Under the pieces are notes generated by a model. That model saw only the letters and a list, made by a program, of their open reading frames with translations. It did no database searches and was not told where the DNA came from. From NCBI RefSeq assembly GCF_036867135.1, contig NZ_JBAJIJ010000001.1, positions 1 to 64,000 on the forward strand: a stretch of DNA of 64,000 nt, read 5' to 3'. The position numbers and the translations under genes were made by a program. Every line of letters starts with the position of its first letter. The first letter of the stretch is position 1. Positions 1 through 64,000 of the stretch are shown piece after piece. Origin of the DNA: Aeromicrobium sp. Sec7.5. Lineage in GTDB: Bacteria > Actinomycetota > Actinomycetes > Propionibacteriales > Nocardioidaceae.

Positions 1-26
1 GGGACTGCCCCCGGTTTGGTTGACAC
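1..26 (+). repeat. IS left terminal inverted repeat
   Basis: Begins GGGACTGCCCC and ends GGTTTGGTTGACAC. It pairs with 1275-1300; only positions 12 and 13 differ. Confidence 0.92.
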
Positions 27-68
27 CTGACGTGTGAGGATTCGTTCCTCGCAGGAGAGGATGTCGCC

Positions 69-356
69 ATGCCAGCGCCCTATCCCAAGGAGTTCCGCGA
101 CGATGTCGTGGCTGTGGCCCGTCAGGGCCAGGCTCCGTTGTCGCAGATCGCCAAGGACTTCGGGATCTCTGAAGGGACCCTGTCGAACTGGTTGAAGAAG
201 GCCGACATCGAGGACGGTCACCGGCCCGGGCTGACCGAGGCCGACCGTGCCGAGCTGCGTGAGGCCAAGAAGCGGATCCGGCTGCTCGAGCAGGAAAACG
301 AGGTCCTGCGGCGGGCTGCGGCGTATCTGTCGCAGGCTAATCTGCCGGGAAAATAG
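69..356 (+). CDS. IS3-family transposase OrfA
   Basis: This 95-residue protein is the DNA-binding subunit of the IS3-type transposase. Residues about 22-45 form a helix-turn-helix (PLSQIAKDFGISEGTLSNWL). Residues about 63-88 are a leucine-zipper coiled coil (KKRIRLLEQENEVLRRAA) used for multimerisation. The ATG at 69 follows a GGAGAGG ribosome site. The stop TAG at 354-356 comes directly after the slippery heptamer, so a -1 shift there yields the OrfAB fusion that is the active transposase in this family. Length and domain order are normal for the family. Confidence 0.93.
   Translation: MPAPYPKEFRDDVVAVARQGQAPLSQIAKDFGISEGTLSNWLKKADIEDGHRPGLTEADRAELREAKKRIRLLEQENEVLRRAAAYLSQANLPGK
347..353 (+). 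other. programmed -1 frameshift heptamer G GGA AAA
   Basis: The bases GGGAAAA sit in orfA phase as G GGA AAA, immediately before the TAG stop at 354-356. They match the X XXY YYZ pattern for tandem slippage. A -1 shift joins orfA to the orfB frame, which reads IAFPLVREMAAAG across the junction; that is a typical OrfB N-terminus. Confidence 0.85.
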
Positions 357-376
357 CCTTCCCGCTCGTCCGCGAG

Positions 377-1258
377 ATGGCCGCGGCCGGCGCCCCTGTT
401 CGGGTGCCGGTCGCGGTGGCGAGCAGGGTCCTGGGGCTCTCGACCCAGGGGTACTACAAGTGGCTCAAGGACCCCGTCAGCCAGCGTGACTTCGACGACG
501 CGCACCTCATCGACGTGCTCTACGACCTCCACGAGGACGACGCCACGTTGGGCTACCGGTTCCTGACCGACGAGCTCGCCGATGAGCACGGCATCACTGT
601 CGGTGAGAACCGCGTCCACCGGCTCTGTCAGGTCGCTGGCATCACCGCCTCGCACCACAAGAAGCGGTCCAAGGCCGGCAGCACCGGGCCGCCGCCGCAC
701 GACGACCTTCTGGCCGTGGTCGACGAGCACGGTGTCGTCCGGCACGAGTTCGTCGCCGACGCCCCGAACAAGGTCTGGCTCTGGGACATCTCCGAACACC
801 CCACCCGCGAAGGCAAGCTCTACATCTGCGCAATCAAGGACGTCTTCTCCAACAGGATCGTCGGCTACTCCATCGACACCCGGATGAAGGCATCGTTGGC
901 GCAGTCGGCGATGCGCAACGCGATCGCGCTGCGCGCACCAGAGGCCACGGTGTGTCATTCGGACAGGGGCGGTCAATTCAGGGCCAAACGCACCCAGGCC
1001 CTCTTGGCCAACCATGGGCTGGTCGGCTCGATGGGCCGCTCCTACGGCGCCGGGGACAACGCGAGCATGGAGAGCTTCTTCGCCCTCCTGCAGAAGAACG
1101 TCCTCAACACCCGCCGCTGGGACACCCGCGACGAACTCCGCCTTGCGATGGTCCGCTGGATCGAGACCAAGTACAACCGACGACGCCGACAACGCGCCCT
1201 CGGCAAGCTCACCCCGACCGAGTTTGAGATGATCTACACGACCGCAACCGCGGCCTAA
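377..1258 (+). CDS. IS3-family transposase OrfB (DDE integrase core), expressed by -1 frameshift
   Basis: This is the catalytic domain of the transposase (rve superfamily). Numbered from the ATG at 377, the metal-binding triad is D137 (LWDIS), D196 (HSDRGG) and E232 (SMESFF). The last two are separated by 35 residues, the D(35)E signature of the family. An HTH_21-like region lies N-terminal (YDLHEDDATLGYRFLTDEL). The natural product starts in orfA and enters this frame at about 353. The separate ATG at 377 has no good ribosome site. The frame is intact to its stop 16 bp before the right inverted repeat. Confidence 0.94.
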   Translation: MAAAGAPVRVPVAVASRVLGLSTQGYYKWLKDPVSQRDFDDAHLIDVLYDLHEDDATLGYRFLTDELADEHGITVGENRVHRLCQVAGITASHHKKRSKAGSTGPPPHDDLLAVVDEHGVVRHEFVADAPNKVWLWDISEHPTREGKLYICAIKDVFSNRIVGYSIDTRMKASLAQSAMRNAIALRAPEATVCHSDRGGQFRAKRTQALLANHGLVGSMGRSYGAGDNASMESFFALLQKNVLNTRRWDTRDELRLAMVRWIETKYNRRRRQRALGKLTPTEFEMIYTTATAA

Positions 1259-1274
1259 TCAGCACAAACCCCGA

Positions 1275-1300
1275 GTGTCAACCAAACTCGGGGCAGTCCC
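1275..1300 (-). repeat. IS right terminal inverted repeat
   Basis: Reverse complement of 1-26 with two mismatches. It marks the right end of the insertion; sequence from 1301 on is flank. Confidence 0.92.
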
Positions 1301-1402
1301 GGATGCCTCAAGCCGACCGGGTCTCGATACGGGCTCGGCCGCGGCCGGCCTCCGCCACTCGACCAGCACGAGGAAGCGCTGGTCGAGTCGACCAACGGGT
1401 GG
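1301..1402 (+). repeat. family A palindromic repeat, interrupted by the IS
   Basis: It contains GACCGGGTCTCGATACGGG, CCACTCGACCAGC and an inverted CTGGTCGAGT, the modules of the arrays at 1768-2200 and 4346-5182. The first bases (GGATGCCTCAAGCCGACCGG) match the linker found in other copies (GGGTGCCGCAAGCTGACCGG at 1769-1788), so the IS lies inside the repeat. It forms the upstream flank of the GIY-YIG gene. Confidence 0.8.
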
Positions 1403-1469
1403 GGTGCCGACGAGAGGGCTGTGGACGCACGGTCGCATTCTTCGTCGAACTGGGCGACTGTCTCGTCCC

Positions 1470-1781
1470 ATGGCCGGCTTCATGTACATCCTGCGTTGCG
1501 CGGACGGCAGCTACTACGTGGGCAGCACCCGCGACTACGTGGCTCGACTCAGGCAGCACAACGACGGGGAAGGCGCGGCCTACACGCGGCGGCGACTCCC
1601 CGTCGAGCTCGTGTACTGCCTGCCGTGCGAGTCAATCGTCCAGGCCTACTGGTTCGAGAAGCGTGTCCAAGGATGGTCGCGGGCCAAGCGGGAAGCGCTC
1701 ATCGACGGCCGGCTGGATCTGCTCCCGGAGCTCGCGAGGAAGAAGTTCGACAAGCCAGATCCACCGGGTGCCGCAAGCTGA
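1470..1781 (+). CDS. GIY-YIG nuclease family protein embedded in palindromic repeats
   Basis: A 103-residue single-domain protein of the small GIY-YIG (UPF0213/YhbQ-like) class. The GIY motif is degenerate MYI (residues 5-7). YYVG (15-18) is the YIG motif, R26 is the expected catalytic arginine, and E63 in WFEKR is the metal-binding glutamate. The ATG at 1470 fits the family N-terminus; the frame stays open far upstream, but that part is repeat and IS sequence. The last codons and the TGA at 1779-1781 lie within a family A repeat, and another copy lies just upstream. The substrate is unknown. Fixed association with the repeats could mean it acts on their hairpins (inference). It may have lost its native promoter to the IS. 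Confidence 0.85.
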   Translation: MAGFMYILRCADGSYYVGSTRDYVARLRQHNDGEGAAYTRRRLPVELVYCLPCESIVQAYWFEKRVQGWSRAKREALIDGRLDLLPELARKKFDKPDPPGAAS

Positions 1782-2200
1782 CCGGGTCTCGATACTGGTC
1801 CTCGTTCCTCGGACCAACTCGACCAGCGGGTGGGTGGCCAGCACCTTCGCCGGTCGAGTGCTCGGCGAGCCCTGGCGAGCCGGCGTACCGAGACCCCCGC
1901 ACCCGACAGCACCCGTCAACCACGGCCCGAGCGAACCTGACCGGGTCTCGATACCGGTCCTCGTTCCTCGGACCAACTCGACCAACGAGGTCGGCGGCCA
2001 GCACCTTCGCCGGTCGAGTGCTCGGCGACCAACGGGGTGGGTGGCCAGCACCCCGCCGGTCGAGTGCTCGGCGAGCCCTGGCGAGCCGGCGTATCGAGAC
2101 CCCCGCACCCGACAGCACCCGTAAACCACGGCCCGAGTGAACCTGACCGGGTCTCGATACTGGTCCTCGTTCCTCGGACCAACTCGACCAACGGGTGTGG
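1768..2200 (+). repeat. family A palindromic repeat array (about three units)
   Basis: GACCGGGTCTCGATAC followed by CCTCGTTCCTCGGACCAACTCGACCA occurs at 1781, 1940 and 2143. Each is paired with an inverted module CCGGTCGAGTGCTCGGCGA...TATCGAGACC and a linker CCGCACCCGACAGCACCCGT. The middle unit holds an internal partial duplication. No coding potential is supported. It fills the space between the GIY-YIG gene and the HU terminator. Confidence 0.88.
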
Positions 2201-2221
2201 GGCGGGCGAGCGGACCAGATA

Positions 2222-2266
2222 CGACGACGCCGCCGGATCCTCAGGGAGGATCCGGCGGCGTCGTCG
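2222..2266 (-). terminator. strong hairpin terminator of the HU gene
   Basis: A perfect 20-bp stem (2222-2241 with 2247-2266) and 5-nt loop, 19 bp beyond the HU stop codon. There is no U-tract, which is common in actinobacteria. Confidence 0.82.
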
Positions 2267-2284
2267 ATCGTGCGACTGCAGGTG

Positions 2285-2563
2285 TTACTTGGCGGCAGCC
2301 TTCAGCTTCGAGCCGGCGCTGACCTTCACGCCGTAGCCGGCGGGGATCTCGATGGTCTCGCCCGTGGAGGGGTTGCGACCGGTGCGGGCGGCACGCTCGA
2401 CGCGCTCGACCGAGAGGATGCCCGGGATCGAGACCTTGTCGCCGGCGGCGACGGCCTCGAGGAGGACGTCGGTGAACGACGACAGCACCGAGTCGGCCAC
2501 CGTCTTGGTGGTGCCGGACTTCTCGGCGAGGGCGGCGACGAGGTCACTGCGGGAAATAGCCAC
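2285..2563 (-). CDS. hup: HU-family DNA-binding protein
   Basis: A 92-residue histone-like protein that bends and compacts DNA as a dimer. The sequence covers the whole HU fold. The beta-arm signature GRNPSTGE is at residues 62-69, and the helical N-terminus is ISRSDLVAALAEKSG. The start is GTG at 2563, preceded by AAGGAG six bases upstream; TAGACT at 2598-2603 (minus strand) is a candidate -10. Unlike mycobacterial HupB it lacks the long lysine/alanine tail, ending soon after the core in LKAAAK. Monocistronic, with its own strong terminator. Identification is firm; whether a tailed HU exists elsewhere cannot be seen. Confidence 0.95.
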   Translation of the reverse strand: MAISRSDLVAALAEKSGTTKTVADSVLSSFTDVLLEAVAAGDKVSIPGILSVERVERAARTGRNPSTGETIEIPAGYGVKVSAGSKLKAAAK

Positions 2564-2666
2564 AACTGCTCCTTGAAAAGGTGGATCTGGATCGTCGCCA
2601 GTCTAGGGAGCCGTGCCCGACTGCCCACCACCGGGGCGCGCGTGTTGCCTGAAGTTTCGGCATTTT

Positions 2667-3338
2667 TCAGGTCCAGCGTCCTGGCGTGACCCGGTCGCGG
2701 TGCTCCGCGACGAGCTGGCGGTACTCCGGACGCGGGACCTCGACCACCCCCAAGGAGGCCAGGTGCGGGGTGCTCCACTGCACGTCCACGAGCCCACCCG
2801 CCATGCGCCGGCACAGCTCCACGAGTGCCACCTTCGACGCATCCGTGGCCCGGTGGAACATCGACTCGCCCGCGAAGAGGTCGCCGATCTCGAGGCCGTA
2901 GAGGCCGCCCACGAGCCCGCCGCCGGCGTCCCAGACCTCCACCGAGTGCGCCCAGCCGAGCTCATGCAGCCGCACGTACGCCGCGCGGATCGGCTCGTCG
3001 ATCCAGGCGCCGGGGCGGCTCGGATCGGCGCAGGCGTCGATGACCTCGTCGAACGCGGTGTCGACCGACGTCGTGAACCGGGCGACCGACCGGCGCAGGG
3101 ATCGACTCACGCGCACGTCCTCGGGCCACAGGACGCCGCGCGTCATCGGCGACCACCAGAGCGGTTCACCCCGGTCGTCGCCCATCGGGAAGGCGCCGGC
3201 GCGGTAGGCCGCGATGATCGTGGGTGGCTCGAGGTCGGCCCCGCCGGCGATGCAGTCGACCGGTGGCAGATCGCGGTCGGGCGAGGTGGGCTCGGGGAAC
3301 TCCCACACCGACGGGGGGAGGGGGACGGGGTCGGTCAT
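2667..3338 (-). CDS. aat: leucyl/phenylalanyl-tRNA--protein transferase
   Basis: A 223-residue enzyme that adds Leu or Phe from aminoacyl-tRNA to N-terminal Arg/Lys of proteins, creating N-degrons for ClpS/ClpAP. Family marks visible are the N-terminal AAYRAGAFPMG, WWSPMTRGVL, the central HSVEVWD and GGLYGLEIGDLFAGESMF, and DVQWSTPHLASLG. Length is close to the usual 230. The ATG at 3338 is only 5 bp after the stop of the upstream phosphotransferase gene (3344), so the two are probably one operon read leftwards. Confidence 0.95.
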   Translation of the reverse strand: MTDPVPLPPSVWEFPEPTSPDRDLPPVDCIAGGADLEPPTIIAAYRAGAFPMGDDRGEPLWWSPMTRGVLWPEDVRVSRSLRRSVARFTTSVDTAFDEVIDACADPSRPGAWIDEPIRAAYVRLHELGWAHSVEVWDAGGGLVGGLYGLEIGDLFAGESMFHRATDASKVALVELCRRMAGGLVDVQWSTPHLASLGVVEVPRPEYRQLVAEHRDRVTPGRWT

Positions 3339-3343
3339 GGCCG

Positions 3344-4300
3344 TCAGTCGCGGGCGCTGACCCGGGTCAGGTGGTGCAGGGGCGCCTCGCCCCACTGGCG
3401 CCACTCCTGCGCCGTCGCGCTCGACAACGCCCGCCACCACGTCAGGCACCGGTGCACCGACTGCGTGAGCCACGCGGCGGACAGGTCGCCCGCGAGCTCG
3501 TCCGGGGTCAGGTCCCACGCGCCGGCGTAGGAGGCCAGCACCGGTTCCCACTCGACGGCGGGATCGTCGTCGATCACGCCGCGCGGCACGGCCAGCACCT
3601 CGAGCGCGTGCGCCCACTGCGCGTCGCCGAAGTCGAAGAGCCGCAGGCCCGCGGCCGAGGCGAACACGTTGTCGGTGTGGAGGTCACCGTGCTGCAGCGT
3701 CACCGGCAGGGCCGAGCCGACGAGCCGCACCGACGCCTCCACCACGGCGGGCCGCGCCTCGACGAGCGCCGCCCGCAGGCCCTCGTCGACGTGGCAGGGA
3801 TGGTCGGCGTCGAGCTCGGCGAACAACGTCACGAACCGGTCGTAGAGGTCGACCGTACGCGCGGGGCGGCAGTCGGGCAGACCCGTCGCCAGGATCGCCT
3901 CCTCGTGGAGGGCCAGGCGCTGCTGCAGACCGGCGACGCCGACCATGAGCGTCTGCCAGTCGGCCGTGGTGGCCGGCCGCGTCTCGCGCCACGTCGGGCC
4001 GAGGTCGGCCGCCAGGATCCAGCCGCGCTGCGCGTCGACCACCCGCGGGCGGGTCACGTCGTCGGGCGCCAGCTCGGCGAGCACCGCGTGGAGCCCCGCC
4101 TCGTAGGCCGCACCCGGCGGCAGCGCCTTGAACCAGTAGCGACCGGCATCGGTCTCGATCCGCAGCTGCGTCGACCACGGGCGGATGCGCACCTGCTCGA
4201 CCGCGAGGACCTGGGCCTCGTCGATCTGCTCGGCGACCCACGTCTGCGCGTCACGACGCCACTGGTCCGACGCGACCTCGTCGGAGAACGCGCGGTCCAT
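3344..4300 (-). CDS. phosphotransferase of the aminoglycoside/choline kinase-like superfamily
   Basis: A 318-residue APH-fold protein. The Brenner motif HGDLHTDN gives the catalytic Asp and metal-binding Asn, and LFDFGDA is the DFG-like metal site. The N-terminal lobe contains the YWFKALPPG nucleotide-binding lysine. The substrate is unknown; nothing in the sequence marks it as a drug-resistance enzyme rather than a small-molecule or protein kinase. The ATG at 4300 follows TAGCGT by 6 nt, so the mRNA is likely leaderless. First gene of a two-gene unit with aat. Confidence 0.85.
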   Translation of the reverse strand: MDRAFSDEVASDQWRRDAQTWVAEQIDEAQVLAVEQVRIRPWSTQLRIETDAGRYWFKALPPGAAYEAGLHAVLAELAPDDVTRPRVVDAQRGWILAADLGPTWRETRPATTADWQTLMVGVAGLQQRLALHEEAILATGLPDCRPARTVDLYDRFVTLFAELDADHPCHVDEGLRAALVEARPAVVEASVRLVGSALPVTLQHGDLHTDNVFASAAGLRLFDFGDAQWAHALEVLAVPRGVIDDDPAVEWEPVLASYAGAWDLTPDELAGDLSAAWLTQSVHRCLTWWRALSSATAQEWRQWGEAPLHHLTRVSARD

Positions 4301-4345
4301 GCCCGAACGCTAGCGGTCAGCGGGGCCGGCCGCCCGGTTCCACCG

Positions 4346-5182
4346 CTGGTCGAGTGGCCCGAGAAACGTCGCCCCCACCTGCTGGTCGAGTGGCCCGAGG
4401 AACGTCGCCCCCACCTGCTGGTCGAGTGGCCCGAGGAACGAGGGCCGTATCGAGACCCGGTCACGGTCAGGCAACCGGTGGACCGGACGGTGACTGACGG
4501 GTGCCGTCAGGTGCGGGGGTCTCGATACGGCCGCTCGCAGAGCTCGCGAGCCACTCGACCAACGGAGGGGCGGGCTCGCCGACCACTCGACCAGCGAAGT
4601 CGCCCCCACCTGCTGGTCGAGTGGCCCGAGGAACCAGGGCCGTATCGAGACCCGGTCACAGCGAGGCAACCGGTGGACCGGACGGTGGCTGACGGGTGCC
4701 CTCAGGTGCGGGGGTCTCGATACGGCCGCTCGCAGAGCTCGCAAGCCACTCGACCAACGGAGGGGGCGGGCTCGCCGACCACTCGACCAGCAAAGTCGCC
4801 CCCACCTGCTGGTCGAGTGGCCCGAGGAACCAGGGCCGTATCGAGACCCGGTCACGGTCAGGCAACCGGTGGACCGGACGATGGCTGACGGGTGCCCTCA
4901 GGTGCGGGGGTCTCGATACGGCCGCTCGCAGAGCTCGCAAGCCACTCGACCAACGGAGGGGCGGGCTCGCCGACCACTCGACCAGCAAAGTCGTGCCCAC
5001 CTGCTGGTCGAGTGGCCCGAGGAACGAGGGCCGTATCGAGACCCGGTCACGGTCAGGCAACCGGTGGACCGGACGGTGAGTGACGGGTGCCCTCAGGTGC
5101 GGGGGTCTCGATACGGCCGCTCGCAGAGCTCGCGAGCCACTCGACCAACGGAGGGGCGGGCTCGCCGACCACTCGACCAGCG
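4346..5182. repeat. 195-bp tandem array of family A palindromes (about four copies)
   Basis: GGTGCGGGGGTCTCGATACGG starts at 4510, 4705, 4901 and 5096, a period of 195-196 bp. Each unit has a module CTGGTCGAGTGGCCCGAGG..CGTATCGAGACC, a linker of about 60 bp, and the inverted module GGTCTCGATACGGCC..GCCACTCGACCA with internal GCTCGCAGAGCTCGCGAGC. The first part repeats the left module three times at about 37-bp spacing. Copies are nearly identical, implying recent amplification or gene conversion. Open frames crossing it are repeat translation, not genes. It separates two genes that are transcribed leftwards. Confidence 0.93.
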
Positions 5183-5215
5183 AAAGGGTGAGCTCGAACG
5201 GCGAGTCGCGCGCAC

Positions 5216-5884
5216 CTAGAGGCGGCGGTCCTTGAGCTCCTTGGCGGCGTACTGACCGACCTGCCGGGTCTGGTACGCGTCGGTCCCGCCCGCGACGACA
5301 CCGCCGGCCACCGGGATGCGGCGCGCCATCAGCGTCACCGCGCGGCGACCGACCGTGCGCGCGAACAGCTCACCCGTGAGCTCGCTCGCGATGATCTTGT
5401 CGAGCTCCGGCGCGTGCGACGGGGCGGTGGCCAGCGCCATCGGGGGCGACGGCAGGCTCTTGCGCTTGACGAGCTCGCGGACCTTGTCCTCGCCGAGCAT
5501 CGCGGCGAGGATCGCGTTCCGCACGCGGGGGTCGTCGAGGTCGTAGCCGCGCAGGTGCGCGATGCCGGCCACCAGGTGCGCCTGCAGCAGCGTGACGCCG
5601 GCGATGTTGGCGGGCACGGACACCGCGAGGGTCATGATGCCGCCGAGGTTCGTGGCGAATCCCTGGGCGCCGGCGAGTCCCACGTGGGTGCGCGTCAGGG
5701 TGCGGATGGCCTGCTCGACGTCACCGTGTGCGTCGACCATGTGCGTCGTCGCCGACTCGGCCGCGGAGCGCAGCGGACCGATGCCGTCGATGGCCTTGTC
5801 GAGGGCCTGGCGCACGAAGCTCCAGCCCACCTTCGGCGCCGCCTGCTTGCCTGCGACCCGGGCCACCTTCTTGCCAACTCCCAT
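5216..5884 (-). CDS. EcsC family protein
   Basis: A 222-residue protein with the EcsC-type hydrophobic core. A glycine/alanine-rich segment GLAGAQGFATNLGGIMTLAVSVPANIAG (split here as a description of residues about 69-96) is followed by LLQAHLVAGIAHLRGYDLDD, characteristic of the family. A second hydrophobic stretch near residues 190-205 (MARRIPVAGGVVAGG) suggests membrane association. The molecular function of EcsC proteins is not established. ATG at 5884 follows TAGACT by 6 nt (leaderless type). No clear partner: the neighbours are a repeat array and a divergent dehydrogenase. Confidence 0.82.
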   Translation of the reverse strand: MGVGKKVARVAGKQAAPKVGWSFVRQALDKAIDGIGPLRSAAESATTHMVDAHGDVEQAIRTLTRTHVGLAGAQGFATNLGGIMTLAVSVPANIAGVTLLQAHLVAGIAHLRGYDLDDPRVRNAILAAMLGEDKVRELVKRKSLPSPPMALATAPSHAPELDKIIASELTGELFARTVGRRAVTLMARRIPVAGGVVAGGTDAYQTRQVGQYAAKELKDRRL

Positions 5885-5999
5885 GGCGCGAGTCTAGGAG
5901 CGGGAGGATGCGGCTGCTCGTGAGCGAGATGTGATCTGCACGGCTGGGTCGCGCCTCGAGGCCGTGGTGGGATGGCTCTCCACCCTCCAGGAGTCCGTC

Positions 6000-7100
6000 A
6001 TGAGCCACCCCTCCCCGTCGACCTCGCCGCCCGCCTCGACTCGACTCGACGACCAGCAGATGCGCGCGGTCGTCCTCGACGCGGCGCGTGCGACCCCCGA
6101 GGTGCGCCTGGTGCCTCGCCCCACACCGCCGCCCGGCGGAGTCGTGGTGCGGGTCGAGGCCACCGGCCTGTGCCGCAGCGACTGGCACGCGTGGGCCGGC
6201 CACGACGAGGACATCGTGTTCCCGCACGTGCCGGGGCACGAGCTCGCCGGTGTCGTCACCGAGGTCGGTTCTGGCGTCGAGCGGTGGGCGGTGGGAGACC
6301 GCGTCACCGTCCCGTTCGTGTGCGGGTGCGGCGCGTGCGCCTGGTGCCGCGACGGCCAGGCTCAGGTGTGCCCCGACCAGCAGCAGCCGGGATCCACGCA
6401 CTGGGGGTCGTTCGCCGAGGAGGTTGCGCTGCACGCCGCCGACACGAACCTCGTCGCCCTCCCGGACGAGGTCGGCGCAGCCGCGGCCGCGAGCCTCGGG
6501 TGCCGCTTCGCCACCGCCTACCGGGCGCTCGTCGGCCGGGCACAGGTCACGCGTGACGAGTGGGTCACCGTGATCGGTGCTGGCGGCGTCGGGCTCAGCG
6601 CCGTGATGATCGCGAAGGCCCTGGGCGCGAGGGTGGTCGCGGTCGACCGGAACCAGGAGGCGCTCGACGTGGCGCTCGGGCTCGGGGCGGACCACGTGCT
6701 GCTCACGGACGGGCGGGACGTCCCGACCGCGATCGCCGCGCTCACCGATGGTGGGAGCCACGTCGCCGTGGACGCGGTGGGCAGCGAGCAGACGTGCGCG
6801 GACGCGATCCTGGGACTTCGCCGCCGCGGACGCCACGTCCAGGTCGGCCTGCTGCCACCCGTCGACGGACATCCGCGCGTGCCGATGGCCCGGGTCATCG
6901 GCTGGGAGCTCGACCTCCTCGGCAGCCACGGCATGGCCGCCGCGGACTACCCGGCCATGCTCGCGATGATCGAGGACGGGTCGCTCCAGCCCCAGCGCCT
7001 CGTCGAGCGCACGATCGGCCTCGCCCAGGCCGCGCAGGAGCTGCCTGGCTTCGACCGGGCCACCATCGCGGGGATGACTCTCGTCGACCCGACACTCTGA
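6000..7100 (+). CDS. zinc-dependent alcohol dehydrogenase (MDR superfamily)
   Basis: A 366-residue medium-chain dehydrogenase. CRSDWHAWAGH supplies the catalytic-zinc Cys and a nearby His. PGHELAGVV is the conserved glutamate loop, and CGCGACAWCRDGQAQVC carries the four structural-zinc cysteines. VTVIGAGGVGLSA is the Rossmann GxGxxG loop, followed by VVAVDRN, an acidic residue favouring NAD over NADP. The ATG at 6000 has GGAG about 7 nt upstream and gives the normal length; an upstream ATG at 5931 adds non-homologous residues. The alcohol substrate cannot be read from sequence. A PadR regulator follows downstream in the same direction. Confidence 0.9.
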   Translation: MSHPSPSTSPPASTRLDDQQMRAVVLDAARATPEVRLVPRPTPPPGGVVVRVEATGLCRSDWHAWAGHDEDIVFPHVPGHELAGVVTEVGSGVERWAVGDRVTVPFVCGCGACAWCRDGQAQVCPDQQQPGSTHWGSFAEEVALHAADTNLVALPDEVGAAAAASLGCRFATAYRALVGRAQVTRDEWVTVIGAGGVGLSAVMIAKALGARVVAVDRNQEALDVALGLGADHVLLTDGRDVPTAIAALTDGGSHVAVDAVGSEQTCADAILGLRRRGRHVQVGLLPPVDGHPRVPMARVIGWELDLLGSHGMAAADYPAMLAMIEDGSLQPQRLVERTIGLAQAAQELPGFDRATIAGMTLVDPTL

Positions 7101-7109
7101 GTCTGGGCG

Positions 7110-7153
7110 GATGCATGCGCAACTGGTTGCGTATGCATCAAGTTGCGTACTAA
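7110..7153 (+). promoter_or_regulatory. palindromic operator and promoter of the PadR gene
   Basis: GATGCATGCGCAAC (7110-7123) and GTTGCGTATGCATC (7126-7139) form a 14-bp inverted repeat with one mismatch and a 2-bp centre. TTGCGT (7127-7132) overlaps its right arm as -35, and TACTAA (7148-7153) is a plausible -10, only about 10 nt from the ATG. The TTGCGTA half-site recurs at 7143. The position fits autorepression by the PadR protein. Confidence 0.72.
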
Positions 7154-7163
7154 TCTCCCCCGC

Positions 7164-7730
7164 ATGGCACTCGAGCACGCGATCCTCGTGTCTCTCGCGG
7201 AACGGTCCGCGAGCGGCTACGAGCTGGCGCGCCGGTTCGACGCCTCGATCGGCAACTTCTGGAAGGCCAGCCACCAGCAGATCTACAAGGTGCTGGGGCG
7301 CATGGAGGCCGACAAGCTCGTCGAGTCCGAGCTCGTCGCGCAGGACTCCCGGCCCGACAAGAAGGTCTACGCGATCACCGGCGAGGGGCGCGACGAGCTC
7401 GCCGCCTTCACGACGACCCCCACCGGGCCGGAGGTGTTGCGAAGCGACCTGGCCGTGAAGCTGCGGGCCCTGCCGTTCGGCGACCGGGACGCGGTCATCG
7501 CCTCGGTGCGGCAACGGCTGGCCGACCACTCCGCCAAGCTCGCCGACTACGAGGCGAGCAGCGCGCGCTTCTACCCCGACCCGTCAGCCATCCCCGACGA
7601 GCAGCTCGGCGCGTGGCTCGTGCTCCGCGGCGGCATCCGTGCCGAGCAGGGCGGCATCCAGTGGTGCGAGGAGATCCTTCAGGCGCTCGACCGTCAGGTC
7701 ATGCCTCAGGCGCTGGGGGAGCGGCGATGA
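7164..7730 (+). CDS. PadR family transcriptional regulator
   Basis: A 188-residue regulator. The N-terminal winged helix is typical: MALEHAILVSLAERSASGYE, then SHQQIYKVLGRMEADKLVE and the wing SRPDKKVYAITGEGRDEL. The C-terminal half (residues about 85-180) is the helical dimerisation domain seen in AphA-like members. The ATG at 7164 matches the family start and lies just after the promoter, so translation is probably leaderless. An almost perfect palindrome precedes it and is its likely binding site. Flanking alcohol dehydrogenase and dienoyl-CoA reductase genes are candidate targets (inference). Confidence 0.92.
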   Translation: MALEHAILVSLAERSASGYELARRFDASIGNFWKASHQQIYKVLGRMEADKLVESELVAQDSRPDKKVYAITGEGRDELAAFTTTPTGPEVLRSDLAVKLRALPFGDRDAVIASVRQRLADHSAKLADYEASSARFYPDPSAIPDEQLGAWLVLRGGIRAEQGGIQWCEEILQALDRQVMPQALGERR

Positions 7731-7954
7731 GCCAGCAGGCTGCGCACGCCGATCACCAGCACGATCACGCCGAGCGTCATCGCCGTCCCGATCAGCACCG
7801 CGTGCACCCAGAAGAACGCCTGCGGCGTGCTCGACCACGCCTCGCCGGCCCACGCGCGGTCGTCGTCGACGATCGCCTTCGCGAACCGCGGCCAGATCAC
7901 CACGTTGAACAGGCCGGCCACCACGAGCATACGTGCCGAGAGCTTCGAGATCAC
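7706..7954 (-). CDS. SCO4848-like small membrane protein
   Basis: An 82-residue protein with two membrane segments: ARMLVVAGLFNVVIWPRF near the N-terminus and FWVHAVLIGTAMTLGVIVLV near the C-terminus. The WPRFAKAI motif after helix one and FFWVHA before helix two recall the actinobacterial SCO4848 family, whose function is unknown. I chose GTG 7954 because family members begin just before the LS motif; GTG 7975 is an alternative. Its 3' end overlaps the convergent padR gene by 25 bp, and it diverges from the reductase gene at 7981. Confidence 0.75.
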   Translation of the reverse strand: MISKLSARMLVVAGLFNVVIWPRFAKAIVDDDRAWAGEAWSSTPQAFFWVHAVLIGTAMTLGVIVLVIGVRSLLAHRRSPSA

Positions 7955-7980
7955 GTCCCCATGAAACAGGAGCACCCCCG

Positions 7981-10059
7981 ATGAGCGAGTACCCGCACCT
8001 CCTGAGCCCCCTCGACCTGGGCCACACCACGCTGCGCAACCGGGTCATCATGGGCTCGATCCACTCCAAGCTCGAGGACCGCGCGAAGGACATCCCCAAG
8101 TGGGCCGCCTACTTCGCCGAGCGGGCCAAGGGCGGCGTGGCGCTCTCGATCACGGGCGGCATCTCGCCGAACCGCACCGGCTGGCTGCTGCCGTTCGGCG
8201 GCACCATGAACTCCACCAAGATCGCCGACCGCCACAAGACCGTGACCGACGCGGTGCACGAGCACGACGGCAAGATCGCGATGCAGGTGCTGCACGCGGG
8301 TCGCTACGGCTACCACCCCTTCGTCAAGGGCGCCTCGAACCGCAAGTCGCCGATCTCGCCCTTCAAGCCACGCGCGATGAGCACCAAGGAGGTCGACCAG
8401 ACCGCCACGGACTTCGCGAAGGCCTCGAAGCTCGCCCGCCGCGCCGGCTACGACGGCGTCGAGATCATGGGCTCCGAGGGCTACCTGGTCAACCAGATGC
8501 TCGCGGCGCGCACCAACACCCGCACCGACGCGTGGGGCGGCAGCGCGGCCAAGCGCATGCGGTTCCCCGTCGAGATCGTCAAGCGCACGCGCGAGCTCGT
8601 GGGCGACGACTTCATCGTGCTGTACCGGATGAGCCTGCTCGACCTCGTCGACAACGCCCAGTCGTGGGAGGAGACGATCGAGCTCGCGCACCTCCTGGAG
8701 GAGGCCGGCGTCAGCATCATCAACACCGGCATCGGCTGGCACGAGGCCCGCATCCCCACGATCGTCACGTCGGTCCCGCGCGCCGCGTTCGCGCCGCTCA
8801 CCGCTCGCCTCAAGGCCGCGGTGTCGGTCCCCGTGGTCGCGTCCAACCGGATCAACACCCCCGAGGTCGCCGAGCAGATCCTGGCCGACGGCCAGGCCGA
8901 CCTGATCTCGATGGCCCGCCCCCTGCTCGCCGACCCCGACTTCGTGAACAAGGCCGCCGAGGGTCGCGCCGACGAGATCATCACCTGCATCGCGTGCAAC
9001 CAGGCGTGCCTCGACCACACGTTCAAGAACCAGCGCGCCACCTGCATGCTCAACCCGCGCGCGGCCTTCGAGACCGAGCTGGTCCTGCTGCCGACCCGCA
9101 CGGTCGAACGCATCGCCGTCGTGGGCGCCGGCCCGGCGGGGCTTGCCGCAGCCGTCGAGCTTGCGGGCCGCGGCCACGAGGTCGAGCTCTTCGAGCAGGC
9201 TGCGGAGATCGGCGGGCAGTTCAAGCTCGCGATGGAGATCCCCGGCAAGGAGGAGTTCACCGAGACGATCCGGTACTACCGCCGCATGCTCGAGGTCCGG
9301 AACGTGAAGGTGCACCTCGGCACGCGCGCCACGGTGGAGGACTTGACCGCAGGCTGGGGTGCCGGGCCTGGGGCGGCGAAGGACAGAGCCTTCCAGCAGG
9401 TCGTCGTGGCCAGCGGTGTCGAGCCGCGGATCCCGACCATCCCGGGCATCGACCACCCGAGCGTCGTCACGTACCAGCAGGTCATCGGCGATCGCGTGCC
9501 CGTGGGCCAGACCGTCGCGGTGCTCGGCGCCGGCGGCATCGGCTTCGACACAGCTGAGTTCCTCCTGCACGAGCCCGACGAGTCCGTCGAGGAGTGGCAG
9601 GAGCGCTGGGGCGTCGTCGACCCGTCGCTCGAGGTCGAGGGCGGCGAGCGGGGCGGACTCGGCACCAAGGTGCTCGCGCCCCCGCGCCGCAAGGTCTACC
9701 TGCTGCAGCGCAAGACCTCTGACCTCGGCAAGGGGCTCGGCAAGACCACGGGCTGGGTGCACCGCCAGACGCTCAAGGACTCCGGGGTCGAGATGATCAA
9801 GGGCGTCTCGTACGACCGCATCGACGACGAGGGTCTGCACCTGACCGTGCGCGAGAACGCCAAGGCCGAGCCGGTCGAGATGCTCGTCAAGGCCGACACG
9901 ATCGTGCTGTGCACCGGCCAGGAGTCGGTGCGCGACCTCGTCGACGGGCTCCAGGCCGCCGGCGTGCCGACGCACGTCATCGGTGGTGCCGACGTCGCCG
10001 CCGAGCTCGACGCCAAGCGCGCGATCAAGCAGGCCACCGAGCTGGCCGCGCTGCTGTAG
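7981..10059 (+). CDS. fadH: NADPH-dependent 2,4-dienoyl-CoA reductase-like flavoenzyme
   Basis: A 692-residue three-domain oxidoreductase. Residues 1-330 are an Old-Yellow-Enzyme TIM barrel that binds FMN (SPLDLGHTTLRNRVIMGSIH, GYDGVEIMGSEGYLVNQML). Cysteines in CIACNQACLDH plus a later Cys (TCMLNP), about residues 337-355, form the 4Fe-4S site. From residue 380 there is an FAD/NAD(P)H domain with VVGAGPAGLAAA and a second loop AVLGAGGIGFDTAE. This order is that of bacterial FadH, which reduces 2,4-dienoyl-CoA during oxidation of unsaturated fatty acids. The ATG at 7981 follows AGGAG. Enoyl-CoA hydratase next door supports a fatty-acid role. Confidence 0.9.
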   Translation: MSEYPHLLSPLDLGHTTLRNRVIMGSIHSKLEDRAKDIPKWAAYFAERAKGGVALSITGGISPNRTGWLLPFGGTMNSTKIADRHKTVTDAVHEHDGKIAMQVLHAGRYGYHPFVKGASNRKSPISPFKPRAMSTKEVDQTATDFAKASKLARRAGYDGVEIMGSEGYLVNQMLAARTNTRTDAWGGSAAKRMRFPVEIVKRTRELVGDDFIVLYRMSLLDLVDNAQSWEETIELAHLLEEAGVSIINTGIGWHEARIPTIVTSVPRAAFAPLTARLKAAVSVPVVASNRINTPEVAEQILADGQADLISMARPLLADPDFVNKAAEGRADEIITCIACNQACLDHTFKNQRATCMLNPRAAFETELVLLPTRTVERIAVVGAGPAGLAAAVELAGRGHEVELFEQAAEIGGQFKLAMEIPGKEEFTETIRYYRRMLEVRNVKVHLGTRATVEDLTAGWGAGPGAAKDRAFQQVVVASGVEPRIPTIPGIDHPSVVTYQQVIGDRVPVGQTVAVLGAGGIGFDTAEFLLHEPDESVEEWQERWGVVDPSLEVEGGERGGLGTKVLAPPRRKVYLLQRKTSDLGKGLGKTTGWVHRQTLKDSGVEMIKGVSYDRIDDEGLHLTVRENAKAEPVEMLVKADTIVLCTGQESVRDLVDGLQAAGVPTHVIGGADVAAELDAKRAIKQATELAALL

Positions 10060-10156
10060 CCGCGCCTCGGCCCGCCCCAGGAGGTGCCGTGCCATGTCCT
10101 GGGGCAGTGCCCGCGTCCTGTGGCACGGTGACCCGGTGAGCCTTTCAGGAGATCCC

Positions 10157-10909
10157 ATGAGCTCGTCCGTGCTCGACGTCAGCCGCCAGGACGCGATCGC
10201 GGTGGTGACGCTGCACCGCCCGAGCCAGCGCAACGCGGTCGACCGGGAGCTCGCGGACGCCGTCGACGCCGCGCTCGGCGAGCTCGACGCCGACGACACC
10301 GTGCGGGTCGTCGTGCTGACCGGGGGCCCGACGTTCTTCTCGGCCGGCACCGACCTGCACGAACCGTCCAGCCCGGCCACCCCCGACGGCGGCGAGTACG
10401 GCCTGATCCGGCGCCACCGGAGCACGCCGATCGTCGCGGCCGTCGAGGGATTCGCCCTGGGCGGAGGGTTCGAGATCGTCCTCGCGTGCGACCTCGTCGT
10501 GGCGGCCGACGACGTGCGGTTCGGCCTGCCCGAGGTCAAGCGCGGCGTGATCGCCAACTGCGGTGCGTTCTTCCGCGCCCCCGCGAAGCTGCCGCCGAAC
10601 ATCGCGACCCAGATGCTGCTGACCGGGGAGACGCTGCCGGCCCGCCGCGCGCACGAGCTGGGTCTGGTCAACGTCCTCTGCGCGCCGGGCTCGGCCCTCG
10701 ACTCCGCGCTCGAGCTGGCAGCCGCGATCGTCCCGAACAGTCCCTCGGCCGTCCGCATCACGTTCGACGCCCTGCAGGCCGCGCAGCGCGACGCCGAGCG
10801 CGAGCTGTGGCCCCTCACCGACGACGCGGCCGCGCAGGTCGCCGTCTCGGCCGACCGGGCCGAGGGGATCGCCGCGTTCTTCGAGAAGCGGCCTCCGCAC
10901 TGGTCCTGA
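10157..10909 (+). CDS. enoyl-CoA hydratase/isomerase (crotonase) family protein
   Basis: A 250-residue crotonase. AVVTLHRPSQRNAVD is the N-terminal motif and FFSAGTDLHE the CoA-adenine/oxyanion strand. AVEGFALGGGFEIVLACDLVVA is the second oxyanion-hole loop, positions about 97-118. The usual first hydratase glutamate position reads GVIANCGAFFRAP, without the expected acidic residue, so hydratase activity is uncertain and another crotonase reaction is possible. ATG at 10157 has AGGAG five bases upstream. It lies downstream of fadH and upstream of an MDR oxidoreductase, all rightwards, suggesting a lipid or CoA-thioester catabolic cluster. Confidence 0.88.
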   Translation: MSSSVLDVSRQDAIAVVTLHRPSQRNAVDRELADAVDAALGELDADDTVRVVVLTGGPTFFSAGTDLHEPSSPATPDGGEYGLIRRHRSTPIVAAVEGFALGGGFEIVLACDLVVAADDVRFGLPEVKRGVIANCGAFFRAPAKLPPNIATQMLLTGETLPARRAHELGLVNVLCAPGSALDSALELAAAIVPNSPSAVRITFDALQAAQRDAERELWPLTDDAAAQVAVSADRAEGIAAFFEKRPPHWS

Positions 10910-10952
10910 ACCACGCCGGGCGACGTCGCCGCCGGTGAGTACCGTCGAACCC

Positions 10953-11990
10953 ATGAGCACCACCACGAGCACCCAGATCCGCCTCGCCCGCCGCCCCGTC
11001 GGCGAGCCCGCCGACAGCGACTTCACGACCGACACCGTCGAGGTCCCGGAGCTCGGCGAGGGCGACGTGCTGCTGCGCACGGTCTACCTCTCGCTCGACC
11101 CCTACATGCGCGGGCGCATGAGCGACGCCGAGTCGTACGCCGACCCGGTCGAGCTCGGCGCCGTCATGGAGGGGTCCACGGTGTGCGAGGTCGTCGAGTC
11201 GCGCGCCGACAACCGGCCCGTCGGCACCTTCGTGCTGGCGCACACCGGCTGGCAGAGCCACGCCGTCGTGCCCGCCCGGCAGACGCGTCGCCTCGACCCG
11301 GCCACGGCACCGATCTCCACCGCTGTCGGCGTGCTCGGCATGCCCGGGTTCACCGCCTACGCCGGCCTGCTGCAGATCGGTCGCCCCCAGGAGGGCGAGA
11401 CCGTCGTGGTCGCCGCGGCCGCCGGACCCGTCGGCTCCGCGGTCGGGCAGATCGCCAAGGCGAAGGGCGCGCGGTCGGTCGGCATCGCCGGCGGTGCCGA
11501 GAAGGTCCGCATCCTGCGCGAGGAGTTCGGTTTCGACGTGGCCCTCGACCACCGCTCGCCCGACTTCGCCGCCGAGCTCAAGGCGGCCACGCCCGACGGG
11601 GTCGACGTCTACTTCGAGAACGTCGCCGGCACGGTCGGCGAGGCGGTCATGCGGCGCATGAACCCCTACGGACGCATCCCGGTCTGCGGGCTCGTGGCCG
11701 ACTACAACGCCACCGAGGCGCGTGAAGGGGCCGAGCCGGGCCCGGCGCTCCTGCGCCGCGTGCTCACCAAGAGCCTCACGATCCGTGGCTTCATCCAGAA
11801 CGAGTTCGTCGCCGACCATCACGAGGACTTCCAGCGCGACATGGGCGCCTGGGTCGCCGACGGCACCGTGAAGTACCGCGAGGACGTGGTCGACGGGCTC
11901 GAGAACGCAGTCGACGCGTTCCGCGGCCTGCTCACCGGTCGCAACGTGGGCAAGCTGCTCGTCCAGGTCGGCGAGGACCCCAGCCGGTGA
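10953..11990 (+). CDS. NADP-dependent oxidoreductase, zinc-free MDR (CurA / leukotriene B4 dehydrogenase-like)
   Basis: A 345-residue protein. The N-terminus QIRLARRPVGEPADSDF and YLSLDPYMRGRM are hallmarks of the prostaglandin-reductase-like MDR group, which reduces enones with NADPH and lacks zinc. MPGFTAYAGLL and VVVAAAAGPVGSAVGQIAK form the cofactor domain with an AAxGxxG loop. VDVYFENVAG and GRIPVCGLVADYN follow. TACCGT 7 nt before the ATG at 10953 suggests a leaderless start. Its stop overlaps the next start codon (GTGA at 11987). Probable role: reduction of alpha,beta-unsaturated carbonyls. Confidence 0.88.
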   Translation: MSTTTSTQIRLARRPVGEPADSDFTTDTVEVPELGEGDVLLRTVYLSLDPYMRGRMSDAESYADPVELGAVMEGSTVCEVVESRADNRPVGTFVLAHTGWQSHAVVPARQTRRLDPATAPISTAVGVLGMPGFTAYAGLLQIGRPQEGETVVVAAAAGPVGSAVGQIAKAKGARSVGIAGGAEKVRILREEFGFDVALDHRSPDFAAELKAATPDGVDVYFENVAGTVGEAVMRRMNPYGRIPVCGLVADYNATEAREGAEPGPALLRRVLTKSLTIRGFIQNEFVADHHEDFQRDMGAWVADGTVKYREDVVDGLENAVDAFRGLLTGRNVGKLLVQVGEDPSR

Positions 11991-12538
11991 GGATCGACCG
12001 ACCCAGAGTTCATCTGCTCAGAGTTCATCTGCTCAGGGCGATCAACGTCGGTGGCACCGCGAAGCTCCCGATGGCCGAGCTGCGGGAGGTCGCCGCGGAG
12101 CTCGGCGCCACCGATGTCGCCACCTACATCGCCTCGGGCAACCTGCTGTGCACGCCACCGGGTGAGCCCGAGGCGTTCGACCGTGCGCTCGAGCAGGCCA
12201 TCGAGGATCGCTTCGGGTTCTTCCGCGAGGTCATCAGCCGCAGCCGCGAGGAGGTCGCGGCCGCCCTCGCGGCGCACCCGTTCGAGGTCGTGGAGCCGAA
12301 GTTCTCGTACGTCACGTTCCTGGCTGCCGAGCCCGCCCCCGAGGCCGTCGCTGCGGCCCACGAGGAACCCACCGGGGACGACCGCTGGGAGGTCGTCGGC
12401 CGCGAGATGCACGTGCGCTACGCCGACGGCGCCGGGCGCCCGCAGATGAAGGACGCCACGATCGGTCGGCGGCTGGGCGTCGCCGGCACCGCCCGCAACC
12501 TCAACACCGTCCAGAAGCTCCTCGACCTGACGGGCTAG
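11987..12538 (+). CDS. DUF1697 domain protein with a 15-bp internal duplication
   Basis: A 183-residue protein. LLRAINVGGTAKLPMAELRE and TYIASGNLL are the conserved opening blocks of DUF1697, and the family end motif TARNLNTVQKLL is present; function is unknown. It starts with GTG 11987 overlapping the preceding stop. The bases AGAGTTCATCTGCTC occur twice in tandem at 12004-12033, giving RVHLLRVHLLR before the domain, so the N-terminus is 5 residues longer than a single copy would give. There is no internal ATG after the duplication, so the GTG is the only convenient start. Translationally coupled to the MDR gene. Confidence 0.85.
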   Translation: MRIDRPRVHLLRVHLLRAINVGGTAKLPMAELREVAAELGATDVATYIASGNLLCTPPGEPEAFDRALEQAIEDRFGFFREVISRSREEVAAALAAHPFEVVEPKFSYVTFLAAEPAPEAVAAAHEEPTGDDRWEVVGREMHVRYADGAGRPQMKDATIGRRLGVAGTARNLNTVQKLLDLTG

Positions 12539-12546
12539 GGCGTCCG

Positions 12547-12654
12547 CCCCTTGAGGTGCGAGGAACGAGCCTCGAAAGGGGTACCCGAGCCCACGCCGTG
12601 ACCGAGGTTTCGAGGCTCGCGCCGCAGGCGGCACTCACACCTCAACCACCGGGG
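12547..12654. repeat. family B palindromic repeat unit
   Basis: CCCCTTGAGGTGCGAGGAAC...CCTCGAAAGGGG pairs with the inverted half GAGGTTTCGAGGCTCGCGCC..CACACCTCAACCACCGGGG. It lies in the gap between DUF1697 and the sirtuin gene, and a truncated third half follows at 12662. Confidence 0.88.
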
Positions 12655-12683
12655 ACTCCATCCGCCCCTTGAGGTGCGGCGTG

Positions 12684-12766
12684 CGACTCGTTCCTCGCCG
12701 CCCCACCGGTTCGTTCCTCGCCGGTGCCGGGCTCCGCTCGGGCGCCTGCCTCGCCTGCGGCTCGGC
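12684..12766 (+). repeat. family C intergenic repeat, copy 1
   Basis: GACTCGTTCCTCGCCGCCCC followed by ACCGGTTCGTTCCTCGCCGGT and GCCGGGCTCCGCTCGGGCGC is strongly similar, in inverted orientation, to 40842-40923. It directly abuts a family B half unit. The rest of the 12539-12837 gap is the sirtuin promoter region. Confidence 0.75.
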
Positions 12767-12837
12767 CCAGGGATCCACCGGTGGTCAGGGCGGAGCCTTG
12801 GCGGGTGGGGCTCCCGTTCCCGACCTACGCTGGGCGC

Positions 12838-13656
12838 GTGGGAGTCGGAGAGCTGGCGATGCTGCTGGACCGCGGCGAGGTCCTGCTCCTGACCGGTGCG
12901 GGCGTGTCGACCGACTCGGGCATCCCCGACTACCGCGGACCCGACAGCGTGCCGCGCAGCCCCATGACGTTCCAGGAGTTCGTCGCGACACCGGAGGCCC
13001 GCCAGCGCTACTGGGCCCGCGCGTTCGTGGGCTGGAGCCGCATGTGGATCGCCGAGCCCAACACCACGCACCGCATCGTGGCCGACCTGGAGTCCGCCGG
13101 ACGTCTCACCGGTCTCGTGACCCAGAACGTCGACGGCCTGCACAGCCGAGCGGGGCACCGCGACCTCGTGGAGCTGCACGGCGCGATCGACCGGGTCGTC
13201 TGCCTCGACTGCCACGACCTGACCCCGCGCCCCGACCTCCAGGACCGCCTGGAGCTGCTCAACCCCGGCTGGGCCGACCGCGAGGCCGTGCTGGCCCCGG
13301 ACGGCGACGTCATCATCGAGCACACCGAGGACTTCACGGTGGCCGCGTGCGAGCGCTGCGACGGCCGGCTGAAGCCCGACGTCGTGTTCTTCGGCGAGAG
13401 CGTGCCCAAGCCGACCGTGGCGCACTGCTTCGACCTGGTCGACCACGCCGCCTCCCTGGTCGTGCTGGGCTCGTCGCTCCACGTCATGAGCGGGCTGCGG
13501 TTCGTGCGCGCCGCCGCCAAGCGCGGCATCCCCGTGGCGATCGTCAATCGGGGCTCGACCCGCGGCGACCCCCTCGCGACCGTGCGCATCGACGCCGGCG
13601 TCGCCGAGACGCTGACGGCTACGGCGCAGGGTTCGGTCGGCCGCACCACGGCCTAG
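12838..13656 (+). CDS. NAD-dependent protein deacylase (Sir2 family)
   Basis: A 272-residue sirtuin that removes acyl groups from lysines at the cost of NAD. LLTGAGVSTDSGIPDYRGPD is the NAD-binding GAGxS/GIPDFR motif. TQNVDGLHSRAGH carries the NAD-ribose residues, and ELHGAIDRVVCLDCHD the catalytic His and the first zinc cysteines. CERCDG supplies the second pair; GSSLHVMSG and VNRGSTRGD complete the fold. The spacing resembles the SIRT4-like class II. The start is GTG 12838, 6 nt after TACGCT (leaderless type); the longer frame upstream runs through repeat sequence. Confidence 0.93.
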   Translation: MGVGELAMLLDRGEVLLLTGAGVSTDSGIPDYRGPDSVPRSPMTFQEFVATPEARQRYWARAFVGWSRMWIAEPNTTHRIVADLESAGRLTGLVTQNVDGLHSRAGHRDLVELHGAIDRVVCLDCHDLTPRPDLQDRLELLNPGWADREAVLAPDGDVIIEHTEDFTVAACERCDGRLKPDVVFFGESVPKPTVAHCFDLVDHAASLVVLGSSLHVMSGLRFVRAAAKRGIPVAIVNRGSTRGDPLATVRIDAGVAETLTATAQGSVGRTTA

Positions 13657-13665
13657 GCTGATCGC

Positions 13666-14433
13666 ATGGTCTTCGCCCGGGCAAGTGCCGTGATCGGTCT
13701 CATCGGTGCGGTGCTGGTCGTGATCGGCAGCATCGGTCCGTGGGCGACGGTCGCGGGCTCCAGCGTCGGCGGCCTCGACGGCGACGGATGGATCACGCTG
13801 GTGCTCGCCCTCCTGGCCGGGGGGTTCTGTGCGGCCGTCTTCGCTCCCGCGTCCGTCGCCCGGATCATGCGGTGGTTCGTCCTGCCGTGGGTCCTCATCG
13901 CGCTGCTCGTCGCCGTGATCGACATCGTCGACATCAGCAGCACCTCGAGCGAGTTCTCGAACCAGTTCTCCGATGACATCTTCACGCTGTCGGTCGGCTG
14001 GGGACTGTGGCTCGTGCTCGCCGGGTCGATCGTCGCCCTGGTGGCCGCCGTGGCGCTGATGATCGCACCCATGCCGGCCCCGCCCCGACCCGCGCCGTTC
14101 GTGCCGGGTCCGTACGTGCCGGGCGGCTACGTGGCGCCCGGGTGGCAGCAGCCCTACCCCGGCCAGTACCCGCCGCAGCCCTATTCCGCGCAGTACCCGC
14201 CACAGCCATACCCGCCCCAGCCGTATGCGCCCCAGTACCCAAACCAGGGTCCGCCGCAGCCGTACCCCGGGCAGTACCCGCCGCAGGCCCAGCCGCCGCA
14301 GCCCTATCCGCCGCAGCCACACCGCCAGCCGCCCCCGGCGCCGGCTCCGCCGGCCTGGCCCACGACCGGTCCGGCCTACCCGGGCTCGACCGACTCGGGG
14401 TCGACCGACGCGGGCGGCGGCTCCTCGGACTGA
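13666..14433 (+). CDS. membrane protein with proline/tyrosine-rich cytoplasmic tail
   Basis: A 255-residue protein of unknown function. Residues 1-140 hold four predicted membrane segments: ASAVIGLIGAVLVVIGSIGP, ITLVLALLAGGFCAAVF, FVLPWVLIALLVAVIDIV and LWLVLAGSIVALVAAVALM. Residues 145-235 are low-complexity repeats of the type QPYPGQYPPQPY, and the end is Ser/Thr/Asp-rich. Similar tails occur on many actinobacterial membrane proteins. ATG at 13666 lies 6 nt after TAGGCT (leaderless). The membrane half is paralogous to the next gene (GSIGPW.. versus GALAPWSS, and matching helix pattern), suggesting tandem duplication with loss or gain of the tail. Confidence 0.75.
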   Translation: MVFARASAVIGLIGAVLVVIGSIGPWATVAGSSVGGLDGDGWITLVLALLAGGFCAAVFAPASVARIMRWFVLPWVLIALLVAVIDIVDISSTSSEFSNQFSDDIFTLSVGWGLWLVLAGSIVALVAAVALMIAPMPAPPRPAPFVPGPYVPGGYVAPGWQQPYPGQYPPQPYSAQYPPQPYPPQPYAPQYPNQGPPQPYPGQYPPQAQPPQPYPPQPHRQPPPAPAPPAWPTTGPAYPGSTDSGSTDAGGGSSD

Positions 14434-14505
14434 GCCCACGGGCCGCGCTTGTTCCCGCGACCTCTCCCCATGGCGAGGCCGGCGGCCCGGACCTACGGTC
14501 GAGCC

Positions 14506-14949
14506 ATGACGCAGATCCGCATCGGCGCAGGACTCATGGCTCTGGGGGCCCTTGTCTGGATCCTCGGCGCCCTCGCGCCGTGGAGCTCGATCGGTGACCA
14601 GGACTACCCCGGGGCCACGGGCTCGGAGGTCGCGTGGATCGCTGCGGTCCTCGTCGTGCTGGTCGCGGCCTCGAGCGGGCTCGCGGGCCGTCGGGTCGCC
14701 GCGGTCACCCGGTGGTTCCTGCTCCCGGTCGCAGCATTCGGGCTGCTCCTGACGGTCGCGATCATGATCGACGTCGCCACGTCGACCGCTGCCGACGTGG
14801 CCCAGACCCTCGACCAACCCGACCGGGTGCGCGAGAACGCCTGGGGCGTCTGGGTCAGCCTGGTCGGGGCGATCATCGCCACCGTCGGTGGGATCATCGC
14901 GGTCCTCGCGCGGTCGCCGCGCGGCGACCGCGCCGTCTCGACTAGCTGA
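14506..14949 (+). CDS. four-helix membrane protein, paralogue of the upstream gene
   Basis: A 147-residue protein of unknown function with four predicted membrane segments (LMALGALVWILGALAPWSS, VAWIAAVLVVLVAASSG, WFLLPVAAFGLLLTVAIMID, WVSLVGAIIATVGGIIAVLA). The RWFLLPV segment mirrors RWFVLPW in the preceding protein, but the Pro-rich tail is absent. ATG 14506 follows TACGGT by 6 nt (leaderless); a longer frame from 14449 has no support. Its 3' end overlaps the convergent serA by 8 bp, so the two transcripts run into each other. Confidence 0.72.
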   Translation: MTQIRIGAGLMALGALVWILGALAPWSSIGDQDYPGATGSEVAWIAAVLVVLVAASSGLAGRRVAAVTRWFLLPVAAFGLLLTVAIMIDVATSTAADVAQTLDQPDRVRENAWGVWVSLVGAIIATVGGIIAVLARSPRGDRAVSTS

Positions 14950-16201
14950 GCTCGCGCACCCGCACGGTCTCGGGCAGCGCTGCGAGCGCCGTGAGCACGT
15001 CGGGGCCCACATCGGCCGCGACGTCGGTGACGGCGTAGCCGAGCTCACCGCGGGTCGCGAGCTGCTGACCCTCGATGTTGACGCCGTGCTCGCCCAACAG
15101 CATGTTGATGCTGGCCAGCACGCCCGGCGCGTTGCGGTGCACGTACGCGACGCGCTTCTTGGCCGGGTCCACCGGAAGGTTCATCTCCGGGAAGTTGACG
15201 CTCAGCGACGTGCCGCCGGAGGCCGCGTAGGAGCGCAGCTTCGACGCGACGAACCGGCCGATGTCCTGCTGCGCCTCCTCGGTGGAACCGCCCACGTGCG
15301 GCGTGAGGATCACGTTGGGCACGCCCTGCAGCTCGGAGCTGAAGGGGTCGCCCTGGCGCTTGGGCTCGACGGGGAAGACGTCGAGCGCGGCGCCGGCGAT
15401 GTGGCCGGACTCCAGGTGCTCACGCAGCGAGGTGGTGTCGACCGCGATGCCCCGGGAGAGGTTGAGGAACAGCGAGCGCGGCTTCATCGCCGCGAACTGC
15501 TCGGCGCCGAAGAAACCGGCGTTGCCGGGGCGGCCGTCGACGTGCAGCGAGACGACGTCGGCCTCCTCGAGCAGCTCCTCGATCGTGGAGCACCGCTTGG
15601 CGTTGCCGAGCGCGAGCTTGTCGTCGATGTCGAAGAAGATGACCTTGAGGCCGAGCGCCTCGGCGATGACCGACAGCTGGCTGCCGATGTTGCCGTAGCC
15701 GATGATGCCGAGCGTGCGGCCCCGCACCTCGTGGCTGCCGGCGGCCGACTTGTTCCAGACGCCGCGGTGCATGTCGGTGGACTTCTCGTGCAGGCGACGC
15801 GCGAGCGAGATGATCTCGGCGATCGCGAGCTCGACGACCGAGCGCGTGTTGGAGTACGGGGCGTTGAACACCGCGATGCCCGCGCGCGACGTGGCCGCGA
15901 GGTCGATCTGGTTCGTGCCGATGCAGAACGCGCCGATCGCGAGCAGGTCCGGAGCGTTGTCCAGCACCTTCTGCGTGATGTAGGTCGTGGAGCGGATGCC
16001 GAGCAGGTGCACGCCCTGGATGGCCTCGATGAGCTCGTCCTCGCTGAGCGCACCGTCGCGGGCCTCGACCTGGTAGCCCTTGCCGCGCAGGAAGTCGCGG
16101 CCGTCGGCGTGGATGTTCTCGAGCAGGAGCACGCGCACATCGGCGTCGTCGAGGCGCCGGGCGGGCAAGGAGCTGTCGTGGGTCATGGTCGTCATCGTCA
16201 T
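14942..16201 (-). CDS. serA: D-3-phosphoglycerate dehydrogenase
   Basis: A 419-residue enzyme for the first step of serine synthesis: oxidation of 3-phosphoglycerate to 3-phosphohydroxypyruvate with NAD. LGIRSTTYITQKVL and IGAFCIGTNQIDL lie in the substrate domain. GIIGYGNIGSQLSVIAEALG is the Rossmann loop, then FFDIDDK. LNLSRGIAVD holds the catalytic Arg region and LTPHVGGSTEEAQ the catalytic His. A C-terminal ACT domain (about residues 345-419, VAYVHRNAPGVLASINMLLG) suggests serine feedback. The length matches the shorter E. coli-type SerA, not the approximately 530-residue mycobacterial type. ATG 16201 is preceded by GAAAGG. Confidence 0.95.
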   Translation of the reverse strand: MTMTTMTHDSSLPARRLDDADVRVLLLENIHADGRDFLRGKGYQVEARDGALSEDELIEAIQGVHLLGIRSTTYITQKVLDNAPDLLAIGAFCIGTNQIDLAATSRAGIAVFNAPYSNTRSVVELAIAEIISLARRLHEKSTDMHRGVWNKSAAGSHEVRGRTLGIIGYGNIGSQLSVIAEALGLKVIFFDIDDKLALGNAKRCSTIEELLEEADVVSLHVDGRPGNAGFFGAEQFAAMKPRSLFLNLSRGIAVDTTSLREHLESGHIAGAALDVFPVEPKRQGDPFSSELQGVPNVILTPHVGGSTEEAQQDIGRFVASKLRSYAASGGTSLSVNFPEMNLPVDPAKKRVAYVHRNAPGVLASINMLLGEHGVNIEGQQLATRGELGYAVTDVAADVGPDVLTALAALPETVRVRELS

Positions 16202-16220
16202 GTCGGGGGCCTTTCGGTCA

Positions 16221-16254
16221 GCTGACTCGTGCGGGGGTCAGGGGCTGACTCGTG
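16221..16254 (-). promoter_or_regulatory. direct repeat upstream of serA
   Basis: GCTGACTCGTG occurs at 16221-16231 and 16244-16254, 23 bp apart start to start, about two helical turns, 20-53 bp upstream of the serA ATG. This is a candidate tandem binding site for a regulator; none is identified. Confidence 0.45.
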
Positions 16255-16342
16255 GGCCCAGGCGAACGGTCCCGATGTCATGATCTGCCGGCTCCCCGGT
16301 GGTCTCCCACCTCAACGCCAGTCGCCGGCAACACCGTCGAGT

Positions 16343-16771
16343 CTACCCCTGCTGCATGCGCTTGATCCCGTCGAGCGCCTCCGGTGGGACGGGCATGTCC
16401 AGGTTGGCCAGGCGCACCTGTCCCTGCGCGATGAGCTTGCCGTCCTCACCGACCGAGTCGAGGTGCCACAGCTGCTGGGTGCGGCCCCGGTGGATCGGGG
16501 TCGCCGTGGTGGTGATGACGTCACCGACCTTGGCCTGGCGGATGAAGTCGGTGCTGTTGTTGGTGCCCACCACGACGCCCTTGTCGCCGAGCCAGACCTG
16601 GCCGCCGGTGCTGGCGGTGGACTCGTGCACGGCGCAGTAGACGCCGCCGTGCGGGATGCCGAACGGCTGGAGGTGCTGCTCGCCGATCGTGAACGTCACG
16701 ACGACGCGGTCGGCCGTGAGCTCGAGGTGCTCCACACCGAGGACGCCGTCGAGGCCGGGGATCTGTGCCAT
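16343..16771 (-). CDS. PaaI-type hotdog-fold thioesterase
   Basis: A 142-residue single hotdog domain. FGIPHGGVYCAVHESTAS is the active-site motif of the PaaI/YdiI group (His-Gly-Gly then Glu on the central helix), and GTNNSTDFIRQAKVGD is the conserved strand pair. These enzymes cleave acyl-CoA thioesters such as aryl-CoA or 1,4-dihydroxy-2-naphthoyl-CoA; the substrate is not evident here. ATG 16771 lies 6 nt after TACGCT, a leaderless arrangement. It is separated from serA by about 140 bp, so probably independent. Confidence 0.9.
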   Translation of the reverse strand: MAQIPGLDGVLGVEHLELTADRVVVTFTIGEQHLQPFGIPHGGVYCAVHESTASTGGQVWLGDKGVVVGTNNSTDFIRQAKVGDVITTTATPIHRGRTQQLWHLDSVGEDGKLIAQGQVRLANLDMPVPPEALDGIKRMQQG

Positions 16772-16851
16772 GCCGCGAGCGTACCGACGCGGTGCGCTGA
16801 CGGGGAGACGTCCCCGTGGCCACGGGGCGTCCGGGTCTCTATCGTCGACCC

Positions 16852-17469
16852 ATGAGGCGTGTGGGAGCGGTGGTCCTGGTCGTGGTGGTGGCGACCACCC
16901 TCGTGGCCTGCGGTGACGACGAGGTCTGCGTCTCCGCTTCGACCTCCGCCTCGACCTCCAGCCTCCTGTCGTCCGGCTGCGGCCCGGACCGCGTCGAGAT
17001 CGCTCCGAACGAGGCCGACGAGCGATTCGTGATGGACCGCGCGCTCTCGATCGGCGAGGTCGGCCAGCTCGCCGTGCTTGCGGTGGAGGAGTCCGGGGAC
17101 GACGAGCTGGTGGCTCTCGCCGAGGCGTACGGGGTTGAGACCGGCGACCTGCTCGATGCTTTCGGCCGGTTCGAGCGGAAGTGGGACCTGCCCGAGACGG
17201 TCTACGAGGACGCTCCTGTGGGCATCGACCTGCGCGAGTACGCCGGCGACGACGACTACGCGGTGCTCGAGGACCTTTCCGGCACGGAGTTCGACGAGTC
17301 CTGGATCGAGGTCATGCTCGGTCGCGCCGACGACCAGATCGACGTCACCGAAGACCTGCTTCAGGAGGGCGACCACCTGGGGCTGCGCAGCGCTGCGGAA
17401 CGGTGGATCAGCGCGAACGAGGCACTGCTCGACGGCCTGCAGGACCTGCAGCGAGACCTCTCGTCATGA
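16852..17469 (+). CDS. putative lipoprotein, DUF4142-like helical domain
   Basis: A 205-residue protein with a lipoprotein signal: MRRVGAVVLVVVVATTLVAC, lipobox LVAC, Cys20. A Ser/Thr-rich linker follows, then a mostly helical domain beginning NEADERFVMDRALSIGEVGQ, with a periodic pattern reminiscent of DUF4142/ferritin-like helical bundles. Function unknown; anchored at the outer face of the membrane. ATG 16852 is 6 nt after TATCGT (leaderless). It is a paralogue of the next gene (shared NEADE.FV, KWDLPE/EWDLPE and GTEFDESW/GAEFDALW), so a tandem duplication. Confidence 0.75.
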   Translation: MRRVGAVVLVVVVATTLVACGDDEVCVSASTSASTSSLLSSGCGPDRVEIAPNEADERFVMDRALSIGEVGQLAVLAVEESGDDELVALAEAYGVETGDLLDAFGRFERKWDLPETVYEDAPVGIDLREYAGDDDYAVLEDLSGTEFDESWIEVMLGRADDQIDVTEDLLQEGDHLGLRSAAERWISANEALLDGLQDLQRDLSS

Positions 17470-17526
17470 GGACCCGGGGACCTCTCCCTCTGTCACCCGG
17501 ACGGCCGTGGTCCTAGCCTCGGACCC

Positions 17527-18072
17527 ATGAGGACACTCGGGGCGCTCGTCGGCGCAGCGCTGGCCCTGACGCTCGTCGCATGCGGGTCGGACGACGCCCC
17601 CGGCCCCGGCGGACCGGGGCAGGGCGACCGCAACGAGGCCGACGAGACCTTCGTGGAGGTCGCTGCGGGCAGCACCGGCACCCTGCGCCAGATCGCGGAC
17701 CTGGCGGACGAGAGCGCCGAGTCCGACGAGCTGCGGGGCCTCGCGGACGAGATCGTCGACGAGCTCACGGTGGTCGGCGACCGCCTGGAGGAGCTGGCGG
17801 ACGAGTGGGACCTGCCCGAGGTCGTGTCCGGCAGCGCCGGCAGCCTGCCCGCCCAGGAGCAGAGCGAGGACGGGAAGCGGCTGCAGGAGCTCGAGGGTGC
17901 GGAGTTCGACGCGCTGTGGGTCAACGTCGTGGCCGAGAGCCTGGCGGCCGTGCAGGGATCGGCCGACAGGGTCGTCGAGCGCGGTCAGGACGCGGACCTG
18001 CGCGAGCTGGCCACGGACCTCGCGCAGGACTGCGCCGACTGGATCGACGAGCTCAGGAGTCTGGGGGTCTGA
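17527..18072 (+). CDS. putative lipoprotein, paralogue of the upstream gene
   Basis: A 181-residue protein with signal MRTLGALVGAALALTLVAC (lipobox LVAC, Cys19), a Gly/Pro linker and an acidic helical domain starting NEADETFVEVAAGSTGTLRQ. It shares with its neighbour the WDLPE, EGAEFD.LW and repeated ADR/DDQ helices. Strongly acidic (many Glu/Asp). Function unknown. ATG 17527 follows TAGCCT by 7 nt, so it has its own leaderless promoter despite the short gap. A block of four family B repeats follows immediately downstream. Confidence 0.75.
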   Translation: MRTLGALVGAALALTLVACGSDDAPGPGGPGQGDRNEADETFVEVAAGSTGTLRQIADLADESAESDELRGLADEIVDELTVVGDRLEELADEWDLPEVVSGSAGSLPAQEQSEDGKRLQELEGAEFDALWVNVVAESLAAVQGSADRVVERGQDADLRELATDLAQDCADWIDELRSLGV

Positions 18073-18103
18073 CCCGAGGCCAGCGGCGGTGGGCGAAGCC
18101 CCG

Positions 18104-18593
18104 CCCCTTGAGGTGCGACGAGGAACGAGGAGCCTCGAAAGGGGTACCTCAGCCCACCACCTGACCAAGGTTTCGAGGCTCGCGCCGCAGGCGGCACTCA
18201 CACCTCAACCACCGGGGCATCCGTCCGCCCCTTGAGGTGCGACGAGGAACGAGGAGCCTCGAATGGGGTACCCGAGCCCACCACCTGACCGAGGCTTCGA
18301 GGCTCGCGCCGCAGGCGGCACTCACACCTCAACCACCGGGGGTGGGCGAATCCCCGCCCCTTGAGGTGCGACGAGGAACGAGGAGCCTCGAATGGGGTAC
18401 CCGAGCCCACCACCTGACCGAGGCTTCGAGGCTCGCGCCGCAGGCGGCACTCACACCTCAACCACCGGGGCATCCGTCCGCCCCTTGAGGTGCGACGAGG
18501 AACGAGGAGCCTCGAAAGGGATACCCGAGCCCACCACCTGACCAAGGTTTCGAGGCTCGCGCCGCAGGCGGCACTCGCACCTCAACCACCGGG
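18104..18593. repeat. four tandem family B palindromic units
   Basis: CCCCTTGAGGTGCGACGAGG begins at 18104, 18228, 18357 and 18481. Each unit is about 105 bp: a left half ending GCCTCGAAAGGGG or GCCTCGAATGGGG, CCGAGCCCACCACCTGACC, and the inverted half ending CACACCTCAACCACCGGGG. Two spacer types alternate (CATCCGTCCG; GGTGGGCGAATCCCCG), showing that a two-unit block of about 253 bp was duplicated. It fills most of the 577-bp gap between a lipoprotein gene and the csoR promoter. Confidence 0.92.
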
Positions 18594-18613
18594 GGGGTGG
18601 GCGACGCGCATGC

Positions 18614-18642
18614 TTGATTCGCATACCCCATGGGGGTATGAT
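18614..18642 (+). promoter_or_regulatory. csoR promoter with copper-repressor operator
   Basis: TTGATT (18614-18619) and TATGAT (18637-18642) are 17 bp apart. Between and overlapping the -10 lies CATACCCCATGGGGGTATG (18622-18640), an 8-bp-arm palindrome of the TACCCC/GGGGTA type bound by CsoR proteins. Transcription would begin close to the ATG at 18650, giving a leaderless mRNA. Confidence 0.85.
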
Positions 18643-18649
18643 CGGGGGC

Positions 18650-18943
18650 ATGGCACAGGACATCCCCGGGTACTCCGACGACAAGGTCGCGGTCCTCAAG
18701 CGGCTCAAGCGCATCGAGGGCCAGGTACGGGGCCTCACCCGCATGGTCGAGGACGACACCTACTGCATCGACGTGCTGACCCAGGTCAGTGCGACCACCA
18801 AGGCCCTCGAGGCCGTGGCGCTGAAGCTGCTCGACGAGCACCTCGCGCACTGCGTCGTCAACGCGGCCCGCGCCGGCGGCCCGGAGGCCGACATCAAGGT
18901 CAAGGAGGCGTCCGACGCGATCGCCCGCCTCGTGCGCTCCTGA
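18650..18943 (+). CDS. csoR: copper-sensing transcriptional repressor CsoR
   Basis: A 97-residue all-helical repressor of the CsoR/RcnR family. The Cu(I) ligands are visible as Cys in DDTYCIDVL and His/Cys in LDEHLAHCV, the C-H-C set of copper sensors. LKRLKRIEGQVRGLTRMVED is the conserved basic helix. Apo-protein binds the operator and Cu(I) releases it. ATG 18650 is 7 nt after the -10, and the operator overlaps its own promoter, so the whole csoR-copZ-copA unit should be copper-inducible. CopZ follows 34 bp downstream. Confidence 0.95.
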   Translation: MAQDIPGYSDDKVAVLKRLKRIEGQVRGLTRMVEDDTYCIDVLTQVSATTKALEAVALKLLDEHLAHCVVNAARAGGPEADIKVKEASDAIARLVRS

Positions 18944-18977
18944 CACCTTTCCCACCGCGAGATCCTGAGGAGGACCC

Positions 18978-19214
18978 ATGAGCACCACCACCTACCAGGT
19001 GACCGGCATGACGTGCGCACACTGCACCGCCGCCGTCACCGAGGAGCTGACGTCGCTCGACGGCGTCACCGAGGTTGCGATCGACCTCGTCAAGGGCGGC
19101 ACGTCACCCGTGCACGTCACCGCAGCACGCGAGCTGAACCGAGAGGAGGTGGCGACAGCGGTCGAGGAGGCGGGCTACGAGCTGGCCCGTCCCGGCTCGC
19201 TGCCGCTCGCCTGA
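18978..19214 (+). CDS. copZ: copper chaperone (heavy-metal-associated domain)
   Basis: A 78-residue single HMA domain (beta-alpha-beta-beta-alpha-beta). GMTCAHC near residues 10-16 is the Cu(I)-binding loop. GYELARPG is near the end, where copper chaperones keep Tyr. It delivers Cu(I) in the cytoplasm to the CopA pump and to CsoR. A strong AGGAGG site precedes ATG 18978. Its stop TGA overlaps the copA ATG (19214), so the two are translationally coupled. Confidence 0.94.
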   Translation: MSTTTYQVTGMTCAHCTAAVTEELTSLDGVTEVAIDLVKGGTSPVHVTAARELNREEVATAVEEAGYELARPGSLPLA

Positions 19215-21388
19215 TGACCACGACCCCCGACCAGACCACGACGCGCCTCGACATCGGCGGCATGAGCTGCACCGCGTGCGCCACCCGCATCGAGAAGAAG
19301 CTCAACCGCCTCGAGGGCGTCGAGGCCACCGTCAACTACGCGACCGAGCGCGCCACGGTGCGCGCCGAGGCCGGCGTCGACACCCAGGTGCTGATCGAGA
19401 CCGTCGAGCGCACCGGCTACACCGCACAGGTGCGGGACCCTCGCGGCTCGGCCCACACCGACCACGGCACCGACCACGACGGGCACGGAGGGCTGCACGG
19501 CGTCGCCTCGATGCGCCGCCGCCTGATCGGCTCAGCCGTGCTGGCCGTGCCGGTCGTGCTGCTGTCGATGATCCCCGCCCTGCAGTTCGACTACTGGCAG
19601 TGGCTCACCCTCGCGCTCGCGACCCCCGTCGTCCTGTGGGGCGCCTGGCCGTTCCACCGCTCGGCGCTGATGAACGCCCGCCAGGGCGCCGCCACGATGG
19701 ACACCCTCGTGAGCGTCGGGGTCGGCGCGGCCTTCCTGTGGTCGCTGTGGGCGCTCGTGCTCGGCGAGGCGGGCCACATCGGCATGACGATGCGCTGGAC
19801 CTGGCTGGCCCAGGGGAGCGGTTCGCACGAGATCTACCTCGAGGTCGCGGCCGCCGTCACGGTGTTCGTGCTCGGTGGTCACTACCTGGAGGCCGGCGCC
19901 AAGCACCGCTCGAGCGCGGCCCTGCGCGCGCTCATGGAGCTGCAGCCCGCCGTCGACATCGCCGTGGGCGAGACCTTCACGGTGCGTCCGGGCGAGCGGG
20001 TCGCCACCGACGGCGTCGTCGTCGAGGGCGAGTCGAGCGTCGACGAGCAGATGCTCACCGGCGAGTCCGTCCCGGTCGACAAGGCCCCCGACGACGAGGT
20101 CACCGGCGCGACGCTCAACGTCTCCGGCCGGCTCGTCGTGCGCGCCACGGCGGTCGGCGACGACACGCGCCTGGCCCAGATGGCGCGGCTCGTGGAGGAG
20201 GCGCAGGAGGGCAAGGCCGAGGTGCAGCGCCTGGCCGACCGCGTCTCGGCGTGGTTCGTGCCGGTGGTCCTCGTCCTCGCCGTGCTGACGTTCGGGGCGT
20301 GGCTGCTGCTCGGCGGTTCACTGCTGCAGGCGTTCACGGCCTCCGTGGCCGTGCTGATCATCGCGTGCCCGTGCGCCCTCGGGCTGGCCACGCCCACGGC
20401 CCTCATGGTCGGCACGGGGCGCGGCGCCCAGCTCGGCATCCTCATCAAGGGTCCGCAGGTCCTGGAGTCCACGCGACGCATCGACACCGTGGTGCTCGAC
20501 AAGACCGGCACCGTCACGACCGGCGTCATGGGCGTCGTCGAGGTCGCGCCCGCGGACGGGGTCGACGAGGCCGAGCTGCTGCACGTCGCGGCCACGCTCG
20601 AGCACGCCTCGGAGCACCCCGTGGGCCGGGCCATCGCGGGCCGGGCCGAGCACGGCACCCTCGAGCAATTCCGCAACCACGCGGGCCAGGGGGTCAGCGG
20701 CGTCGTCGACGGGGAGCCCGCACGCGCCGGCCGGCTGAGCTGGATCGGCGACACGGCCCGGCAGGGGTTCCGGGCCCCGGGCGGAGAACGACAGGGAACC
20801 GTCGTGGCCGTCGAACGAGCCGGGCGCTTCCTCGGCACCGTCACGGTGGCCGACACCGTCAAGGAGTCCTCGGCCGGCGCCATCGCCGAGCTCCGCTCCC
20901 TCGGGCTCGAGCCGATCCTGCTGACGGGCGACAACCACGAGGTCGCGCAGTCGGTGGCGGCCGAGGTCGGCATCGACCGGGTCGAGGCCGAGGTCACCCC
21001 CGACGACAAGCTGCGCACGATCGAGCGGCTCAAGGCCGAGGGGCGCGTCGTCGCGATGATCGGTGACGGCGTCAACGACGCCGCGGCGCTCGCGGCGAGC
21101 GACCTGGGCATCGCGATGGGCACGGGCACCGACGTCGCGATCGCCGCGTCGGACCTCACGCTCGTCGAGGGCGACCTGAGCAAGGCCGCCGAGGCGGTCC
21201 GTCTGGCGCGCGCCACGCTGCGCACCATCCGGCGCAACCTGTTCTGGGCGTTCGCCTACAACGTGGCCGCGATCCCGCTCGCGATGTCGGGCTACCTCAA
21301 CCCCATGGTCGCGGGCCTGGCCATGGCGTTCAGCTCGGTCTTCGTGGTCGGCAGCTCGCTGCGGCTGCGCACCACGCGGCTGGTCTGA
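19214..21388 (+). CDS. copA: copper-exporting P1B-type ATPase
   Basis: A 724-residue Cu(I) efflux pump. It has an N-terminal HMA domain with GMSCTAC (about residues 16-22), then a His-rich linker (HTDHGTDHDGHGG), and eight expected membrane segments. Visible motifs are actuator TGES (about 283), the transmembrane metal site CPC (about 383), phosphorylated Asp in DKTGT (about 428), nucleotide-binding SEHPVG, and hinge GDGVNDAAALA (about 616). Length is typical. ATG 19214 overlaps the copZ stop. The frame open farther upstream is a shadow of copZ. Same transcript as csoR and copZ. Confidence 0.96.
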   Translation: MTTTPDQTTTRLDIGGMSCTACATRIEKKLNRLEGVEATVNYATERATVRAEAGVDTQVLIETVERTGYTAQVRDPRGSAHTDHGTDHDGHGGLHGVASMRRRLIGSAVLAVPVVLLSMIPALQFDYWQWLTLALATPVVLWGAWPFHRSALMNARQGAATMDTLVSVGVGAAFLWSLWALVLGEAGHIGMTMRWTWLAQGSGSHEIYLEVAAAVTVFVLGGHYLEAGAKHRSSAALRALMELQPAVDIAVGETFTVRPGERVATDGVVVEGESSVDEQMLTGESVPVDKAPDDEVTGATLNVSGRLVVRATAVGDDTRLAQMARLVEEAQEGKAEVQRLADRVSAWFVPVVLVLAVLTFGAWLLLGGSLLQAFTASVAVLIIACPCALGLATPTALMVGTGRGAQLGILIKGPQVLESTRRIDTVVLDKTGTVTTGVMGVVEVAPADGVDEAELLHVAATLEHASEHPVGRAIAGRAEHGTLEQFRNHAGQGVSGVVDGEPARAGRLSWIGDTARQGFRAPGGERQGTVVAVERAGRFLGTVTVADTVKESSAGAIAELRSLGLEPILLTGDNHEVAQSVAAEVGIDRVEAEVTPDDKLRTIERLKAEGRVVAMIGDGVNDAAALAASDLGIAMGTGTDVAIAASDLTLVEGDLSKAAEAVRLARATLRTIRRNLFWAFAYNVAAIPLAMSGYLNPMVAGLAMAFSSVFVVGSSLRLRTTRLV

Positions 21389-21479
21389 CCCTGCGAGGCT
21401 CGTCGCCAGGGCTTCTCGCACCTCAGGGAGCGGGACTGGCGGAAGGCGGGCGTCCGAGGCGCGCACTAGGGTCGGATCC

Positions 21480-21959
21480 ATGACGCAGCCTCCCGCCCCG
21501 CCCGGGCCGCCGAACCCCCCGAGCCCGCCGGGTCCTCCCTCGCCGCCCGGCCCCGGGGCCATGCCGCCGGGTCCAGCGCAGCCCGCCATGGGTGCCGTGG
21601 CGCTGACCGTCCAGGGCTCGGTCATGACCTCCAACGCCATCACCCCGAGCTGCCGCATCAACGGCTACCCGGTCAAGGTCCGCTACGGCGAGAACCTGAT
21701 CCCGGTGCCGGCCGGCCCGGCGCGCGTCGACCTGTCGGCGCAGTGGCTGCGCACGTACGGCCAGGCCGCGCTCGAGTTCCAGGTCCAGCCCGGCCAGACC
21801 GTCCCGGTCTTCTACGCCGCCCCCATGCACCAGTTCACGACCGGCACGATCGGCCACGCGAAGGTCAAGCGCAAGGGCGTCGTGCCGTTCGTCATCATCA
21901 TGGCGGCGATCCTCGCGATCGCGGTCACCGTCGCGGTCGGCGCCATCGTGGGCGCCTGA
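21480..21959 (+). CDS. proline-rich protein with C-terminal membrane anchor
   Basis: A 159-residue protein of unknown function. Residues 1-36 are Pro/Gly repeats (PPGPPNPPSPPGPPSPPGPG). Residues 40-125 form a compact soluble region with beta-rich character (YPVKVRYGENLIPVPAGPAR, FQVQPGQTVPVFYAAP). Residues 136-158 are one membrane helix (VPFVIIMAAILAIAVTVAVG). The topology suggests a cytoplasmic sensor-like domain on a tail anchor. ATG 21480 lies 7 nt after TAGGGT (leaderless). The following small gene and ABC exporter are closely spaced and may belong together. Confidence 0.72.
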   Translation: MTQPPAPPGPPNPPSPPGPPSPPGPGAMPPGPAQPAMGAVALTVQGSVMTSNAITPSCRINGYPVKVRYGENLIPVPAGPARVDLSAQWLRTYGQAALEFQVQPGQTVPVFYAAPMHQFTTGTIGHAKVKRKGVVPFVIIMAAILAIAVTVAVGAIVGA

Positions 21960-21973
21960 CCTAGGCTCGCCCC

Positions 21974-22276
21974 ATGACTGCACTGCTCACCGTCACCGGC
22001 ACCCTGGTCGTCCCGGAGACCTTCGACGTCCCCGCGGGCGCGGTCGCCACCGTCAAGGTCGTCGACGCCGGGGGCGAGGTGCTCGGCGCCGCCGCGTTCG
22101 ACGTCGAGATGACCCCCGTCGACTGGGCCGTCACGATCGACACCCAGCTCGTGCCGGACACGGGCGACCTGCTCGTCTGGGCCATGCTGCGCACCAGCGC
22201 CGGGGTCTGGGGAACTCCGGAGCTCGCGCCCGCCACCAACCCGGAGACCGTGCTCGAGCGCGTCGACGGCGACTGA
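21974..22276 (+). CDS. small beta-sandwich-like protein (possibly YbaY-type)
   Basis: A 100-residue protein. The pattern LLTVTGTLVVPETFDVPAGA, VKVVDAGGEVLGAA, and PDTGDLLVWAMLRTSAG resembles the YbaY domain family, but without its lipoprotein signal, so this assignment is tentative. No membrane segment. ATG 21974 follows TAGGCT by 6 nt. It ends 1 bp before the GTG of the ABC exporter gene, so it is probably translated from the same transcript. Confidence 0.6.
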   Translation: MTALLTVTGTLVVPETFDVPAGAVATVKVVDAGGEVLGAAAFDVEMTPVDWAVTIDTQLVPDTGDLLVWAMLRTSAGVWGTPELAPATNPETVLERVDGD

Positions 22277-22277
22277 C

Positions 22278-24152
22278 GTGCGCCCCGGCCCCACCGCGGG
22301 CGTGTCGCACATCGACCCCGACGAGGCCGCAGGCGCCGACGCGGGTCCGGTCCTGGAGCGGGTCGCACGCCTGCTCGCGCCGTACCGCACGCAGCTGTTC
22401 CTGGTGCTCGGCGCGGTCATCGCCTCGGCCGCCCTCACCTCGCTGATCCCCTTCCTCACGAAGGCCGTCTTCGACAACGCCCTGTTCCCCACCGACGGCG
22501 GAGGCGTGCAGCTCGACGTCCTCGGCTGGCTCGTCGTGGCGATGTGCGTCATCCCCGTCGTGACGGCCCTGATCTCGATCGCGCAGAACTGGCTCACGTC
22601 CACGATCGGCAACTCGGCCATGGCCGACCTGCGCGGTGAGCTGTTCGCGCACCTGCAGACGATGGAGCTCGCGTTCTTCACCGCCACGAAGACCGGCGTG
22701 ATCCAGTCGCGGCTCGCCAACGACGTCGCCGGCGTCCGCACGGTGCTCACCGACACCGCCACGACGATCGTGCAGAACTCGGTCACGGTGCTCGCGGCGG
22801 TCGTCTCGATGGTCGTGCTGTCGTGGCAGCTGACCCTGCTGACGCTCGTGCTGATGCCGGTCTTCATCGCCGTGCAGCTGCGGGTCGGACGCCGCCGGCA
22901 GGAGATCGCGCGCAAGACGCAGGAGTCGCTGTCGGACATGACGGCGATCACCGAGGAGGCGCTCAGCGTCTCCGGCATTCTGCTGAGCAAGGTGTTCGAC
23001 CGCGGCGACTCCGAGATCGTCCGGTACCGCGACGCCAACCAGCAGCAGGTCCGGCTGCAGGTCTCGCAGGCCATGACCGGCCGCACCTTCTTCGCCACGG
23101 TGCAGACGTTCTTCGCCATCACCCCGGCACTCATCTACCTGCTCGCGGGGTTGCTCATCACCGGCCAGGTCCCCGGGGGCGGCGATGCGCTCACGGCCGG
23201 CACCCTCGTCGCGTTCACGACGCTGCAGGCCCGACTCCAGATGCCGCTGCTCCAGCTCATGCGCGTCACGCTCGACGTGCAGACCTCGCTCGCGCTGTTC
23301 CGCCGCATCTTCGAGTACCTCGACCTGCGGCCCACCATCACCGAGAAGCCCGACGCCGTCGAGCTGCCCGCCCCTCGGGGCGAGGTCGAGCTGCGCGACG
23401 TGTGGTTCCGGTACCCGGCCCCGCGCTCGCTCGCGGGTCGTCAGCTCGAGCCCGTCGCCGACGCCGCAGAGACCGACTGGGCGCTGCAGGGCGTGTCGGT
23501 GCGCCTGCGCCCGGGCCAGTTCGCCGCGATCGTCGGGCCGTCCGGATCGGGCAAGACCACCGCCACGTACCTCGTGCCCCGCCTCTACGACGTCACGCGC
23601 GGCGCCGTGCTGATCGACGGTGTCGACGTCCGCGACCTCTCGCTCTCGTCGCTGGCGCGGGCCGTCGGCGTCGTCACGCAGGACGCGTACCTGTTCCACG
23701 GCACGATCCACGACAACCTGGCCTACGCCAAGCCCGGTGCCACCGAGGACGAGATCGTGCAGGCCGCCCGCGACGCCAACATCCACGACCGCATCATGGG
23801 GTTTCCCGACGGCTACCAGACCCTCACCGGCGAGCGCGGCTACCGGCTGTCCGGCGGCGAGAAGCAGCGCATCGCCCTGGCCCGCGTGCTGCTCAAGAAC
23901 CCGCCGATCCTGATCCTCGACGAGGCCACCAGCGCGCTCGACACCGAGACCGAGCGCACCGTGCAGGAGGCGCTCGAGCGCGCCGCCGCCGACCGCACCA
24001 CGATCGCGATCGCGCACCGGCTCTCGACCGTGCGGCAGGCCGACGTCATCCTCGGCGTCGAGGACGGCCGGCTCGTCGAGTCCGGCACCCACGAGGAGCT
24101 GCTCGCCGCCGGCGGCCTCTACGCCCGCCTCCACGCCGAGCGCGAGGTCTAG
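22278..24152 (+). CDS. ABC exporter, fused permease and ATPase (multidrug/lipid type)
   Basis: A 624-residue half-transporter. Six membrane helices span about residues 30-330 (for example LVVAMCVIPVVTALISIA). The nucleotide-binding domain has Walker A VGPSGSGKTT (about 419), Q-loop VVTQDAYLF, signature LSGGEKQR (about 523), Walker B ILILDEATSALD (about 545) and H-loop AIAHRLS. It should form a homodimer or pair with another half. The substrate is unknown. GTG 22278 starts 1 bp after the preceding stop. A family B repeat lies just beyond its end. Confidence 0.92.
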   Translation: MRPGPTAGVSHIDPDEAAGADAGPVLERVARLLAPYRTQLFLVLGAVIASAALTSLIPFLTKAVFDNALFPTDGGGVQLDVLGWLVVAMCVIPVVTALISIAQNWLTSTIGNSAMADLRGELFAHLQTMELAFFTATKTGVIQSRLANDVAGVRTVLTDTATTIVQNSVTVLAAVVSMVVLSWQLTLLTLVLMPVFIAVQLRVGRRRQEIARKTQESLSDMTAITEEALSVSGILLSKVFDRGDSEIVRYRDANQQQVRLQVSQAMTGRTFFATVQTFFAITPALIYLLAGLLITGQVPGGGDALTAGTLVAFTTLQARLQMPLLQLMRVTLDVQTSLALFRRIFEYLDLRPTITEKPDAVELPAPRGEVELRDVWFRYPAPRSLAGRQLEPVADAAETDWALQGVSVRLRPGQFAAIVGPSGSGKTTATYLVPRLYDVTRGAVLIDGVDVRDLSLSSLARAVGVVTQDAYLFHGTIHDNLAYAKPGATEDEIVQAARDANIHDRIMGFPDGYQTLTGERGYRLSGGEKQRIALARVLLKNPPILILDEATSALDTETERTVQEALERAAADRTTIAIAHRLSTVRQADVILGVEDGRLVESGTHEELLAAGGLYARLHAEREV

Positions 24153-24168
24153 CGACGCGAAGCCCCCG

Positions 24169-24281
24169 CCCCTTGAGGTGTGAGCGAGGAACGAGCGAGC
24201 CTCGAAAGGGGTACCGCCACCCCTCACCTGACCGAGGTTTCGAGGCTCGTCGCTGGCGCTCCTCACACCTCAACCACCGGG
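24169..24281. repeat. family B palindromic repeat unit
   Basis: CCCCTTGAGGTGTGAGCGAG...GAGCCTCGAAAGGGG with the inverted half GAGGTTTCGAGGCTCG..CACACCTCAACCACCGGG. The inner arms differ from other copies (GTCGCTGGCGCTC), showing that only the ends are conserved. Located 17 bp after the ABC exporter stop. Confidence 0.9.
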
Positions 24282-24323
24282 TCGTCCGGTGCCGCGGACG
24301 CCTGTCGGCACTAGGGTGCGGAC

Positions 24324-24881
24324 ATGGAGAGCTCCGGGCACACGTACCTGCTCGTCGACGGCGAGAACATCGACGCCACGCTTGGCGGGTCCATCCTCGG
24401 CCGCCGGCCGATGCCGCAGGAGCGGCCCCGCTGGGAACGCCTGCTGACGTTCGCCGAGGAGCGCTGGCAGCAGCCCGTCACCGCGCTGTTCTTCCTCGCG
24501 GTGCACGGCGACCTGCCGATGCCGTTCGTGCAGGCGCTCACGGCGATCGGCTACAAGCCCGTCCCCCTGTCGGGCACGCCCGACCAGAAGGTCGTCGACC
24601 TCGGCATCCAGCGCACGCTCGAGGAGATCGCCCGGCGCGAGGGCGACGTCGTGCTCGTCAGCAACGACGGCGACTTCATCCCCCAGCTCTCGCCGCTCGT
24701 CGGCGAGCGCCGCACGGCGCTGCTGGCGTTCGACGAGTTCCGCAGCTCGGGCTACGCCGAGCTGGTCGCGCGCGGTCTCGAGACGTTCGACCTCGAGTAC
24801 GACGTCAGCGCCTTCACCGAGACCCTCCCGCGCCTGCGGGTCATCCCGATCGACGAGTTCGACCCCGCGCAGTTCCTGTAG
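24324..24881 (+). CDS. NYN domain protein (PIN-like nuclease fold)
   Basis: A 185-residue protein. LLVDGENIDATLG at the N-terminus, DQKVVDLGIQRTLEEIA in the middle and VLVSNDGDFIPQLSPLVGE are the acidic blocks of the NYN/LabA-DUF88 group, which is related to PIN RNases; the conserved aspartates could bind Mg2+ for RNA cleavage. The target is unknown. ATG 24324 is 6 nt after TAGGGT (leaderless). A family B repeat lies upstream. A 273-bp gap follows, holding only a half repeat. Confidence 0.88.
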   Translation: MESSGHTYLLVDGENIDATLGGSILGRRPMPQERPRWERLLTFAEERWQQPVTALFFLAVHGDLPMPFVQALTAIGYKPVPLSGTPDQKVVDLGIQRTLEEIARREGDVVLVSNDGDFIPQLSPLVGERRTALLAFDEFRSSGYAELVARGLETFDLEYDVSAFTETLPRLRVIPIDEFDPAQFL

Positions 24882-25092
24882 GGGCTTGCCTCCCCTGACG
24901 GCTACCAGTGGCGCGGGACAAGCGGCCACGGCGGAGAGGTGGCTGTGGTCACCGCACGTTGCCGGGTGGACGCAACCTGAGGGTTTGTGGTCGCCATGGC
25001 GACAGTTTTCCCTCGACCTTCCCGACGGCGGATCGAAGGTCCAGGGTCCGTGGCGCTAGTCCGGTGCAACCGCGCGTCGTCAGGTGACGGGT

Positions 25093-25140
25093 GGTTTCGA
25101 GGCTCGCGCGCCAGAGCGCACTCGCACCTCAACCAGCGGG
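25093..25140 (+). repeat. family B half unit
   Basis: GGTTTCGAGGCTCGCGCGCC followed by GCACTCGCACCTCAACCAGC: one palindrome half without its partner, between convergent NYN and dehydrogenase genes. The remaining 24882-25092 shows no further recognisable feature. Confidence 0.82.
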
Positions 25141-25154
25141 AGCGGGGGCGTCGG

Positions 25155-26609
25155 TCAGAACGCGAGGCCGACGTACTTGGTCTCGAGGTACTCCTCGATG
25201 CCCTCGGTGCCGCCCTCGCGGCCGAAGCCGGAGGCCTTGACGCCGCCGAACGGGGCCGCCGGGTTGGAGACGATGCCCTGGTTGATGCCCACCATGCCGG
25301 TCTCGAGGCCCTCGTACACGCGGATCACGCGGGCGTGGTCGCGGGTGAACGCGTAGGCGACGAGTCCGTACTCGGTGTCGTTCGCCATGGCGAGGGCCTC
25401 GTCCTCGTCGGTGAACGTGAAGATCGGGGCGACCGGGCCGAAGATCTCCTCGGTGCGCAGGTCGGAGTCGAGCGGCACGTCGGTCAGCACGGTCGGCGGG
25501 TAGAACCAGCCCGGCCCGTCCGGGAGGGTTCCGCCGCAGCGCACCGTGGCGCCCTTGCCGACCGCGTCGGCGACGAGCTGGGCGACCTTGTCGCGCTGCG
25601 CCTCCTCCACGAGCGGTCCGACGTCGACCCCGTCCTCCAGGCCCGGCCCGCTCTTCAGGCCCTGCATGCGCTCGGTGAGCTTGGTCGAGAACTCCTCCGC
25701 GACCGACGCGTGCACGATGAACCGGTTCGCGGCGGTGCACGCCTCGCCGATGTTGCGCATCTTGGCGAGCATCGCGCCCTCGACCGCGGCGTCGACGTCG
25801 GCGTCGTCGAACACCAGGAACGGGGCGTTGCCGCCGAGCTCCATCGAGACGCGCAGCAGGCCCTTCGCGCTCTGCTCGACCAGGGACTGCCCGACCTCGG
25901 TCGAACCCGTGAAGGTCAGCTTCCGCAGCCGGGGATCGGCGATCAGCGGACCCATGACCTTGCCGGTGCTCTTCGTGGTGACGACGTTGAGCACGCCGTC
26001 GGGCAGGCCCGCCTCCGCCAGGACCTGCGCGAGCCACAGCATCGTGAGCGGGGTCAGGCCGGCGGGCTTGACCACGATCGTGCACCCGGCCGCGATCGCG
26101 GGGGCGATCTTGCGCGTGCCCATCGCGAGCGGGAAGTTCCACGGCGTGATCGCCAGGACCGGACCGACCGGCTGCTTCAGCGTGAGCAGGCGCGTCGCAC
26201 CGTTCGGCGCGGTCGAGTAGCGGCCCGCGACGCGCACCGCCTCCTCGGAGAACCAGCGCAGGAACTCGGCACCGTAGGCGATCTCGGCCTTGCTCTCCTT
26301 GAGCGGCTTGCCCATCTCCAGCGTCATGATCGTGGCGAGCTCGTCGGTGCGCTCGGTCACGATCTCGAACGCCTTGCGCAGGATCTCGCCGCGGTCGCGC
26401 GGAGGCGTGGCGGCCCAGTCCTTCTGCGCGGCAACGGCGGCGTCGAGCGCGGCCGTGCCGTCCTCGACCGTCGCGTCGGCGACGTGGGCGATGGCCTCGC
26501 CGGTGGAGGGGTCCTCGACCGCGAACGTGGCACCGCCGGCGGCATCGACCCAGCTTCCGCCGATGAAGAGCTGCTGGGGAACCTCGGGCAGGGCGTCGTG
26601 AGCACTCAT
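25155..26609 (-). CDS. gabD: NAD(P)-dependent succinate-semialdehyde dehydrogenase
   Basis: A 484-residue aldehyde dehydrogenase. Motifs in order: TPWNFPLAMGTRKIAPA (cofactor-binding), FTGSTEVGQSL, MELGGNAPFLVFDDAD with the catalytic Glu, and GEACTAANRFIVH with the nucleophilic Cys (about residue 285). EIFGPVAPIFTF and GLVAYAFTRDHAR follow. Family-level similarity favours succinate-semialdehyde dehydrogenase (GABA/4-aminobutyrate breakdown), but ALDH substrate calls from sequence are soft. ATG 26609 is chosen because the sequence upstream is repeat. Monocistronic, read leftwards. Confidence 0.88.
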   Translation of the reverse strand: MSAHDALPEVPQQLFIGGSWVDAAGGATFAVEDPSTGEAIAHVADATVEDGTAALDAAVAAQKDWAATPPRDRGEILRKAFEIVTERTDELATIMTLEMGKPLKESKAEIAYGAEFLRWFSEEAVRVAGRYSTAPNGATRLLTLKQPVGPVLAITPWNFPLAMGTRKIAPAIAAGCTIVVKPAGLTPLTMLWLAQVLAEAGLPDGVLNVVTTKSTGKVMGPLIADPRLRKLTFTGSTEVGQSLVEQSAKGLLRVSMELGGNAPFLVFDDADVDAAVEGAMLAKMRNIGEACTAANRFIVHASVAEEFSTKLTERMQGLKSGPGLEDGVDVGPLVEEAQRDKVAQLVADAVGKGATVRCGGTLPDGPGWFYPPTVLTDVPLDSDLRTEEIFGPVAPIFTFTDEDEALAMANDTEYGLVAYAFTRDHARVIRVYEGLETGMVGINQGIVSNPAAPFGGVKASGFGREGGTEGIEEYLETKYVGLAF

Positions 26610-26652
26610 GGTTCCGAGACTAGGACGGACCCGGGCGCCCCGCCTCCCCGGT

Positions 26653-26790
26653 CCCTGAGGTGCGAGGAGCGCCAGCGACGAGCCTCGAAGGGTTCGTGCA
26701 GGAGGCTTCGAGGCTCGCTCGTCCCGGGTCCTGAGGTGCGAGGAGCGCCAGCGACGAGCCTCGAAGGGCACTCGCACCTCAGCCAGCGGG
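26653..26790. repeat. family B repeats (variant, upstream of gabD)
   Basis: CCTGAGGTGCGAGGAGCGCC followed by AGCGACGAGCCTCGAAGGG occurs twice (26655 and 26731), separated by an inverted fragment GAGGCTTCGAGGCTCG and closed by CACTCGCACCTCAGCCAGC. CTGAGG replaces TTGAGG. This copy sits in the 5' region of gabD, unlike most others. Confidence 0.85.
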
Positions 26791-26802
26791 ATCGCCCGGC
26801 GG

Positions 26803-27681
26803 TCAGACGATGCGGCGCACGTGGTGGCTCGCGGGCATCGCGTCCGGGTGGAGCACCGCGGCGATGGCCTCGACCCCCTCGACGAGGCGAGGTCCCGGCC
26901 GCACCACGACCGCGTTGCCGTCGATCGCCCAGACCTCGGCGTCCGGCAGCTCGCGGGCCACGACCTCGGCCTGCTCCGCCGCACCCTCCAGGCCGTAGCC
27001 GCAGGGAGCGACCAGCACGACCTCCGGACGCACCTGGCGCAGGTCGTGCCACGACGTCGGGCCGGACGCGGTGCCCGGGTGCCCGCCGACCGGGTCGCCG
27101 CCGGCCGCCTCCACCTGGTCGGGGATCCAGTGCCCGCCCGTGAACAGCGGGTCGACCCACTCCACGACCGCGGTGCGGCGGCGCGGGCGACCGTCGACCG
27201 CCGCGCCCACCGCGTCGAGCCGCTGCTGCAGCGCCGAGACGACGTCCGCCGCGGCGTCGGGCACACCGAGCGCGTCGCCCACGACCCGCACCCCGTCGAG
27301 CACGTCGCGAAGCGTCATCGGGTCGAGCGTCACGACGTCGGCCCGGCACTGCAGGTGGGCGAGCGCGGCGTCGACCTGGCCGGTCGGCACGGCGCACACG
27401 CGACAGAGGTCCTGGGTCAGGATCACGTCCGGGTCCAGGTCGGCCATCGCGCCCTCGTCGAGCGTGTAGAGGTCACGACCCGCAGCGAGCTCGGCGCGCA
27501 CGTACGCGTCGATCGCGGCGACGTCCATCGCCGAGGTGTCACGGCCCGAGACGATCACCCGGTGGTCGACCCGCGCCGACGCCGGCTCGTCGCACTCGAA
27601 GGTGACGCCGACGAGCCGGTCCTGCGCCCCGAGGGCGTAGACGATCTCGGTCGCTGAGGGCAGCAGCGAGACGACGCGCAC
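26803..27681 (-). CDS. BtuF-like cobalamin/metal-binding protein without signal peptide
   Basis: A 292-residue protein of the periplasmic-binding (COG0614) fold. RVVSLLPSATEIVYALG opens the domain, TFECDEP and LTQDLCRVCAVP follow, and VVEWVDPLFTGGHWIPD is in the second lobe. The start GTG 27681 leaves no room for a secretion signal, so the protein is predicted cytoplasmic; signal-less relatives annotated as cobalamin-binding are common. Its start lies 2 bp after the DedA stop, so it is co-transcribed with that gene. A role in B12 handling is family-based only. Confidence 0.82.
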   Translation of the reverse strand: MRVVSLLPSATEIVYALGAQDRLVGVTFECDEPASARVDHRVIVSGRDTSAMDVAAIDAYVRAELAAGRDLYTLDEGAMADLDPDVILTQDLCRVCAVPTGQVDAALAHLQCRADVVTLDPMTLRDVLDGVRVVGDALGVPDAAADVVSALQQRLDAVGAAVDGRPRRRTAVVEWVDPLFTGGHWIPDQVEAAGGDPVGGHPGTASGPTSWHDLRQVRPEVVLVAPCGYGLEGAAEQAEVVARELPDAEVWAIDGNAVVVRPGPRLVEGVEAIAAVLHPDAMPASHHVRRIV

Positions 27682-27683
27682 CG

Positions 27684-28352
27684 TCAGGACGCCTCGCCGG
27701 TGCGACGCCGGTCGCGCACGCGGACCACGACGAAGGTGATCACGACGACCAGGACCGCGACGATGACGACCTTCTGGAAGGTGTCGGCGTACGGCTCGAC
27801 CTTCTCCCAGTCGGATCCGAGCCGGTAGCCGGCGATCACGAAGATCGAGTTCCAGATCAGGCTGCCAAGCGTCGTGAGGAGCAGGAAGAACCCGAAGTTC
27901 ATCTTCTCGACCCCGGCCGGCAGGGAGATGACGCTGCGGAAGATCGGCACCATGCGTCCGAAGAAGACCGCCTTCGAGCCGTGCTTGGCGAACCAGGCCT
28001 CGGTGCGCTCCAGGTCGGAGACCTTGAGGAGCGGGGTCTTCGCGAAGACCCACATCGCGCGCTCGCGTCCGAAGCCACGCCCGAGCCAGTAGAGGATGAC
28101 GGCGCCGATGACCGAGCCGGCCGTCGTGGCGAACAGCGCGCCCTCGAGCGAGAAGATGCCGCGGCTCGCCGCGAAGCCCGCGACCGGGAGGACGATCTCG
28201 CTGGGGATCGGGGGGAACAGGTTGTCCAGCCCCACCGCGATCGCCGCGCCGAGGAGTCCGAGCTTGTCCATCAGGTCGACCATGACGCCGGCGAGACCGT
28301 CGACGTCGGTCGTTCCGGTCACGTCGGTCGCGGCGAGATCGAGTAGCGTCAC
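27684..28352 (-). CDS. DedA family membrane protein
   Basis: A 222-residue SNARE-associated/DedA protein. LDNLFPPIPSEIVLPVAGF is the first re-entrant motif with the conserved Glu/Pro. FGRMVPIFRSVISLPAGVEKM holds the conserved Arg of the second (G.R.P..R...S..AG). Four to five hydrophobic segments and a basic C-terminus (RVRDRRRTG) are present. The family is linked to undecaprenyl-phosphate or phospholipid flipping. GTG 28352 leaves only 4 bp to the divergent lipoprotein ATG; ATG 28283 is an alternative start that better matches family length. Confidence 0.88.
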   Translation of the reverse strand: MTLLDLAATDVTGTTDVDGLAGVMVDLMDKLGLLGAAIAVGLDNLFPPIPSEIVLPVAGFAASRGIFSLEGALFATTAGSVIGAVILYWLGRGFGRERAMWVFAKTPLLKVSDLERTEAWFAKHGSKAVFFGRMVPIFRSVISLPAGVEKMNFGFFLLLTTLGSLIWNSIFVIAGYRLGSDWEKVEPYADTFQKVVIVAVLVVVITFVVVRVRDRRRTGEAS

Positions 28353-28356
28353 GACG

Positions 28357-29841
28357 ATGAGCGTAACGGGGGCACGCGCACGGCAGGCCTGTGCTGTGGT
28401 GCTCGCGGTCGCCCTGCTGGCCGCGACGCAGGGCTGCACGGGTGCGGACTCGCCCGATGTGCCGCCCTCCGCAGTCGAGATCCAGCAGCCCGACGAGCAG
28501 CTCACGGTGGTGGCCGACGAGTCCCCCGGCGCACGAGCCCTCTCGGTGAGCCGTCTGCTCTACGCCCGGGCCGACGTCGTCGTGCTCGTCCCGGCCGGGG
28601 GCGGCGCCGAAGTGGCCGAGATCGTGGGTGGGCACGGCGTGCCGCTCCTCGAGACCGCGACGCCCGGCCTGGCCGAGGAGCTGGAACGGCTCGGCGCCAC
28701 GTCCGCCGTGGTCCTCGGTGACCCCGGTGCGGCGCCGGACCTGGGCGTCGAGGTGGTGGCCGCGCCGACGACCGCCGACGTCGGCCGGGAGCTCGACGAC
28801 CTCCTGGCCGCCTCTGAGCCCGCGGACCCCGGCGAGGGCCTGCTCGTCCTCACGCGCGATCCCGCCGCCGACGTCCTCGCCGTCACGACCGCCGCCGGGG
28901 CCGAGGTCGTGGCCGTGCCGACCGGCGACCCGCGCACCGACCCCGCCGTCGTCGAGCAGCTGCGATCCCTCGGGGACCGGCCCACCGTCGTGCTCGGACC
29001 CGGCTGGCCCGACCCGACCTACACCCTCCAGGTCGCTCGCAGCGGCGACGAGCTCCCCGGCGGCGGGCACACGATCTTCCCCGGCCGTCACGTCGTCGCG
29101 CTGTACGGATCCCCCGACCTGCCGGCGCTGGGCGTCCTCGGCGAGCAGGATCCGGCCGGCGCGGTCGTCCGGACCCAGCAGGCCGTCGACCAGTACACCC
29201 CGATCAGCGACCGACCCGTCGTGGGCGCCTTCGAGATCATCGCCACGATCGCGGACGCCGAGATCGGCGCCGACGGCGACTACTCCCGCGAGGTGCCCGT
29301 CGAGACCATCCGCCCCTGGGTCGACGCCGCCGGCGACGCCGGGATGTACGTGATCCTCGACCTGCAGCCCGGACGCACCGACTTCCTGACGCAGGCGAAG
29401 CTCTACACCGACCTGCTGCTCGAGCCGCACGTCGGCCTCGCGCTCGACCCCGAGTGGCGCCTGGCTCCCGACCAGGTGCACCTGCGCCAGATCGGCTCGG
29501 TCACCGGCGCCGAGGCCGACGCCGTCGCCGCGTGGCTCGCCGACCTCACCCGCCAGAACGGCCTCCCGCAGAAGATGTTCGTCCTGCACCAGTTCGCCGG
29601 GTCGATGATCACGAACCGCGAGCTCGTGCGCACCGACCGGCCGGAGCTCCAGGTCGTGGTGCACGTGGACGGCCAGGGCACCCCCGGCGGCAAGGTCGGC
29701 ACGTGGAACCTGCTGCGGCAGGGAGCCGACCCCGGCATCGCGTGGGGCTGGAAGAACTTCTTCGACGAGGACATGCCGATGCTCACGCCTGAGCAGACGT
29801 GGGCCGTCGCGCCGAGACCCGATCTGGTCACGTACCAGTGA
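28357..29841 (+). CDS. predicted lipoprotein with C-terminal TIM-barrel-like domain
   Basis: A 494-residue exported protein. The lipoprotein signal ends ALLAATQGCTG (Cys about 27). Residues about 45-220 alternate strands and helices, as in cell-wall-binding-repeat-2-type modules (ADVVVLVPAGGGAEVAEIVG). Residues about 270-490 look like a (beta/alpha)8 glycosidase-like domain (VVGAFEIIATIADAEIG, MYVILDLQPGRTDFLTQAK, GLALDPEWRL, KMFVLHQFAGSMI). No catalytic residues can be assigned with confidence. ATG 28357 lies 7 nt after TAGCGT (leaderless), with the promoter inside the divergent dedA start region. Confidence 0.72.
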   Translation: MSVTGARARQACAVVLAVALLAATQGCTGADSPDVPPSAVEIQQPDEQLTVVADESPGARALSVSRLLYARADVVVLVPAGGGAEVAEIVGGHGVPLLETATPGLAEELERLGATSAVVLGDPGAAPDLGVEVVAAPTTADVGRELDDLLAASEPADPGEGLLVLTRDPAADVLAVTTAAGAEVVAVPTGDPRTDPAVVEQLRSLGDRPTVVLGPGWPDPTYTLQVARSGDELPGGGHTIFPGRHVVALYGSPDLPALGVLGEQDPAGAVVRTQQAVDQYTPISDRPVVGAFEIIATIADAEIGADGDYSREVPVETIRPWVDAAGDAGMYVILDLQPGRTDFLTQAKLYTDLLLEPHVGLALDPEWRLAPDQVHLRQIGSVTGAEADAVAAWLADLTRQNGLPQKMFVLHQFAGSMITNRELVRTDRPELQVVVHVDGQGTPGGKVGTWNLLRQGADPGIAWGWKNFFDEDMPMLTPEQTWAVAPRPDLVTYQ

Positions 29842-29953
29842 CACCGCGTGACGGCGCCCGGACGGTCGCTTGCCAGTGCCCCCCACCGATGACAAGATCA
29901 CGGCGGGGAGGGGAAGCGTCCGGTCCTCGTGACCGGCAACGAGAGGAACATCC

Positions 29954-30355
29954 ATGGCGAAGCTCGACCCTCAGATCGTCGAGGCGTTGAAGTCGGTCAC
30001 CGACTTCGACGAGACCACGGTGCGTGCGCTCGCCAAGCACGGCACGATCGTGAACGTGCCCGCGCGGTGGTCGCTCATGTGGGAGAACACCCCGGCCGAC
30101 AAGGCCTACATCATCCTCGAGGGCGAGGTCGTGATCCGCAAGGACAACGCCGACCTCGCCGAGCTCGGTCCGGGCTCGGTCATCGGTGAGATCGCGCTGG
30201 TCAACAAGAAGCTGCGCAGCGCCTCGGTCTTCGCGCTCACCCCGCTCAAGGCCCTGCACTTCACCGACGAGGCGATCGCCGACCTCAGCGCCGACAACTC
30301 CAGCTTCGGCGAGGCCCTCAAGCAGGCTGCCGCCGAGCGCCTCGCGAGTGACTGA
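29954..30355 (+). CDS. stand-alone cyclic nucleotide-binding domain protein
   Basis: A 133-residue protein consisting of one CNB domain. AYIILEGEVVIRK and LGPGSVIGEIALVNKKLRSA form the beta-barrel and phosphate-binding cassette, where GEIAL then R matches cAMP-binding proteins. No DNA-binding or kinase domain follows. AGAGGAAC precedes ATG 29954. Its end overlaps the start of a class III cyclase, so the pair is translationally coupled. It may bind the product of that cyclase as sensor or buffer (inference). Confidence 0.88.
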   Translation: MAKLDPQIVEALKSVTDFDETTVRALAKHGTIVNVPARWSLMWENTPADKAYIILEGEVVIRKDNADLAELGPGSVIGEIALVNKKLRSASVFALTPLKALHFTDEAIADLSADNSSFGEALKQAAAERLASD

Positions 30356-31373
30356 CCGACCCGACGCACCTGATCCGTCGCAGGACCATGCCTTCGACCC
30401 GGGCATCCTGCTCGAGGTCGCCGGTTCCTACCTGCTCGGCCACGACGGGTCGGGACTGAACCGGCACGAGGTCGCCGAGCAGGCCGGGGTCGAGCTCGAC
30501 GCCGCGCAGGACCTCTGGCGCGCCCTCGGGTTCGCCGAGGCCGGCGACGACCACGCGATGTTCACCGACGCCGACGTCGACGCCCTGCGCGACGTCGACG
30601 AGCTCGTGGACCTGCAGCTCCTCGAGCCCTCGATGCTGCCCGCCCTGGTCCGCACGATGGGCTCCACCTTCTCGCGCATGGCCGACTGGCAGGTTCGCTT
30701 GCTGCTGGGCGCGATCACCCGTGGTGACGAGACCGAGCTGCCGCTCGAGGTGCTGACCGAGGTCATCCCCGTCGTCGAGCGCCTTCAGTCCTACATCTGG
30801 CGGCGGCACCTCGTCGACGCGGCGGGCCGCCTGCTGCTGAAGGGCACGACCGACACGTCGTCGGCGCCGCTCGCGGTCGGCTTCGTCGACATCGTGGGCT
30901 ACACGACGCAGAGCCGGCGGATGAGCACCGACGCCCTCGCCGCGATGGTCGAGACGTTCGAGCGGGAGACCTCCGAGCTCGTCGTGGAGGCGGGCGGACA
31001 GGTCATCAAGACCATCGGCGACGAGGTGCTCTACACGGTCTCCGACCCGATCGCCGCCGCCGAGCTCGCCCTGGCGCTGGTCGACCGCGAGGACGACGAC
31101 CCGACCGTCGAGGGCGCGTACCCGCAGGTGCGCGTGGGCTCGGCCTACGGCACCGTGCTCTCGCGGCTCGGCGACGTCTTCGGGCCCGTCGTCAACATCG
31201 CCTCGCGGCTCACCTCCGTGGCCAGGCCCGGCCGCGCCCTCCTCGACGCCGAGCTCGCGTCGCTCGTGCAGCACGACGACCGCTTCCGGGTGCGCCGCGC
31301 CCCCCGCGCCTCCGTCAAGGGCTACGAGCACCTCGAGCTGTGGTCGCTCAAGCACCCCAAGACCCGCCACTGA
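30348..31373 (+). CDS. class III adenylate cyclase with N-terminal regulatory domain (Rv1264-like)
   Basis: A 341-residue soluble cyclase. Residues about 15-150 form a helical module (ILLEVAGSYLLGHDGSGLNR) of the autoinhibitory type found in mycobacterial Rv1264, which senses pH. The catalytic domain has metal Asp in VGFVDIVGYT, adenine-specifying Lys and second metal Asp in VIKTIGDEVL, and transition-state Asn/Arg in VVNIASRLT. All catalytic residues are present, so activity making cAMP is expected. The start is GTG 30348, overlapping the stop of the CNB gene (30353-30355). Confidence 0.9.
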   Translation: MTDRPDAPDPSQDHAFDPGILLEVAGSYLLGHDGSGLNRHEVAEQAGVELDAAQDLWRALGFAEAGDDHAMFTDADVDALRDVDELVDLQLLEPSMLPALVRTMGSTFSRMADWQVRLLLGAITRGDETELPLEVLTEVIPVVERLQSYIWRRHLVDAAGRLLLKGTTDTSSAPLAVGFVDIVGYTTQSRRMSTDALAAMVETFERETSELVVEAGGQVIKTIGDEVLYTVSDPIAAAELALALVDREDDDPTVEGAYPQVRVGSAYGTVLSRLGDVFGPVVNIASRLTSVARPGRALLDAELASLVQHDDRFRVRRAPRASVKGYEHLELWSLKHPKTRH

Positions 31374-31389
31374 GCCAGCCCGCCCGGGC

Positions 31390-31474
31390 GGGCGGTGAGC
31401 TAGCGACCATTCCGCGGCCGGGCGGTGCGTGAGCGTCCGTTCAGCTGCCGCGAGTGGTCGCTGACTCACCGCCC
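31390..31474. repeat. long inverted repeat between cyclase and secreted protein genes
   Basis: GGGCGGTGAGCTAGCGACC (31390-31408) pairs with GGTCGCTGACTCACCGCCC (31456-31474), 17 of 19 matching, loop 47 nt. Further CTCACCGCCC copies occur at 31496. It lies between convergent genes and may act as a bidirectional terminator. Confidence 0.68.
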
Positions 31475-31519
31475 CAGGGTGGTGACGGCCGCTGTCTCAC
31501 CGCCCGAGGGGGAGGTGGG

Positions 31520-32629
31520 TCAGGGCCGCTGGGTGTAGCGGTTCAGGAAGGCCGCCATCTGCTCGCGCAGCACGGGCTGCTCCGGGCGGAAGGTCGGCAG
31601 ACCCTCGGGCGACGCGTACCCGGTCGTGATGCCGGTGGTGGCCAGCCAGGCGATGTGGCTCACGAACGTGTGGTCGAGGCCGACGTCGGCGAAGCCCTGC
31701 GTCGTCGGGACCGCGGGGGCCGGGTCGCCGGTGAGGCGCTGCAGGAAGGCCGCCATCTGCTCGCGCAGCACGGGCTGCTCCGGGCGGAAGCTCGCGGACC
31801 CGTCCTCGTCGACGTACCCCGTCGAGACGCCTGAGCGGGAGAGCCACACGATCTCGGCGTAGAAGGTGTGGGTCGTCGGAACATCGGTGAAGGGGGACTC
31901 CGCCGGCAGGTCCGTGACCGGTGGCTTGCCCATGAGGCGGTAGAGGAAGGCGGCCATCTGCTCGCGCAGGACCGGCTGCTGCGGACGGAACTCGACGTAC
32001 TGGTCCGGTCGCGTGTAGCCCGTCGTGATGCCCGTCGTGGAGAGCCACTCGATGTCCGCCGCGAACGTGTGGTCCTCGGTGACGTCGACGAAACCGCCCG
32101 GGCCCGGCACGGGGGTGTCCATGTCCTTGAAGTGGATGAAGCCCGAGGGCCACCCGCTGCCGTCACGCGTGATCTTGCGCCAGTGGAAGTCGCCACTCGC
32201 GCTGTCGTCGGAGACCCAGATCTCGTTCGCCGAGACGACCCTCTCGACGTACGAGACGTGTCCGGACACACCGCCCAGCCCCGCGTTGCTGTCCCACCAG
32301 GCGACCGCTCCGACCGCCGGGACACCGTCGGTGATGGCAGCGTTGTAGTGGCCCCATGTGTGCGCGTTGCCGCGTCCGACCCACGGCTTGGTGGGCGACA
32401 TCTTGTTGGTCGTGATCATCCGGTAGGCCACGTAGTTCGTGCAGTTGTGGCCGCCGTACTGCTGCCAGTACATCGTCGACGACACGGCGCTGTAGCCGTG
32501 GTCGGTGTACCCGGCCTGCGCGCACCCGACGTACCCCGTGCACAGTGTGGTGAGCCGTGCGGACGCCGGTGCTGCGACCATCAGGACGCCGAGCAGCGCC
32601 AAGGCGACGGCGCTGCGCAGGATCCTCAC
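31520..32629 (-). CDS. secreted CHAP-domain amidase with three SLH-like repeats
   Basis: A 369-residue secreted protein. The signal peptide is ILRSAVALALLGVLMVAAPASA. Residues about 40-180 form a CHAP-type Cys/His peptidase (NCTNYVAYRM with the nucleophile Cys; SGHVSYVERV with His). Three repeats of about 60 residues follow (FVDVTEDHTFAADIEWLSTT, then FTDVPTTHTFYAEIVWLSRS and FADVGLDHTFVSHIAWLATT). They resemble S-layer homology modules, each with LREQMAAFL, and may anchor it to the wall. It probably cleaves peptidoglycan cross-peptides. GTG 32629 is the start giving a proper signal. Confidence 0.88.
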   Translation of the reverse strand: MRILRSAVALALLGVLMVAAPASARLTTLCTGYVGCAQAGYTDHGYSAVSSTMYWQQYGGHNCTNYVAYRMITTNKMSPTKPWVGRGNAHTWGHYNAAITDGVPAVGAVAWWDSNAGLGGVSGHVSYVERVVSANEIWVSDDSASGDFHWRKITRDGSGWPSGFIHFKDMDTPVPGPGGFVDVTEDHTFAADIEWLSTTGITTGYTRPDQYVEFRPQQPVLREQMAAFLYRLMGKPPVTDLPAESPFTDVPTTHTFYAEIVWLSRSGVSTGYVDEDGSASFRPEQPVLREQMAAFLQRLTGDPAPAVPTTQGFADVGLDHTFVSHIAWLATTGITTGYASPEGLPTFRPEQPVLREQMAAFLNRYTQRP

Positions 32630-32654
32630 CGGGTCATTCTGCACGCCACGGGGC

Positions 32655-33227
32655 TCAGCGGCTGGTCGACCAGGATCGCAGCACGGCATCGAGCGCCTCG
32701 ACGACCCGTGGCCAGGAGTCGGCCGCGGGGGGAGCACTGTGGTCGAACGACCCCGCGGCCTCGAGGTCGAGGAACCCGTGGATCGTCGCGCCGAGCAGCC
32801 GTACGGCGTGCACGTGGTCGACCTCCGGCACGGCGTAGCCCCGCAGGATCGAGGCCGACAGCGCGGTGTGGCGGGGTCCCGCTCCGGCGAGTGCCTCCGC
32901 GCGGCGCAGGGGCCGGTGGCTGGCGGCGTACCGACCCGGGTGCGCGAACGCGTACGTCCGGAAGGCCTGGGCCCAGGCCGCGAGCGCGTCGCGGCCCGAT
33001 CGTCCGGCAACGGCGTCAGCGGCCCGCTCCGCCATCTCCGCCAGCGCCAGCTGCGTGACCCGGCTCAGCAGGTCGTCGGCGCCGTCGAGGTGGGCGTAGA
33101 CGCTGGCCGGCTTGACCCCGACGAGGCGGGCCACGGCGGACACCGTCACGCGGTCGAGGCCGTCGCGGTCGGCGAGGGTCGCCGCAGCGATCACGATCAG
33201 GTCGGGGGTCAGTCCAGCGCGCGGCAC
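32655..33227 (-). CDS. TetR family transcriptional regulator
   Basis: A 190-residue regulator. The N-terminal HTH is LDRVTVSAVARLVGVKPAS with VYAHLDGADDLLSRV following, and a WHG-like C-terminal ligand domain (FRTYAFAHPGRYAASH, LGATIHGFLDLEAAGSF) is present. The start is GTG 33227, 7 nt after TAGTTT (minus strand), so leaderless. Divergent from the FBP-domain gene with 54 bp between starts and a palindrome in the gap, which is likely its operator controlling both genes. Confidence 0.9.
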   Translation of the reverse strand: MPRAGLTPDLIVIAAATLADRDGLDRVTVSAVARLVGVKPASVYAHLDGADDLLSRVTQLALAEMAERAADAVAGRSGRDALAAWAQAFRTYAFAHPGRYAASHRPLRRAEALAGAGPRHTALSASILRGYAVPEVDHVHAVRLLGATIHGFLDLEAAGSFDHSAPPAADSWPRVVEALDAVLRSWSTSR

Positions 33228-33257
33228 GTCCGCTAAACTACAGCACTGGTCACTTTG

Positions 33258-33272
33258 CCTACAGGGTGTAGG
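33258..33272. promoter_or_regulatory. palindromic operator between divergent TetR and FBP genes
   Basis: CCTACA-GGG-TGTAGG, six perfect base pairs per arm. It overlaps the TAGGTT -10 (33269-33274) of the rightward gene and lies in the -35 region of the leftward regulator, whose -10 is TAGTTT (33240-33235). Confidence 0.65.
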
Positions 33273-33281
33273 TTTGGGCTC

Positions 33282-33776
33282 ATGAACCTGATCGACCCCA
33301 CGGCCGTCCGTCGCGCGTTCGTGAACTCCTCCCGGAGCCGCGCAGCGGCCGTCACCTTCCCGAAGCCGTGGCCGCCGGCGGATCCCGACGAGCGTGACTT
33401 CCTCGCCTGGGTCGATCCCAAGGCGCCGCTGCGGGCGTACCTCGTGGCCGGAGCGCCGATCGCCGACGAGCTCGTCGCGATCGAGCTGCGCCTCGGTGAG
33501 TCCACGGGCCCCCGGCGCAGCAGCCACTGCGACTGGTGCCACACGCAGGACGCCGACGGCGGATCGCGACTCGTCGTGGCCCCGCGGGCCGGCGCCCGCG
33601 GGCGCTCGGGTGACAGCGTGGGCGTGTACGTGTGCGCGGACTTCGGGTGCTCGCGGCGAGCCCGGCGCCCGCTGCTCGCGCACCAGCGCTCCGTCACCGG
33701 TGCACCCGACCTGCGTGTCGAGGAGCTCCGCAGCCATGTCGCGGCATTCGTGGAACGGGTGCTCGATCCCGGTTGA
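33282..33776 (+). CDS. FBP domain protein (FusB/EF-G-binding zinc finger type)
   Basis: A 164-residue protein. The C-terminal treble-clef zinc finger is visible as HCDWCHT and VCADFGCSRR. It is preceded by the helical FBP region starting AFVNSSRSRAAAVTFP, as in actinobacterial FBP domain proteins related to FusB, which binds elongation factor G. Residues MNLIDPTAVRRAF begin the family. ATG 33282 is 7 nt after TAGGTT (leaderless). A role in ribosome/EF-G rescue is by family only. Controlled probably by the divergent TetR protein. Confidence 0.86.
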   Translation: MNLIDPTAVRRAFVNSSRSRAAAVTFPKPWPPADPDERDFLAWVDPKAPLRAYLVAGAPIADELVAIELRLGESTGPRRSSHCDWCHTQDADGGSRLVVAPRAGARGRSGDSVGVYVCADFGCSRRARRPLLAHQRSVTGAPDLRVEELRSHVAAFVERVLDPG

Positions 33777-33785
33777 GTCCGTCCG

Positions 33786-34328
33786 TCAGCCGGCCGCGCG
33801 CAGCACGAGCTCCACGTGGGCCCGGCCCCAGGGCGCGGTGAACGGCCCCGTGCGCAGGAGCCAGCGATGGAAGATCGGTCCGAGCAGGAGCTCGGTCACC
33901 TGCTCGGGATCGGCGACGCCAGCGCGACGGAACCGGTCGGCGATCGCGGCGGTCTGCGGCCCCAGCAGGCGGTGCTGCAGCTCGGCCGACAGGTCCGGGT
34001 ACGCCTGCAGGCGGATCAGCACGTCGCGCATGAGCGCGTCCGCACCCGGGTCCGTCAGCTCGGCGACGATGCCGGCCACGAGATCACGCAGGTCCTGGGC
34101 GAGGTCGCCCGAGTCCGGCACATCGACTCGTCCGTCGTGGCTCGCCGAGGCCGCGAGCAGCGCGTCGAACAGGATGTGCACCGGGGACGACCAGCTCCGG
34201 TAGAGGGTCTGCTTGCCGGTCCCGGCCGCGGCGGCAAGGCCCTCCATCGTGAGCCCGTCGACCCCGACCTCGTGGGCGAGCTCGAGCACCGCGCGGTGCA
34301 CTCGCACCACGGTGCTGGCCCGAGCCAT
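33786..34328 (-). CDS. TetR family transcriptional regulator
   Basis: A 180-residue regulator with HTH VDGLTMEGLAAAAGTGKQ and TLYRSWSSPVHILFD, and a C-terminal TetR_C-like domain (LQHRLLGPQTAAIADRFRRA). Its ATG at 34328 overlaps the stop of the SDR gene (34328-34330), so the two are one operon read leftwards. A perfect palindrome (35185-35207) in the operon promoter is the obvious candidate operator, making this an autoregulated SDR-repressor unit. Confidence 0.9.
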   Translation of the reverse strand: MARASTVVRVHRAVLELAHEVGVDGLTMEGLAAAAGTGKQTLYRSWSSPVHILFDALLAASASHDGRVDVPDSGDLAQDLRDLVAGIVAELTDPGADALMRDVLIRLQAYPDLSAELQHRLLGPQTAAIADRFRRAGVADPEQVTELLLGPIFHRWLLRTGPFTAPWGRAHVELVLRAAG

Positions 34329-35167
34329 CAGGCGCCCTGGCCGGAGCGTTCGGCGTCGGCGAAGCGCGGGTCGCGGCGGTAGTCGTCGAGCCGCGCCTGC
34401 AGCGCAGCGGCCACCATCGCGGGGGCGTCGTCACCCAGCAGGACCCTGAGCCGCTCGTCGGCCGGATCCGTCGCGTGCTCGACGATCGCTACCGCCACGT
34501 CGGCCGGCGCGGTGCCTCCACCGGTGCCCTCGGCCGCCCAGGGGACGGCGGCGGTGCCGAACTGCCGCTCGCGCAACCCGTCGTACACCGCGAGGGGATG
34601 CGCGAATTGCATGCTGCCCGTGCCCCAGGCCGTGTCGATGCCGCCGGGCTCCACGATGCTGACGCGCACGCCGTGCTCCGCGACCTCACCGGCGAGCGCC
34701 TCCGCCAAGCCCTCGAGCGCCCACTTCGAGGCGTTGTAGAGGCCGAGCAGCGGCATCGTGCCGACCGCGCCGACGGTCGAGACGAAGATCAGCCGCCCGG
34801 ACCCGGTGGCCCGCAGGTGCGGCAGTGCTGCCCGCGCGACCCGGGCGGCGCCGAGCAGGTTCGAGTCGAGGATGCGGAGAAGATCGCCATCGGTGCTCTC
34901 CTCGACCGCGCCGACGAATCCGTAGCCGGCGTTGTTGACGACGACGTCGAGCCGGCCGTGCTCACGCATGATCTGCTCGCCCGTCGCCCGGACCGCCGCG
35001 ACGTCGGTGACGTCGAGCGCCATCGGCACGATGCCGGCGCCCGAGGGGAGGTCCGCCAGCACGCGGCCCGTCGCCACCGCGACATCACCCCGGGCCGCGA
35101 CGACCTCCGCTAGTGCGCGACCCAGGCCCCGCGAGGCCCCCGTGATCCACCAGACCGAAGAACTCAT
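34328..35167 (-). CDS. short-chain dehydrogenase/reductase
   Basis: A 279-residue classical SDR. WWITGASRGLGRALAEVV is the TGxxxGxG cofactor loop, NNAGYG the NNAG motif, and FVSTVGAVGTMPLLGLYNASK the catalytic Ser..YxxxK. VSIVEPGGIDTAW follows. The substrate is unknown. ATG 35167 is 7 nt after TATCCT (leaderless). First gene of an operon with a TetR regulator that it overlaps by one base. Confidence 0.92.
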   Translation of the reverse strand: MSSSVWWITGASRGLGRALAEVVAARGDVAVATGRVLADLPSGAGIVPMALDVTDVAAVRATGEQIMREHGRLDVVVNNAGYGFVGAVEESTDGDLLRILDSNLLGAARVARAALPHLRATGSGRLIFVSTVGAVGTMPLLGLYNASKWALEGLAEALAGEVAEHGVRVSIVEPGGIDTAWGTGSMQFAHPLAVYDGLRERQFGTAAVPWAAEGTGGGTAPADVAVAIVEHATDPADERLRVLLGDDAPAMVAAALQARLDDYRRDPRFADAERSGQGA

Positions 35168-35184
35168 GAGTCCGAGGATACCCG

Positions 35185-35207
35185 AAACGAGACGCTGCGT
35201 CTCGTTT
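35185..35207 (-). promoter_or_regulatory. perfect palindromic operator of the SDR-TetR operon
   Basis: AAACGAGACG-CTG-CGTCTCGTTT: ten-base arms without mismatch. It lies directly upstream of the TATCCT -10 (35180-35175) on the minus strand and covers the -10/-35 spacer. Confidence 0.8.
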
Positions 35208-35215
35208 GTCTCAGC

Positions 35216-35476
35216 TCAGGCGGCGGCGACGATGCAGCGCGGGTCCTCGCGCGTCATCCGCCATCCCACGCGCACCATGACGACCGTGTCGGTCACGAGC
35301 AGCCAGTGAGCCGCAGCGCGGAGGTTGGCACGCGTCATGGCCATGGCCACGCTCCCCGCCACGGTGAGGAACTCGACGTTGAGCAGCGCGATCGCGCCGG
35401 GGTCGACCGCCACCAGCGAGGACACGATGACCACGCCGATGACCAGACTCGTCAGGTACGCGGGATGGCGACTCAT
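35216..35476 (-). CDS. small membrane protein of unknown function
   Basis: An 86-residue protein with two predicted helices, YLTSLVIGVVIVSSLVAV and ALLNVEFLTVAGSVAMAM, and a third weaker one (AHWLLVTDTVVMV). I do not recognise a family. It follows dnaB by 66 bp on the same strand and ends 49 bp before the SDR gene begins, so it may be read through from dnaB. Codon usage is like its neighbours. Confidence 0.65.
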   Translation of the reverse strand: MSRHPAYLTSLVIGVVIVSSLVAVDPGAIALLNVEFLTVAGSVAMAMTRANLRAAAHWLLVTDTVVMVRVGWRMTREDPRCIVAAA

Positions 35477-35542
35477 GCGAGCGAGATTAGTCGGCGGCGG
35501 TGACGGGTGCCAGCGCCCGGCCGACCGTTGGCCGGCGGCGGC

Positions 35543-36961
35543 TCAGAAGAAGTCGCCGGCCGCGGCGGCGCCGGCGGCGGCCTCGTTGCCGACGTCGCGG
35601 GCCATCGGCGTGAAGCGCGAGTAGTGGCCCTGGAACGTGACCGCGACCTTGACGCCCGCCGGGCCCGAGCGGTTCTTGGCCAGGATGATGTCGGCCTCGC
35701 CCGGGCGCTCGGACTCGCCGCCACCTTGCATGTCGGGGCGGTGCAGCAGCATGACCATGTCGGCGTCCTGCTCGATCGAGCCGGACTCACGCAGGTCGGA
35801 CAGCTGCGGGGTCTTGTCGGTGCGCTGCTCCGAGCCACGGTTCAGCTGGCTGATCGCGATGATGGGGACCTCGAGCTCCTTGGCCAGCAGCTTCATCTGG
35901 CGGCTGAACTCCGAGACCTCGACCTGACGGTTCTCGACGCGCTTGCCGGAGGTCATGAGCTGCAGGTAGTCGATGACGACCAGCCCGAGGCCATGCTCCT
36001 TCTGGATGCGGCGGGCCTTCGAGCGGATCTCGGGCATCGTCATGTTGGGGGAGTCGTCGATCACGATCGGCGCGCTCATGACCCGGGGCATCGTGCGGCT
36101 GATCGCGTCCCAGTCGAACTTGTTGACCGAGCCGCCGCGCATGTGGGAGATGCTGACCTTGGCCTCGGCCGAGAGCAGGCGCATCGCGATCTCGGCGGCC
36201 GTCATCTCGAGCGAGAAGATGGCGCTGGGGGTGTCGCCCTTGATGGAGGCCGCGCGCACGAAGTCGAGGCCGATCGTGGACTTGCCCACACCGGGACGGG
36301 CCGCGACCACGACCATCTGGCCGGGCCGGAAGCCGGTCGTGTACGCGTCGAGCTCGGGGAAGCCGGACTCGACGCCGGCCATCTCGCCGTCGCGGCTCGC
36401 GATGTCCTCGATCTCCTGGATGGCCTGCGGCATGAGGTCGGCCATCGACCGGTAGTCGTCGGCCCCCTTGGCGCCGTCGACGTCGAGCACGGCGGCCTGC
36501 GCCTGGTCGACCAGGTCGGCGACCTCGCCGGTCTGGTCGTAGCCGATCTGCTGGATGCGCGTGCCGACCTCGACGAGGCGGCGCAGCACGGCCTTCTCGC
36601 GGACGATGGCCGCGTAGTAGTTGACGCTGGCCGCCGTGGGGACGCCGGCCACGAGCGTGTGGAGGTACGGGGCTCCGCCGACCCGGGCGAGGTCACCCCG
36701 ACGCTGCAGCTCGGCGGCGACCGTGATGGCGTCGGCCGGCTCGCCGCGACCGTGAAGGTCGACGACGACGTCGAAGATCTGCTCGTGCGACGGCCGGTAG
36801 AAGTCGCGCGCCTGGAGCACGTCCATCGCCGGGTCGACCGCGTTGCGCGACAGCAGCATGGCGCCGAGGACGCTCTGCTCGGCGGCGACGTCCTGCGGCG
36901 GGACGCGCCCGCCCGCGGTCTCCTCGTCGGCACCGGAGGGGTAGAGATCGGACACGCTCAT
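35543..36961 (-). CDS. dnaB: replicative DNA helicase
   Basis: A 472-residue hexameric helicase that unwinds the fork. The N-terminal DnaG-interacting domain runs from about residue 20 (VPPQDVAAEQSVLGAMLLS). The RecA-like domain has Walker A ARPGVGKST (about 222-230), FSLEMTAAEIAMRLLSAEAK, Walker B LVVIDYLQLM and AISQLNRGSE. The C-terminus QADMVMLLHRPD is typical. The length shows no intein, unlike several mycobacterial dnaB genes. ATG 36961 follows AGGAAGG. It has its own upstream region, separated from rplI by a lipoprotein gene, unlike in mycobacteria, where they are nearer. Confidence 0.97.
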   Translation of the reverse strand: MSVSDLYPSGADEETAGGRVPPQDVAAEQSVLGAMLLSRNAVDPAMDVLQARDFYRPSHEQIFDVVVDLHGRGEPADAITVAAELQRRGDLARVGGAPYLHTLVAGVPTAASVNYYAAIVREKAVLRRLVEVGTRIQQIGYDQTGEVADLVDQAQAAVLDVDGAKGADDYRSMADLMPQAIQEIEDIASRDGEMAGVESGFPELDAYTTGFRPGQMVVVAARPGVGKSTIGLDFVRAASIKGDTPSAIFSLEMTAAEIAMRLLSAEAKVSISHMRGGSVNKFDWDAISRTMPRVMSAPIVIDDSPNMTMPEIRSKARRIQKEHGLGLVVIDYLQLMTSGKRVENRQVEVSEFSRQMKLLAKELEVPIIAISQLNRGSEQRTDKTPQLSDLRESGSIEQDADMVMLLHRPDMQGGGESERPGEADIILAKNRSGPAGVKVAVTFQGHYSRFTPMARDVGNEAAAGAAAAGDFF

Positions 36962-37078
36962 GCCGCCACGTCCTTCCTCGCCGTCGCCCAGTCGCTCCAT
37001 CGGAGCCTAGGTGCCGTCACGGACAGAACCGACCGACACGAGCGCCCACACTAGGTGGACGAGGCCGTGCCGGTCGAC

Positions 37079-37253
37079 TTGTCCGGACAATTCCCGGGCG
37101 CGCCGTCCACAGCCCTTGTGGACAAGTGTGGAAAACCTGTGCAACACGCCGCGCGCTGTGTGCACATGTCGTGGACAACGTGTGGACAACTTTGGCTTGT
37201 GACGCAGCACACGTGCCCTGACCTGCGCAAACGTTGTGCACCGGTGTGGATCG
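37079..37253 (-). promoter_or_regulatory. cluster of DnaA-box-like sites upstream of dnaB
   Basis: TGTGGACAA (complement TTGTCCACA, the form favoured by GC-rich actinobacteria) occurs at 37117-37125 and 37181-37189. One-mismatch relatives are at 37127 (TGTGGAAAA), 37159 (TGTGCACAT), 37170 (CGTGGACAA) and 37234 (TTGTGCACC), and weaker TTGTCCGGA is at 37079. The 387-bp gap between dnaB and the next gene has no supported coding sequence. Confidence 0.65.
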
Positions 37254-37348
37254 AAGAAAGTTGACGGTGGATGACCGTCCACCGCTGCCTGTGGGTAGAC
37301 ATGTCGACACGACACGCCGACGCAGCGTCGCAGGCCCGAGGCCGAGCG

Positions 37349-38971
37349 TCAGGCGAGGAATCCGACCGTGGTCCAGTCGGTCGAGCCGAACCGCCGTGCC
37401 ACGAGGTTCACGACGTCCTCGCCCACCGCCAGGACGTACGGCTCGACTACCAGCGGGATCAGCACGTACGTGGCGAGGACGGCGGAGTCGAAGGCCGCCG
37501 CGGCCGCCGCGAACGCGGCCGGGTCAGTGGCCTGGAGGAGCCCGGCGGCAGCCTGGGCGACCGCGGGATCGGCGAGACCCGTGAAGTTCATCGGGCCGTC
37601 GACCGGTTGCACCCGGGCGACGGTGTCGGTGGTGTCGAACGGGTCGGTCGACCACAGGAACGTCACGAGGTCGAAATCGAGCGGCACCACGACCTCGCTG
37701 AAGAAGGTGTCGGCCGCGCGGGGCTCGACCGTGACCTTGATGCCGACGTCGGCCAGGTCATCCTGGATGGCCTCGGCGCGCGTGGCGACCGCCTCGTTGC
37801 CCTGGGGCACTGCGAGTCGCAGCGTCAACGGCGCACCGTCGGGACCCGTCCACCCGTCGCCCGCCGGCGCGTACCCGGCCGACCCGATCAGGGCGCGGGC
37901 CTGCTCCGGATCGCGCTTCAGGGCGTCGCTGACGGTGTCGACGTGCCCCTCCTGGCCCGGGACGGTGACGTAGCTGCCGGCGAGCTGCGCGTCGGGACTC
38001 GTGACCTCGACCAGGTCCTGGCGGTCCAGTGCGAGGGCGACGGCCTGACGCACGGCCGGCGACGTGAGCGGGCCGCGGGCCGCGTTCAGGGTGAGATTGC
38101 TCCACTCGTGGCCCGGCGAGGTGGAGACGACACCGTCGTCGACCGCCTCGGCGCCGGCCGGCACCAGCTCGATCGCGTCGAGCTCGCCCGCGGCGTAGGC
38201 GTCGGCCTGCGACTGGGGGCCGAGGGCCCGGTACTCGATCGCGTCGAGGGCCGGGGTGTCGCCCCACCACTGCGGATTGCGCTCCAGGCGCACGACCGCG
38301 GCGTCACGATCGATGTCGGCCACGACGAACGGTCCGTTGCTGGGCGGTGCGACGTCCGCGAAGGCGTTGTACGACTCCGCAGCGGTGGCCTCGGCCGGGA
38401 GACCTGGGTAGATCAGGGCGGGCCAGTCGGACGTGGGGCGGGTGAACTGCACCGTGTACGACCACTGGTCGGCGCCGGGCACCACGGCGGCGACGACCGA
38501 CCACCGGTCGAGGTCGGCCACCGCCTGGCCGCCGATCGCGAGCTGCGCCGCGACGAAGGCCTGCATGTCGGTGACCTCGATCGGCGAGCCGTCGGACCAG
38601 ACCGCCTCGGGGTTGAGGGAGACGTTGACCGCGAACGGCTCGGCGGAGGCGATCTCGACCGAGGTGGCGTACCGCTCGTCGACGCTCCAGCTGCCGTCGT
38701 CGGCGATCTTGACGGCGCTACCCCGCGTGGGCTCGAGCACGGTCACCGCGGTGTCGCCGACCGGAGCGGCCCACGGGTTGAACGTCGAGGGCATCGCGTC
38801 GACGGCGAGCTGCAGGGTGCCGCCGTCGCGCACGTCGGCGCGATCGACCTCGAGCGTGTCGGGATCGGACCCACAGGCGGCCAGCGCGAGCAGGGCGACG
38901 AGCAGCAGCACGACGGCACGGCGACACGCCCCGGCTGACAGGTGTCGGCCGGGGCGTGACGTCGTGTTCAC
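37349..38971 (-). CDS. ABC transporter substrate-binding lipoprotein, family 5 (peptide/nickel type)
   Basis: A 540-residue exported protein. The lipoprotein signal ends LVALLALAACGSDP (Cys about 30). Family 5 blocks include GGTLQLAVDAMPSTFNPWAA, NPQWWGDTPALDAIEYRALG, and VRQAVALALDRQDLVE. The C-terminal lobe ends VARRFGSTDWTTVGFLA. It would capture peptides or another small ligand outside the membrane; no permease or ATPase gene is adjacent, so it is an orphan here. GTG 38971 is 16 bp after the rplI stop. A strong hairpin lies inside its first codons. Confidence 0.88.
   Translation of the reverse strand: MNTTSRPGRHLSAGACRRAVVLLLVALLALAACGSDPDTLEVDRADVRDGGTLQLAVDAMPSTFNPWAAPVGDTAVTVLEPTRGSAVKIADDGSWSVDERYATSVEIASAEPFAVNVSLNPEAVWSDGSPIEVTDMQAFVAAQLAIGGQAVADLDRWSVVAAVVPGADQWSYTVQFTRPTSDWPALIYPGLPAEATAAESYNAFADVAPPSNGPFVVADIDRDAAVVRLERNPQWWGDTPALDAIEYRALGPQSQADAYAAGELDAIELVPAGAEAVDDGVVSTSPGHEWSNLTLNAARGPLTSPAVRQAVALALDRQDLVEVTSPDAQLAGSYVTVPGQEGHVDTVSDALKRDPEQARALIGSAGYAPAGDGWTGPDGAPLTLRLAVPQGNEAVATRAEAIQDDLADVGIKVTVEPRAADTFFSEVVVPLDFDLVTFLWSTDPFDTTDTVARVQPVDGPMNFTGLADPAVAQAAAGLLQATDPAAFAAAAAAFDSAVLATYVLIPLVVEPYVLAVGEDVVNLVARRFGSTDWTTVGFLA
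38925..38958 (-). terminator. hairpin after rplI, inside the start of the SBP gene
   Basis: CACGCCCCGGC (38925-38935) pairs perfectly with GCCGGGGCGTG (38948-38958), loop 12 nt. Read on the minus strand it lies about 30 nt past the rplI stop but within codons 5-16 of the next gene, so it may attenuate rather than fully stop transcription. Confidence 0.6.
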
Positions 38972-38987
38972 CGTGCTGATGGGCGAG

Positions 38988-39434
38988 CTACTTGGAGGCG
39001 ACCACGTTGAGCTTGACCGTGGCAGCGACCTCGGGGTGCAGACGCACCGCGACGGTGTGGGCTCCCAGCGCCTTGATCGGGTTACCGATCTCGATGCGAC
39101 GCTTGTCGACCGCACCGGCCTGGTCGGCGATGGCCGAGGCGATGTCGGCGACGGTGACGGCGCCGAACAGGCGTCCGCTCTCGCCGGCGCGGACGGGCAC
39201 GTTGATGGTGCCGCCCTCGAGGCGACCCTTCAGCGCGCGAGCGTCGTCGAGGTCGTGGATGGCCCGGGCATCGCGACCGGCCTTGATGGACTCGACCTGA
39301 CGGGCCGCGCCCTTGCTCCAGCGGATCGCGAAGTTGCGCGGCAGCAGGAAGTTACGGCCGTAGCCGTCCTTGACCTCGACGATGTCGCCGGGTCCACCGA
39401 GGTTCGTGACCTCGTGCGTGAGGATGAGCTTCAT
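38988..39434 (-). CDS. rplI: ribosomal protein bL9
   Basis: A 148-residue large-subunit protein that binds 23S rRNA. The N-terminal RNA-binding domain reads [20 protein letters not shown] and [16 protein letters not shown], followed by the long connecting helix ([20 protein letters not shown]) and the C-terminal domain ending VKLNVVASK. Full length. Last ribosomal gene of the operon rpsF-ssb-rpsR-rplI, 18 bp after rpsR. A hairpin follows. Confidence 0.98.
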
Positions 39435-39452
39435 GAGTCAGTTCTCCTTCGC

Positions 39453-39689
39453 TCAGCGGCCGCTGGCGGTGTAGGGCAGCAGCGCCATCTCACGCGCGTT
39501 CTTGATCGCCTTGGCGATCTGACGCTGCTCCTGGACGGACACGCCGGTGACGCGACGAGCGCGGATCTTGCCGCGGTCGGAGATGAACTTGCGCAGCAGC
39601 GGGGTGTCCTTGTAGTCGATCGTGGTGACGTTGGCGGCCTTGAGCGGGTTGCTCTTCTTCTTCGGCGCGCGGATGACGGGCTTAGCCAT
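39453..39689 (-). CDS. rpsR: ribosomal protein bS18
   Basis: A 78-residue small-subunit protein that pairs with bS6 on 16S rRNA. The conserved end [22 protein letters not shown] (described in two parts: [14 protein letters not shown] and IRARRVTG) and [19 protein letters not shown] are present. There is no CxxC zinc motif, so this is the zinc-independent form. ATG 39689. It lies between ssb and rplI in the same direction. Confidence 0.97.
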
Positions 39690-39748
39690 GATGCTCCTGA
39701 ATTTCTTGCTGAAAGTGTGTTCGAGGTGAGGCTGATCAGTCGGACTGA

Positions 39749-40300
39749 TCAGAAGGGGGGCTCGGACGAGCCGCCACCACCCCAGGGGTCGTCGGCGGGC
39801 GCGGCACTCGCGCCGCCACCACCACCGTTGGCCGGCTTGGCACCGCCCCAGGCGTCGTTGCCGCCGCCGGGACGGCTCGCGCCACCCCCGCCGCCGGCTC
39901 CGCCGCCGAAGCCGCCACCGTCGCCGCCGCCACTGCGCTGCACGCGCTGGACCTGGACGGTCGCGTTGCGCAGCGAGGGGCCGACCTCGTCGACGGTCAT
40001 CTCGACGCTGGTGCCGCGACCGCCGTCGGACCGCTCGTACTCGCGGACCTTGAGCGGGCCCGTGACGATGACGCGCGTGCCCTTGGTGAGCGAGCCGGCC
40101 ACGTTCTCGGCCAGCTGGCGCCAGGCCGAGCAGCGGATGAACAGCGTGTCGCCGTCCTTCCACTCGTTGGTCTGACGGTCGAACGTGCGCGAGGTCGACG
40201 CGACGGTGAAGTCGGCGACGGCCGCACCCGCGGGGGTGAAGCGCAGCTCGGGGTCGCGCGTCAGGTTGCCGACGAGCGTGATGGAGGTTTCGCCTGCCAT
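39749..40300 (-). CDS. ssb: single-stranded DNA-binding protein
   Basis: A 183-residue SSB. The OB fold (residues about 1-115) starts [20 protein letters not shown] and includes [20 protein letters not shown] and [17 protein letters not shown] long Gly/Ala-rich linker follows ([17 protein letters not shown]), and the acidic tip [14 protein letters not shown] ends in the PPF needed for partner binding. ATG 40300 has GAAAGG upstream. Second gene of the rpsF operon, the usual arrangement near the actinobacterial origin. Confidence 0.97.
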
Positions 40301-40393
40301 GGGGATCAGCCTTTCGGACCCGGTGAGGGTGGTCGAGGTCGAGTGTGGCTCAACTGTCGGACAGACCGCGAGGGCCGGTCCACAGTCAAGACG

Positions 40394-40690
40394 TCACGCG
40401 ACTCCGGGACGGATGACCTTCGTGCGGACGACGGACTCGTTGAGGCCCAGCTGACGATCGAGCTCGGCGACCGCGGCCGGCGTGGCCTGCAGGTCGAGCA
40501 CGGCGTAGATGCCCTCGTTCTTCTTGTTGATCTCGTACGCGAGGCGGCGCTTGCCCCACACGTCGACGTTGTCGACGGTGCCACCCTCGCCACGGATGAC
40601 GTTGAGGTAGGTGTCGAGGCTCGGGGCGACGGTGCGCTCATCGAGGCTCGCGTCGAGGATGACCATGACTTCGTAATGACGCAAGGACAC
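40394..40690 (-). CDS. rpsF: ribosomal protein bS6
   Basis: A 98-residue protein with [20 protein letters not shown] and the conserved [20 protein letters not shown]. It partners bS18 in the 30S platform. The start is GTG 40690, with GGAGG six bases before it. First gene of the rpsF-ssb-rpsR-rplI operon; its promoter lies in 40700-40840. Confidence 0.97.
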
Positions 40691-40841
40691 TTGCGTCCTC
40701 CTTCGGTCTGAACGGCTGCGGACGGTCCGCAGCAGGAGGTGCTGCCCGACGGGCAACCCTCCGAGTGTAGGGGAACCCCGGGACGGCAGCCAAATCTGGC
40801 GATCAGCACCGGGCGGCCGATGCCCGTCTCTGGGCACCACA

Positions 40842-40923
40842 GGTCGAGCGAAGCGAGACACGCGCCCGGGCGGAGCCCGGCACCGGTGAGGTACGAACCG
40901 GTGGGGCGGCGAGGCACGAGTCG
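40842..40923 (-). repeat. family C intergenic repeat, copy 2
   Basis: Inverted relative of 12684-12766: CCCGGGCGGAGCCCGGCACC, GGTGAGGTACGAACCGGTGG and GGCGGCGAGGCACGAGTCG align with the first copy with a few mismatches. It lies in the 280-bp gap between divergent rpsF and the Lon-N protein gene. Confidence 0.75.
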
Positions 40924-40970
40924 CGCGCGGCACCCCTGCCGGGCCCTGGGTACGGGCCTAGTCTGGAGGC

Positions 40971-41588
40971 GTGCCGGACGCGACCCCGATGTTCCCGCTC
41001 TCCCGCCCCCTCATGCCGGGGATGCCGCTGCCCCTGCGGCTCTTCGAGCCCCGCTACCTGGCGATGCTGGAGGCCGTGCTCGTGCGCGAGCCCGCCGACT
41101 TCGGCGTCGTGCTGATCGAGCGGGGCACCGAGGCCGGAGGGGGCGAGACCCGCTTCGACATCGGCACGATGGCGCGCGTCGCCCAGGTCGCCCCCGACGG
41201 CGACACGTTCGTCCTGATCGCCCACGGCAGCAGCCGGTTCACGGTCGACCGCTGGCTCCCCGACGACCCGTTCCCGCAGGCGGAGGTCCAGCTCGTGCCC
41301 GACCTCGTCTGGGACGACGAGCTCGACGTCGCCCTGTTCGCCGCGGAGGACGCGATCCGGTCCGACCTCGTCCGGGCGTCGGAGCTCGTCGACCTCGAGT
41401 GGTCGCCCGACACCCCGCTGGGCGAGGACCCCATCGAGCGGAGCTGGCAGCTCGCCGGCATCTCGCTGCTGGGCGAGCTCGACCAGCTCGAGCTGCTGCG
41501 CGCGACGAGCGTGGGCCAGCTCCTGGAGCAGACCGTCGAGGCCTCCGCAGCGGCGCTCGAGCTGCTCGAGTTCCGCCACGGCTCGTAG
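40971..41588 (+). CDS. Lon N-terminal (LON substrate-binding) domain protein
   Basis: A 205-residue stand-alone LON domain, without ATPase or protease parts. MFPLSRPLMPGMPLPLRLFE and PRYLAMLEAVLVREPADFGV are the opening strands, and DIGTMARVAQVAPDGDTFVL the conserved core. Such proteins are common in actinobacteria; their role is unproven. GTG 40971 is 6 nt after TAGTCT, with GGAGG between. Convergent with the DinB-like gene by 8 bp. Confidence 0.9.
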   Translation: MPDATPMFPLSRPLMPGMPLPLRLFEPRYLAMLEAVLVREPADFGVVLIERGTEAGGGETRFDIGTMARVAQVAPDGDTFVLIAHGSSRFTVDRWLPDDPFPQAEVQLVPDLVWDDELDVALFAAEDAIRSDLVRASELVDLEWSPDTPLGEDPIERSWQLAGISLLGELDQLELLRATSVGQLLEQTVEASAAALELLEFRHGS

Positions 41589-41596
41589 CTCAGGAG

Positions 41597-42106
41597 CTAC
41601 TGCGGCAGGATCCCGCGGAGATAGGCGGCCTGGCCCGCGTGCTCGAGGTCGTCGTCGAGCACGCTGACGAGCCGGACGCCGAGCGTGACCGGCGGGTCCC
41701 ACCGGTCGTCGACGACCCGGTCGAGGTCCGACGCGGACACGTCGGCGACGAGCGCGACGGTCTGGGCGTGCACGGCCGTGAGGTACTCCAGCAGCAGCTC
41801 GGCCGGGGCGCGCACCGCGGCGACCTGTGCAGCGTCGTGGCCGTAGCCCGTGTCGGACGGGTCGTGCGCGAAGCACTCGCCGAGCTGCTGGGCGAAGCCC
41901 TGGGTCGTGTAGACCTGCTCGACGTCGAAGGCGTCCGCGAGGTGGTCGTCCTGCACCCGGGTGAGGTGCCACACGAGCCAGGCGATCGAGTTCGCGTCGG
42001 CGGCCGGCCGGTGGGTCAGCTCGGCGTCGTCGAGGCCGTCGAGCGTGCGCTCGACCGACTCGACCACGCGGCCGAAGCCGTCCTCGAGGAGCTGCGCGGT
42101 GTTCAC
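41597..42106 (-). CDS. DinB/DUF664 family protein (mycothiol-dependent enzyme fold)
   Basis: A 169-residue four-helix protein. Metal-ligand histidines are likely in WHLTRVQDDH (about residues 49-58) and DDDLEHAGQAAYLRG near the C-terminus, the pattern of DinB-like thiol transferases. Mycothiol is the thiol of actinobacteria, so a mycothiol-dependent detoxification step is plausible but unproven. The start is GTG 42106. The aldo/keto reductase gene ends 26 bp upstream on the same strand, so they may be co-transcribed. Confidence 0.82.
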   Translation of the reverse strand: MNTAQLLEDGFGRVVESVERTLDGLDDAELTHRPAADANSIAWLVWHLTRVQDDHLADAFDVEQVYTTQGFAQQLGECFAHDPSDTGYGHDAAQVAAVRAPAELLLEYLTAVHAQTVALVADVSASDLDRVVDDRWDPPVTLGVRLVSVLDDDLEHAGQAAYLRGILPQ

Positions 42107-42131
42107 AGGCCCACCCTCAACTGCCCAGCCC

Positions 42132-43199
42132 TCACAGCTCCGCCGAGACCTTCCAGAGATCGATCGCCGTGTCGGTGCCGGCGAGCTCGTCGATGCGCGC
42201 CAGCTCCTCGTCGGTGAAGTCGGTCCGCGCGGCCGCCTCGAGGTTCTCGTCGAGCTGCTCGACCGACGACGCACCGATCAGCGCGGACGTGACGCCGCCG
42301 GGTCGCAGGACCCACGAGATCGCCAGCTGGGCCAGGGACTGACCGCGCCCCTCGGCGATCTCGGCCAGACCCCGCAGGCGCTCCCGGTTCTCCGGCGTCA
42401 CCGCGTCGTCGGTGAAGGACCCACGGCCGACGCGGTCGGCGGGCTCGTCACCGAGGTACTTCGACGTCAGGAGCCCCTGCGCCAGCGGACTGAAACCGAT
42501 CGATCCCAGGCCGTGCTCGCCCAGCACCGTCAGCAATCCGTCCTCGACCCAGCGGTTCAGCATCGAGTACGACGGCTGGTGGATCACGAGCGGCGTGCCG
42601 AGGTCGCGGGCGATCGCGACGGCCTCGGCCGTGCGTTCGGGGGAGTACGACGAGATACCGGCGTAGAGCGCCTTGCCCTGGCGCACCGCGGTGTCGAGCG
42701 CACCGATCGTCTCGGCCACGGGCGTGCCCGGGTCGGCGCGGTGCGAGTAGAAGATGTCGACGTGGTCGACGCTCATGCGCTGCAGCGACTCCTCGAGGCT
42801 GTTCAGCACGTGCTTGCGACTGCCGAGCTTGCCGTAGGGGCCGGGATACATGTCCCAGCCGGCCTTGCTGGAGAGCACGAGCTCGTGCCGGTACGGCTTG
42901 AAGTCCGTACGCATCATGCGCCCGAAGTTCTCCTCGGCCGAGCCGTACGGCGGGCCGTAGTTGTTCGCCAGGTCGAAGTGCGTGACGCCCCGGTCGAACG
43001 CGTGCCGCAGGATCTCGCGCTGGGTCGCGAAGGGTCGGTCGTCGCCGAAGTTCCACCACAGTCCCAGCGAGATCGGGGGCAGCAGCAGGCCGCTGTCGCC
43101 CACCCGTCGGTACTCCAGGTGCTGGTACCGATCGGCCGCGGCGACCCACGGCTGATGTGTCTCGGGAACCTTGTCCGCGTAATAACGCTCCTCGCTCAT
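42132..43199 (-). CDS. aldo/keto reductase (YghZ/glyceraldehyde-3-phosphate reductase-like)
   Basis: A 355-residue AKR. GVTHFDLANNYGPPYGSAEE supplies catalytic Asp and Tyr, LVLSSKAGWDMYPGPYG catalytic Lys, and VDIFYSHRADPGTPV catalytic His. ALIGASSVEQLDENL binds the NADPH phosphate. The long YRRVGDSGLLLPPISLGLWW start and NNYGPPYGSAE insertion fit the AKR14/YghZ subgroup (methylglyoxal or L-glyceraldehyde 3-phosphate reduction). ATG 43199 is 7 nt after TAGCGT (leaderless). Confidence 0.93.
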   Translation of the reverse strand: MSEERYYADKVPETHQPWVAAADRYQHLEYRRVGDSGLLLPPISLGLWWNFGDDRPFATQREILRHAFDRGVTHFDLANNYGPPYGSAEENFGRMMRTDFKPYRHELVLSSKAGWDMYPGPYGKLGSRKHVLNSLEESLQRMSVDHVDIFYSHRADPGTPVAETIGALDTAVRQGKALYAGISSYSPERTAEAVAIARDLGTPLVIHQPSYSMLNRWVEDGLLTVLGEHGLGSIGFSPLAQGLLTSKYLGDEPADRVGRGSFTDDAVTPENRERLRGLAEIAEGRGQSLAQLAISWVLRPGGVTSALIGASSVEQLDENLEAAARTDFTDEELARIDELAGTDTAIDLWKVSAEL

Positions 43200-43251
43200 A
43201 GGATCGACGCTAGCGCCGTCACGAAGGTGGCGCACGAACGGACGGACACCC

Positions 43252-44811
43252 ATGGCGATGCAGCACTCGTCGGCCTTCGGGTCGTGGTTGCTCGGCCCCG
43301 CCGACCAGGGGTCCCGACGCCTCCGGGTCCGGGTGCAGCTCCTGCTGACCGTCCTGCTCGTGGTCACCAACGTCATCGGCGCGGTCATCGTCGCGGCCCT
43401 CACGCTCGTGATCGTCCCCGGCGAGGACGTCAACCGGGAGTTCGGCATCGCGATGGCCATCGCCACGCCGACGTACGTGCTGGTCGCGGTGCTGTTCGGC
43501 GCCACGTACGGCACGGTCAGCGCGATCCGCGGACTGCGGTGGGCGCTCAACGACGAGGAGCCGTCCGACGAGGAGCGGCAGGCGGCGCTGCGCCTGCCGT
43601 GGCGGCTCAGCGCGATGCAGGCGGTGCTCTGGGCCGTCGCCGCGGTCCTCTACCCGATCCTGGCGATCGCCTACCAGCCGCGCGCCGTCATCAGCGTCGC
43701 GTTCGCGGTCGTGATCGCCGGCCTGGTGGTCACCACGATCGCGTACCTGATCGCCGAGTTCATCCTGCGGCCCGTCGCGGCGCGTGCGCTCGACGGCAAG
43801 GAGGACCTGCGTCGCGGGCGCATGGGCGTGCAGCGTCGGATGCTGATCTTCTGGGGACTCGGCACCGCTGCCCCGACCCTGGGTCTCGTGGTCGGCGCGA
43901 TCGTCGTCCTGACCTCGCCGCAGGCCCGCACGACCCAGTTCGCGATCGTCGTGCTGGGGCTGTCCGGCATCATCCTCGCCTTCGGCCTGCTCGTGACCGA
44001 CCTGACCGCGCGCTCGGTCGTCAACCCCCTGCAGTCGGTCACCGACGCCCTCACCCGCGTGCGCGACGGCGACTACGACGTCGCCGTGGTCGTGTACGAC
44101 GGCACCGAGCTCGGCACGCTCCAGGCAGGGTTCAACGACATGGCCCAGGGGCTCCGCGAGCGCGAGGTCATTCGCGACATGTTCGGCCGGCACGTCGGGC
44201 GCGAGGTCGCCGAGGCGGCGGCCCGCGGCGAGGTCGAGCTCGGCGGGGAGACCCGCGTCGTGTCGGTGCTGTTCGTCGACCTCGTGTCGTCCACGACCTA
44301 CGCCACCGAGCACTCGCCGGCCGAGGTCGTCGGCGTGCTCAACCGGTTCTTCGGGGTCGTCGTCGAGGAGGTCGACCGCCACAAGGGCCTGGTCAACAAG
44401 TTCATGGGTGACGCGGTGCTCGCGATCTTCGGCGCACCCGTCGCCGACGACGACCACGCGGCGCAGGCCCTCGCGGCGGCGCGGGCCATGGCCGAGCGGC
44501 TCACGGCTGAGGTGCCCGAGGTCGGAGCCGGCATCGGGGTGGCCACCGGCGAGGTCGTCGCGGGCAACATCGGCGACGAGTCGCGCTTCGAGTACACCGT
44601 GATCGGCGACGCCGTGAACTCCGCGTCGCGCCTGACCGACCTCGCCAAGGAGGTCACCGGCCACGTGCTGGTCATGCAGGCCTCGGTCGAGGCCGCCGGC
44701 GACGCCGAGCCCGACGAGGCGAAGCGCTGGGTCACCTCCGACCCCGTCACGCTCCGCGGCCGCACCGACCCCACCCCCGTCGCGATCCTCGCCTCCGCCC
44801 CCGAGGCCTGA
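43252..44811 (+). CDS. membrane-bound class III adenylate cyclase with HAMP domain
   Basis: A 519-residue protein similar in layout to mycobacterial Rv3645. Six membrane helices lie in residues 25-255 (for example LLLTVLLVVTNVIGAVIVAA and FAIVVLGLSGIILAFGLLV). HAMP covers about 255-310 (NPLQSVTDALTRVRDGDYDV). The catalytic domain includes VLFVDLVSSTTYA (metal Asp), LVNKFMGDAVLAIFG (Lys and second Asp) and DAVNSASRLTD (Asn, Arg). All catalytic residues are intact. Divergent from the reductase gene with 52 bp between. A nested palindrome follows its stop. Confidence 0.92.
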   Translation: MAMQHSSAFGSWLLGPADQGSRRLRVRVQLLLTVLLVVTNVIGAVIVAALTLVIVPGEDVNREFGIAMAIATPTYVLVAVLFGATYGTVSAIRGLRWALNDEEPSDEERQAALRLPWRLSAMQAVLWAVAAVLYPILAIAYQPRAVISVAFAVVIAGLVVTTIAYLIAEFILRPVAARALDGKEDLRRGRMGVQRRMLIFWGLGTAAPTLGLVVGAIVVLTSPQARTTQFAIVVLGLSGIILAFGLLVTDLTARSVVNPLQSVTDALTRVRDGDYDVAVVVYDGTELGTLQAGFNDMAQGLREREVIRDMFGRHVGREVAEAAARGEVELGGETRVVSVLFVDLVSSTTYATEHSPAEVVGVLNRFFGVVVEEVDRHKGLVNKFMGDAVLAIFGAPVADDDHAAQALAAARAMAERLTAEVPEVGAGIGVATGEVVAGNIGDESRFEYTVIGDAVNSASRLTDLAKEVTGHVLVMQASVEAAGDAEPDEAKRWVTSDPVTLRGRTDPTPVAILASAPEA

Positions 44812-44815
44812 CGTT

Positions 44816-44937
44816 CCGCTCGCGAGAGAGTTTATTGGTGGTCACGAGAGACTTTGTTGGTGGTCAGGAGTGACTTTGTTGGTCCACAGCCGCCAACAAA
44901 GTCTCTCCTGTGCACACACAAAGTCTCTCGCGAGCGG
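44816..44937. repeat. nested double inverted repeat between convergent genes
   Basis: Outer arms CCGCTCGCGAGAGAGTTT (44816-44833) and AAAGTCTCTCGCGAGCGG (44920-44937) match 17 of 18. Inner arms GAGAGACTTTGTTGG (44846-44860) and CCAACAAAGTCTCTC (44893-44907) match perfectly. Extra direct copies of GACTTTGTTGG lie between. It occupies nearly the whole gap between two convergent genes. Confidence 0.85.
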
Positions 44938-44940
44938 CAC

Positions 44941-45870
44941 TTAACGCAGGCGGGTGATCTCGACCCCGACGGAGAGGTCGGACACGCCGTCGGTCGCGTA
45001 GATGCCGCGCAGCGGCGGGGCGTCGGCGTAGTCACGCCCGCGCGCCACCACCACGTGACGCCCCGCGGGGGCGACGTCGTTGGTGGGGTCCCAGCCGATC
45101 CACTCGCCGTCGAACCACTCGATCCACGCGTGCGACTCGCCCTCCACGGTCTCGCCGACCTGCGGGTCGGACGAGGGATGCAGGTAGCCCGAGAGGTAGC
45201 GCGCCGGGATGCCCGCGACGCGAAGCACGCCCACCATCAGGTGCGCGAAGTCCTGGCAGACACCGGACCGCGCGGCCCAGGCGTCCGTCGCCGTGGAGTC
45301 GACCGTGGTGGTGCCCGGCAGGTAGGCGAGCGAGGCGTGCAGGAACCGACCGACCGCGACGGCGAAGTCGCTCGGGGTCGCCGACTCCGCACGCAGGGGC
45401 TCGAGCTCCGCGAGCAGCTCGCTCGGCGGGTTCGTCCAGGGCGAGGCCATCAGGAACTCGCACCACTCGTCGGCCAGGCCGTCGAGCTCGTCCCAGGTCG
45501 TGCCGGCCGGAACCGGGGTGGAGCCCGACGTCTCGACCGTCGACGTGGCGACGACCTCGAGCTGGTCGTGGTCCTCGTGCACCTCGAAGGCCGTGACGGT
45601 GGAGCCCCAGTAGTCGCGGAACTCGAACGTCCACGGGCTCGGACTGATCTCGAGCCGTGAGCGCAGCAGCGTCTGGTCACTCGTCGTGAGGGGGGTCATC
45701 CGCGCCTCGTTGTACGACGCGGTGGCACCCTCGGAGTACGCGTAGCCGGTGGTGTGGCGGATCCGCAGCTGCAGCGCCCGCGACACCTGGGACTGGTTCT
45801 GACCCTGGGACTGCCACTGGGTCGGGGACTCGGACTGCGACTGGGTCTGGGTCTGGTCGTTCTCGTTCAC
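44941..45870 (-). CDS. transglutaminase family protein with Gln/Ser-rich N-terminus
   Basis: A 309-residue protein. N-terminal bacterial transglutaminase-like region (ALQLRIRHTTGYAYSEGATA, YNEARMTP) and catalytic core: Cys in SGVCQDFAHLM, His in ESHAWIEWFDG, Asp in GWDPTNDV. Residues 1-30 are simple repeats of Gln, Ser and Thr (NDQTQTQSQSESPTQW). The start is GTG 45870, overlapping the alpha-E stop. It is third in the ATP-grasp / alpha-E / transglutaminase operon, a conserved set predicted to make or process an unknown peptide or amide product. Confidence 0.9.
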   Translation of the reverse strand: MNENDQTQTQSQSESPTQWQSQGQNQSQVSRALQLRIRHTTGYAYSEGATASYNEARMTPLTTSDQTLLRSRLEISPSPWTFEFRDYWGSTVTAFEVHEDHDQLEVVATSTVETSGSTPVPAGTTWDELDGLADEWCEFLMASPWTNPPSELLAELEPLRAESATPSDFAVAVGRFLHASLAYLPGTTTVDSTATDAWAARSGVCQDFAHLMVGVLRVAGIPARYLSGYLHPSSDPQVGETVEGESHAWIEWFDGEWIGWDPTNDVAPAGRHVVVARGRDYADAPPLRGIYATDGVSDLSVGVEITRLR

Positions 45871-46796
45871 AGGGTCACTCCCTCGCTCCACACGCGGGAC
45901 TCCGCGAGCGAGAAGTAGCGCGAGGTCACGGCCTCGCTGGCCGCCGCGCAGCTGCGCTGCAGACGTTCCATCTCGGTCGGCAGGTCGTAGACGATCTCGG
46001 CGAGCGGACGGTACTCCAGCTCGGTGCGCGCCCGGCCCAGGAGTCGCAGTCCCTCGTCGCTGAAGCCCGAGCGCTGACCGCCGGCCTCCAGGGTCGAGAG
46101 CGCCTTCTCCGCCTCGACGAGCGCCGAGACGACCGAGCGCGGGAACCAGCGGTCGAGCAGCAGGAACTCCGCCGCCAGGCTGTCGGCCTCGACGCCGCGG
46201 TACGCGCGGATGAACGCCTCGTACGCGCCGCACGCGCGCAGCGTCGTGGGCCAGGCCAGCTGGGTCTCGCCCGCCAACGATGCGGTGGACAGCAGCCGCG
46301 CGGTCATGTCGACCCGTTCGATGCTGCGGCCCAGGACGAAGAACTGCCAGCCCTCGTCACGGGTCATGGTGGAGTCGGCGATGCCGGCGATCATCGCGGT
46401 GCGGTTGCGGACCCACGCGAACATGTCGGTCGAGCGCATCGCGCGTGCCGAGGGGAGCCCTCGCCACATCGTGTTGATCGCCGCCCACATGTCGGTCGAC
46501 AAGGTCTCGCGCGCGCCCCGGGCGTTCTCCCGCGCGGCGTCGACGGTGGAGGCGATCGAGGAGTACGAGTCGGGGTTGTGGGCCAGCAGGTCGAGGACCG
46601 TCCAGCGGTTCACGACCGACGGCAGCTCCTCGACGCCCATGACCTTGAGCAGCTGACGGCACGAGTGCTCCTCGTCGACCATCGGGTCCTCCACGAGCAC
46701 CTGCAGCTCGACGTCGAGGATGCGCGCGGTGTCGTCGGCACGCTCGAGGTAGCGACCGATCCAGAACAGCGACTCGGCGATCCGGCTGAGCATCAC
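45867..46796 (-). CDS. alpha-E domain protein (DUF403)
   Basis: A 309-residue helical protein. MLSRIAESLFWIGRYLERAD and DTARILDVELQ at the N-terminus and AEIVYDLPTEMERLQRSC near the end are the hallmarks of alpha-E proteins, named for a conserved Glu and helical structure; biochemical role unknown. Its ATG overlaps the end of the ATP-grasp gene (46793-46796) and its stop overlaps the transglutaminase start, so all three are coupled. Confidence 0.92.
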   Translation of the reverse strand: MMLSRIAESLFWIGRYLERADDTARILDVELQVLVEDPMVDEEHSCRQLLKVMGVEELPSVVNRWTVLDLLAHNPDSYSSIASTVDAARENARGARETLSTDMWAAINTMWRGLPSARAMRSTDMFAWVRNRTAMIAGIADSTMTRDEGWQFFVLGRSIERVDMTARLLSTASLAGETQLAWPTTLRACGAYEAFIRAYRGVEADSLAAEFLLLDRWFPRSVVSALVEAEKALSTLEAGGQRSGFSDEGLRLLGRARTELEYRPLAEIVYDLPTEMERLQRSCAAASEAVTSRYFSLAESRVWSEGVTL

Positions 46797-48427
46797 ACCA
46801 CCTGCCCGTCGATCGTGGGGGCGCCTTGGGTCTGGGCGCCCTGGGTCTGGGTCTGGGCGCCCTGGGCCTGCGACTGCAGCTGGGCGACGCCCGACCGCGG
46901 CTTGTCCTTGCGCGTCTTGTCGCGGCGGGAGACCTCGGGCTCCTCGATCGCGACCTCGTCGAGCGGATCGGGATCGACGAGCGGATCGGCCAGGACCCAG
47001 GTGTCCTTCGAGCCACCGCCGCGGCTGGAGTTGACGATCAGCTCACCCTCCGGGAGGGCGACCCGGGTCAGGCCGCCCGGGAGCACGTGGACGTCGTCGC
47101 CGGTGTTGACCGCGAACGGACGCAGGTCGACGTGTCGCGGGCGGATGCCCTGCTCGACGAGCGTCGGCACGGTCGAGAGGGAGATGACCGGCTGGGCGAT
47201 CCAGGCGCGCGGGTCGGCGTGGATCTTGGCGCGGAGCTCGTCGAGCTCGGCCGGGGAGGCCGCGGGGCCGATCACGATGCCCTTGCCGCCGGACCCGTCG
47301 ACCGGCTTCAGCACGAGCTCGTCGAGCCGGTCGAGGACCTCCTCGCGCTGCTCGGCCTCACCCATGCGCCACGTGTCGACGTTGCGCAGGATCGGCTCCT
47401 CGCTCAGGTAGTACCGGATCAGGTCGGGCACGTAGGTGTAGAGCAGCTTGTCGTCGGCGACGCCGTTGCCGATCGCGTTGGCGATCGTGACGTTGCCGGC
47501 GCGGGCCGCCGTGACCAGCCCCGGCACACCGAGCATGGAGTCGGGCCGGAACTGGGCGGGGTCGATGAAGTCGTCGTCGATGCGCCGGTAGATGACGTGC
47601 ACCGGCTCGAGGCCGCGGGTCGTGCGCATCAGCACGCGCCCGCCCTGGCACACGAGGTCGCGCGGCTCCACGAGCTCGACGCCCATCGTGCGAGCCAGCA
47701 GGGTGTGCTCGAAGTACGCCGAGTTGTAGACGCCCGGGGTGAGCACCACGACCGTGGGGTCGCTGACGCCGGCCGGCGAGGCGGCCCGCAGGCCCGCGAG
47801 CAGGTTGCGCGAGTACTGCTGCACCGGACGGATCCGGTGGTCGGCGAAGACCTCCGGCAGGGCACCGGAGAGCGCCCGGCGGTTGGTCATGACGTACGAG
47901 ACGCCCGAAGGCACGCGCACGTTGTCCTCGAGCACGCGGAAGTTGCCCTCGCCGTCGCGGATCAGGTCGACGCCGGCCACGTGGACCCGCACACCGTTCG
48001 CGGGCTCGAGTCCGGCGACGACCCGGTGGTAGTGCGGCGAGGTGACGACGGTTTCACGGGGAACGACGCCGTCGTTGAACAGCTCGCCTGGGCCGTAGAC
48101 GTCGGCCAGGAAGGCCTCCAGCGCCTTGACGCGCTGCTGCACCCCGAGGTCGACGTGTCGCCAGTCGGCGGCCTCGATCACGCGGGGCACGATGTCGAGC
48201 GGGAAGGGCCGTTCCTCGCCGGCCACGCCGAACGTGACGCCCTGGTCGAGGTACGACGACGCGAGGGCATCGGCTCGCACCCGGATCTCGTCGTCGCCCA
48301 TCGAGCGGAAGGCCTCGTGGATGGCGCCGTACTCGTCGCGGACGGCCGGTCCGCTGACAGGTCCGGCGTACATCTCGTCGAAGCCGACCATCGGGCCGTA
48401 GTCGTCGAAGAGACTCGTCTCGTTCAC
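46793..48427 (-). CDS. circularly permuted ATP-grasp type 2 protein
   Basis: A 544-residue protein of the DUF404/DUF407 circularly permuted ATP-grasp class. VVTSPHYHRVVAG, RVLEDNVRVPSGVSYVMTNR, NAIGNGVADDKLLYTYVPDL, VLKPVDGSGGKGIVIGP (ATP loop) and GELIVNSSRGGGSKDTW are present. Such enzymes join a carboxylate to an amine using ATP; the substrate is unknown. The C-terminus is a degenerate Gln/Thr/Gly-rich repeat (AQGAQTQTQGAQTQGAPT). GTG 48427 is 7 nt after TAGGGT (leaderless). First gene of the three-gene operon. Confidence 0.92.
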   Translation of the reverse strand: MNETSLFDDYGPMVGFDEMYAGPVSGPAVRDEYGAIHEAFRSMGDDEIRVRADALASSYLDQGVTFGVAGEERPFPLDIVPRVIEAADWRHVDLGVQQRVKALEAFLADVYGPGELFNDGVVPRETVVTSPHYHRVVAGLEPANGVRVHVAGVDLIRDGEGNFRVLEDNVRVPSGVSYVMTNRRALSGALPEVFADHRIRPVQQYSRNLLAGLRAASPAGVSDPTVVVLTPGVYNSAYFEHTLLARTMGVELVEPRDLVCQGGRVLMRTTRGLEPVHVIYRRIDDDFIDPAQFRPDSMLGVPGLVTAARAGNVTIANAIGNGVADDKLLYTYVPDLIRYYLSEEPILRNVDTWRMGEAEQREEVLDRLDELVLKPVDGSGGKGIVIGPAASPAELDELRAKIHADPRAWIAQPVISLSTVPTLVEQGIRPRHVDLRPFAVNTGDDVHVLPGGLTRVALPEGELIVNSSRGGGSKDTWVLADPLVDPDPLDEVAIEEPEVSRRDKTRKDKPRSGVAQLQSQAQGAQTQTQGAQTQGAPTIDGQVV

Positions 48428-48510
48428 TCGCGCCACCCTAGGTCCGGTTCGTGTCAGACGTGTTTCCCAGCCCTCCACGTCTACCGGAGATGTGGTCGCG
48501 CCGCATCCGG

Positions 48511-48590
48511 CACGGGGGCGGCGAAGGCCCGGCGGGGGTGCCGGGCCACGGGCGGCGAAGGCCCGGCGGGGGTGCCGGGCCACGGGCGGC
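48511..48590 (+). repeat. 34-bp tandem repeat with internal palindrome (family F)
   Basis: CACGGGGGCGGCGAAGGCCC then GGCGGGGGTGCCGGG at 48511-48545, repeated at 48546-48579, and a partial third copy to 48590. Each holds the palindrome GCCCGGC..GCCGGGC. A relative occurs inside the pcnA coding region at 62137. It lies in the 260-bp gap upstream of the HNH gene. Confidence 0.85.
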
Positions 48591-48687
48591 ATCGAGGAGA
48601 GCGCCTGCAACGGCAGCGAAGTCGACATGCGAAGTTCATCCCCCTCCGTGCGGGATGCGTCTACTCTTGGCCTCGGAGAGGCCCACG

Positions 48688-49134
48688 ATGTCCGAAGCCC
48701 ACGTGCTGGTGCTCAACGCCAGCTACGAACCGCTGCAACGCGTGTCCCTGCGACACGCCATCAAGATGCTCGTGCGGCAGGTCGCGGTCATCGAGGAGGA
48801 GGCCGGCGGCACGTACGGCCCGTTCCCCCGGCCGAAGGTGCTGCGGCTCGTCCGATACGTCGTGACGCGCTGGATGTACCGCCGCTCCGAGCTGTGCACC
48901 AAGACGGCGATCAAGGCCCGCGACAAGGCCTGCGCGTACTGCGGTGGCCACGCCGACACGGTCGACCACATCATTCCGCGCAGCCGTGGCGGCATGCTCA
49001 CGTGGGACAACGCCGTCGCCGCCTGCCTGCGCTGCAACCACCGCAAGGCCGACCGCACCCCGGCCGAGGCCGGGATGCCGCTGCTCATCGTGCCCCGGCG
49101 CCCCACGCACTTCACGCACGACGTCGCGTCCTGA
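48688..49134 (+). CDS. HNH endonuclease family protein
   Basis: A 148-residue protein. VLVLNASYEPLQRVSLRHAI opens the domain. CAYCGG and CLRCNHRK are the zinc cysteines, and DTVDHIIPRSRGG with the following Asn (TWDN) is the HNH active site. It is the widespread actinobacterial single-domain type next to no methylase, so not an obvious restriction enzyme. GGAGAGG precedes ATG 48688, and TACTCT at 48662 could be a -10. Convergent with the response regulator by 14 bp. Confidence 0.92.
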   Translation: MSEAHVLVLNASYEPLQRVSLRHAIKMLVRQVAVIEEEAGGTYGPFPRPKVLRLVRYVVTRWMYRRSELCTKTAIKARDKACAYCGGHADTVDHIIPRSRGGMLTWDNAVAACLRCNHRKADRTPAEAGMPLLIVPRRPTHFTHDVAS

Positions 49135-49148
49135 CCCCGGGCCGGCGT

Positions 49149-49790
49149 CTACAGGCGCAACCAGGCGAGCACGGCCAGGACCCGGCGGTTGTCGTCGGGC
49201 TCGACCGGCAGGGCGAGCTTGGTGAAGATGCTGCTGGTGTGCTTCACGACGGCCTTCTCGCTGACGTGCAGCCGGTCCGCGATGGCCGCGTTCGACCGGC
49301 CCTCGGCCATCAGCTCGAGCACCGAGCGCTCGCGCGGTGTGAGCTGGTCGACCGGCTCGGTCCGCTGCCGTGCCATGACTGCGGCGATGACCTGAGGGTC
49401 GATCACGGTCCCGCCCTCGAGCACCCGTCGGACCCCGTCGACGAACTCGCCGATGTCCGCGACCCGGTCCTTGAGCAGGTAGCCGATCGCACCGTCGCCG
49501 CTGCTCAGGAGCTCGCGGGCGTAGAGCTGTTCGACGTGCTGCGACAGCACCATGACCGGGAACCCGGGGCGCACGCCGCGAACGGCGACCGCGGCCCGCA
49601 GCCCCTCGTCGGTGTGGGTCGGCGGCATGCGCACGTCGAGCACCGCTCCGTCGACCTGTGGATCGGCCAGCGCCTCGCCCAAGTCGTCGGCGTGCTCGAT
49701 CGCGGCCGCGATCGTGAAGCCTCGCGACTCGAGCAGTCGGATCAGGCCGTCCCGGAGGAGGGCGTTGTCCTCGGCGACGACGAGCCGCAC
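49149..49790 (-). CDS. NarL/LuxR-type response regulator
   Basis: A 213-residue two-component regulator. Receiver domain: acidic pair in VVAEDNALLRDGL, phosphorylated Asp in GAVLDVRMPP (about residue 53), and Lys in YLLKDRV. C-terminal LuxR HTH: LTPRERSVLELMAEGRSNAA with IADRLHVSEKAVVKHTSSIF. Its start overlaps the histidine kinase gene by 49 bp, so they are one operon. A likely target is the divergent MMPL transporter gene. Confidence 0.95.
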   Translation of the reverse strand: MRLVVAEDNALLRDGLIRLLESRGFTIAAAIEHADDLGEALADPQVDGAVLDVRMPPTHTDEGLRAAVAVRGVRPGFPVMVLSQHVEQLYARELLSSGDGAIGYLLKDRVADIGEFVDGVRRVLEGGTVIDPQVIAAVMARQRTEPVDQLTPRERSVLELMAEGRSNAAIADRLHVSEKAVVKHTSSIFTKLALPVEPDDNRRVLAVLAWLRL

Positions 49791-50890
49791 GGCACCTCCA
49801 GCGTGATCAGGGTCGGCCCCCCGGCGGGACTGCTCAACCTCATCGTGCCGTCAAAGGCGCTCAGTCGACCGGCGACCCCCCGCAGCCCGGTGCCGGCATC
49901 CGGGTCCGCACCGCCGATGCCGTCGTCGCCGACCACGAGCGTGAGCACGTCGTCAGCGACCCCGACGGTGACCCACGCGTGCTCGGCAGCAGCGTGCTTG
50001 ACCAGGTTCGCCAGGCACTCGGTCGCCGCGAAGTAGGCCGCCGACTCGATCGGCTCCGGGAGCCGCTCGTCGAGCGAGCTCTGCACCGTCACCGGCATCG
50101 CGAGGTCCAGCGCGAGCGCCTGGAGCGCGCCGGTCAGCCCCCGGTCGGACAGCACGGGCGGATGGATGCCCTGCACCACGTGGCGGATGTCGCCAAGGAC
50201 CGCGGCCGTGGTCTCGCGGGCCTCACCGACCATCCGGACGGCCGCCTGCGGATCGTGCGCGAACGTCTCCTCGGCCAGGCCGAGGGTCATGCCCAGCGCC
50301 ACCAGGCGGGCTTGGGCTCCGTCGTGCAGGTCGCGCTCGACCCTGCGCAGCTCGGCGCTGGCGTGGTCGACGGCCGCGGAGCGCGACTCGGTGAGCACCT
50401 CGACCCGCTCCTCGAGCCGCTCGGAGTGGCCCTTGCTGAGGAACCAGCGGTCCAGCGTCGCGCGCGCCCACATCAGGTGCGGCGTGCCGAACCACCAGAT
50501 CAGCCCGGTGACCACGAGCACCAGCAGGAGCACCGTCAGCAGGGAGAGCAGGAAGCCCAGCGGCGCCCCCACGAGCGCCCAGCCGATCTCGCGCCACGTC
50601 ATGGGGTCGCGGGCCCAGGTCAGGGTGCGCCGCAGGGCCGACTGCCCGTCGGTGGGTCGGTGGTCGGCCGGCACGGGATGGCCCAGGACCCGCGCCGCCA
50701 TCGAGCGATGCCGGTCCGCGAGCCAGCGCAGGGCCGGGAGGCTGACGAGCAGGGTCGGCACGCCGACCGTGACGATCGCCAGCACCCCACTGAGCGCCGT
50801 GAGCACCACGACGACCACCACGAGCGGGAACAGGACCAGCTGCGCGGCGGCGAAGCCGGTCAGGCGCCAGGGTCCGGCAGAGGTCGACAC
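49742..50890 (-). CDS. NarL-type sensor histidine kinase
   Basis: A 382-residue kinase. N-terminal membrane segments (LTGFAAAQLVLFPLVVVVVV, SGVLAIVTVGVPTLLVSLPA, GFLLSLLTVLLLVLVVTGLI), then the HisKA_3 dimerisation helix with phospho-His in RRVERDLHDGAQARLVALG. The HATPase has AATECLANLVKHAAAEHAWV (N box) and DDGIGGADPDAGTGLRGVAG (G1/G2). Start GTG 50890 lies 6 nt after CAGGAT, a leaderless-like spacing. Divergent from the MMPL gene; the 155-bp gap is the shared control region. Confidence 0.92.
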   Translation of the reverse strand: MSTSAGPWRLTGFAAAQLVLFPLVVVVVVLTALSGVLAIVTVGVPTLLVSLPALRWLADRHRSMAARVLGHPVPADHRPTDGQSALRRTLTWARDPMTWREIGWALVGAPLGFLLSLLTVLLLVLVVTGLIWWFGTPHLMWARATLDRWFLSKGHSERLEERVEVLTESRSAAVDHASAELRRVERDLHDGAQARLVALGMTLGLAEETFAHDPQAAVRMVGEARETTAAVLGDIRHVVQGIHPPVLSDRGLTGALQALALDLAMPVTVQSSLDERLPEPIESAAYFAATECLANLVKHAAAEHAWVTVGVADDVLTLVVGDDGIGGADPDAGTGLRGVAGRLSAFDGTMRLSSPAGGPTLITLEVPCGSSSPRTTPSSGTA

Positions 50891-51045
50891 GGACCCATCC
50901 TGACGGGTCGTCGGCGACCACACCGTGGGCCTAGGTCCACCACGGCCGGGGACCTGGCCGTCCTGACGGCGGCCCGGCCCGGCCCGCACGGTGGTGGTGG
51001 CCGGCGCGGCACTCGACTCCGGGCCCCGACCTTCGAGGAGCACCG

Positions 51046-53217
51046 ATGTCCCACTCCGTCATCCACATGGCCGAGGCGTCCGCCCGGTGGAGCGCGCGTC
51101 ATCCCTGGCGGGCGGTGGCGAGCTGGTTGCTACTGGTCGGTGCCGCGATCGTGCTGCTCATGGTCGTGCCGACCTCCACGGTCCAGGAGGACGACTACTG
51201 GCAGGGCGAGTCGGGCCGGGCCTCGCAGATGTCGCGCGACGCCGGGCTCGAGCCGCCGCCGACCGAGTCGGTCCTGATCGTCGGCGATCGCGACGAGGCG
51301 TCCCAGATGCAGCAGGCGGCTGCCGAGGTCGCCGACCGGATGATCGCGCTGGACGGCGTCGCCGACGTCGGCGACGCCGTCTCGAACGCCGATCGCACGG
51401 CGATCCTGGTGGAGGTGGTGCTGGCCGATCCCGAGACGGACGTGGCACCGCTGCAGGCGGTGACGGCTCGGGTGGCCGCCGACCATCCGGACCTCGAGGT
51501 CGAGCAGGCCGGTGCCGGCAGCATCGACGACGCGGTCGGCGACCTCGTCGCCGAGGACCTGCGGTCGGCGGAGGTGACCAGCATCCCGGTGACCCTGGTC
51601 CTGATGCTGGTCGCCTTCGGGGCCTTGGTCGCGGCCGGTATCCCGGTGCTCCTGGCGATCGGCAGCGTCATCACGACGATCGGTCTCATGGCGCCGTTGT
51701 CGCACCTGGTTCCGGCCGAAGAATCCGTGACCAGCATGATCGTGCTGATCGGCATGGCCGTGGGTGTCGACTACTCCCTGTTCTTCCTCAAGCGCGAACG
51801 CGAGGAACGGGCCGCCGGTCGCAGCAGCGTCGACGCGGTCGAGATCGCCGCCGCCACCTCCGGACACTCGATCCTGGTCTCCGGAGGCGCCGTGATCGCC
51901 GCGATGACCGGCCTGTTCATCGTCGGCGGCGCGACCTTCACCTCCTTGGCGACCGGCGCGGTCGTCGTGGTCGCGGTCGCGGTGCTCGGCTCCATCAGCG
52001 TGCTGCCGGCCGTGCTCGTGCTGCTGGGCCCGCGCGTGGACCGCCCGCGGGTCCCGCTGCTGTGGCGACTCAACCGGCGCACCGGGCCGGGCGCCATCAG
52101 CCGTCACGTGCTCGACCCGGTCGTGCGCCGACCGGGCGTGTCCACGGTCCTGGCACTGGTACTGCTCGGGGCGCTGGCGGCACCGACCCTCGGGATGAAG
52201 ATCGGCTCGGGCGGTCTCGAGACCCTGCCGGGGAGCATCGCCGAGGTGCAGACGATCACGCAGATCTCCACGGCCTTCCCCGGCCAGATGCTGACCGTCG
52301 ACGTGCTGGCCCGGGGATCGGACCCGGATGCCGTGCGGGAAGGGCTGCGCGACCTCGAGGACGCAGCGATCCGCGCCGACGACGGTCTCGTGGCCGCGCC
52401 GGGCGAGTCGATCCGTCCGTCGGCCGACGGACGCACGGCGATGCTCACCCTGGGCATCGACCGCCCGGAGGACTCCGACGACGCCGACGCGGCGGTCCGG
52501 ACGCTGCGCGAGCAGCTGGCGCCGGAGCACCTCGCCGGGAGCACCGACGAGTACGCCGTGGGGGGAACCGCGGGCACCGACTACGACGCCGTCCACCGGT
52601 TGACCGACCGCATGCCGTTCGTGATCGCCTACGTCCTGCTGCTGACCCTGGTGATCATGGGCCTGACGTTCCGCAGCGGGGTGATCGCGCTGCTGTCGGC
52701 CGGTCTCAACCTGCTCTCGGTCGGCGTCGCGTTCGGGGTCATGACCTTGGTCTTCCAGCACGGCTGGGCGAGCGAGCTGATGGACTTCTCAGCGCCCGGC
52801 TACCTCATCGAGTGGGTGCCACTGTTCGTCATGGTGGTCCTGGTCGGGCTCTCGATGGACTACCACGTGTTCGTGCTGAGCCGGGTGCGCGAGCACGTGG
52901 CAGCGGGCCTGCCGAGCCGGCTGGCGGTGCAGCGCGGCGTCATGGACACCGCAGGTGTCGTGACCAGCGCCGCGGCGGTCATGGTCGCGGTGTTCTCGAT
53001 CTTCGCCGTGCTCTCGATGATGGAGCTGAAGATGCTGGGGGTGGGGCTGGCGGTGGCCATCCTGGTCGATGCCACCGTGATCCGGCTCGTGGCCCTGCCA
53101 GCGATCCTGATGCTGCTGGGCGACCGGGCGTGGAGGCGGGTCCTGGCCACGGCACCGCGCGACGAGCTCGTCGCCGTGGAGGCCGAGCGTGAGGACCTGG
53201 TCACGGCAGCCCGCTAG
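51046..53217 (+). CDS. MMPL/RND family transporter
   Basis: A 723-residue membrane transporter with the duplicated RND layout: a helix at residues 20-45, an extracellular loop, a five-helix block with GMAVGVDYSLFFLKREREER, a second loop, and a second block with VVLVGLSMDYHVFVLSRVRE. Conserved Asp-Tyr pairs in both blocks are the proton relay of MmpL proteins. The substrate (lipid or drug) is unknown. GGAG precedes ATG 51046. Divergent two-component genes suggest inducible control. Confidence 0.93.
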   Translation: MSHSVIHMAEASARWSARHPWRAVASWLLLVGAAIVLLMVVPTSTVQEDDYWQGESGRASQMSRDAGLEPPPTESVLIVGDRDEASQMQQAAAEVADRMIALDGVADVGDAVSNADRTAILVEVVLADPETDVAPLQAVTARVAADHPDLEVEQAGAGSIDDAVGDLVAEDLRSAEVTSIPVTLVLMLVAFGALVAAGIPVLLAIGSVITTIGLMAPLSHLVPAEESVTSMIVLIGMAVGVDYSLFFLKREREERAAGRSSVDAVEIAAATSGHSILVSGGAVIAAMTGLFIVGGATFTSLATGAVVVVAVAVLGSISVLPAVLVLLGPRVDRPRVPLLWRLNRRTGPGAISRHVLDPVVRRPGVSTVLALVLLGALAAPTLGMKIGSGGLETLPGSIAEVQTITQISTAFPGQMLTVDVLARGSDPDAVREGLRDLEDAAIRADDGLVAAPGESIRPSADGRTAMLTLGIDRPEDSDDADAAVRTLREQLAPEHLAGSTDEYAVGGTAGTDYDAVHRLTDRMPFVIAYVLLLTLVIMGLTFRSGVIALLSAGLNLLSVGVAFGVMTLVFQHGWASELMDFSAPGYLIEWVPLFVMVVLVGLSMDYHVFVLSRVREHVAAGLPSRLAVQRGVMDTAGVVTSAAAVMVAVFSIFAVLSMMELKMLGVGLAVAILVDATVIRLVALPAILMLLGDRAWRRVLATAPRDELVAVEAEREDLVTAAR

Positions 53218-53271
53218 GTGATGGAGTCGCGCCAGCGACCGATGGCGACCGGAGCCACGGGGAACTGCGGC

Positions 53272-54177
53272 TCAGAGACCCACGGACTCGTAGATGTCCT
53301 CGACCGCGTCGAGGTAACGGCCCTCATCGGTCGCGGCGAGCTCCTGGACCTGGATGACCCTCGGCTGGACCTGGGCGGCGACCTCGTCGTAGCGGGCCCG
53401 CCACTTCTCGGCCTCGATCTGCCAGTAGCCGCACGTGTAGAAGTCGCTCTGCGGCCAGCCGAGCGTGCGGCGCAGGTGCTTGCGCACCGAGCGGCTGGCG
53501 CGGGCCTCGCCCGCGAACCACACGTAGCGACCATCGTCGGACGCGCCCGGCAACGGGACCTCGAGCACCGCGCGCTCCAGCGCCTCGGTCACGTCGACGT
53601 CGCGATCGACGACGATCCACTCCAGATCGACGTCGGCCGGGCTCGGCAGCGCGACGGCGTCGGCCGCATCGGTCAGGACGCCCACGGCGCGCACACGCTG
53701 GCCCGGCCGCAGTCCGCGCAGGATCCGCGCCATCGCCGGGACCCCGGTGAGGTCGGCGACGAGCAGCTGCCACGCGACGTCCTTCGGCGCGGCGTACAGG
53801 CCCTTCGGGTCGAGCAGCCCCACCTCGTCGCCCGGCCGGCACTCGCGCGCCCACGTCGCGCCCGGGCCCTCGTCGTGGAGGGCGATGCCGAGGTCGATCT
53901 CGGCGGTGCGCGATCCATCCGGGCCGTCGACGAGGCGGTGGTCGGAGATCGTGTAGACGCGCCAGATCGGCGGCTCGGTGCCCTCGGGCTGGGTGATCTC
54001 CCAGTCGTCGCTGACGGTCGGCAGCACGAGCGGATGACCCTCGGGGGCCAGGAGCACCCGCAGGTACTCGTCGGGCACACCCGTGAACGGGTAGTCGCCG
54101 TCGAGCTCGACGGTGACGGTGACCAGATGGGGGCTCAGGACACGGCGCCTGCTGACGCGCGCGGAGTGGACCTGCAT
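53272..54177 (-). CDS. siderophore-interacting protein (ferric-siderophore reductase, FAD-binding)
   Basis: A 301-residue flavoprotein of the ViuB/SIP family. FAD motif WRVYTISDHRLVD (RxYTxR-like, with Ser-Asp replacing the final Arg) and HDEGPGATWARECRPGDEVG; then LLVADLTGVPAMARIL. The C-terminus FYTCGYWQIEAEKWRARYDE is the SIP signature. It reduces Fe(III) in imported siderophores in the cytoplasm. ATG 54177. An iron-box-like sequence 21-54 bp upstream fits control by a DtxR/IdeR repressor. Confidence 0.92.
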   Translation of the reverse strand: MQVHSARVSRRRVLSPHLVTVTVELDGDYPFTGVPDEYLRVLLAPEGHPLVLPTVSDDWEITQPEGTEPPIWRVYTISDHRLVDGPDGSRTAEIDLGIALHDEGPGATWARECRPGDEVGLLDPKGLYAAPKDVAWQLLVADLTGVPAMARILRGLRPGQRVRAVGVLTDAADAVALPSPADVDLEWIVVDRDVDVTEALERAVLEVPLPGASDDGRYVWFAGEARASRSVRKHLRRTLGWPQSDFYTCGYWQIEAEKWRARYDEVAAQVQPRVIQVQELAATDEGRYLDAVEDIYESVGL

Positions 54178-54197
54178 GACGTCCTCACGGTGGGGTG

Positions 54198-54231
54198 CTC
54201 GGTGAGGGAAACCTTACCTTCCTTCACCGAG
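54198..54231 (-). promoter_or_regulatory. candidate DtxR/IdeR iron box of the SIP gene
   Basis: On the minus strand GAAGGTAAGGTTTCCCTCA (54221-54203) matches TTAGGTTAGGCTAACCTAA at about 12 of 19 positions. It is enclosed by an 8-bp inverted repeat CTCGGTGA (54198-54205) / TCACCGAG (54224-54231), upstream of the ATG at 54177. Confidence 0.6.
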
Positions 54232-54250
54232 CCTGCCCACCGCGATCACG

Positions 54251-56662
54251 TCACCCCTTCGACGTACAGCGGCCGGCTTCTGGTTTGGACGTCGTCGGCA
54301 ATGGAGTCCATGCGCCCCCACGGTCAATGCATTCAGACGCTGTGACGTTCTGAATCACCGACCCCGCGGGCGGATTCGTCGGCGTTGTGGGCGTCGGGCT
54401 CGGGTCGACACAGTCCGGGAACGTTCCGGTCTGGCCGGAGTCCTCGCACGTGAGCGGCACGCAGGTGAAACCCGTTCCGTCGAGCTTCTGGGTGTTCGGG
54501 TCGCACTGCGGCACGGGCCGCGGCACGCACCCGCTCTGGTCGCCGTTGAGCTGCTCGGTCGGGCCACAGCTGGGCGGCGCCGGCGTGAAGACCTCGCCCT
54601 TGTCGCTGTCGATGTTGGCCGGCTTCGCGAACGTGCCGCAGTCGTCGGGGTCGACGGCCTCGTTCATGAACGCCTTGAACGTCTGGGCCGGGTACGCGCC
54701 ACCGAAGGCCGGTCGCAGGAATCCGTCGAGCTCGTCGTTGCCGTCGCCGCGGTTGTACATCACGGCCGTGGCGAGCTTCGGCGTCGCGCCGACGAACCAC
54801 ACCGCCGAGGTGAAGGTGTCGCCGTCGGGACCGGCCGTCGCGGTGCCGGTCTTGCCCGCGGTGGGGCACACCGTGCGACCCGCCGTACCGGTGCCGCCGC
54901 TGCCCGTGACGCCCTGCAGCGCCGCCACCGTGTCGGCCGCGACGTCGGACGGCACGGCCTGCTCGGTCTCGTTGGTGCGCTCGTAGAGCACCGATCCCTC
55001 GGCGCTGCTGACCTTCTGCACGACGTACCACTCGGCCTTGTTGCCGCCGGCCACGACCGTGGCGTACGAGTTGGCCATGTCGATCGGGGACACGGGGAAG
55101 AATCCGAGCGGAGTGACCGCCACGGGGGTGATCCCCTCGACCGCGGACTCCGGGATGCCCGCCTGCACGGCGGCGTCGAGGATCTTCTGCGCCCCGACGC
55201 TCACGTCACCACCGTCACTCATCTGCACCGTGAGGTCGATGAAGGCCGTGTTGACGGACTTCGCCGTGGCTCTCTCCAGGTCGAGCGTGCCGTAGGAGGC
55301 GCCGCCGGAGTCGCCGGCGTTCTTCACCGATCCGCCGCCGATCTTGTACGGGGTGTTGCCGTTGAGCTTGGTCTTGAGGCTGTAGCCGTCCTCGAGCGCC
55401 GCGATCACCGCGAACATCTTGAACGTGGACCCGGGCTGGGTCTTGGCCGTGGCCCAGTTGAACTGGTCGATCAGGAAGTCGGGGCCTCCGTACAGCGCCT
55501 TGACCGCACCCGTTCCCGGCTCGACCGAGGCCAGCCCGGCGTGGAGGCCCTCCGGGGTGTCCAGGGGATCGGGCGAGACCTCGTTGACCGCGTCGACGGC
55601 CGCCTGCTGCAGCCGCGCGTCGAACGTCGTGACGATCCTCAGGCCGCCGCCCTGCACCTGCGAGTCGTTGAACTCCTGCTTGGCCATGTCGTTCTCGACC
55701 ATCTTCAGCAGGTACCCGTTGGGGCCGGCGTAGCGGTTGTTGACGGTGAGCGGGGAGAACGCCGGCAGGACGCCCGTGAACTGGTCGGCCTCCTCGGCGG
55801 TGATCGCCCCGGACTTCTCCATGCCGTCGATGACGTAGTCGTAGCGGGGCAGGAGGCGCTCGTCGCGCGCTTCGGTCTCGGCCTGGCACTCGGCGCTGGC
55901 GCCGTCGGCCAGACAGGCCGGCGTGTACGGGTCGTAGAACGTGGGGCTGTTGATGACCGTGGCCAGGTAGGCCGACTCCGGGACCGTCAGCTCGCTGACG
56001 TCCTTGCCGAAGTAGGTCTTCGCGGCGACCTGCACGCCGTACGCGCCGTTGCCGTAGTAGACGGTGTTCAGGTAGCCCTCGAGGATCTCGGACTTGCTGA
56101 GCTGGTTGTGGATCTTGAGCGACAGGACCGCTTCCTTGAGCTTGCGCGTGTAGGTGCGCTCCTGCGTCAAGTAGAGGATCTTGACGTACTGCTGGGTGAT
56201 CGTGGAGGCGCCACCCTCGATGCGACCGCTCGTGGTGTTGTCGCGCAGCGCCCGGATGATGCCCTTGAAGTCGATGCCCCGGTTGCTGTAGAACGACCGG
56301 TCCTCGGCGGCGATGACGGCCGCCTGCATTGAGGCGGGGACCTGGTCGAGGTCGACGTTCTCGCGGTCCTGCTCGGCGAACTCCCCGAGCTCGGTCGTGC
56401 CGTCCGAGAAGTAGACCTTGGTGGTCTGCGTCTGGAACTCGGCGTTCGGATCGGGGATGTCGATCGAGCGGTAGATGATGAAGAACGCAAGGGCGCCCGT
56501 GGCGAATCCCGCCACCGCGAGGAACGCGAACCACCGGAGGGTCTTGACCCACCAGGCGCGACCCTCGCCGCCGATCGAGCGGGAGACCGCGAAGAGTCCG
56601 CCACGCTTCTCGGTCCGCTTGGCGGACCGCCGTGCACCGCTGCCCTTGTCGCTACTCGCCAC
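54251..56662 (-). CDS. ponA: class A penicillin-binding protein with Cys-rich C-terminal tail
   Basis: An 803-residue bifunctional peptidoglycan synthase: one membrane helix (about 42-62), glycosyltransferase 51 with Glu in AAEDRSFYSNRGID (about 120) and GGASTITQQYVKILYL, and transpeptidase with SxxK in PGSTFKMF (about 410), SVN in AKSVNTAF and KTG in AGKTGTATA (about 603). After residue 690 comes a tail with eight cysteines (CGPTEQLNGDQSGC, QCDPNTQKLDG, CEDSGQTGTFPDC) and a Pro/Thr stretch; no PASTA repeat. The start is GTG 56662 after GGAGGTG. Synteny with ponA1 next to PadR-ino1 in mycobacteria. Confidence 0.93.
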   Translation of the reverse strand: MASSDKGSGARRSAKRTEKRGGLFAVSRSIGGEGRAWWVKTLRWFAFLAVAGFATGALAFFIIYRSIDIPDPNAEFQTQTTKVYFSDGTTELGEFAEQDRENVDLDQVPASMQAAVIAAEDRSFYSNRGIDFKGIIRALRDNTTSGRIEGGASTITQQYVKILYLTQERTYTRKLKEAVLSLKIHNQLSKSEILEGYLNTVYYGNGAYGVQVAAKTYFGKDVSELTVPESAYLATVINSPTFYDPYTPACLADGASAECQAETEARDERLLPRYDYVIDGMEKSGAITAEEADQFTGVLPAFSPLTVNNRYAGPNGYLLKMVENDMAKQEFNDSQVQGGGLRIVTTFDARLQQAAVDAVNEVSPDPLDTPEGLHAGLASVEPGTGAVKALYGGPDFLIDQFNWATAKTQPGSTFKMFAVIAALEDGYSLKTKLNGNTPYKIGGGSVKNAGDSGGASYGTLDLERATAKSVNTAFIDLTVQMSDGGDVSVGAQKILDAAVQAGIPESAVEGITPVAVTPLGFFPVSPIDMANSYATVVAGGNKAEWYVVQKVSSAEGSVLYERTNETEQAVPSDVAADTVAALQGVTGSGGTGTAGRTVCPTAGKTGTATAGPDGDTFTSAVWFVGATPKLATAVMYNRGDGNDELDGFLRPAFGGAYPAQTFKAFMNEAVDPDDCGTFAKPANIDSDKGEVFTPAPPSCGPTEQLNGDQSGCVPRPVPQCDPNTQKLDGTGFTCVPLTCEDSGQTGTFPDCVDPSPTPTTPTNPPAGSVIQNVTASECIDRGGAWTPLPTTSKPEAGRCTSKG

Positions 56663-56841
56663 GAGCGGGCACCTCCATCCTTCGTCAGGCCACCGCCCGA
56701 AAGCCCGGTTGGTCGCGATGATCCGCTCAAGTGTGCCTGTTGGGACCACGCTCACCAAACCTGTGGGTGACGGCGGGGCGACTGGGGGGCGGCGGTGACA
56801 TGGACGTCACACGGCGTCGGTGGTGTGACTAATCGTCGTTT

Positions 56842-56877
56842 CGATGTATCGTTCCGATATATCCATCCCACGTATCG
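56842..56877 (+). promoter_or_regulatory. candidate PadR operator region upstream of the padR-ino1 unit
   Basis: CGATGTATCG (56842-56851, perfect CGAT/ATCG palindrome), CGATATATCC (56855-56864) and GTATCGAAG (56872-56880) repeat a TATCG-type half-site about every 13-17 bp before ATG 56887. An additional inverted repeat GTCACAC/GTGTGAC lies at 56806-56829. Confidence 0.55.
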
Positions 56878-56886
56878 AAGGTTGAC

Positions 56887-57486
56887 ATGGCACGGCGCGG
56901 CGCGGCACTCGAGCTGGCGGTCCTCGGACTGCTGCACGACTCGCCCATGCACGGGTACGAGCTGCGCAAGCAGCTCATCGCCCTGCTCGGGTGGGGTCGA
57001 GTCCTGTCCTACGGCACGCTGTACCCCTGCCTGAAGACGCTGGTGCGCCAGGGCCTCATCATCGCCGACGACGATCCGGAGGCCGCCATCCGTGGCCGCC
57101 GCAACCGCATCGCGTACCGGCTGACGGCGGAGGGCAAGGAGTACTTCGCCCACGTCATGGAGGAGTCCGGCCCAGCCACGTGGGACGACGAGAACTTCGG
57201 TGTCCGGTTCGCGTTCTTCGCGCGCACCGACGCACCGACGCGGGTCCGCATCCTCGAGGGTCGACGCAGTCGGCTCCAGGAGCGGCTCGAGAACGTCCGT
57301 GACGCTTCCCTTCGGGGTCGGCGTAGCTCGGACAACTACACGCGAGAGCTCCAGCGCCACGGCCTGGAGTCGGTCGAACGCGAGGTCGAGTGGTTGAGCG
57401 AGCTCATCGATCGCGAGCGTGCAGGCGGATACTCGGCCTCCGGCGACGACACCGGCGACCCCGACCCGACCAGCCAGACAGCATGA
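56887..57486 (+). CDS. PadR family transcriptional regulator upstream of ino1
   Basis: A 199-residue regulator. Winged helix: [38 protein letters not shown] and wing [17 protein letters not shown]; the long helical C-terminus is for dimerisation. The arrangement PadR then ino1 is conserved in actinobacteria (Rv0047c-Rv0046c), pointing to control of inositol synthesis. Repeated TATCG sites lie before it. ATG 56887 follows GAAGG. ino1 starts 44 bp downstream. Confidence 0.93.
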
Positions 57487-57530
57487 CCCCGAGCACAGGC
57501 AACACGAGAGATACGGCAGAAGGAGAACCC

Positions 57531-58622
57531 ATGGGTTCGGTACGCGTGGCAATTGTGGGCGTGGGCAACTGCGCCACGTCCTTGATCGAGGGCGTCGAGT
57601 ACTACAAGGACGCTGATCCGGCGGGCACCGTGCCCGGCCTGATGCACGTCCAGTTCGGTGAGTACCACGTCAAGGACGTCGAGTTCGTCGCCGCGTTCGA
57701 CGTCGACGCGAAGAAGGTCGGCTTCGACCTCGCCGACGCGATCCGCAGCAGCGAGAACAACACGATCAAGATCACCGACGTCCCGCCGACCGGCATCACG
57801 GTCCAGCGTGGGCCGACGCTCGACGGTCTCGGCAAGTACTACCGCGAGACGATCGAGGAGTCCGACGCCTCGCCGGTCGACGTCGTCCAGGTCCTCAAGG
57901 ACACGCAGGCCGACGTCATCGTGTCCTACCTCCCGGTGGGCTCCGAGGACGCCGACAAGTTCTACGCGCAGTGCGCGATCGACGCGGGCGTCGCCTTCGT
58001 CAACGCGCTGCCCGTCTTCATCGCCTCCGACCCCGAGTGGGCCAAGAAGTTCGAGGACGCCGGCGTCCCGATCATCGGCGACGACATCAAGAGCCAGGTC
58101 GGCGCCACGATCACGCACCGCGTCATGGCGAAGCTGTTCGAGGACCGCGGCGTCGCGCTGGACCGCACGTACCAGCTCAACGTCGGCGGCAACATGGACT
58201 TCAAGAACATGCTCGAGCGTGAGCGTCTGGAGTCGAAGAAGGTCTCCAAGACCCAGGCCGTCACGTCGAACCTCACCGGTTCGCTCTCGGGCAAGGTGCA
58301 CGACAAGAACGTGCACATCGGCCCGTCGGACTACGTGGCCTGGCTCGACGACCGCAAGTGGGCGTACGTCCGCCTCGAGGGTCGCGCCTTCGGCGACGCC
58401 CCCATCAACCTGGAGTACAAGCTCGAGGTCTGGGACTCGCCCAACTCGGCCGGCATCATCATCGACGCCATCCGTGCGGCGAAGATCGCCAAGGACCGCG
58501 GCATCGGCGGCGCTCTGCTGAGCGCCTCGTCGTACCTGATGAAGAGCCCGCCGGAGCAGCGTCCGGACGACCTCGGTCGTCTGAAGCTGGAGGCGTTCAT
58601 CGCGGGCACCGAGGAGCGCTGA
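57531..58622 (+). CDS. ino1: inositol-3-phosphate synthase
   Basis: A 363-residue enzyme that converts glucose 6-phosphate to 1D-myo-inositol 3-phosphate with bound NAD; the product feeds phosphatidylinositol and mycothiol. [20 protein letters not shown] is the NAD loop. [20 protein letters not shown] and [20 protein letters not shown] (catalytic lysines in SxxGATxxHR and NxGGNxDF) are hallmarks of the actinobacterial type. AGGAG precedes ATG 57531. A terminator follows 25 bp after the stop. Confidence 0.97.
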
Positions 58623-58647
58623 GCCTGCGCTCACCGCTCTGACCGAC

Positions 58648-58681
58648 GAGGGCCGGATCCCCACCTGGGGGTCCGGCCCTC
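58648..58681 (+). terminator. hairpin terminator after ino1
   Basis: GAGGGCCGGATCCCC (58648-58662) pairs with GGGGGTCCGGCCCTC (58667-58681) through 15 bp including one G-T pair, loop 4 nt; no U-tract. Confidence 0.85.
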
Positions 58682-58694
58682 GCGTCATGCTCCG

Positions 58695-58816
58695 CTGGTT
58701 GAGGTGCGAGTGCCCGCAAGGGCGCGAGCCTCGAAACCACCGCGAGATGACGGCACCCATGCCCAAGCGCGGTTTCGAGGCTCGTCGCCGAGGGCTCCTC
58801 GCACCTCAACCACCGG
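58695..58816. repeat. family B palindromic repeat unit
   Basis: CTGGTTGAGGTGCGAGTGCC..GCGCGAGCCTCGAAACCACC and the inverted half GCGGTTTCGAGGCTCGTCGC..CTCGCACCTCAACCACCGG. Here the full ends TGGTTGAG and CTCGAAACC are present. It lies between convergent ino1 and the DUF2470 gene, beyond the terminator. Confidence 0.9.
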
Positions 58817-58838
58817 TGGCGTGATTCGCCGGGGCCAC

Positions 58839-59138
58839 CTAGTGCTGGCGCGGCTCCAGGCCGAGCGCGGCGCAGGCACGGTCGTGGAGTGCGACGACCT
58901 CGCGCCGGATCTGTGGGCGCTCGGTGATCGGCTCGCTCCAGGGCACGCGCACCTCGGTCGCGACGCCGCCCACCACCGCCGCGAACGTGCCGGCGTCGCC
59001 GTCGAGGCCCGTCATGGTGGCCGACTCGGCGTCGGGCTGCCCGAACGCGCGGACGATCACCAGGGCGTCGTCAGTGTGGTCGTCATTCATGTGCGCGAGC
59101 ACCGCCTCGATCACGGCGGGCTCGAAGGTGTGGGGCAC
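58839..59138 (-). CDS. DUF2470 domain protein
   Basis: A 99-residue protein. VLAHMNDDHTDDALVIVRAF is the conserved HMNxDH motif of DUF2470, the domain found at the C-terminus of HugZ-type heme oxygenases and flavin-binding proteins; here it stands alone. TMTGLDGDAGTFAA follows. Function unknown; a heme or flavin partner is possible. GTG 59138, 10 bp after the stop of a TetR gene on the same strand, so probably one transcript. Confidence 0.85.
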   Translation of the reverse strand: MPHTFEPAVIEAVLAHMNDDHTDDALVIVRAFGQPDAESATMTGLDGDAGTFAAVVGGVATEVRVPWSEPITERPQIRREVVALHDRACAALGLEPRQH

Positions 59139-59148
59139 GGCCGGCAGC

Positions 59149-59793
59149 CTAGTGGTCCGCCGCCGGATCGCCCTGCGCGACGACGGGCCCGAGGGCGAGG
59201 AACGTCTCCGCCAGCGTCACCACCAGCACCGGACGCTCGACCTCGAGGTGTCCGTCCAGCCAGGCACTGATGACCTGGGCGACGCCTCCGACGAGCAGCT
59301 CCGCCGCGACGTGGACGGGAGCGGACTCCCGCAGCTCCACACGGCCGCTCGTCTCCGCACCGACCAGGCTCACGAACATCCGGGTCGACCTGAGACGACG
59401 CTCCGCGATCTCCGGCACGGCGGCGAGCGCCGGCGAGAACAGGAGGCGCCCGCGGGACGGGTCGGCCGCGATGAGGTCGACCAGGGCCGTCATTCCGCGG
59501 TGGACCGCAGCCCGGTTGTCGGTGCCGAGGTCGCCGAGCGCAGTGGTGGTGTCGACCGTGATCGCCGCGATGCACTCGTCGTACACCGCGCGTGCCAGGT
59601 CGCCGGCGTCGGCGAAGCTCTCGTAGAAGTAGCGCGGCGTGAGACCGGCGGCGCGGCAGACGCCGCGCACCGAGAAGCCCCCCGGGCCCTCGGGCGCGGT
59701 CAACAGGTGGCGACCGACGCTCAGCAGGCGTGCCCGGCGCTCGTCGCGGCGGTCGGCCCCCGGCCGTCCGCCGTAGGTACGCAGCTGGTCCAC
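59149..59793 (-). CDS. TetR family transcriptional regulator
   Basis: A 214-residue regulator. HTH: GGFSVRGVCRAAGLTPRYF with YESFADAGDLARAVYDECIA; C-terminal ligand-binding domain of the AcrR-like type (VAAELLVGGVAQVISAWLDG). GTG 59793 is 6 nt after CAGGAT. It precedes the DUF2470 gene in one unit and diverges from the LysE-type exporter gene (92 bp gap), a possible target. Confidence 0.9.
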   Translation of the reverse strand: MDQLRTYGGRPGADRRDERRARLLSVGRHLLTAPEGPGGFSVRGVCRAAGLTPRYFYESFADAGDLARAVYDECIAAITVDTTTALGDLGTDNRAAVHRGMTALVDLIAADPSRGRLLFSPALAAVPEIAERRLRSTRMFVSLVGAETSGRVELRESAPVHVAAELLVGGVAQVISAWLDGHLEVERPVLVVTLAETFLALGPVVAQGDPAADH

Positions 59794-59884
59794 CTTCGCA
59801 TCCTGACACGGATGTCGCGGTGGCGAGGGCGAGCCGGAATCACCGGCTTTTCACCGACCACCCCCAGGCGTAGCCTCCCTGTTC

Positions 59885-60505
59885 GTGGAGACCTACCTGA
59901 CGTTCCTGCTGTTCGCGACCGTGATCGCCGCGGCACCTGGACCCGACACCTTCCTCACCCTGCGTGCGAGCGTCGTGGGCGGTCGACGCCGCGGCCTGGT
60001 CACGATGGGCGGGATCACGATCGCCGGCGCCCTGCAGGGCGTCCTCGCGGCCACGGGTCTCGGCGCCGTGCTCGCGGCGTCCGAGCCGGTGTTCCTGACG
60101 ATCCGGTGGGCCGGCGTCGCCTACCTGACCTGGCTCGGCGTCACGGCGCTGCGCGACGCGCTCCGGCGCGACGGATCGGTCTGGGCCGTGGCCGGTGACG
60201 CACCTCGCGTGCGGGCCCGGGCCGCCTTCCGGCAGGGCTTCATCTGCAACATCACGAACCCGAAGGTCCTGGCGTTCAACATCGCGGTGCTGCCGCAGTT
60301 CGTCAGCGACGGCCAAGGACTCCCGGCGCTGCTCGCCTACGCCATGACTCTCGTCGTCGTGGGAGCCGTCGTACTCCTGACCGTCGTCCAGCTCGGCTCG
60401 ATCGCGGCCCGCCACCTCACCCGGCCCCGGGTGCGCCGCAGCGTCGACGGCGCGACGGGCGTCGTCATGCTGGGCTTCGCGACGGCGCTCGCCGTCGAGG
60501 CCTGA
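59885..60505 (+). CDS. LysE/RhtB family amino-acid exporter
   Basis: A 206-residue membrane protein with six predicted helices. FATVIAAAPGPDTFLTLRAS is the conserved APGP motif of LysE translocators, GITIAGALQGVLAATGLGAV and FRQGFICNITNPKVLAFNIA the NPK motif. It exports amino acids such as homoserine, threonine or others; the substrate is not determinable. GTG 59885 is 8 nt after TAGCCT. Divergent TetR neighbour may regulate it. A family B repeat lies beyond its stop. Confidence 0.92.
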   Translation: METYLTFLLFATVIAAAPGPDTFLTLRASVVGGRRRGLVTMGGITIAGALQGVLAATGLGAVLAASEPVFLTIRWAGVAYLTWLGVTALRDALRRDGSVWAVAGDAPRVRARAAFRQGFICNITNPKVLAFNIAVLPQFVSDGQGLPALLAYAMTLVVVGAVVLLTVVQLGSIAARHLTRPRVRRSVDGATGVVMLGFATALAVEA

Positions 60506-60526
60506 AACCCCACGGGGAACACCCCG

Positions 60527-60690
60527 CCCCTTGAGGTGCGAGGAACGAGCCTCGAAAGGGGTACCTCAGCCCAGCACCTGACCGAGGTTTCGAGGCTCGC
60601 GCCGCAGGCGGCACTCACACCTCAACCACCGGGAGTGCGGACCCACCGGTGGTTGAGGTGCGAACGCCCTCTGGGGCGTAAGCCTCGAAG
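60527..60690. repeat. family B repeats (one full, one half unit)
   Basis: Full unit CCCCTTGAGGTGCGAGGAAC..CTCAACCACCGGG (60527-60633), nearly identical to 12547-12654, then GGTGGTTGAGGTGCGAACGC..GTAAGCCTCGAAG (60648-60690). It lies between the convergent exporter and pcnA genes. Confidence 0.9.
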
Positions 60691-60739
60691 CCTCGGTCAC
60701 CTCGACCCGAACCTGACCGCGGAAGCGGGCAGCACAACG

Positions 60740-62203
60740 TCAGTCCCGGGCGGCGGACCAGGCCCGGAGGGCCTCAGTGGCGTGCTCCTCGGACATCGGG
60801 CCGCGGTCCATCCGCAGGTCCAGCAGGAAGCGGTACGCCTCGCCCACCTCGCGGCCGGGCCCGATCCCGAGGATCGCCATGATCTGCGTGCCGTCGAGGT
60901 CGGGCCGGATCGCGTCGAGCTCCTCCTGCCCGCGGAGCACCTCGATCCGCTGCTCGAGCTCGTCGTACGTGCGCTGCAGACGCGCTGCCTTGCGGGCGTT
61001 GCGGGTCGTGCAGTCGGCCCGCGTGAGGACGTGCAGGCGGTCGAGCTGGTCCCCGGCGTCGCGGACGTACCGGCGCACCGCCGCGTCGGTCCACTCGCCC
61101 GAGCCGTAGCCGTGGAAGCGCAGGTGCAGCTCGACGAGGTCGGCGACCTGGTCGATCACGTCGTTGCTGTACCGCAGCTCCTTGAGGCGCTTGCGCGTCA
61201 TCTTGGCGCCGACCACGTCGTGGTGGTGGAACGTCACGGTGCCGCCGCTGTGGAACTTGCGGGTGCGGGGCTTGCCGATGTCGTGGAGCAGCGCGGCCAG
61301 ACGGATCACCAGGTCGGGCTGCGCGTCGAGGCGCTGCTCGAGCGCGATCGCCTGCTCCAGCACCGTCAGGGAGTGCTCGTAGACGTCCTTGTGCCGGTGG
61401 TGCTCGTCATCGGTCAGGCGCAGCGCCGGCAGCTCGGGGAGCACGCGATCGGCCAACCCCGTGTCGACCAGGAGCCGCAGGCCCTCGACGGGGTCCGCCG
61501 CGCACAGCGTCTTGTCGAGCTCGTCGCGCACGCGCTCCGCGGAGACGATCTCGATCCGGTCGGCCTGTCGGGTCATCGCCGCCACGACGTCGGGATCGGC
61601 GTCGAAGCCGAGCTGGGCGACGAAGCGGGCCGCGCGCATCATGCGAAGCGGGTCGTCGTCGAAGGACTGCTCCGCGGTGACGGGCGTCGTGAGTCGGCGC
61701 TCGGCCAGCGCGGTGCGCCCGTCGTAGGGGTCGACGAGCTCGGCCGTGGCGAGCACGACCGCCATCGCGTTGACCGTGAAGTCACGGCGTGAGAGGTCGC
61801 CGACCAAGGTGTCGCCGAAGGCCACGACCGGCTTGCGCGAGCCGGGCTCGTACGCGTCGCTGCGGTACGTCGTGATCTCGATCTGGTCGTCGCCCTTGCG
61901 CAGACCGATCGTGCCGAACTCGCGGCCGACGTCCCAGACCGCGTCGGCCCAGCCCTTGACGACCTGCTCGATCTGCTCGGGGCGGGCCGACGTGGCGAGG
62001 TCGAGGTCGTTGACCGGTCGGCCCAGCAGCGCGTCGCGCACGGGGCCGCCGACCAGGGCGATCTCGTGGCCGTGCTCCGCGAACAGCTCACCGAGCCGCG
62101 TCAGCACCGGGTGCTGGTGCAGCAGCTCCGTCGAGCGGGCGGAAGGCCCGGCCGGGGTGCCGGGCTCAGGGCGGCCGGAAGGCACTGCAGGGGTGGGCGA
62201 CAC
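60740..62203 (-). CDS. pcnA: CCA-adding tRNA nucleotidyltransferase
   Basis: A 487-residue class II CCA/poly(A) nucleotidyltransferase. ALVGGPVRDALLGRPVNDLD holds the GG and the catalytic DxD (NDLDLATSA). FTVNAMAV and DPLRMMRAARFVAQLGFDAD are the conserved RRD/FxxNA and adenylate-binding blocks. An HD-domain segment LLHDIGKPRTRKF (about residue 307) follows, as in actinobacterial members. It adds CCA to tRNA 3' ends. The first 25 codons (SGRPEPGTPAGPSARST) overlap a family F repeat. ATG 62203. Upstream is the divergent DUF6049 gene. Confidence 0.95.
   Translation of the reverse strand: MSPTPAVPSGRPEPGTPAGPSARSTELLHQHPVLTRLGELFAEHGHEIALVGGPVRDALLGRPVNDLDLATSARPEQIEQVVKGWADAVWDVGREFGTIGLRKGDDQIEITTYRSDAYEPGSRKPVVAFGDTLVGDLSRRDFTVNAMAVVLATAELVDPYDGRTALAERRLTTPVTAEQSFDDDPLRMMRAARFVAQLGFDADPDVVAAMTRQADRIEIVSAERVRDELDKTLCAADPVEGLRLLVDTGLADRVLPELPALRLTDDEHHRHKDVYEHSLTVLEQAIALEQRLDAQPDLVIRLAALLHDIGKPRTRKFHSGGTVTFHHHDVVGAKMTRKRLKELRYSNDVIDQVADLVELHLRFHGYGSGEWTDAAVRRYVRDAGDQLDRLHVLTRADCTTRNARKAARLQRTYDELEQRIEVLRGQEELDAIRPDLDGTQIMAILGIGPGREVGEAYRFLLDLRMDRGPMSEEHATEALRAWSAARD
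62137..62165 (-). repeat. family F palindrome inside the pcnA N-terminus
   Basis: GGGCGGAAGGCCCGGCCGGG and GTGCCGGGC closely resemble the repeat at 48511-48590; a degenerate second copy follows (GGCGGCCGGAAGGCACTGCA). It encodes the Pro/Gly-rich N-terminal extension of the protein. Confidence 0.75.
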
Positions 62204-62258
62204 GGTGCCAGAGTCTACGTCGCGGCCTCCCGTCGACCGTCACCCCTAACATGGTCCG

Positions 62259-64000
62259 GTGAGCCGCCCCCGATCAGCGCGTCCGACGCCGCGCGTGATC
62301 GCCGTCGCGGCGGCCTGGCTGGTCGCCCTCCTGCTGGTTCCCGTCGCGCCGGTGAACGCCGCCACGGACCCGGACGTCGCCGTCACGATCGACACCCTCA
62401 CCCCCGGCGTGCTCGTGCCGGGCGAGCCCCTGACCATCAGCGGCACGGTCCGCAACGACGACGCCGTGACGTGGACCTCCACCCAGGCCTACGCCTCGAT
62501 CGCGCGCCAGCCGGACCGGACCCGGGCCGACCTGCTCGACACGATCGCGAGAGGCACCGGGTTCTCGGGCTCCCGCATCGTGGATCTCGAGACGATCGCC
62601 GATCTGGGTGAGCTGGAGCCCGGCGAGTCCGTCGGGTTCTCCATCACGGTCCCCTGGGCCGACCTCGACATCTCCTCGAACGCCGGGGTGCGCACGCTGG
62701 GGGTGCAGGTGCTCGGCACCGCGCCCGACGGCAGCCGGTCGACGACCCCCATCGGCCGTGCCGCCACGGTGGTCACCGTCGGCACAGCGGGAGCGCCGAC
62801 GGCCGTGCCCGGCGGGCTCGCCGTGACCCTCGCCTCGCCGGTCGGCCGCGACGCCTCAGGTGGCCCGACCGGCCTCGACGACCTCGCCGCCCAGGTGGGT
62901 CCGTCAGGATCGCTGCGCCGGTCGCTGGACCTGGCGCGGAGCCTTCCGGCCGGTACTGCGACCCTCGTGCTCGACCCCCAGCTGGCGGAGGTCGTCGCGC
63001 GGCTCACCGACGAGGACACCGCGCCCGGCGCCGACGACCTCGCCTCCCTCGGCCTCGAGGAGCTGGACCTCGAGCGGCTCACGTCGTTCGGCGCCGATCT
63101 CGACGCGGCCACGGCGGCGCTCCCCACGGTGCTGCTCGGCTACGGGGGGCCCGACGTGACGGCCTTGACCACGGCCGCCGGGGGTGCCCCGCTCGGCGAT
63201 GTCGTGAGCGCGGTGACGGACCGGGTCGTCGAGGGCCTCGAGCTGCCCGGCTCCCGGGCCACCTGGGTGCCCACGGGCGGACTCGACGCCGAGGTCGTGC
63301 GCCGGATCGGTGCCGAGCAGCCGCTGCTCGTCGACGTCACCGACCTCGCGGACTGGGAGGAACAGGACGGTTCGGTCGTGAGCCTGGAGTCGATGGACGT
63401 CGACGCCGCCGCACTCGTGCGACGCGACCTGTCGGGTTCCCTGCCGGGCGAGTCCACGGCCGCGACGGTCCGCCAGCAGCTGCTCGCGGAGCGCGACTTC
63501 GCGCTGCGCGACCGCGATGGCGACCCCGCGTCGCGCGCCGATGCCGTCGTCGTGACTCCCGCCGGCTGGGACCCGGGGCCGGCCTGGCGGATGGCCGACG
63601 TGGCCGGTCTGTGGAACTCGGGGCTCCTGTCGCTCCCGACGTCCGACCTGGCCACCCCACCGGCAGACCTCGCCGAGCTCGGCGTGCCGGCCCAGGCGAT
63701 GGCCGACACCTCCGTCGTCGACGCGGTCCGGGAGATGCAGGTCGTGTCGGAACGCGTCGCCTCCATCTCGACCGACGAGTCGGGCGCGCGGTCCGACGAG
63801 CTCCTGATGGCCGACCTGCTCGGCATCACCTGGCGCTCCGACCCCACCACCGCGATCGCCATCGCGGACGAGCGCCGGGCGGCCCTGGAGTCCGACCTCG
63901 CACGGCCGGCGATCGAGGGGCCGCCCAGCTTCCTGCTCGCCGGTCGGGAGGGTCAGGTACCGGTCACGATCGACAACCCCACGAACAACCCGATCCGTGT
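62259..64000 (+). CDS. DUF6049 family secreted protein, partial (cut by window end)
   Basis: The first 580 codons are open to the window edge. The signal peptide region is VIAVAAAWLVALLLVPVAPVNAA. The mature part starts with a beta-sandwich (VAVTIDTLTPGVLVPGEPLT, ISGTVRNDD) and continues as a large extracellular domain. A second sandwich seems to begin at the end (REGQVPVTIDNPTNNPIR). This resembles Rv3909-like proteins encoded between pcnA and murJ in actinobacteria, so murJ is expected beyond the edge. The start is GTG 62259, 6 nt after TAACAT (leaderless). The NUDIX gene that separates these genes in mycobacteria is absent. Confidence 0.85.
   Translation, partial: MSRPRSARPTPRVIAVAAAWLVALLLVPVAPVNAATDPDVAVTIDTLTPGVLVPGEPLTISGTVRNDDAVTWTSTQAYASIARQPDRTRADLLDTIARGTGFSGSRIVDLETIADLGELEPGESVGFSITVPWADLDISSNAGVRTLGVQVLGTAPDGSRSTTPIGRAATVVTVGTAGAPTAVPGGLAVTLASPVGRDASGGPTGLDDLAAQVGPSGSLRRSLDLARSLPAGTATLVLDPQLAEVVARLTDEDTAPGADDLASLGLEELDLERLTSFGADLDAATAALPTVLLGYGGPDVTALTTAAGGAPLGDVVSAVTDRVVEGLELPGSRATWVPTGGLDAEVVRRIGAEQPLLVDVTDLADWEEQDGSVVSLESMDVDAAALVRRDLSGSLPGESTAATVRQQLLAERDFALRDRDGDPASRADAVVVTPAGWDPGPAWRMADVAGLWNSGLLSLPTSDLATPPADLAELGVPAQAMADTSVVDAVREMQVVSERVASISTDESGARSDELLMADLLGITWRSDPTTAIAIADERRAALESDLARPAIEGPPSFLLAGREGQVPVTIDNPTNNPIR

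Follow-up and report, generated by a model that had tools for sequence, protein, structure and literature searches.

Short palindromic repeats tended by a dedicated enzyme are best known from the REP and REPIN sequences and their RAYT (TnpA-REP) transposases. In the part of that literature available to us, the enzyme gene is flanked by its repeats, the repeats occur as inverted pairs, enzyme and repeats co-vary, and copy number is linked to the gene (PMC2817692); REPs are also described, in the portion at hand, as imperfect palindromes with a bulge (PMC8266576), a feature shared by the hairpins reported here. Untagged REP-like families and CGTC REPs are short palindromes without a known enzyme, and Di Nocera et al. 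(2013), in the accessible part of the paper, raise the question of a link between untagged palindromic repeats and particular proteins (PMC3733652). RayT and a GIY-YIG gene appear as separate clade markers in PMC9465073, with no link drawn between them in the passages available, and the words nuclease and transposase do not occur in the text of PMC12306157 as available. Our search of the open PMC literature (titles and abstract openings) found no link between GIY-YIG proteins and hairpin repeats.

Here, we followed up a locus in a window of 64,000 nucleotides from Aeromicrobium sp. Sec7.5 (contig NZ_JBAJIJ010000001.1, positions 1 to 64,000), where a first-pass annotation had described a GIY-YIG nuclease gene lying within a palindromic repeat family, in parallel with RAYTs and REPINs. 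The parallel holds for behavior: a small dedicated enzyme gene is flanked by palindromic repeats (here at 87/96 loci), and inverted pairs and gene-linked copy number are found in both; co-variation of enzyme and repeat may be shared as well. It does not extend to homology, as RAYT is an HUH/tyrosine enzyme and the protein here belongs to PF01541 instead of PF01797. The RAYT-type Y1 transposase domain PF01797 was found in 5 of 14 control genomes and in 0/49 Aeromicrobium genomes; since this defining enzyme domain is missing, the system is not a member of the RAYT/REPtron group. The repeats probably differ as well: in REPtrons, the foot of the repeat bears an unpaired tag, GTAG or CGTC; here, a scan inside the stems gave TCGA|TC as the commonest internal pair. 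Unlike the untagged families, these palindromes have a dedicated enzyme.

The window gene and its GIY-YIG protein

The gene lies at 1470-1781 on the plus strand and belongs to the clade of loci L001, L016 and L017. Its product of 103 aa has PF01541 GIY-YIG as its sole Pfam match (E 2.5e-14; 53.7 bits against a curated cut-off of 22.6). Arg26 and Glu63, already singled out from the sequence, are indeed kept, being invariant in 18/18 aligned homologues, and a deeper alignment of 81 hand-chosen homologues shows Y6, Y16, R26, H30 and E63 invariant in 81/81; we take the Tyr, Arg and Glu residues of GIY-YIG proteins to be catalytic. An AlphaFold model of the protein (81 sequences) reached a mean pLDDT of 89.9. 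The closest solved proteins in both sequence and fold are the single-domain GIY-YIG proteins of UPF0213, whose structure entries, 1zg2 (E 9.1e-13) and 1ywl (E 1e-8), are the nearest solved sequences and are titled hypothetical proteins. The next nearest fold is the nuclease Slx1 (Foldseek E about 1e-3; 26-35% identity across the aligned portion), which acts on branched DNA according to structure entry titles and, unlike the protein here, is eukaryotic, has a partner, Slx4, and a longer chain.

Two further features border this region. An insertion sequence with rve and HTH domains, presumably of the IS3 type, begins at the contig start and occupies 1-1298 beside the first family A repeat; its orfA lies at 69-356, its orfB at 377-1258, and its ends read GGGACTGCCCC.../...GGGGCAGTCCC, with the last position at about 1298. 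Right after the repeat array, a perfect 21-nt inverted repeat with a 3-nt loop (2222-2266) lies downstream of an HU-like gene on the minus strand (2285-2563), of which it is perhaps the terminator.

Family A repeats surround the gene

A family A hairpin (GGTC-TCGATAC...CACTC-GACC; 1320-1364, plus strand) precedes the gene, as the first-pass annotation had noted, and an array follows it directly. The first downstream hairpin (1785-1824, plus) begins 4 nt past the stop codon and is succeeded by a degenerate one, GGTCTCGGTAC, with TCGG replacing TCGA (1852-1895, minus; left border read off the sequence), and by hairpins at 1944-1983 (plus), 2058-2101 (minus, orientation reversed) and 2150-2189 (plus). 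The claim that the last codons and the stop are themselves repeat sequence proved right, because the 35-nt block at 1764-1798 (plus), which runs from the final five codons through the stop (TGA, 1779-1781) into the following hairpin, is a recurrence of block 1299-1333 with 89% identity over 35 nt. Eight more family A hairpins, alternating in orientation, make up a second array at 4420-5146.

With up to one mismatch allowed, the window contains 20 copies of GGTCTCGATAC, where 1.1 would be expected, and 0/100 shuffles had as many as 20. The whole genome holds 34 exact copies (reversed control, 0), of which 31 fall in C1:1-5114, C3:98868-133440 and C4. Five of the 34 are no more than 700 nt from the gene, a stretch for which an even spread predicts 0.017 (a rough Poisson figure, the arrays being tandem). 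A search of Rfam with positions 1-6000 of the window gave no match at the gathering score, and the four rows returned up to E 1 were all below the cut-off.

The same 3.42-Mb genome carries a second GIY-YIG gene, 57% identical to the window gene and embedded in a different family, B (GGTTTCGAGGCTCG...CTCAACC), with 88 exact copies genome-wide and 0 of the reversed control (counted in the source genome only). Near each gene, only its own family is seen: positions 1-4500 of the window contain six family A and no family B motifs, and the 3.3 kb surrounding gene B contain no family A and five family B motifs. Elsewhere in the window, family B repeats occur at 12606, 18169, 18546, 24236, 25093, 58726, 58771 and 60586, none of them near gene A.

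A shared hairpin grammar among relatives

Homologues were found in 24 of 49 Aeromicrobium genomes, at 30 loci plus one broken fragment. A wider genome scan returned at least 592 pattern matches; 583 of the matches listed encode a relative, and the best 80 of these 583 were taken as further loci. At most loci, repeated 11-mers fill much of the 400-nt flanks, and they take up little of the blocks farther away. For a motif-free view, we collected every perfect 5-nt inverted arm from the flanks and counted the letters that the arms enclose. The combination of a 5' TCGA and a 3' TC ranked first of 4096, being present at 73/97 loci near the gene and at 10 in far blocks. This tally still contained L047; in the 96-locus counts below, L044, L047 and L052, whose contigs are identical to those of L016, L018 and L025, were left out.

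From 5' to 3', the hairpin grammar of the main clades reads X-TCGA...CTC-X', where X is the outer arm. With arms of at least 4 nt, such an element lies within 400 nt of the gene at 87/96 main-clade loci (at least one element per locus, one-sided and two-sided flanking pooled), compared with 24/96 for blocks about 1 kb away; dinucleotide shuffles predict 16.6. In total, 365 elements were found near the gene versus 26 in far blocks (Wilcoxon p 1.5e-15, 96 loci). As the far blocks include coding DNA, the dinucleotide shuffles and genome-wide densities serve as other controls. Taking one representative per locus, the letter preceding the 3' TC is C in 84/87, the core TCGA...TC measures 11-12 nt in 36/87 and is longer in the others, and the arms, most commonly GGT, GGC, CCC, GAT or CCT followed by T or C, end in T or C in 82/87. 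Examples are TGGCTTCGAGAGCCTCAGCCA (Chryseobacterium), ACCCTTCGACAAGCTCAGGGT (Sphingomonas) and TCCTTTCGACAAGCTCAAGGA (Aeromicrobium family C). The strict grammar is missing at nine of the 96 loci: L058 and L090 end at a contig border, L069, L083, L084, L122 and L123 carry TCGG- or TCGT-type variants on inspection by eye, and at L100 and L120 no variant element was seen by eye.

The ending of the gene within its repeats is also recurrent. An element overlaps the stop codon at 16/96 loci, and at 49/96 it either overlaps the stop or starts within 30 nt past it; at L104, L116 and L118, the C-terminal residues look repeat-encoded by eye.

The first-pass annotation had expected homologues to be flanked by the same repeat family. 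Flanking was found at the 87 main-clade loci and, in Chryseobacterium, at 26/30 loci with a hairpin within 430 nt of the gene (far blocks, 3/30), but not by one and the same family: the exact repeat sequence varies by clade, which makes the relation a cognate one. Judged by record titles, about ten phyla have elements next to the gene, several of these phyla being represented by a single, often metagenome-derived locus, and in this sample the combination of gene and repeat occurs mainly in Actinobacteria and Bacteroidota. The deeper clade D (11 loci) has clear repeats of its own, other than those of the main clade; a TCGA/TC element lies near 0/11 of its genes, and its repeats fit no settled grammar. 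One record, L114, is titled Stenotrophomonas maltophilia and is syntenic with the Microbacteriaceae loci L094 and L095; the title is doubted because of this synteny with Microbacterium loci, and the record is probably mislabelled or contaminated.

Genomes of Aeromicrobium, Chryseobacterium, Plantibacter, Sphingomonas and others hold tens to hundreds of such hairpins. The richest of 34 genomes counted was G067 (Plantibacter, locus L093), with 386 copies of CTTCGANNNNCTCAG versus three of the reversed control. An apparent strand bias of its repeats (99 plus to 1 minus) was rejected as a listing effect because 20 stretches carry both strands. In G049, G050 and G076, whose genes go with few repeats or with repeats of other types, CTTCGANNNNCTCAG was no commoner than the control.

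Each protein clade has its own repeats

Mapped on the protein tree, arm labels require 48 changes against 75.8 when shuffled, a value as low being reached in 0/200 shuffles (shared species history is included in this figure). Fully supported branches set the CCTT group (5 loci) and clade D (11 loci) each apart from the rest. In six genomes (G000, G011, G023, G041, G044 and G046), genes of two different clades coexist, with distinct repeats beside each, and although G046, G023, G041 and G016 hold 36-114 copies of family A or C, the flanks of their D genes are without TCGA/TC. Paralogous clades in Chryseobacterium differ in the inner letters too (GAGNGCCTC, CTCCGCTC and CAAGCTC). Furthermore, one protein clade occupies three unrelated loci (L001, L016 and L017) with cognate repeats at each. 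That GIY-YIG genes pair with hairpin families of their own is a real phenomenon and a broad one; each nuclease clade pairs with one or a few repeat families, the gene lying inside their cluster.

Copy number follows the cognate gene

The patterns used for counting were derived from gene loci; copies beside the gene are therefore found by construction, and the remaining copies are the real question. Among 49 Aeromicrobium genomes, family A numbers 6-337 copies in the 12 with the cognate gene versus 0-78 in the 37 without (p 2.8e-6), and family C 27-55 copies in five with the gene versus 0-40 in 44 without (p 6.2e-6), 35 of these 44 having zero. Cross-family tests in the same genus (the A gene with C repeats, and vice versa) showed no relation (p 0.81 and 0.89). 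For clade D, an exact pattern could be given for the sub-clade D1 only; it occurs in 4-41 copies in five of six D1-clade genomes, G016 being the one without it, and in 0/43 others (p 3e-6), and all five genomes carry copies away from the gene too. In Chryseobacterium (148 genomes), at least two copies were present in 14/16 genomes with the L096-type gene versus 16/132 without. When carriers were scored on copies away from the gene, the values were 9/16 versus 16/132 (p 1.5e-4), the 9/16 being read from the listing and flank counts with two genomes scored as no. The carriers G093, G207 and G221 have flanking copies only, and G156 and G169 have zero copies of the exact pattern.

Repeat number thus tracks gene presence, as had been suggested from the window, for Aeromicrobium families A, C and D and in Chryseobacterium, and not across A and C, with exceptions. 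Abundant repeats in genomes lacking the gene, which the first-pass annotation had named as evidence against the link, were found in a minority only. Family A reaches 78 copies in G003, which has no gene match, 56 in G031, 44 in G032 (these two genomes being only 83-84% complete), 36 in G016, 13 in G024 and lower numbers in others, and family C reaches 40 in G046, 33 in G010, 23 in G026, 22 in G006, 21 in G008, 7 in G012 and 5 in G035, all without the cognate gene. Such cases are expected if the gene was lost after the repeats were established. In line with this, G010, where no intact C-clade gene was found, carries a broken GIY-YIG fragment with one internal TGA (G010:C1:852786-852965; outside all flank counts) 46 nt after a family C repeat. 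Two of the 16 Chryseobacterium non-carriers with repeats, G094 and G205, have a degraded gene, with stops or breaks in the match.

Possible movement of genes and repeats

Sister species have the gene at one shared locus, and L001, L016 and L017, of one clade, have no common flanking DNA in the stretches compared. The length of the array beside the gene differs among sister species, and the exact motifs around it number six in G040, 10 in G027 and 21 in G007. Between G020 and G023, eight syntenic repeat sites could be aligned, with L165, L166, L171, L172, L191, L195, L199 and L201 excluded because the repeat fell outside the aligned part. Four sites are shared (one arm-diverged), two have a different palindrome, one is diverged and one is clean. 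As clean insertions, L167/L185 and L168/L179 were rejected since the other species carries a different palindrome, and L170/L182 since the stretch has diverged.

At the clean site (L197/L196), the difference is the presence or absence of a 69-nt inverted pair of hairpins with no gene inside: the gap between the ends of two convergent reading frames is 1 nt in G020 (ends at 1000 and 1002) and 70 nt in G023 (ends at 9044 and 9115), a difference made up by the 69 nt of the hairpin pair. This is a gain or loss of the inverted pair as a unit, in a single case. At one of the shared sites, L178 (about 16.4 kb) and L190 (7.5 kb), the sister species have arms CCCT/AGG and CCTT/AAGG, a possible switch of arms in place.

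A DnaA-box-like motif upstream of the gene

About 50 nt before the start codon of the window gene stands CTGTGGA (1419-1425, plus strand), a DnaA-box-like heptamer. TGTGGA, nearly always as CTGTGGA, recurs 46-50 nt before the start (59 in one) at 29/30 Aeromicrobium loci from every clade; the thirtieth, L037, has the motif and a start called upstream of that of its relatives. The motif abuts the inner end of the upstream repeat at several of these loci. Across Actinobacteria, with L114 counted among them, TGTGGA/TCCACA lies 35-66 nt upstream of the start at 49/62 loci; eight shifted windows gave 0-1 of 61 actinobacterial loci, and no other permuted 6-mer exceeded 18/62. A position-fixed motif like CTGTGGA was found at 0/45 non-actinobacterial loci. 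L051, L099 and L101 carry TTATCCACA or TGTGGATAA at the motif, which we take to be DnaA boxes, and the gene may be controlled by DnaA.

Discussion

Our preferred reading, to which we give a probability of roughly 0.7, is that the GIY-YIG nuclease and its hairpin repeats form a system in which the enzyme would cut and spread its own repeats, resembling RAYTs and REPINs with unrelated parts. To our knowledge, no strand-transfer activity is known for the GIY-YIG fold, so spread of the repeats would need host functions. The system would have two parts, a single-domain nuclease and its own short hairpin family. The nuclease would recognize the folded hairpin, with arm letters and inner stem conferring specificity, and the unmatched TC beside the GA/TC pairing could act as a natural bulge for reading or cutting. 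It might nick the hairpin when extruded or in single-stranded form, as at replication forks, after which host repair or replication would copy or insert the repeat or inverted pair, with a preference for gene ends and for sites next to the nuclease gene. A nuclease maintaining its cognate repeats would persist along with them. In Actinobacteria, expression may be tied to replication through the DnaA-box-like site, which lies between the gene and its left repeat.

The nuclease might instead be a domesticated partner that recognizes the hairpins for a host task, such as processing, repair, termination or its own regulation, with the repeats spread by other means and kept where useful. The placement of elements at the ends of genes in several sites examined, the different palindrome found in the other species at two of the eight aligned sites, and the retention of the gene at the same locus by close relatives are consistent with such a role. 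We nevertheless consider it unlikely, as repeats are more numerous where the cognate gene is present and do not follow the gene of another clade, gene-side arrays differ in length between sister species, and a single protein clade is found with cognate repeats at the unrelated loci L001, L016 and L017. GIY-YIG domains also drive homing endonucleases, and the gene could be a selfish unit that cuts repeat-like hairpins, repair then copying the gene and its flanks into them and leaving the dispersed repeats as by-products or prepared targets. The position of the gene between like repeats and the presence of one clade at different loci agree with homing, but Aeromicrobium genomes hold 0-2 gene copies against repeats in the hundreds (337 in G007), and the unit seen to come or go is an inverted pair without any gene, which makes a free-standing homing element quite improbable.

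That the gene is a passenger, landed in hairpin-rich intergenic space tolerant of insertions, would suit the abundance of such repeats in some of these genomes. It is very hard to reconcile with the six genomes in which two genes of different clades each have their own repeats, or with the D-clade loci, 0/11 of which have TCGA/TC elements though several of their genomes hold many. Finally, a RAYT/IS200-type transposase elsewhere in the genome could mobilize the repeats, as is known for REPs in the accessible part of PMC2817692; with PF01797 unmatched in 49/49 Aeromicrobium genomes while the positive controls match (for this genus only), we regard this as extremely improbable.

Returning to the reading in which the nuclease would cut the hairpins and drive their spread, a wider version of it stands, in our estimate, at about even odds. 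The TCGA...CTC hairpins would then be a large and old superfamily made and spread by GIY-YIG nucleases, the enzymes a second, RAYT-independent class of REP enzyme with a specificity code in the arms and inner stem, and expression in Actinobacteria would be tied to replication through the DnaA-box-like site. In the open PMC literature searched, no enzyme had been tied to these hairpins, and the finding bears on the question about untagged repeats left open by Di Nocera et al. (2013), as posed in the available part of that paper (PMC3733652). Because a very small nuclease (about 100 aa) is matched to each family, the origin of the hairpins becomes testable, and many natural enzyme-hairpin pairs are available for reading the specificity code. 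If the preferred reading is true, hairpin repeats tended by an enzyme would have arisen in genomes on at least two occasions, based on unrelated chemistries.
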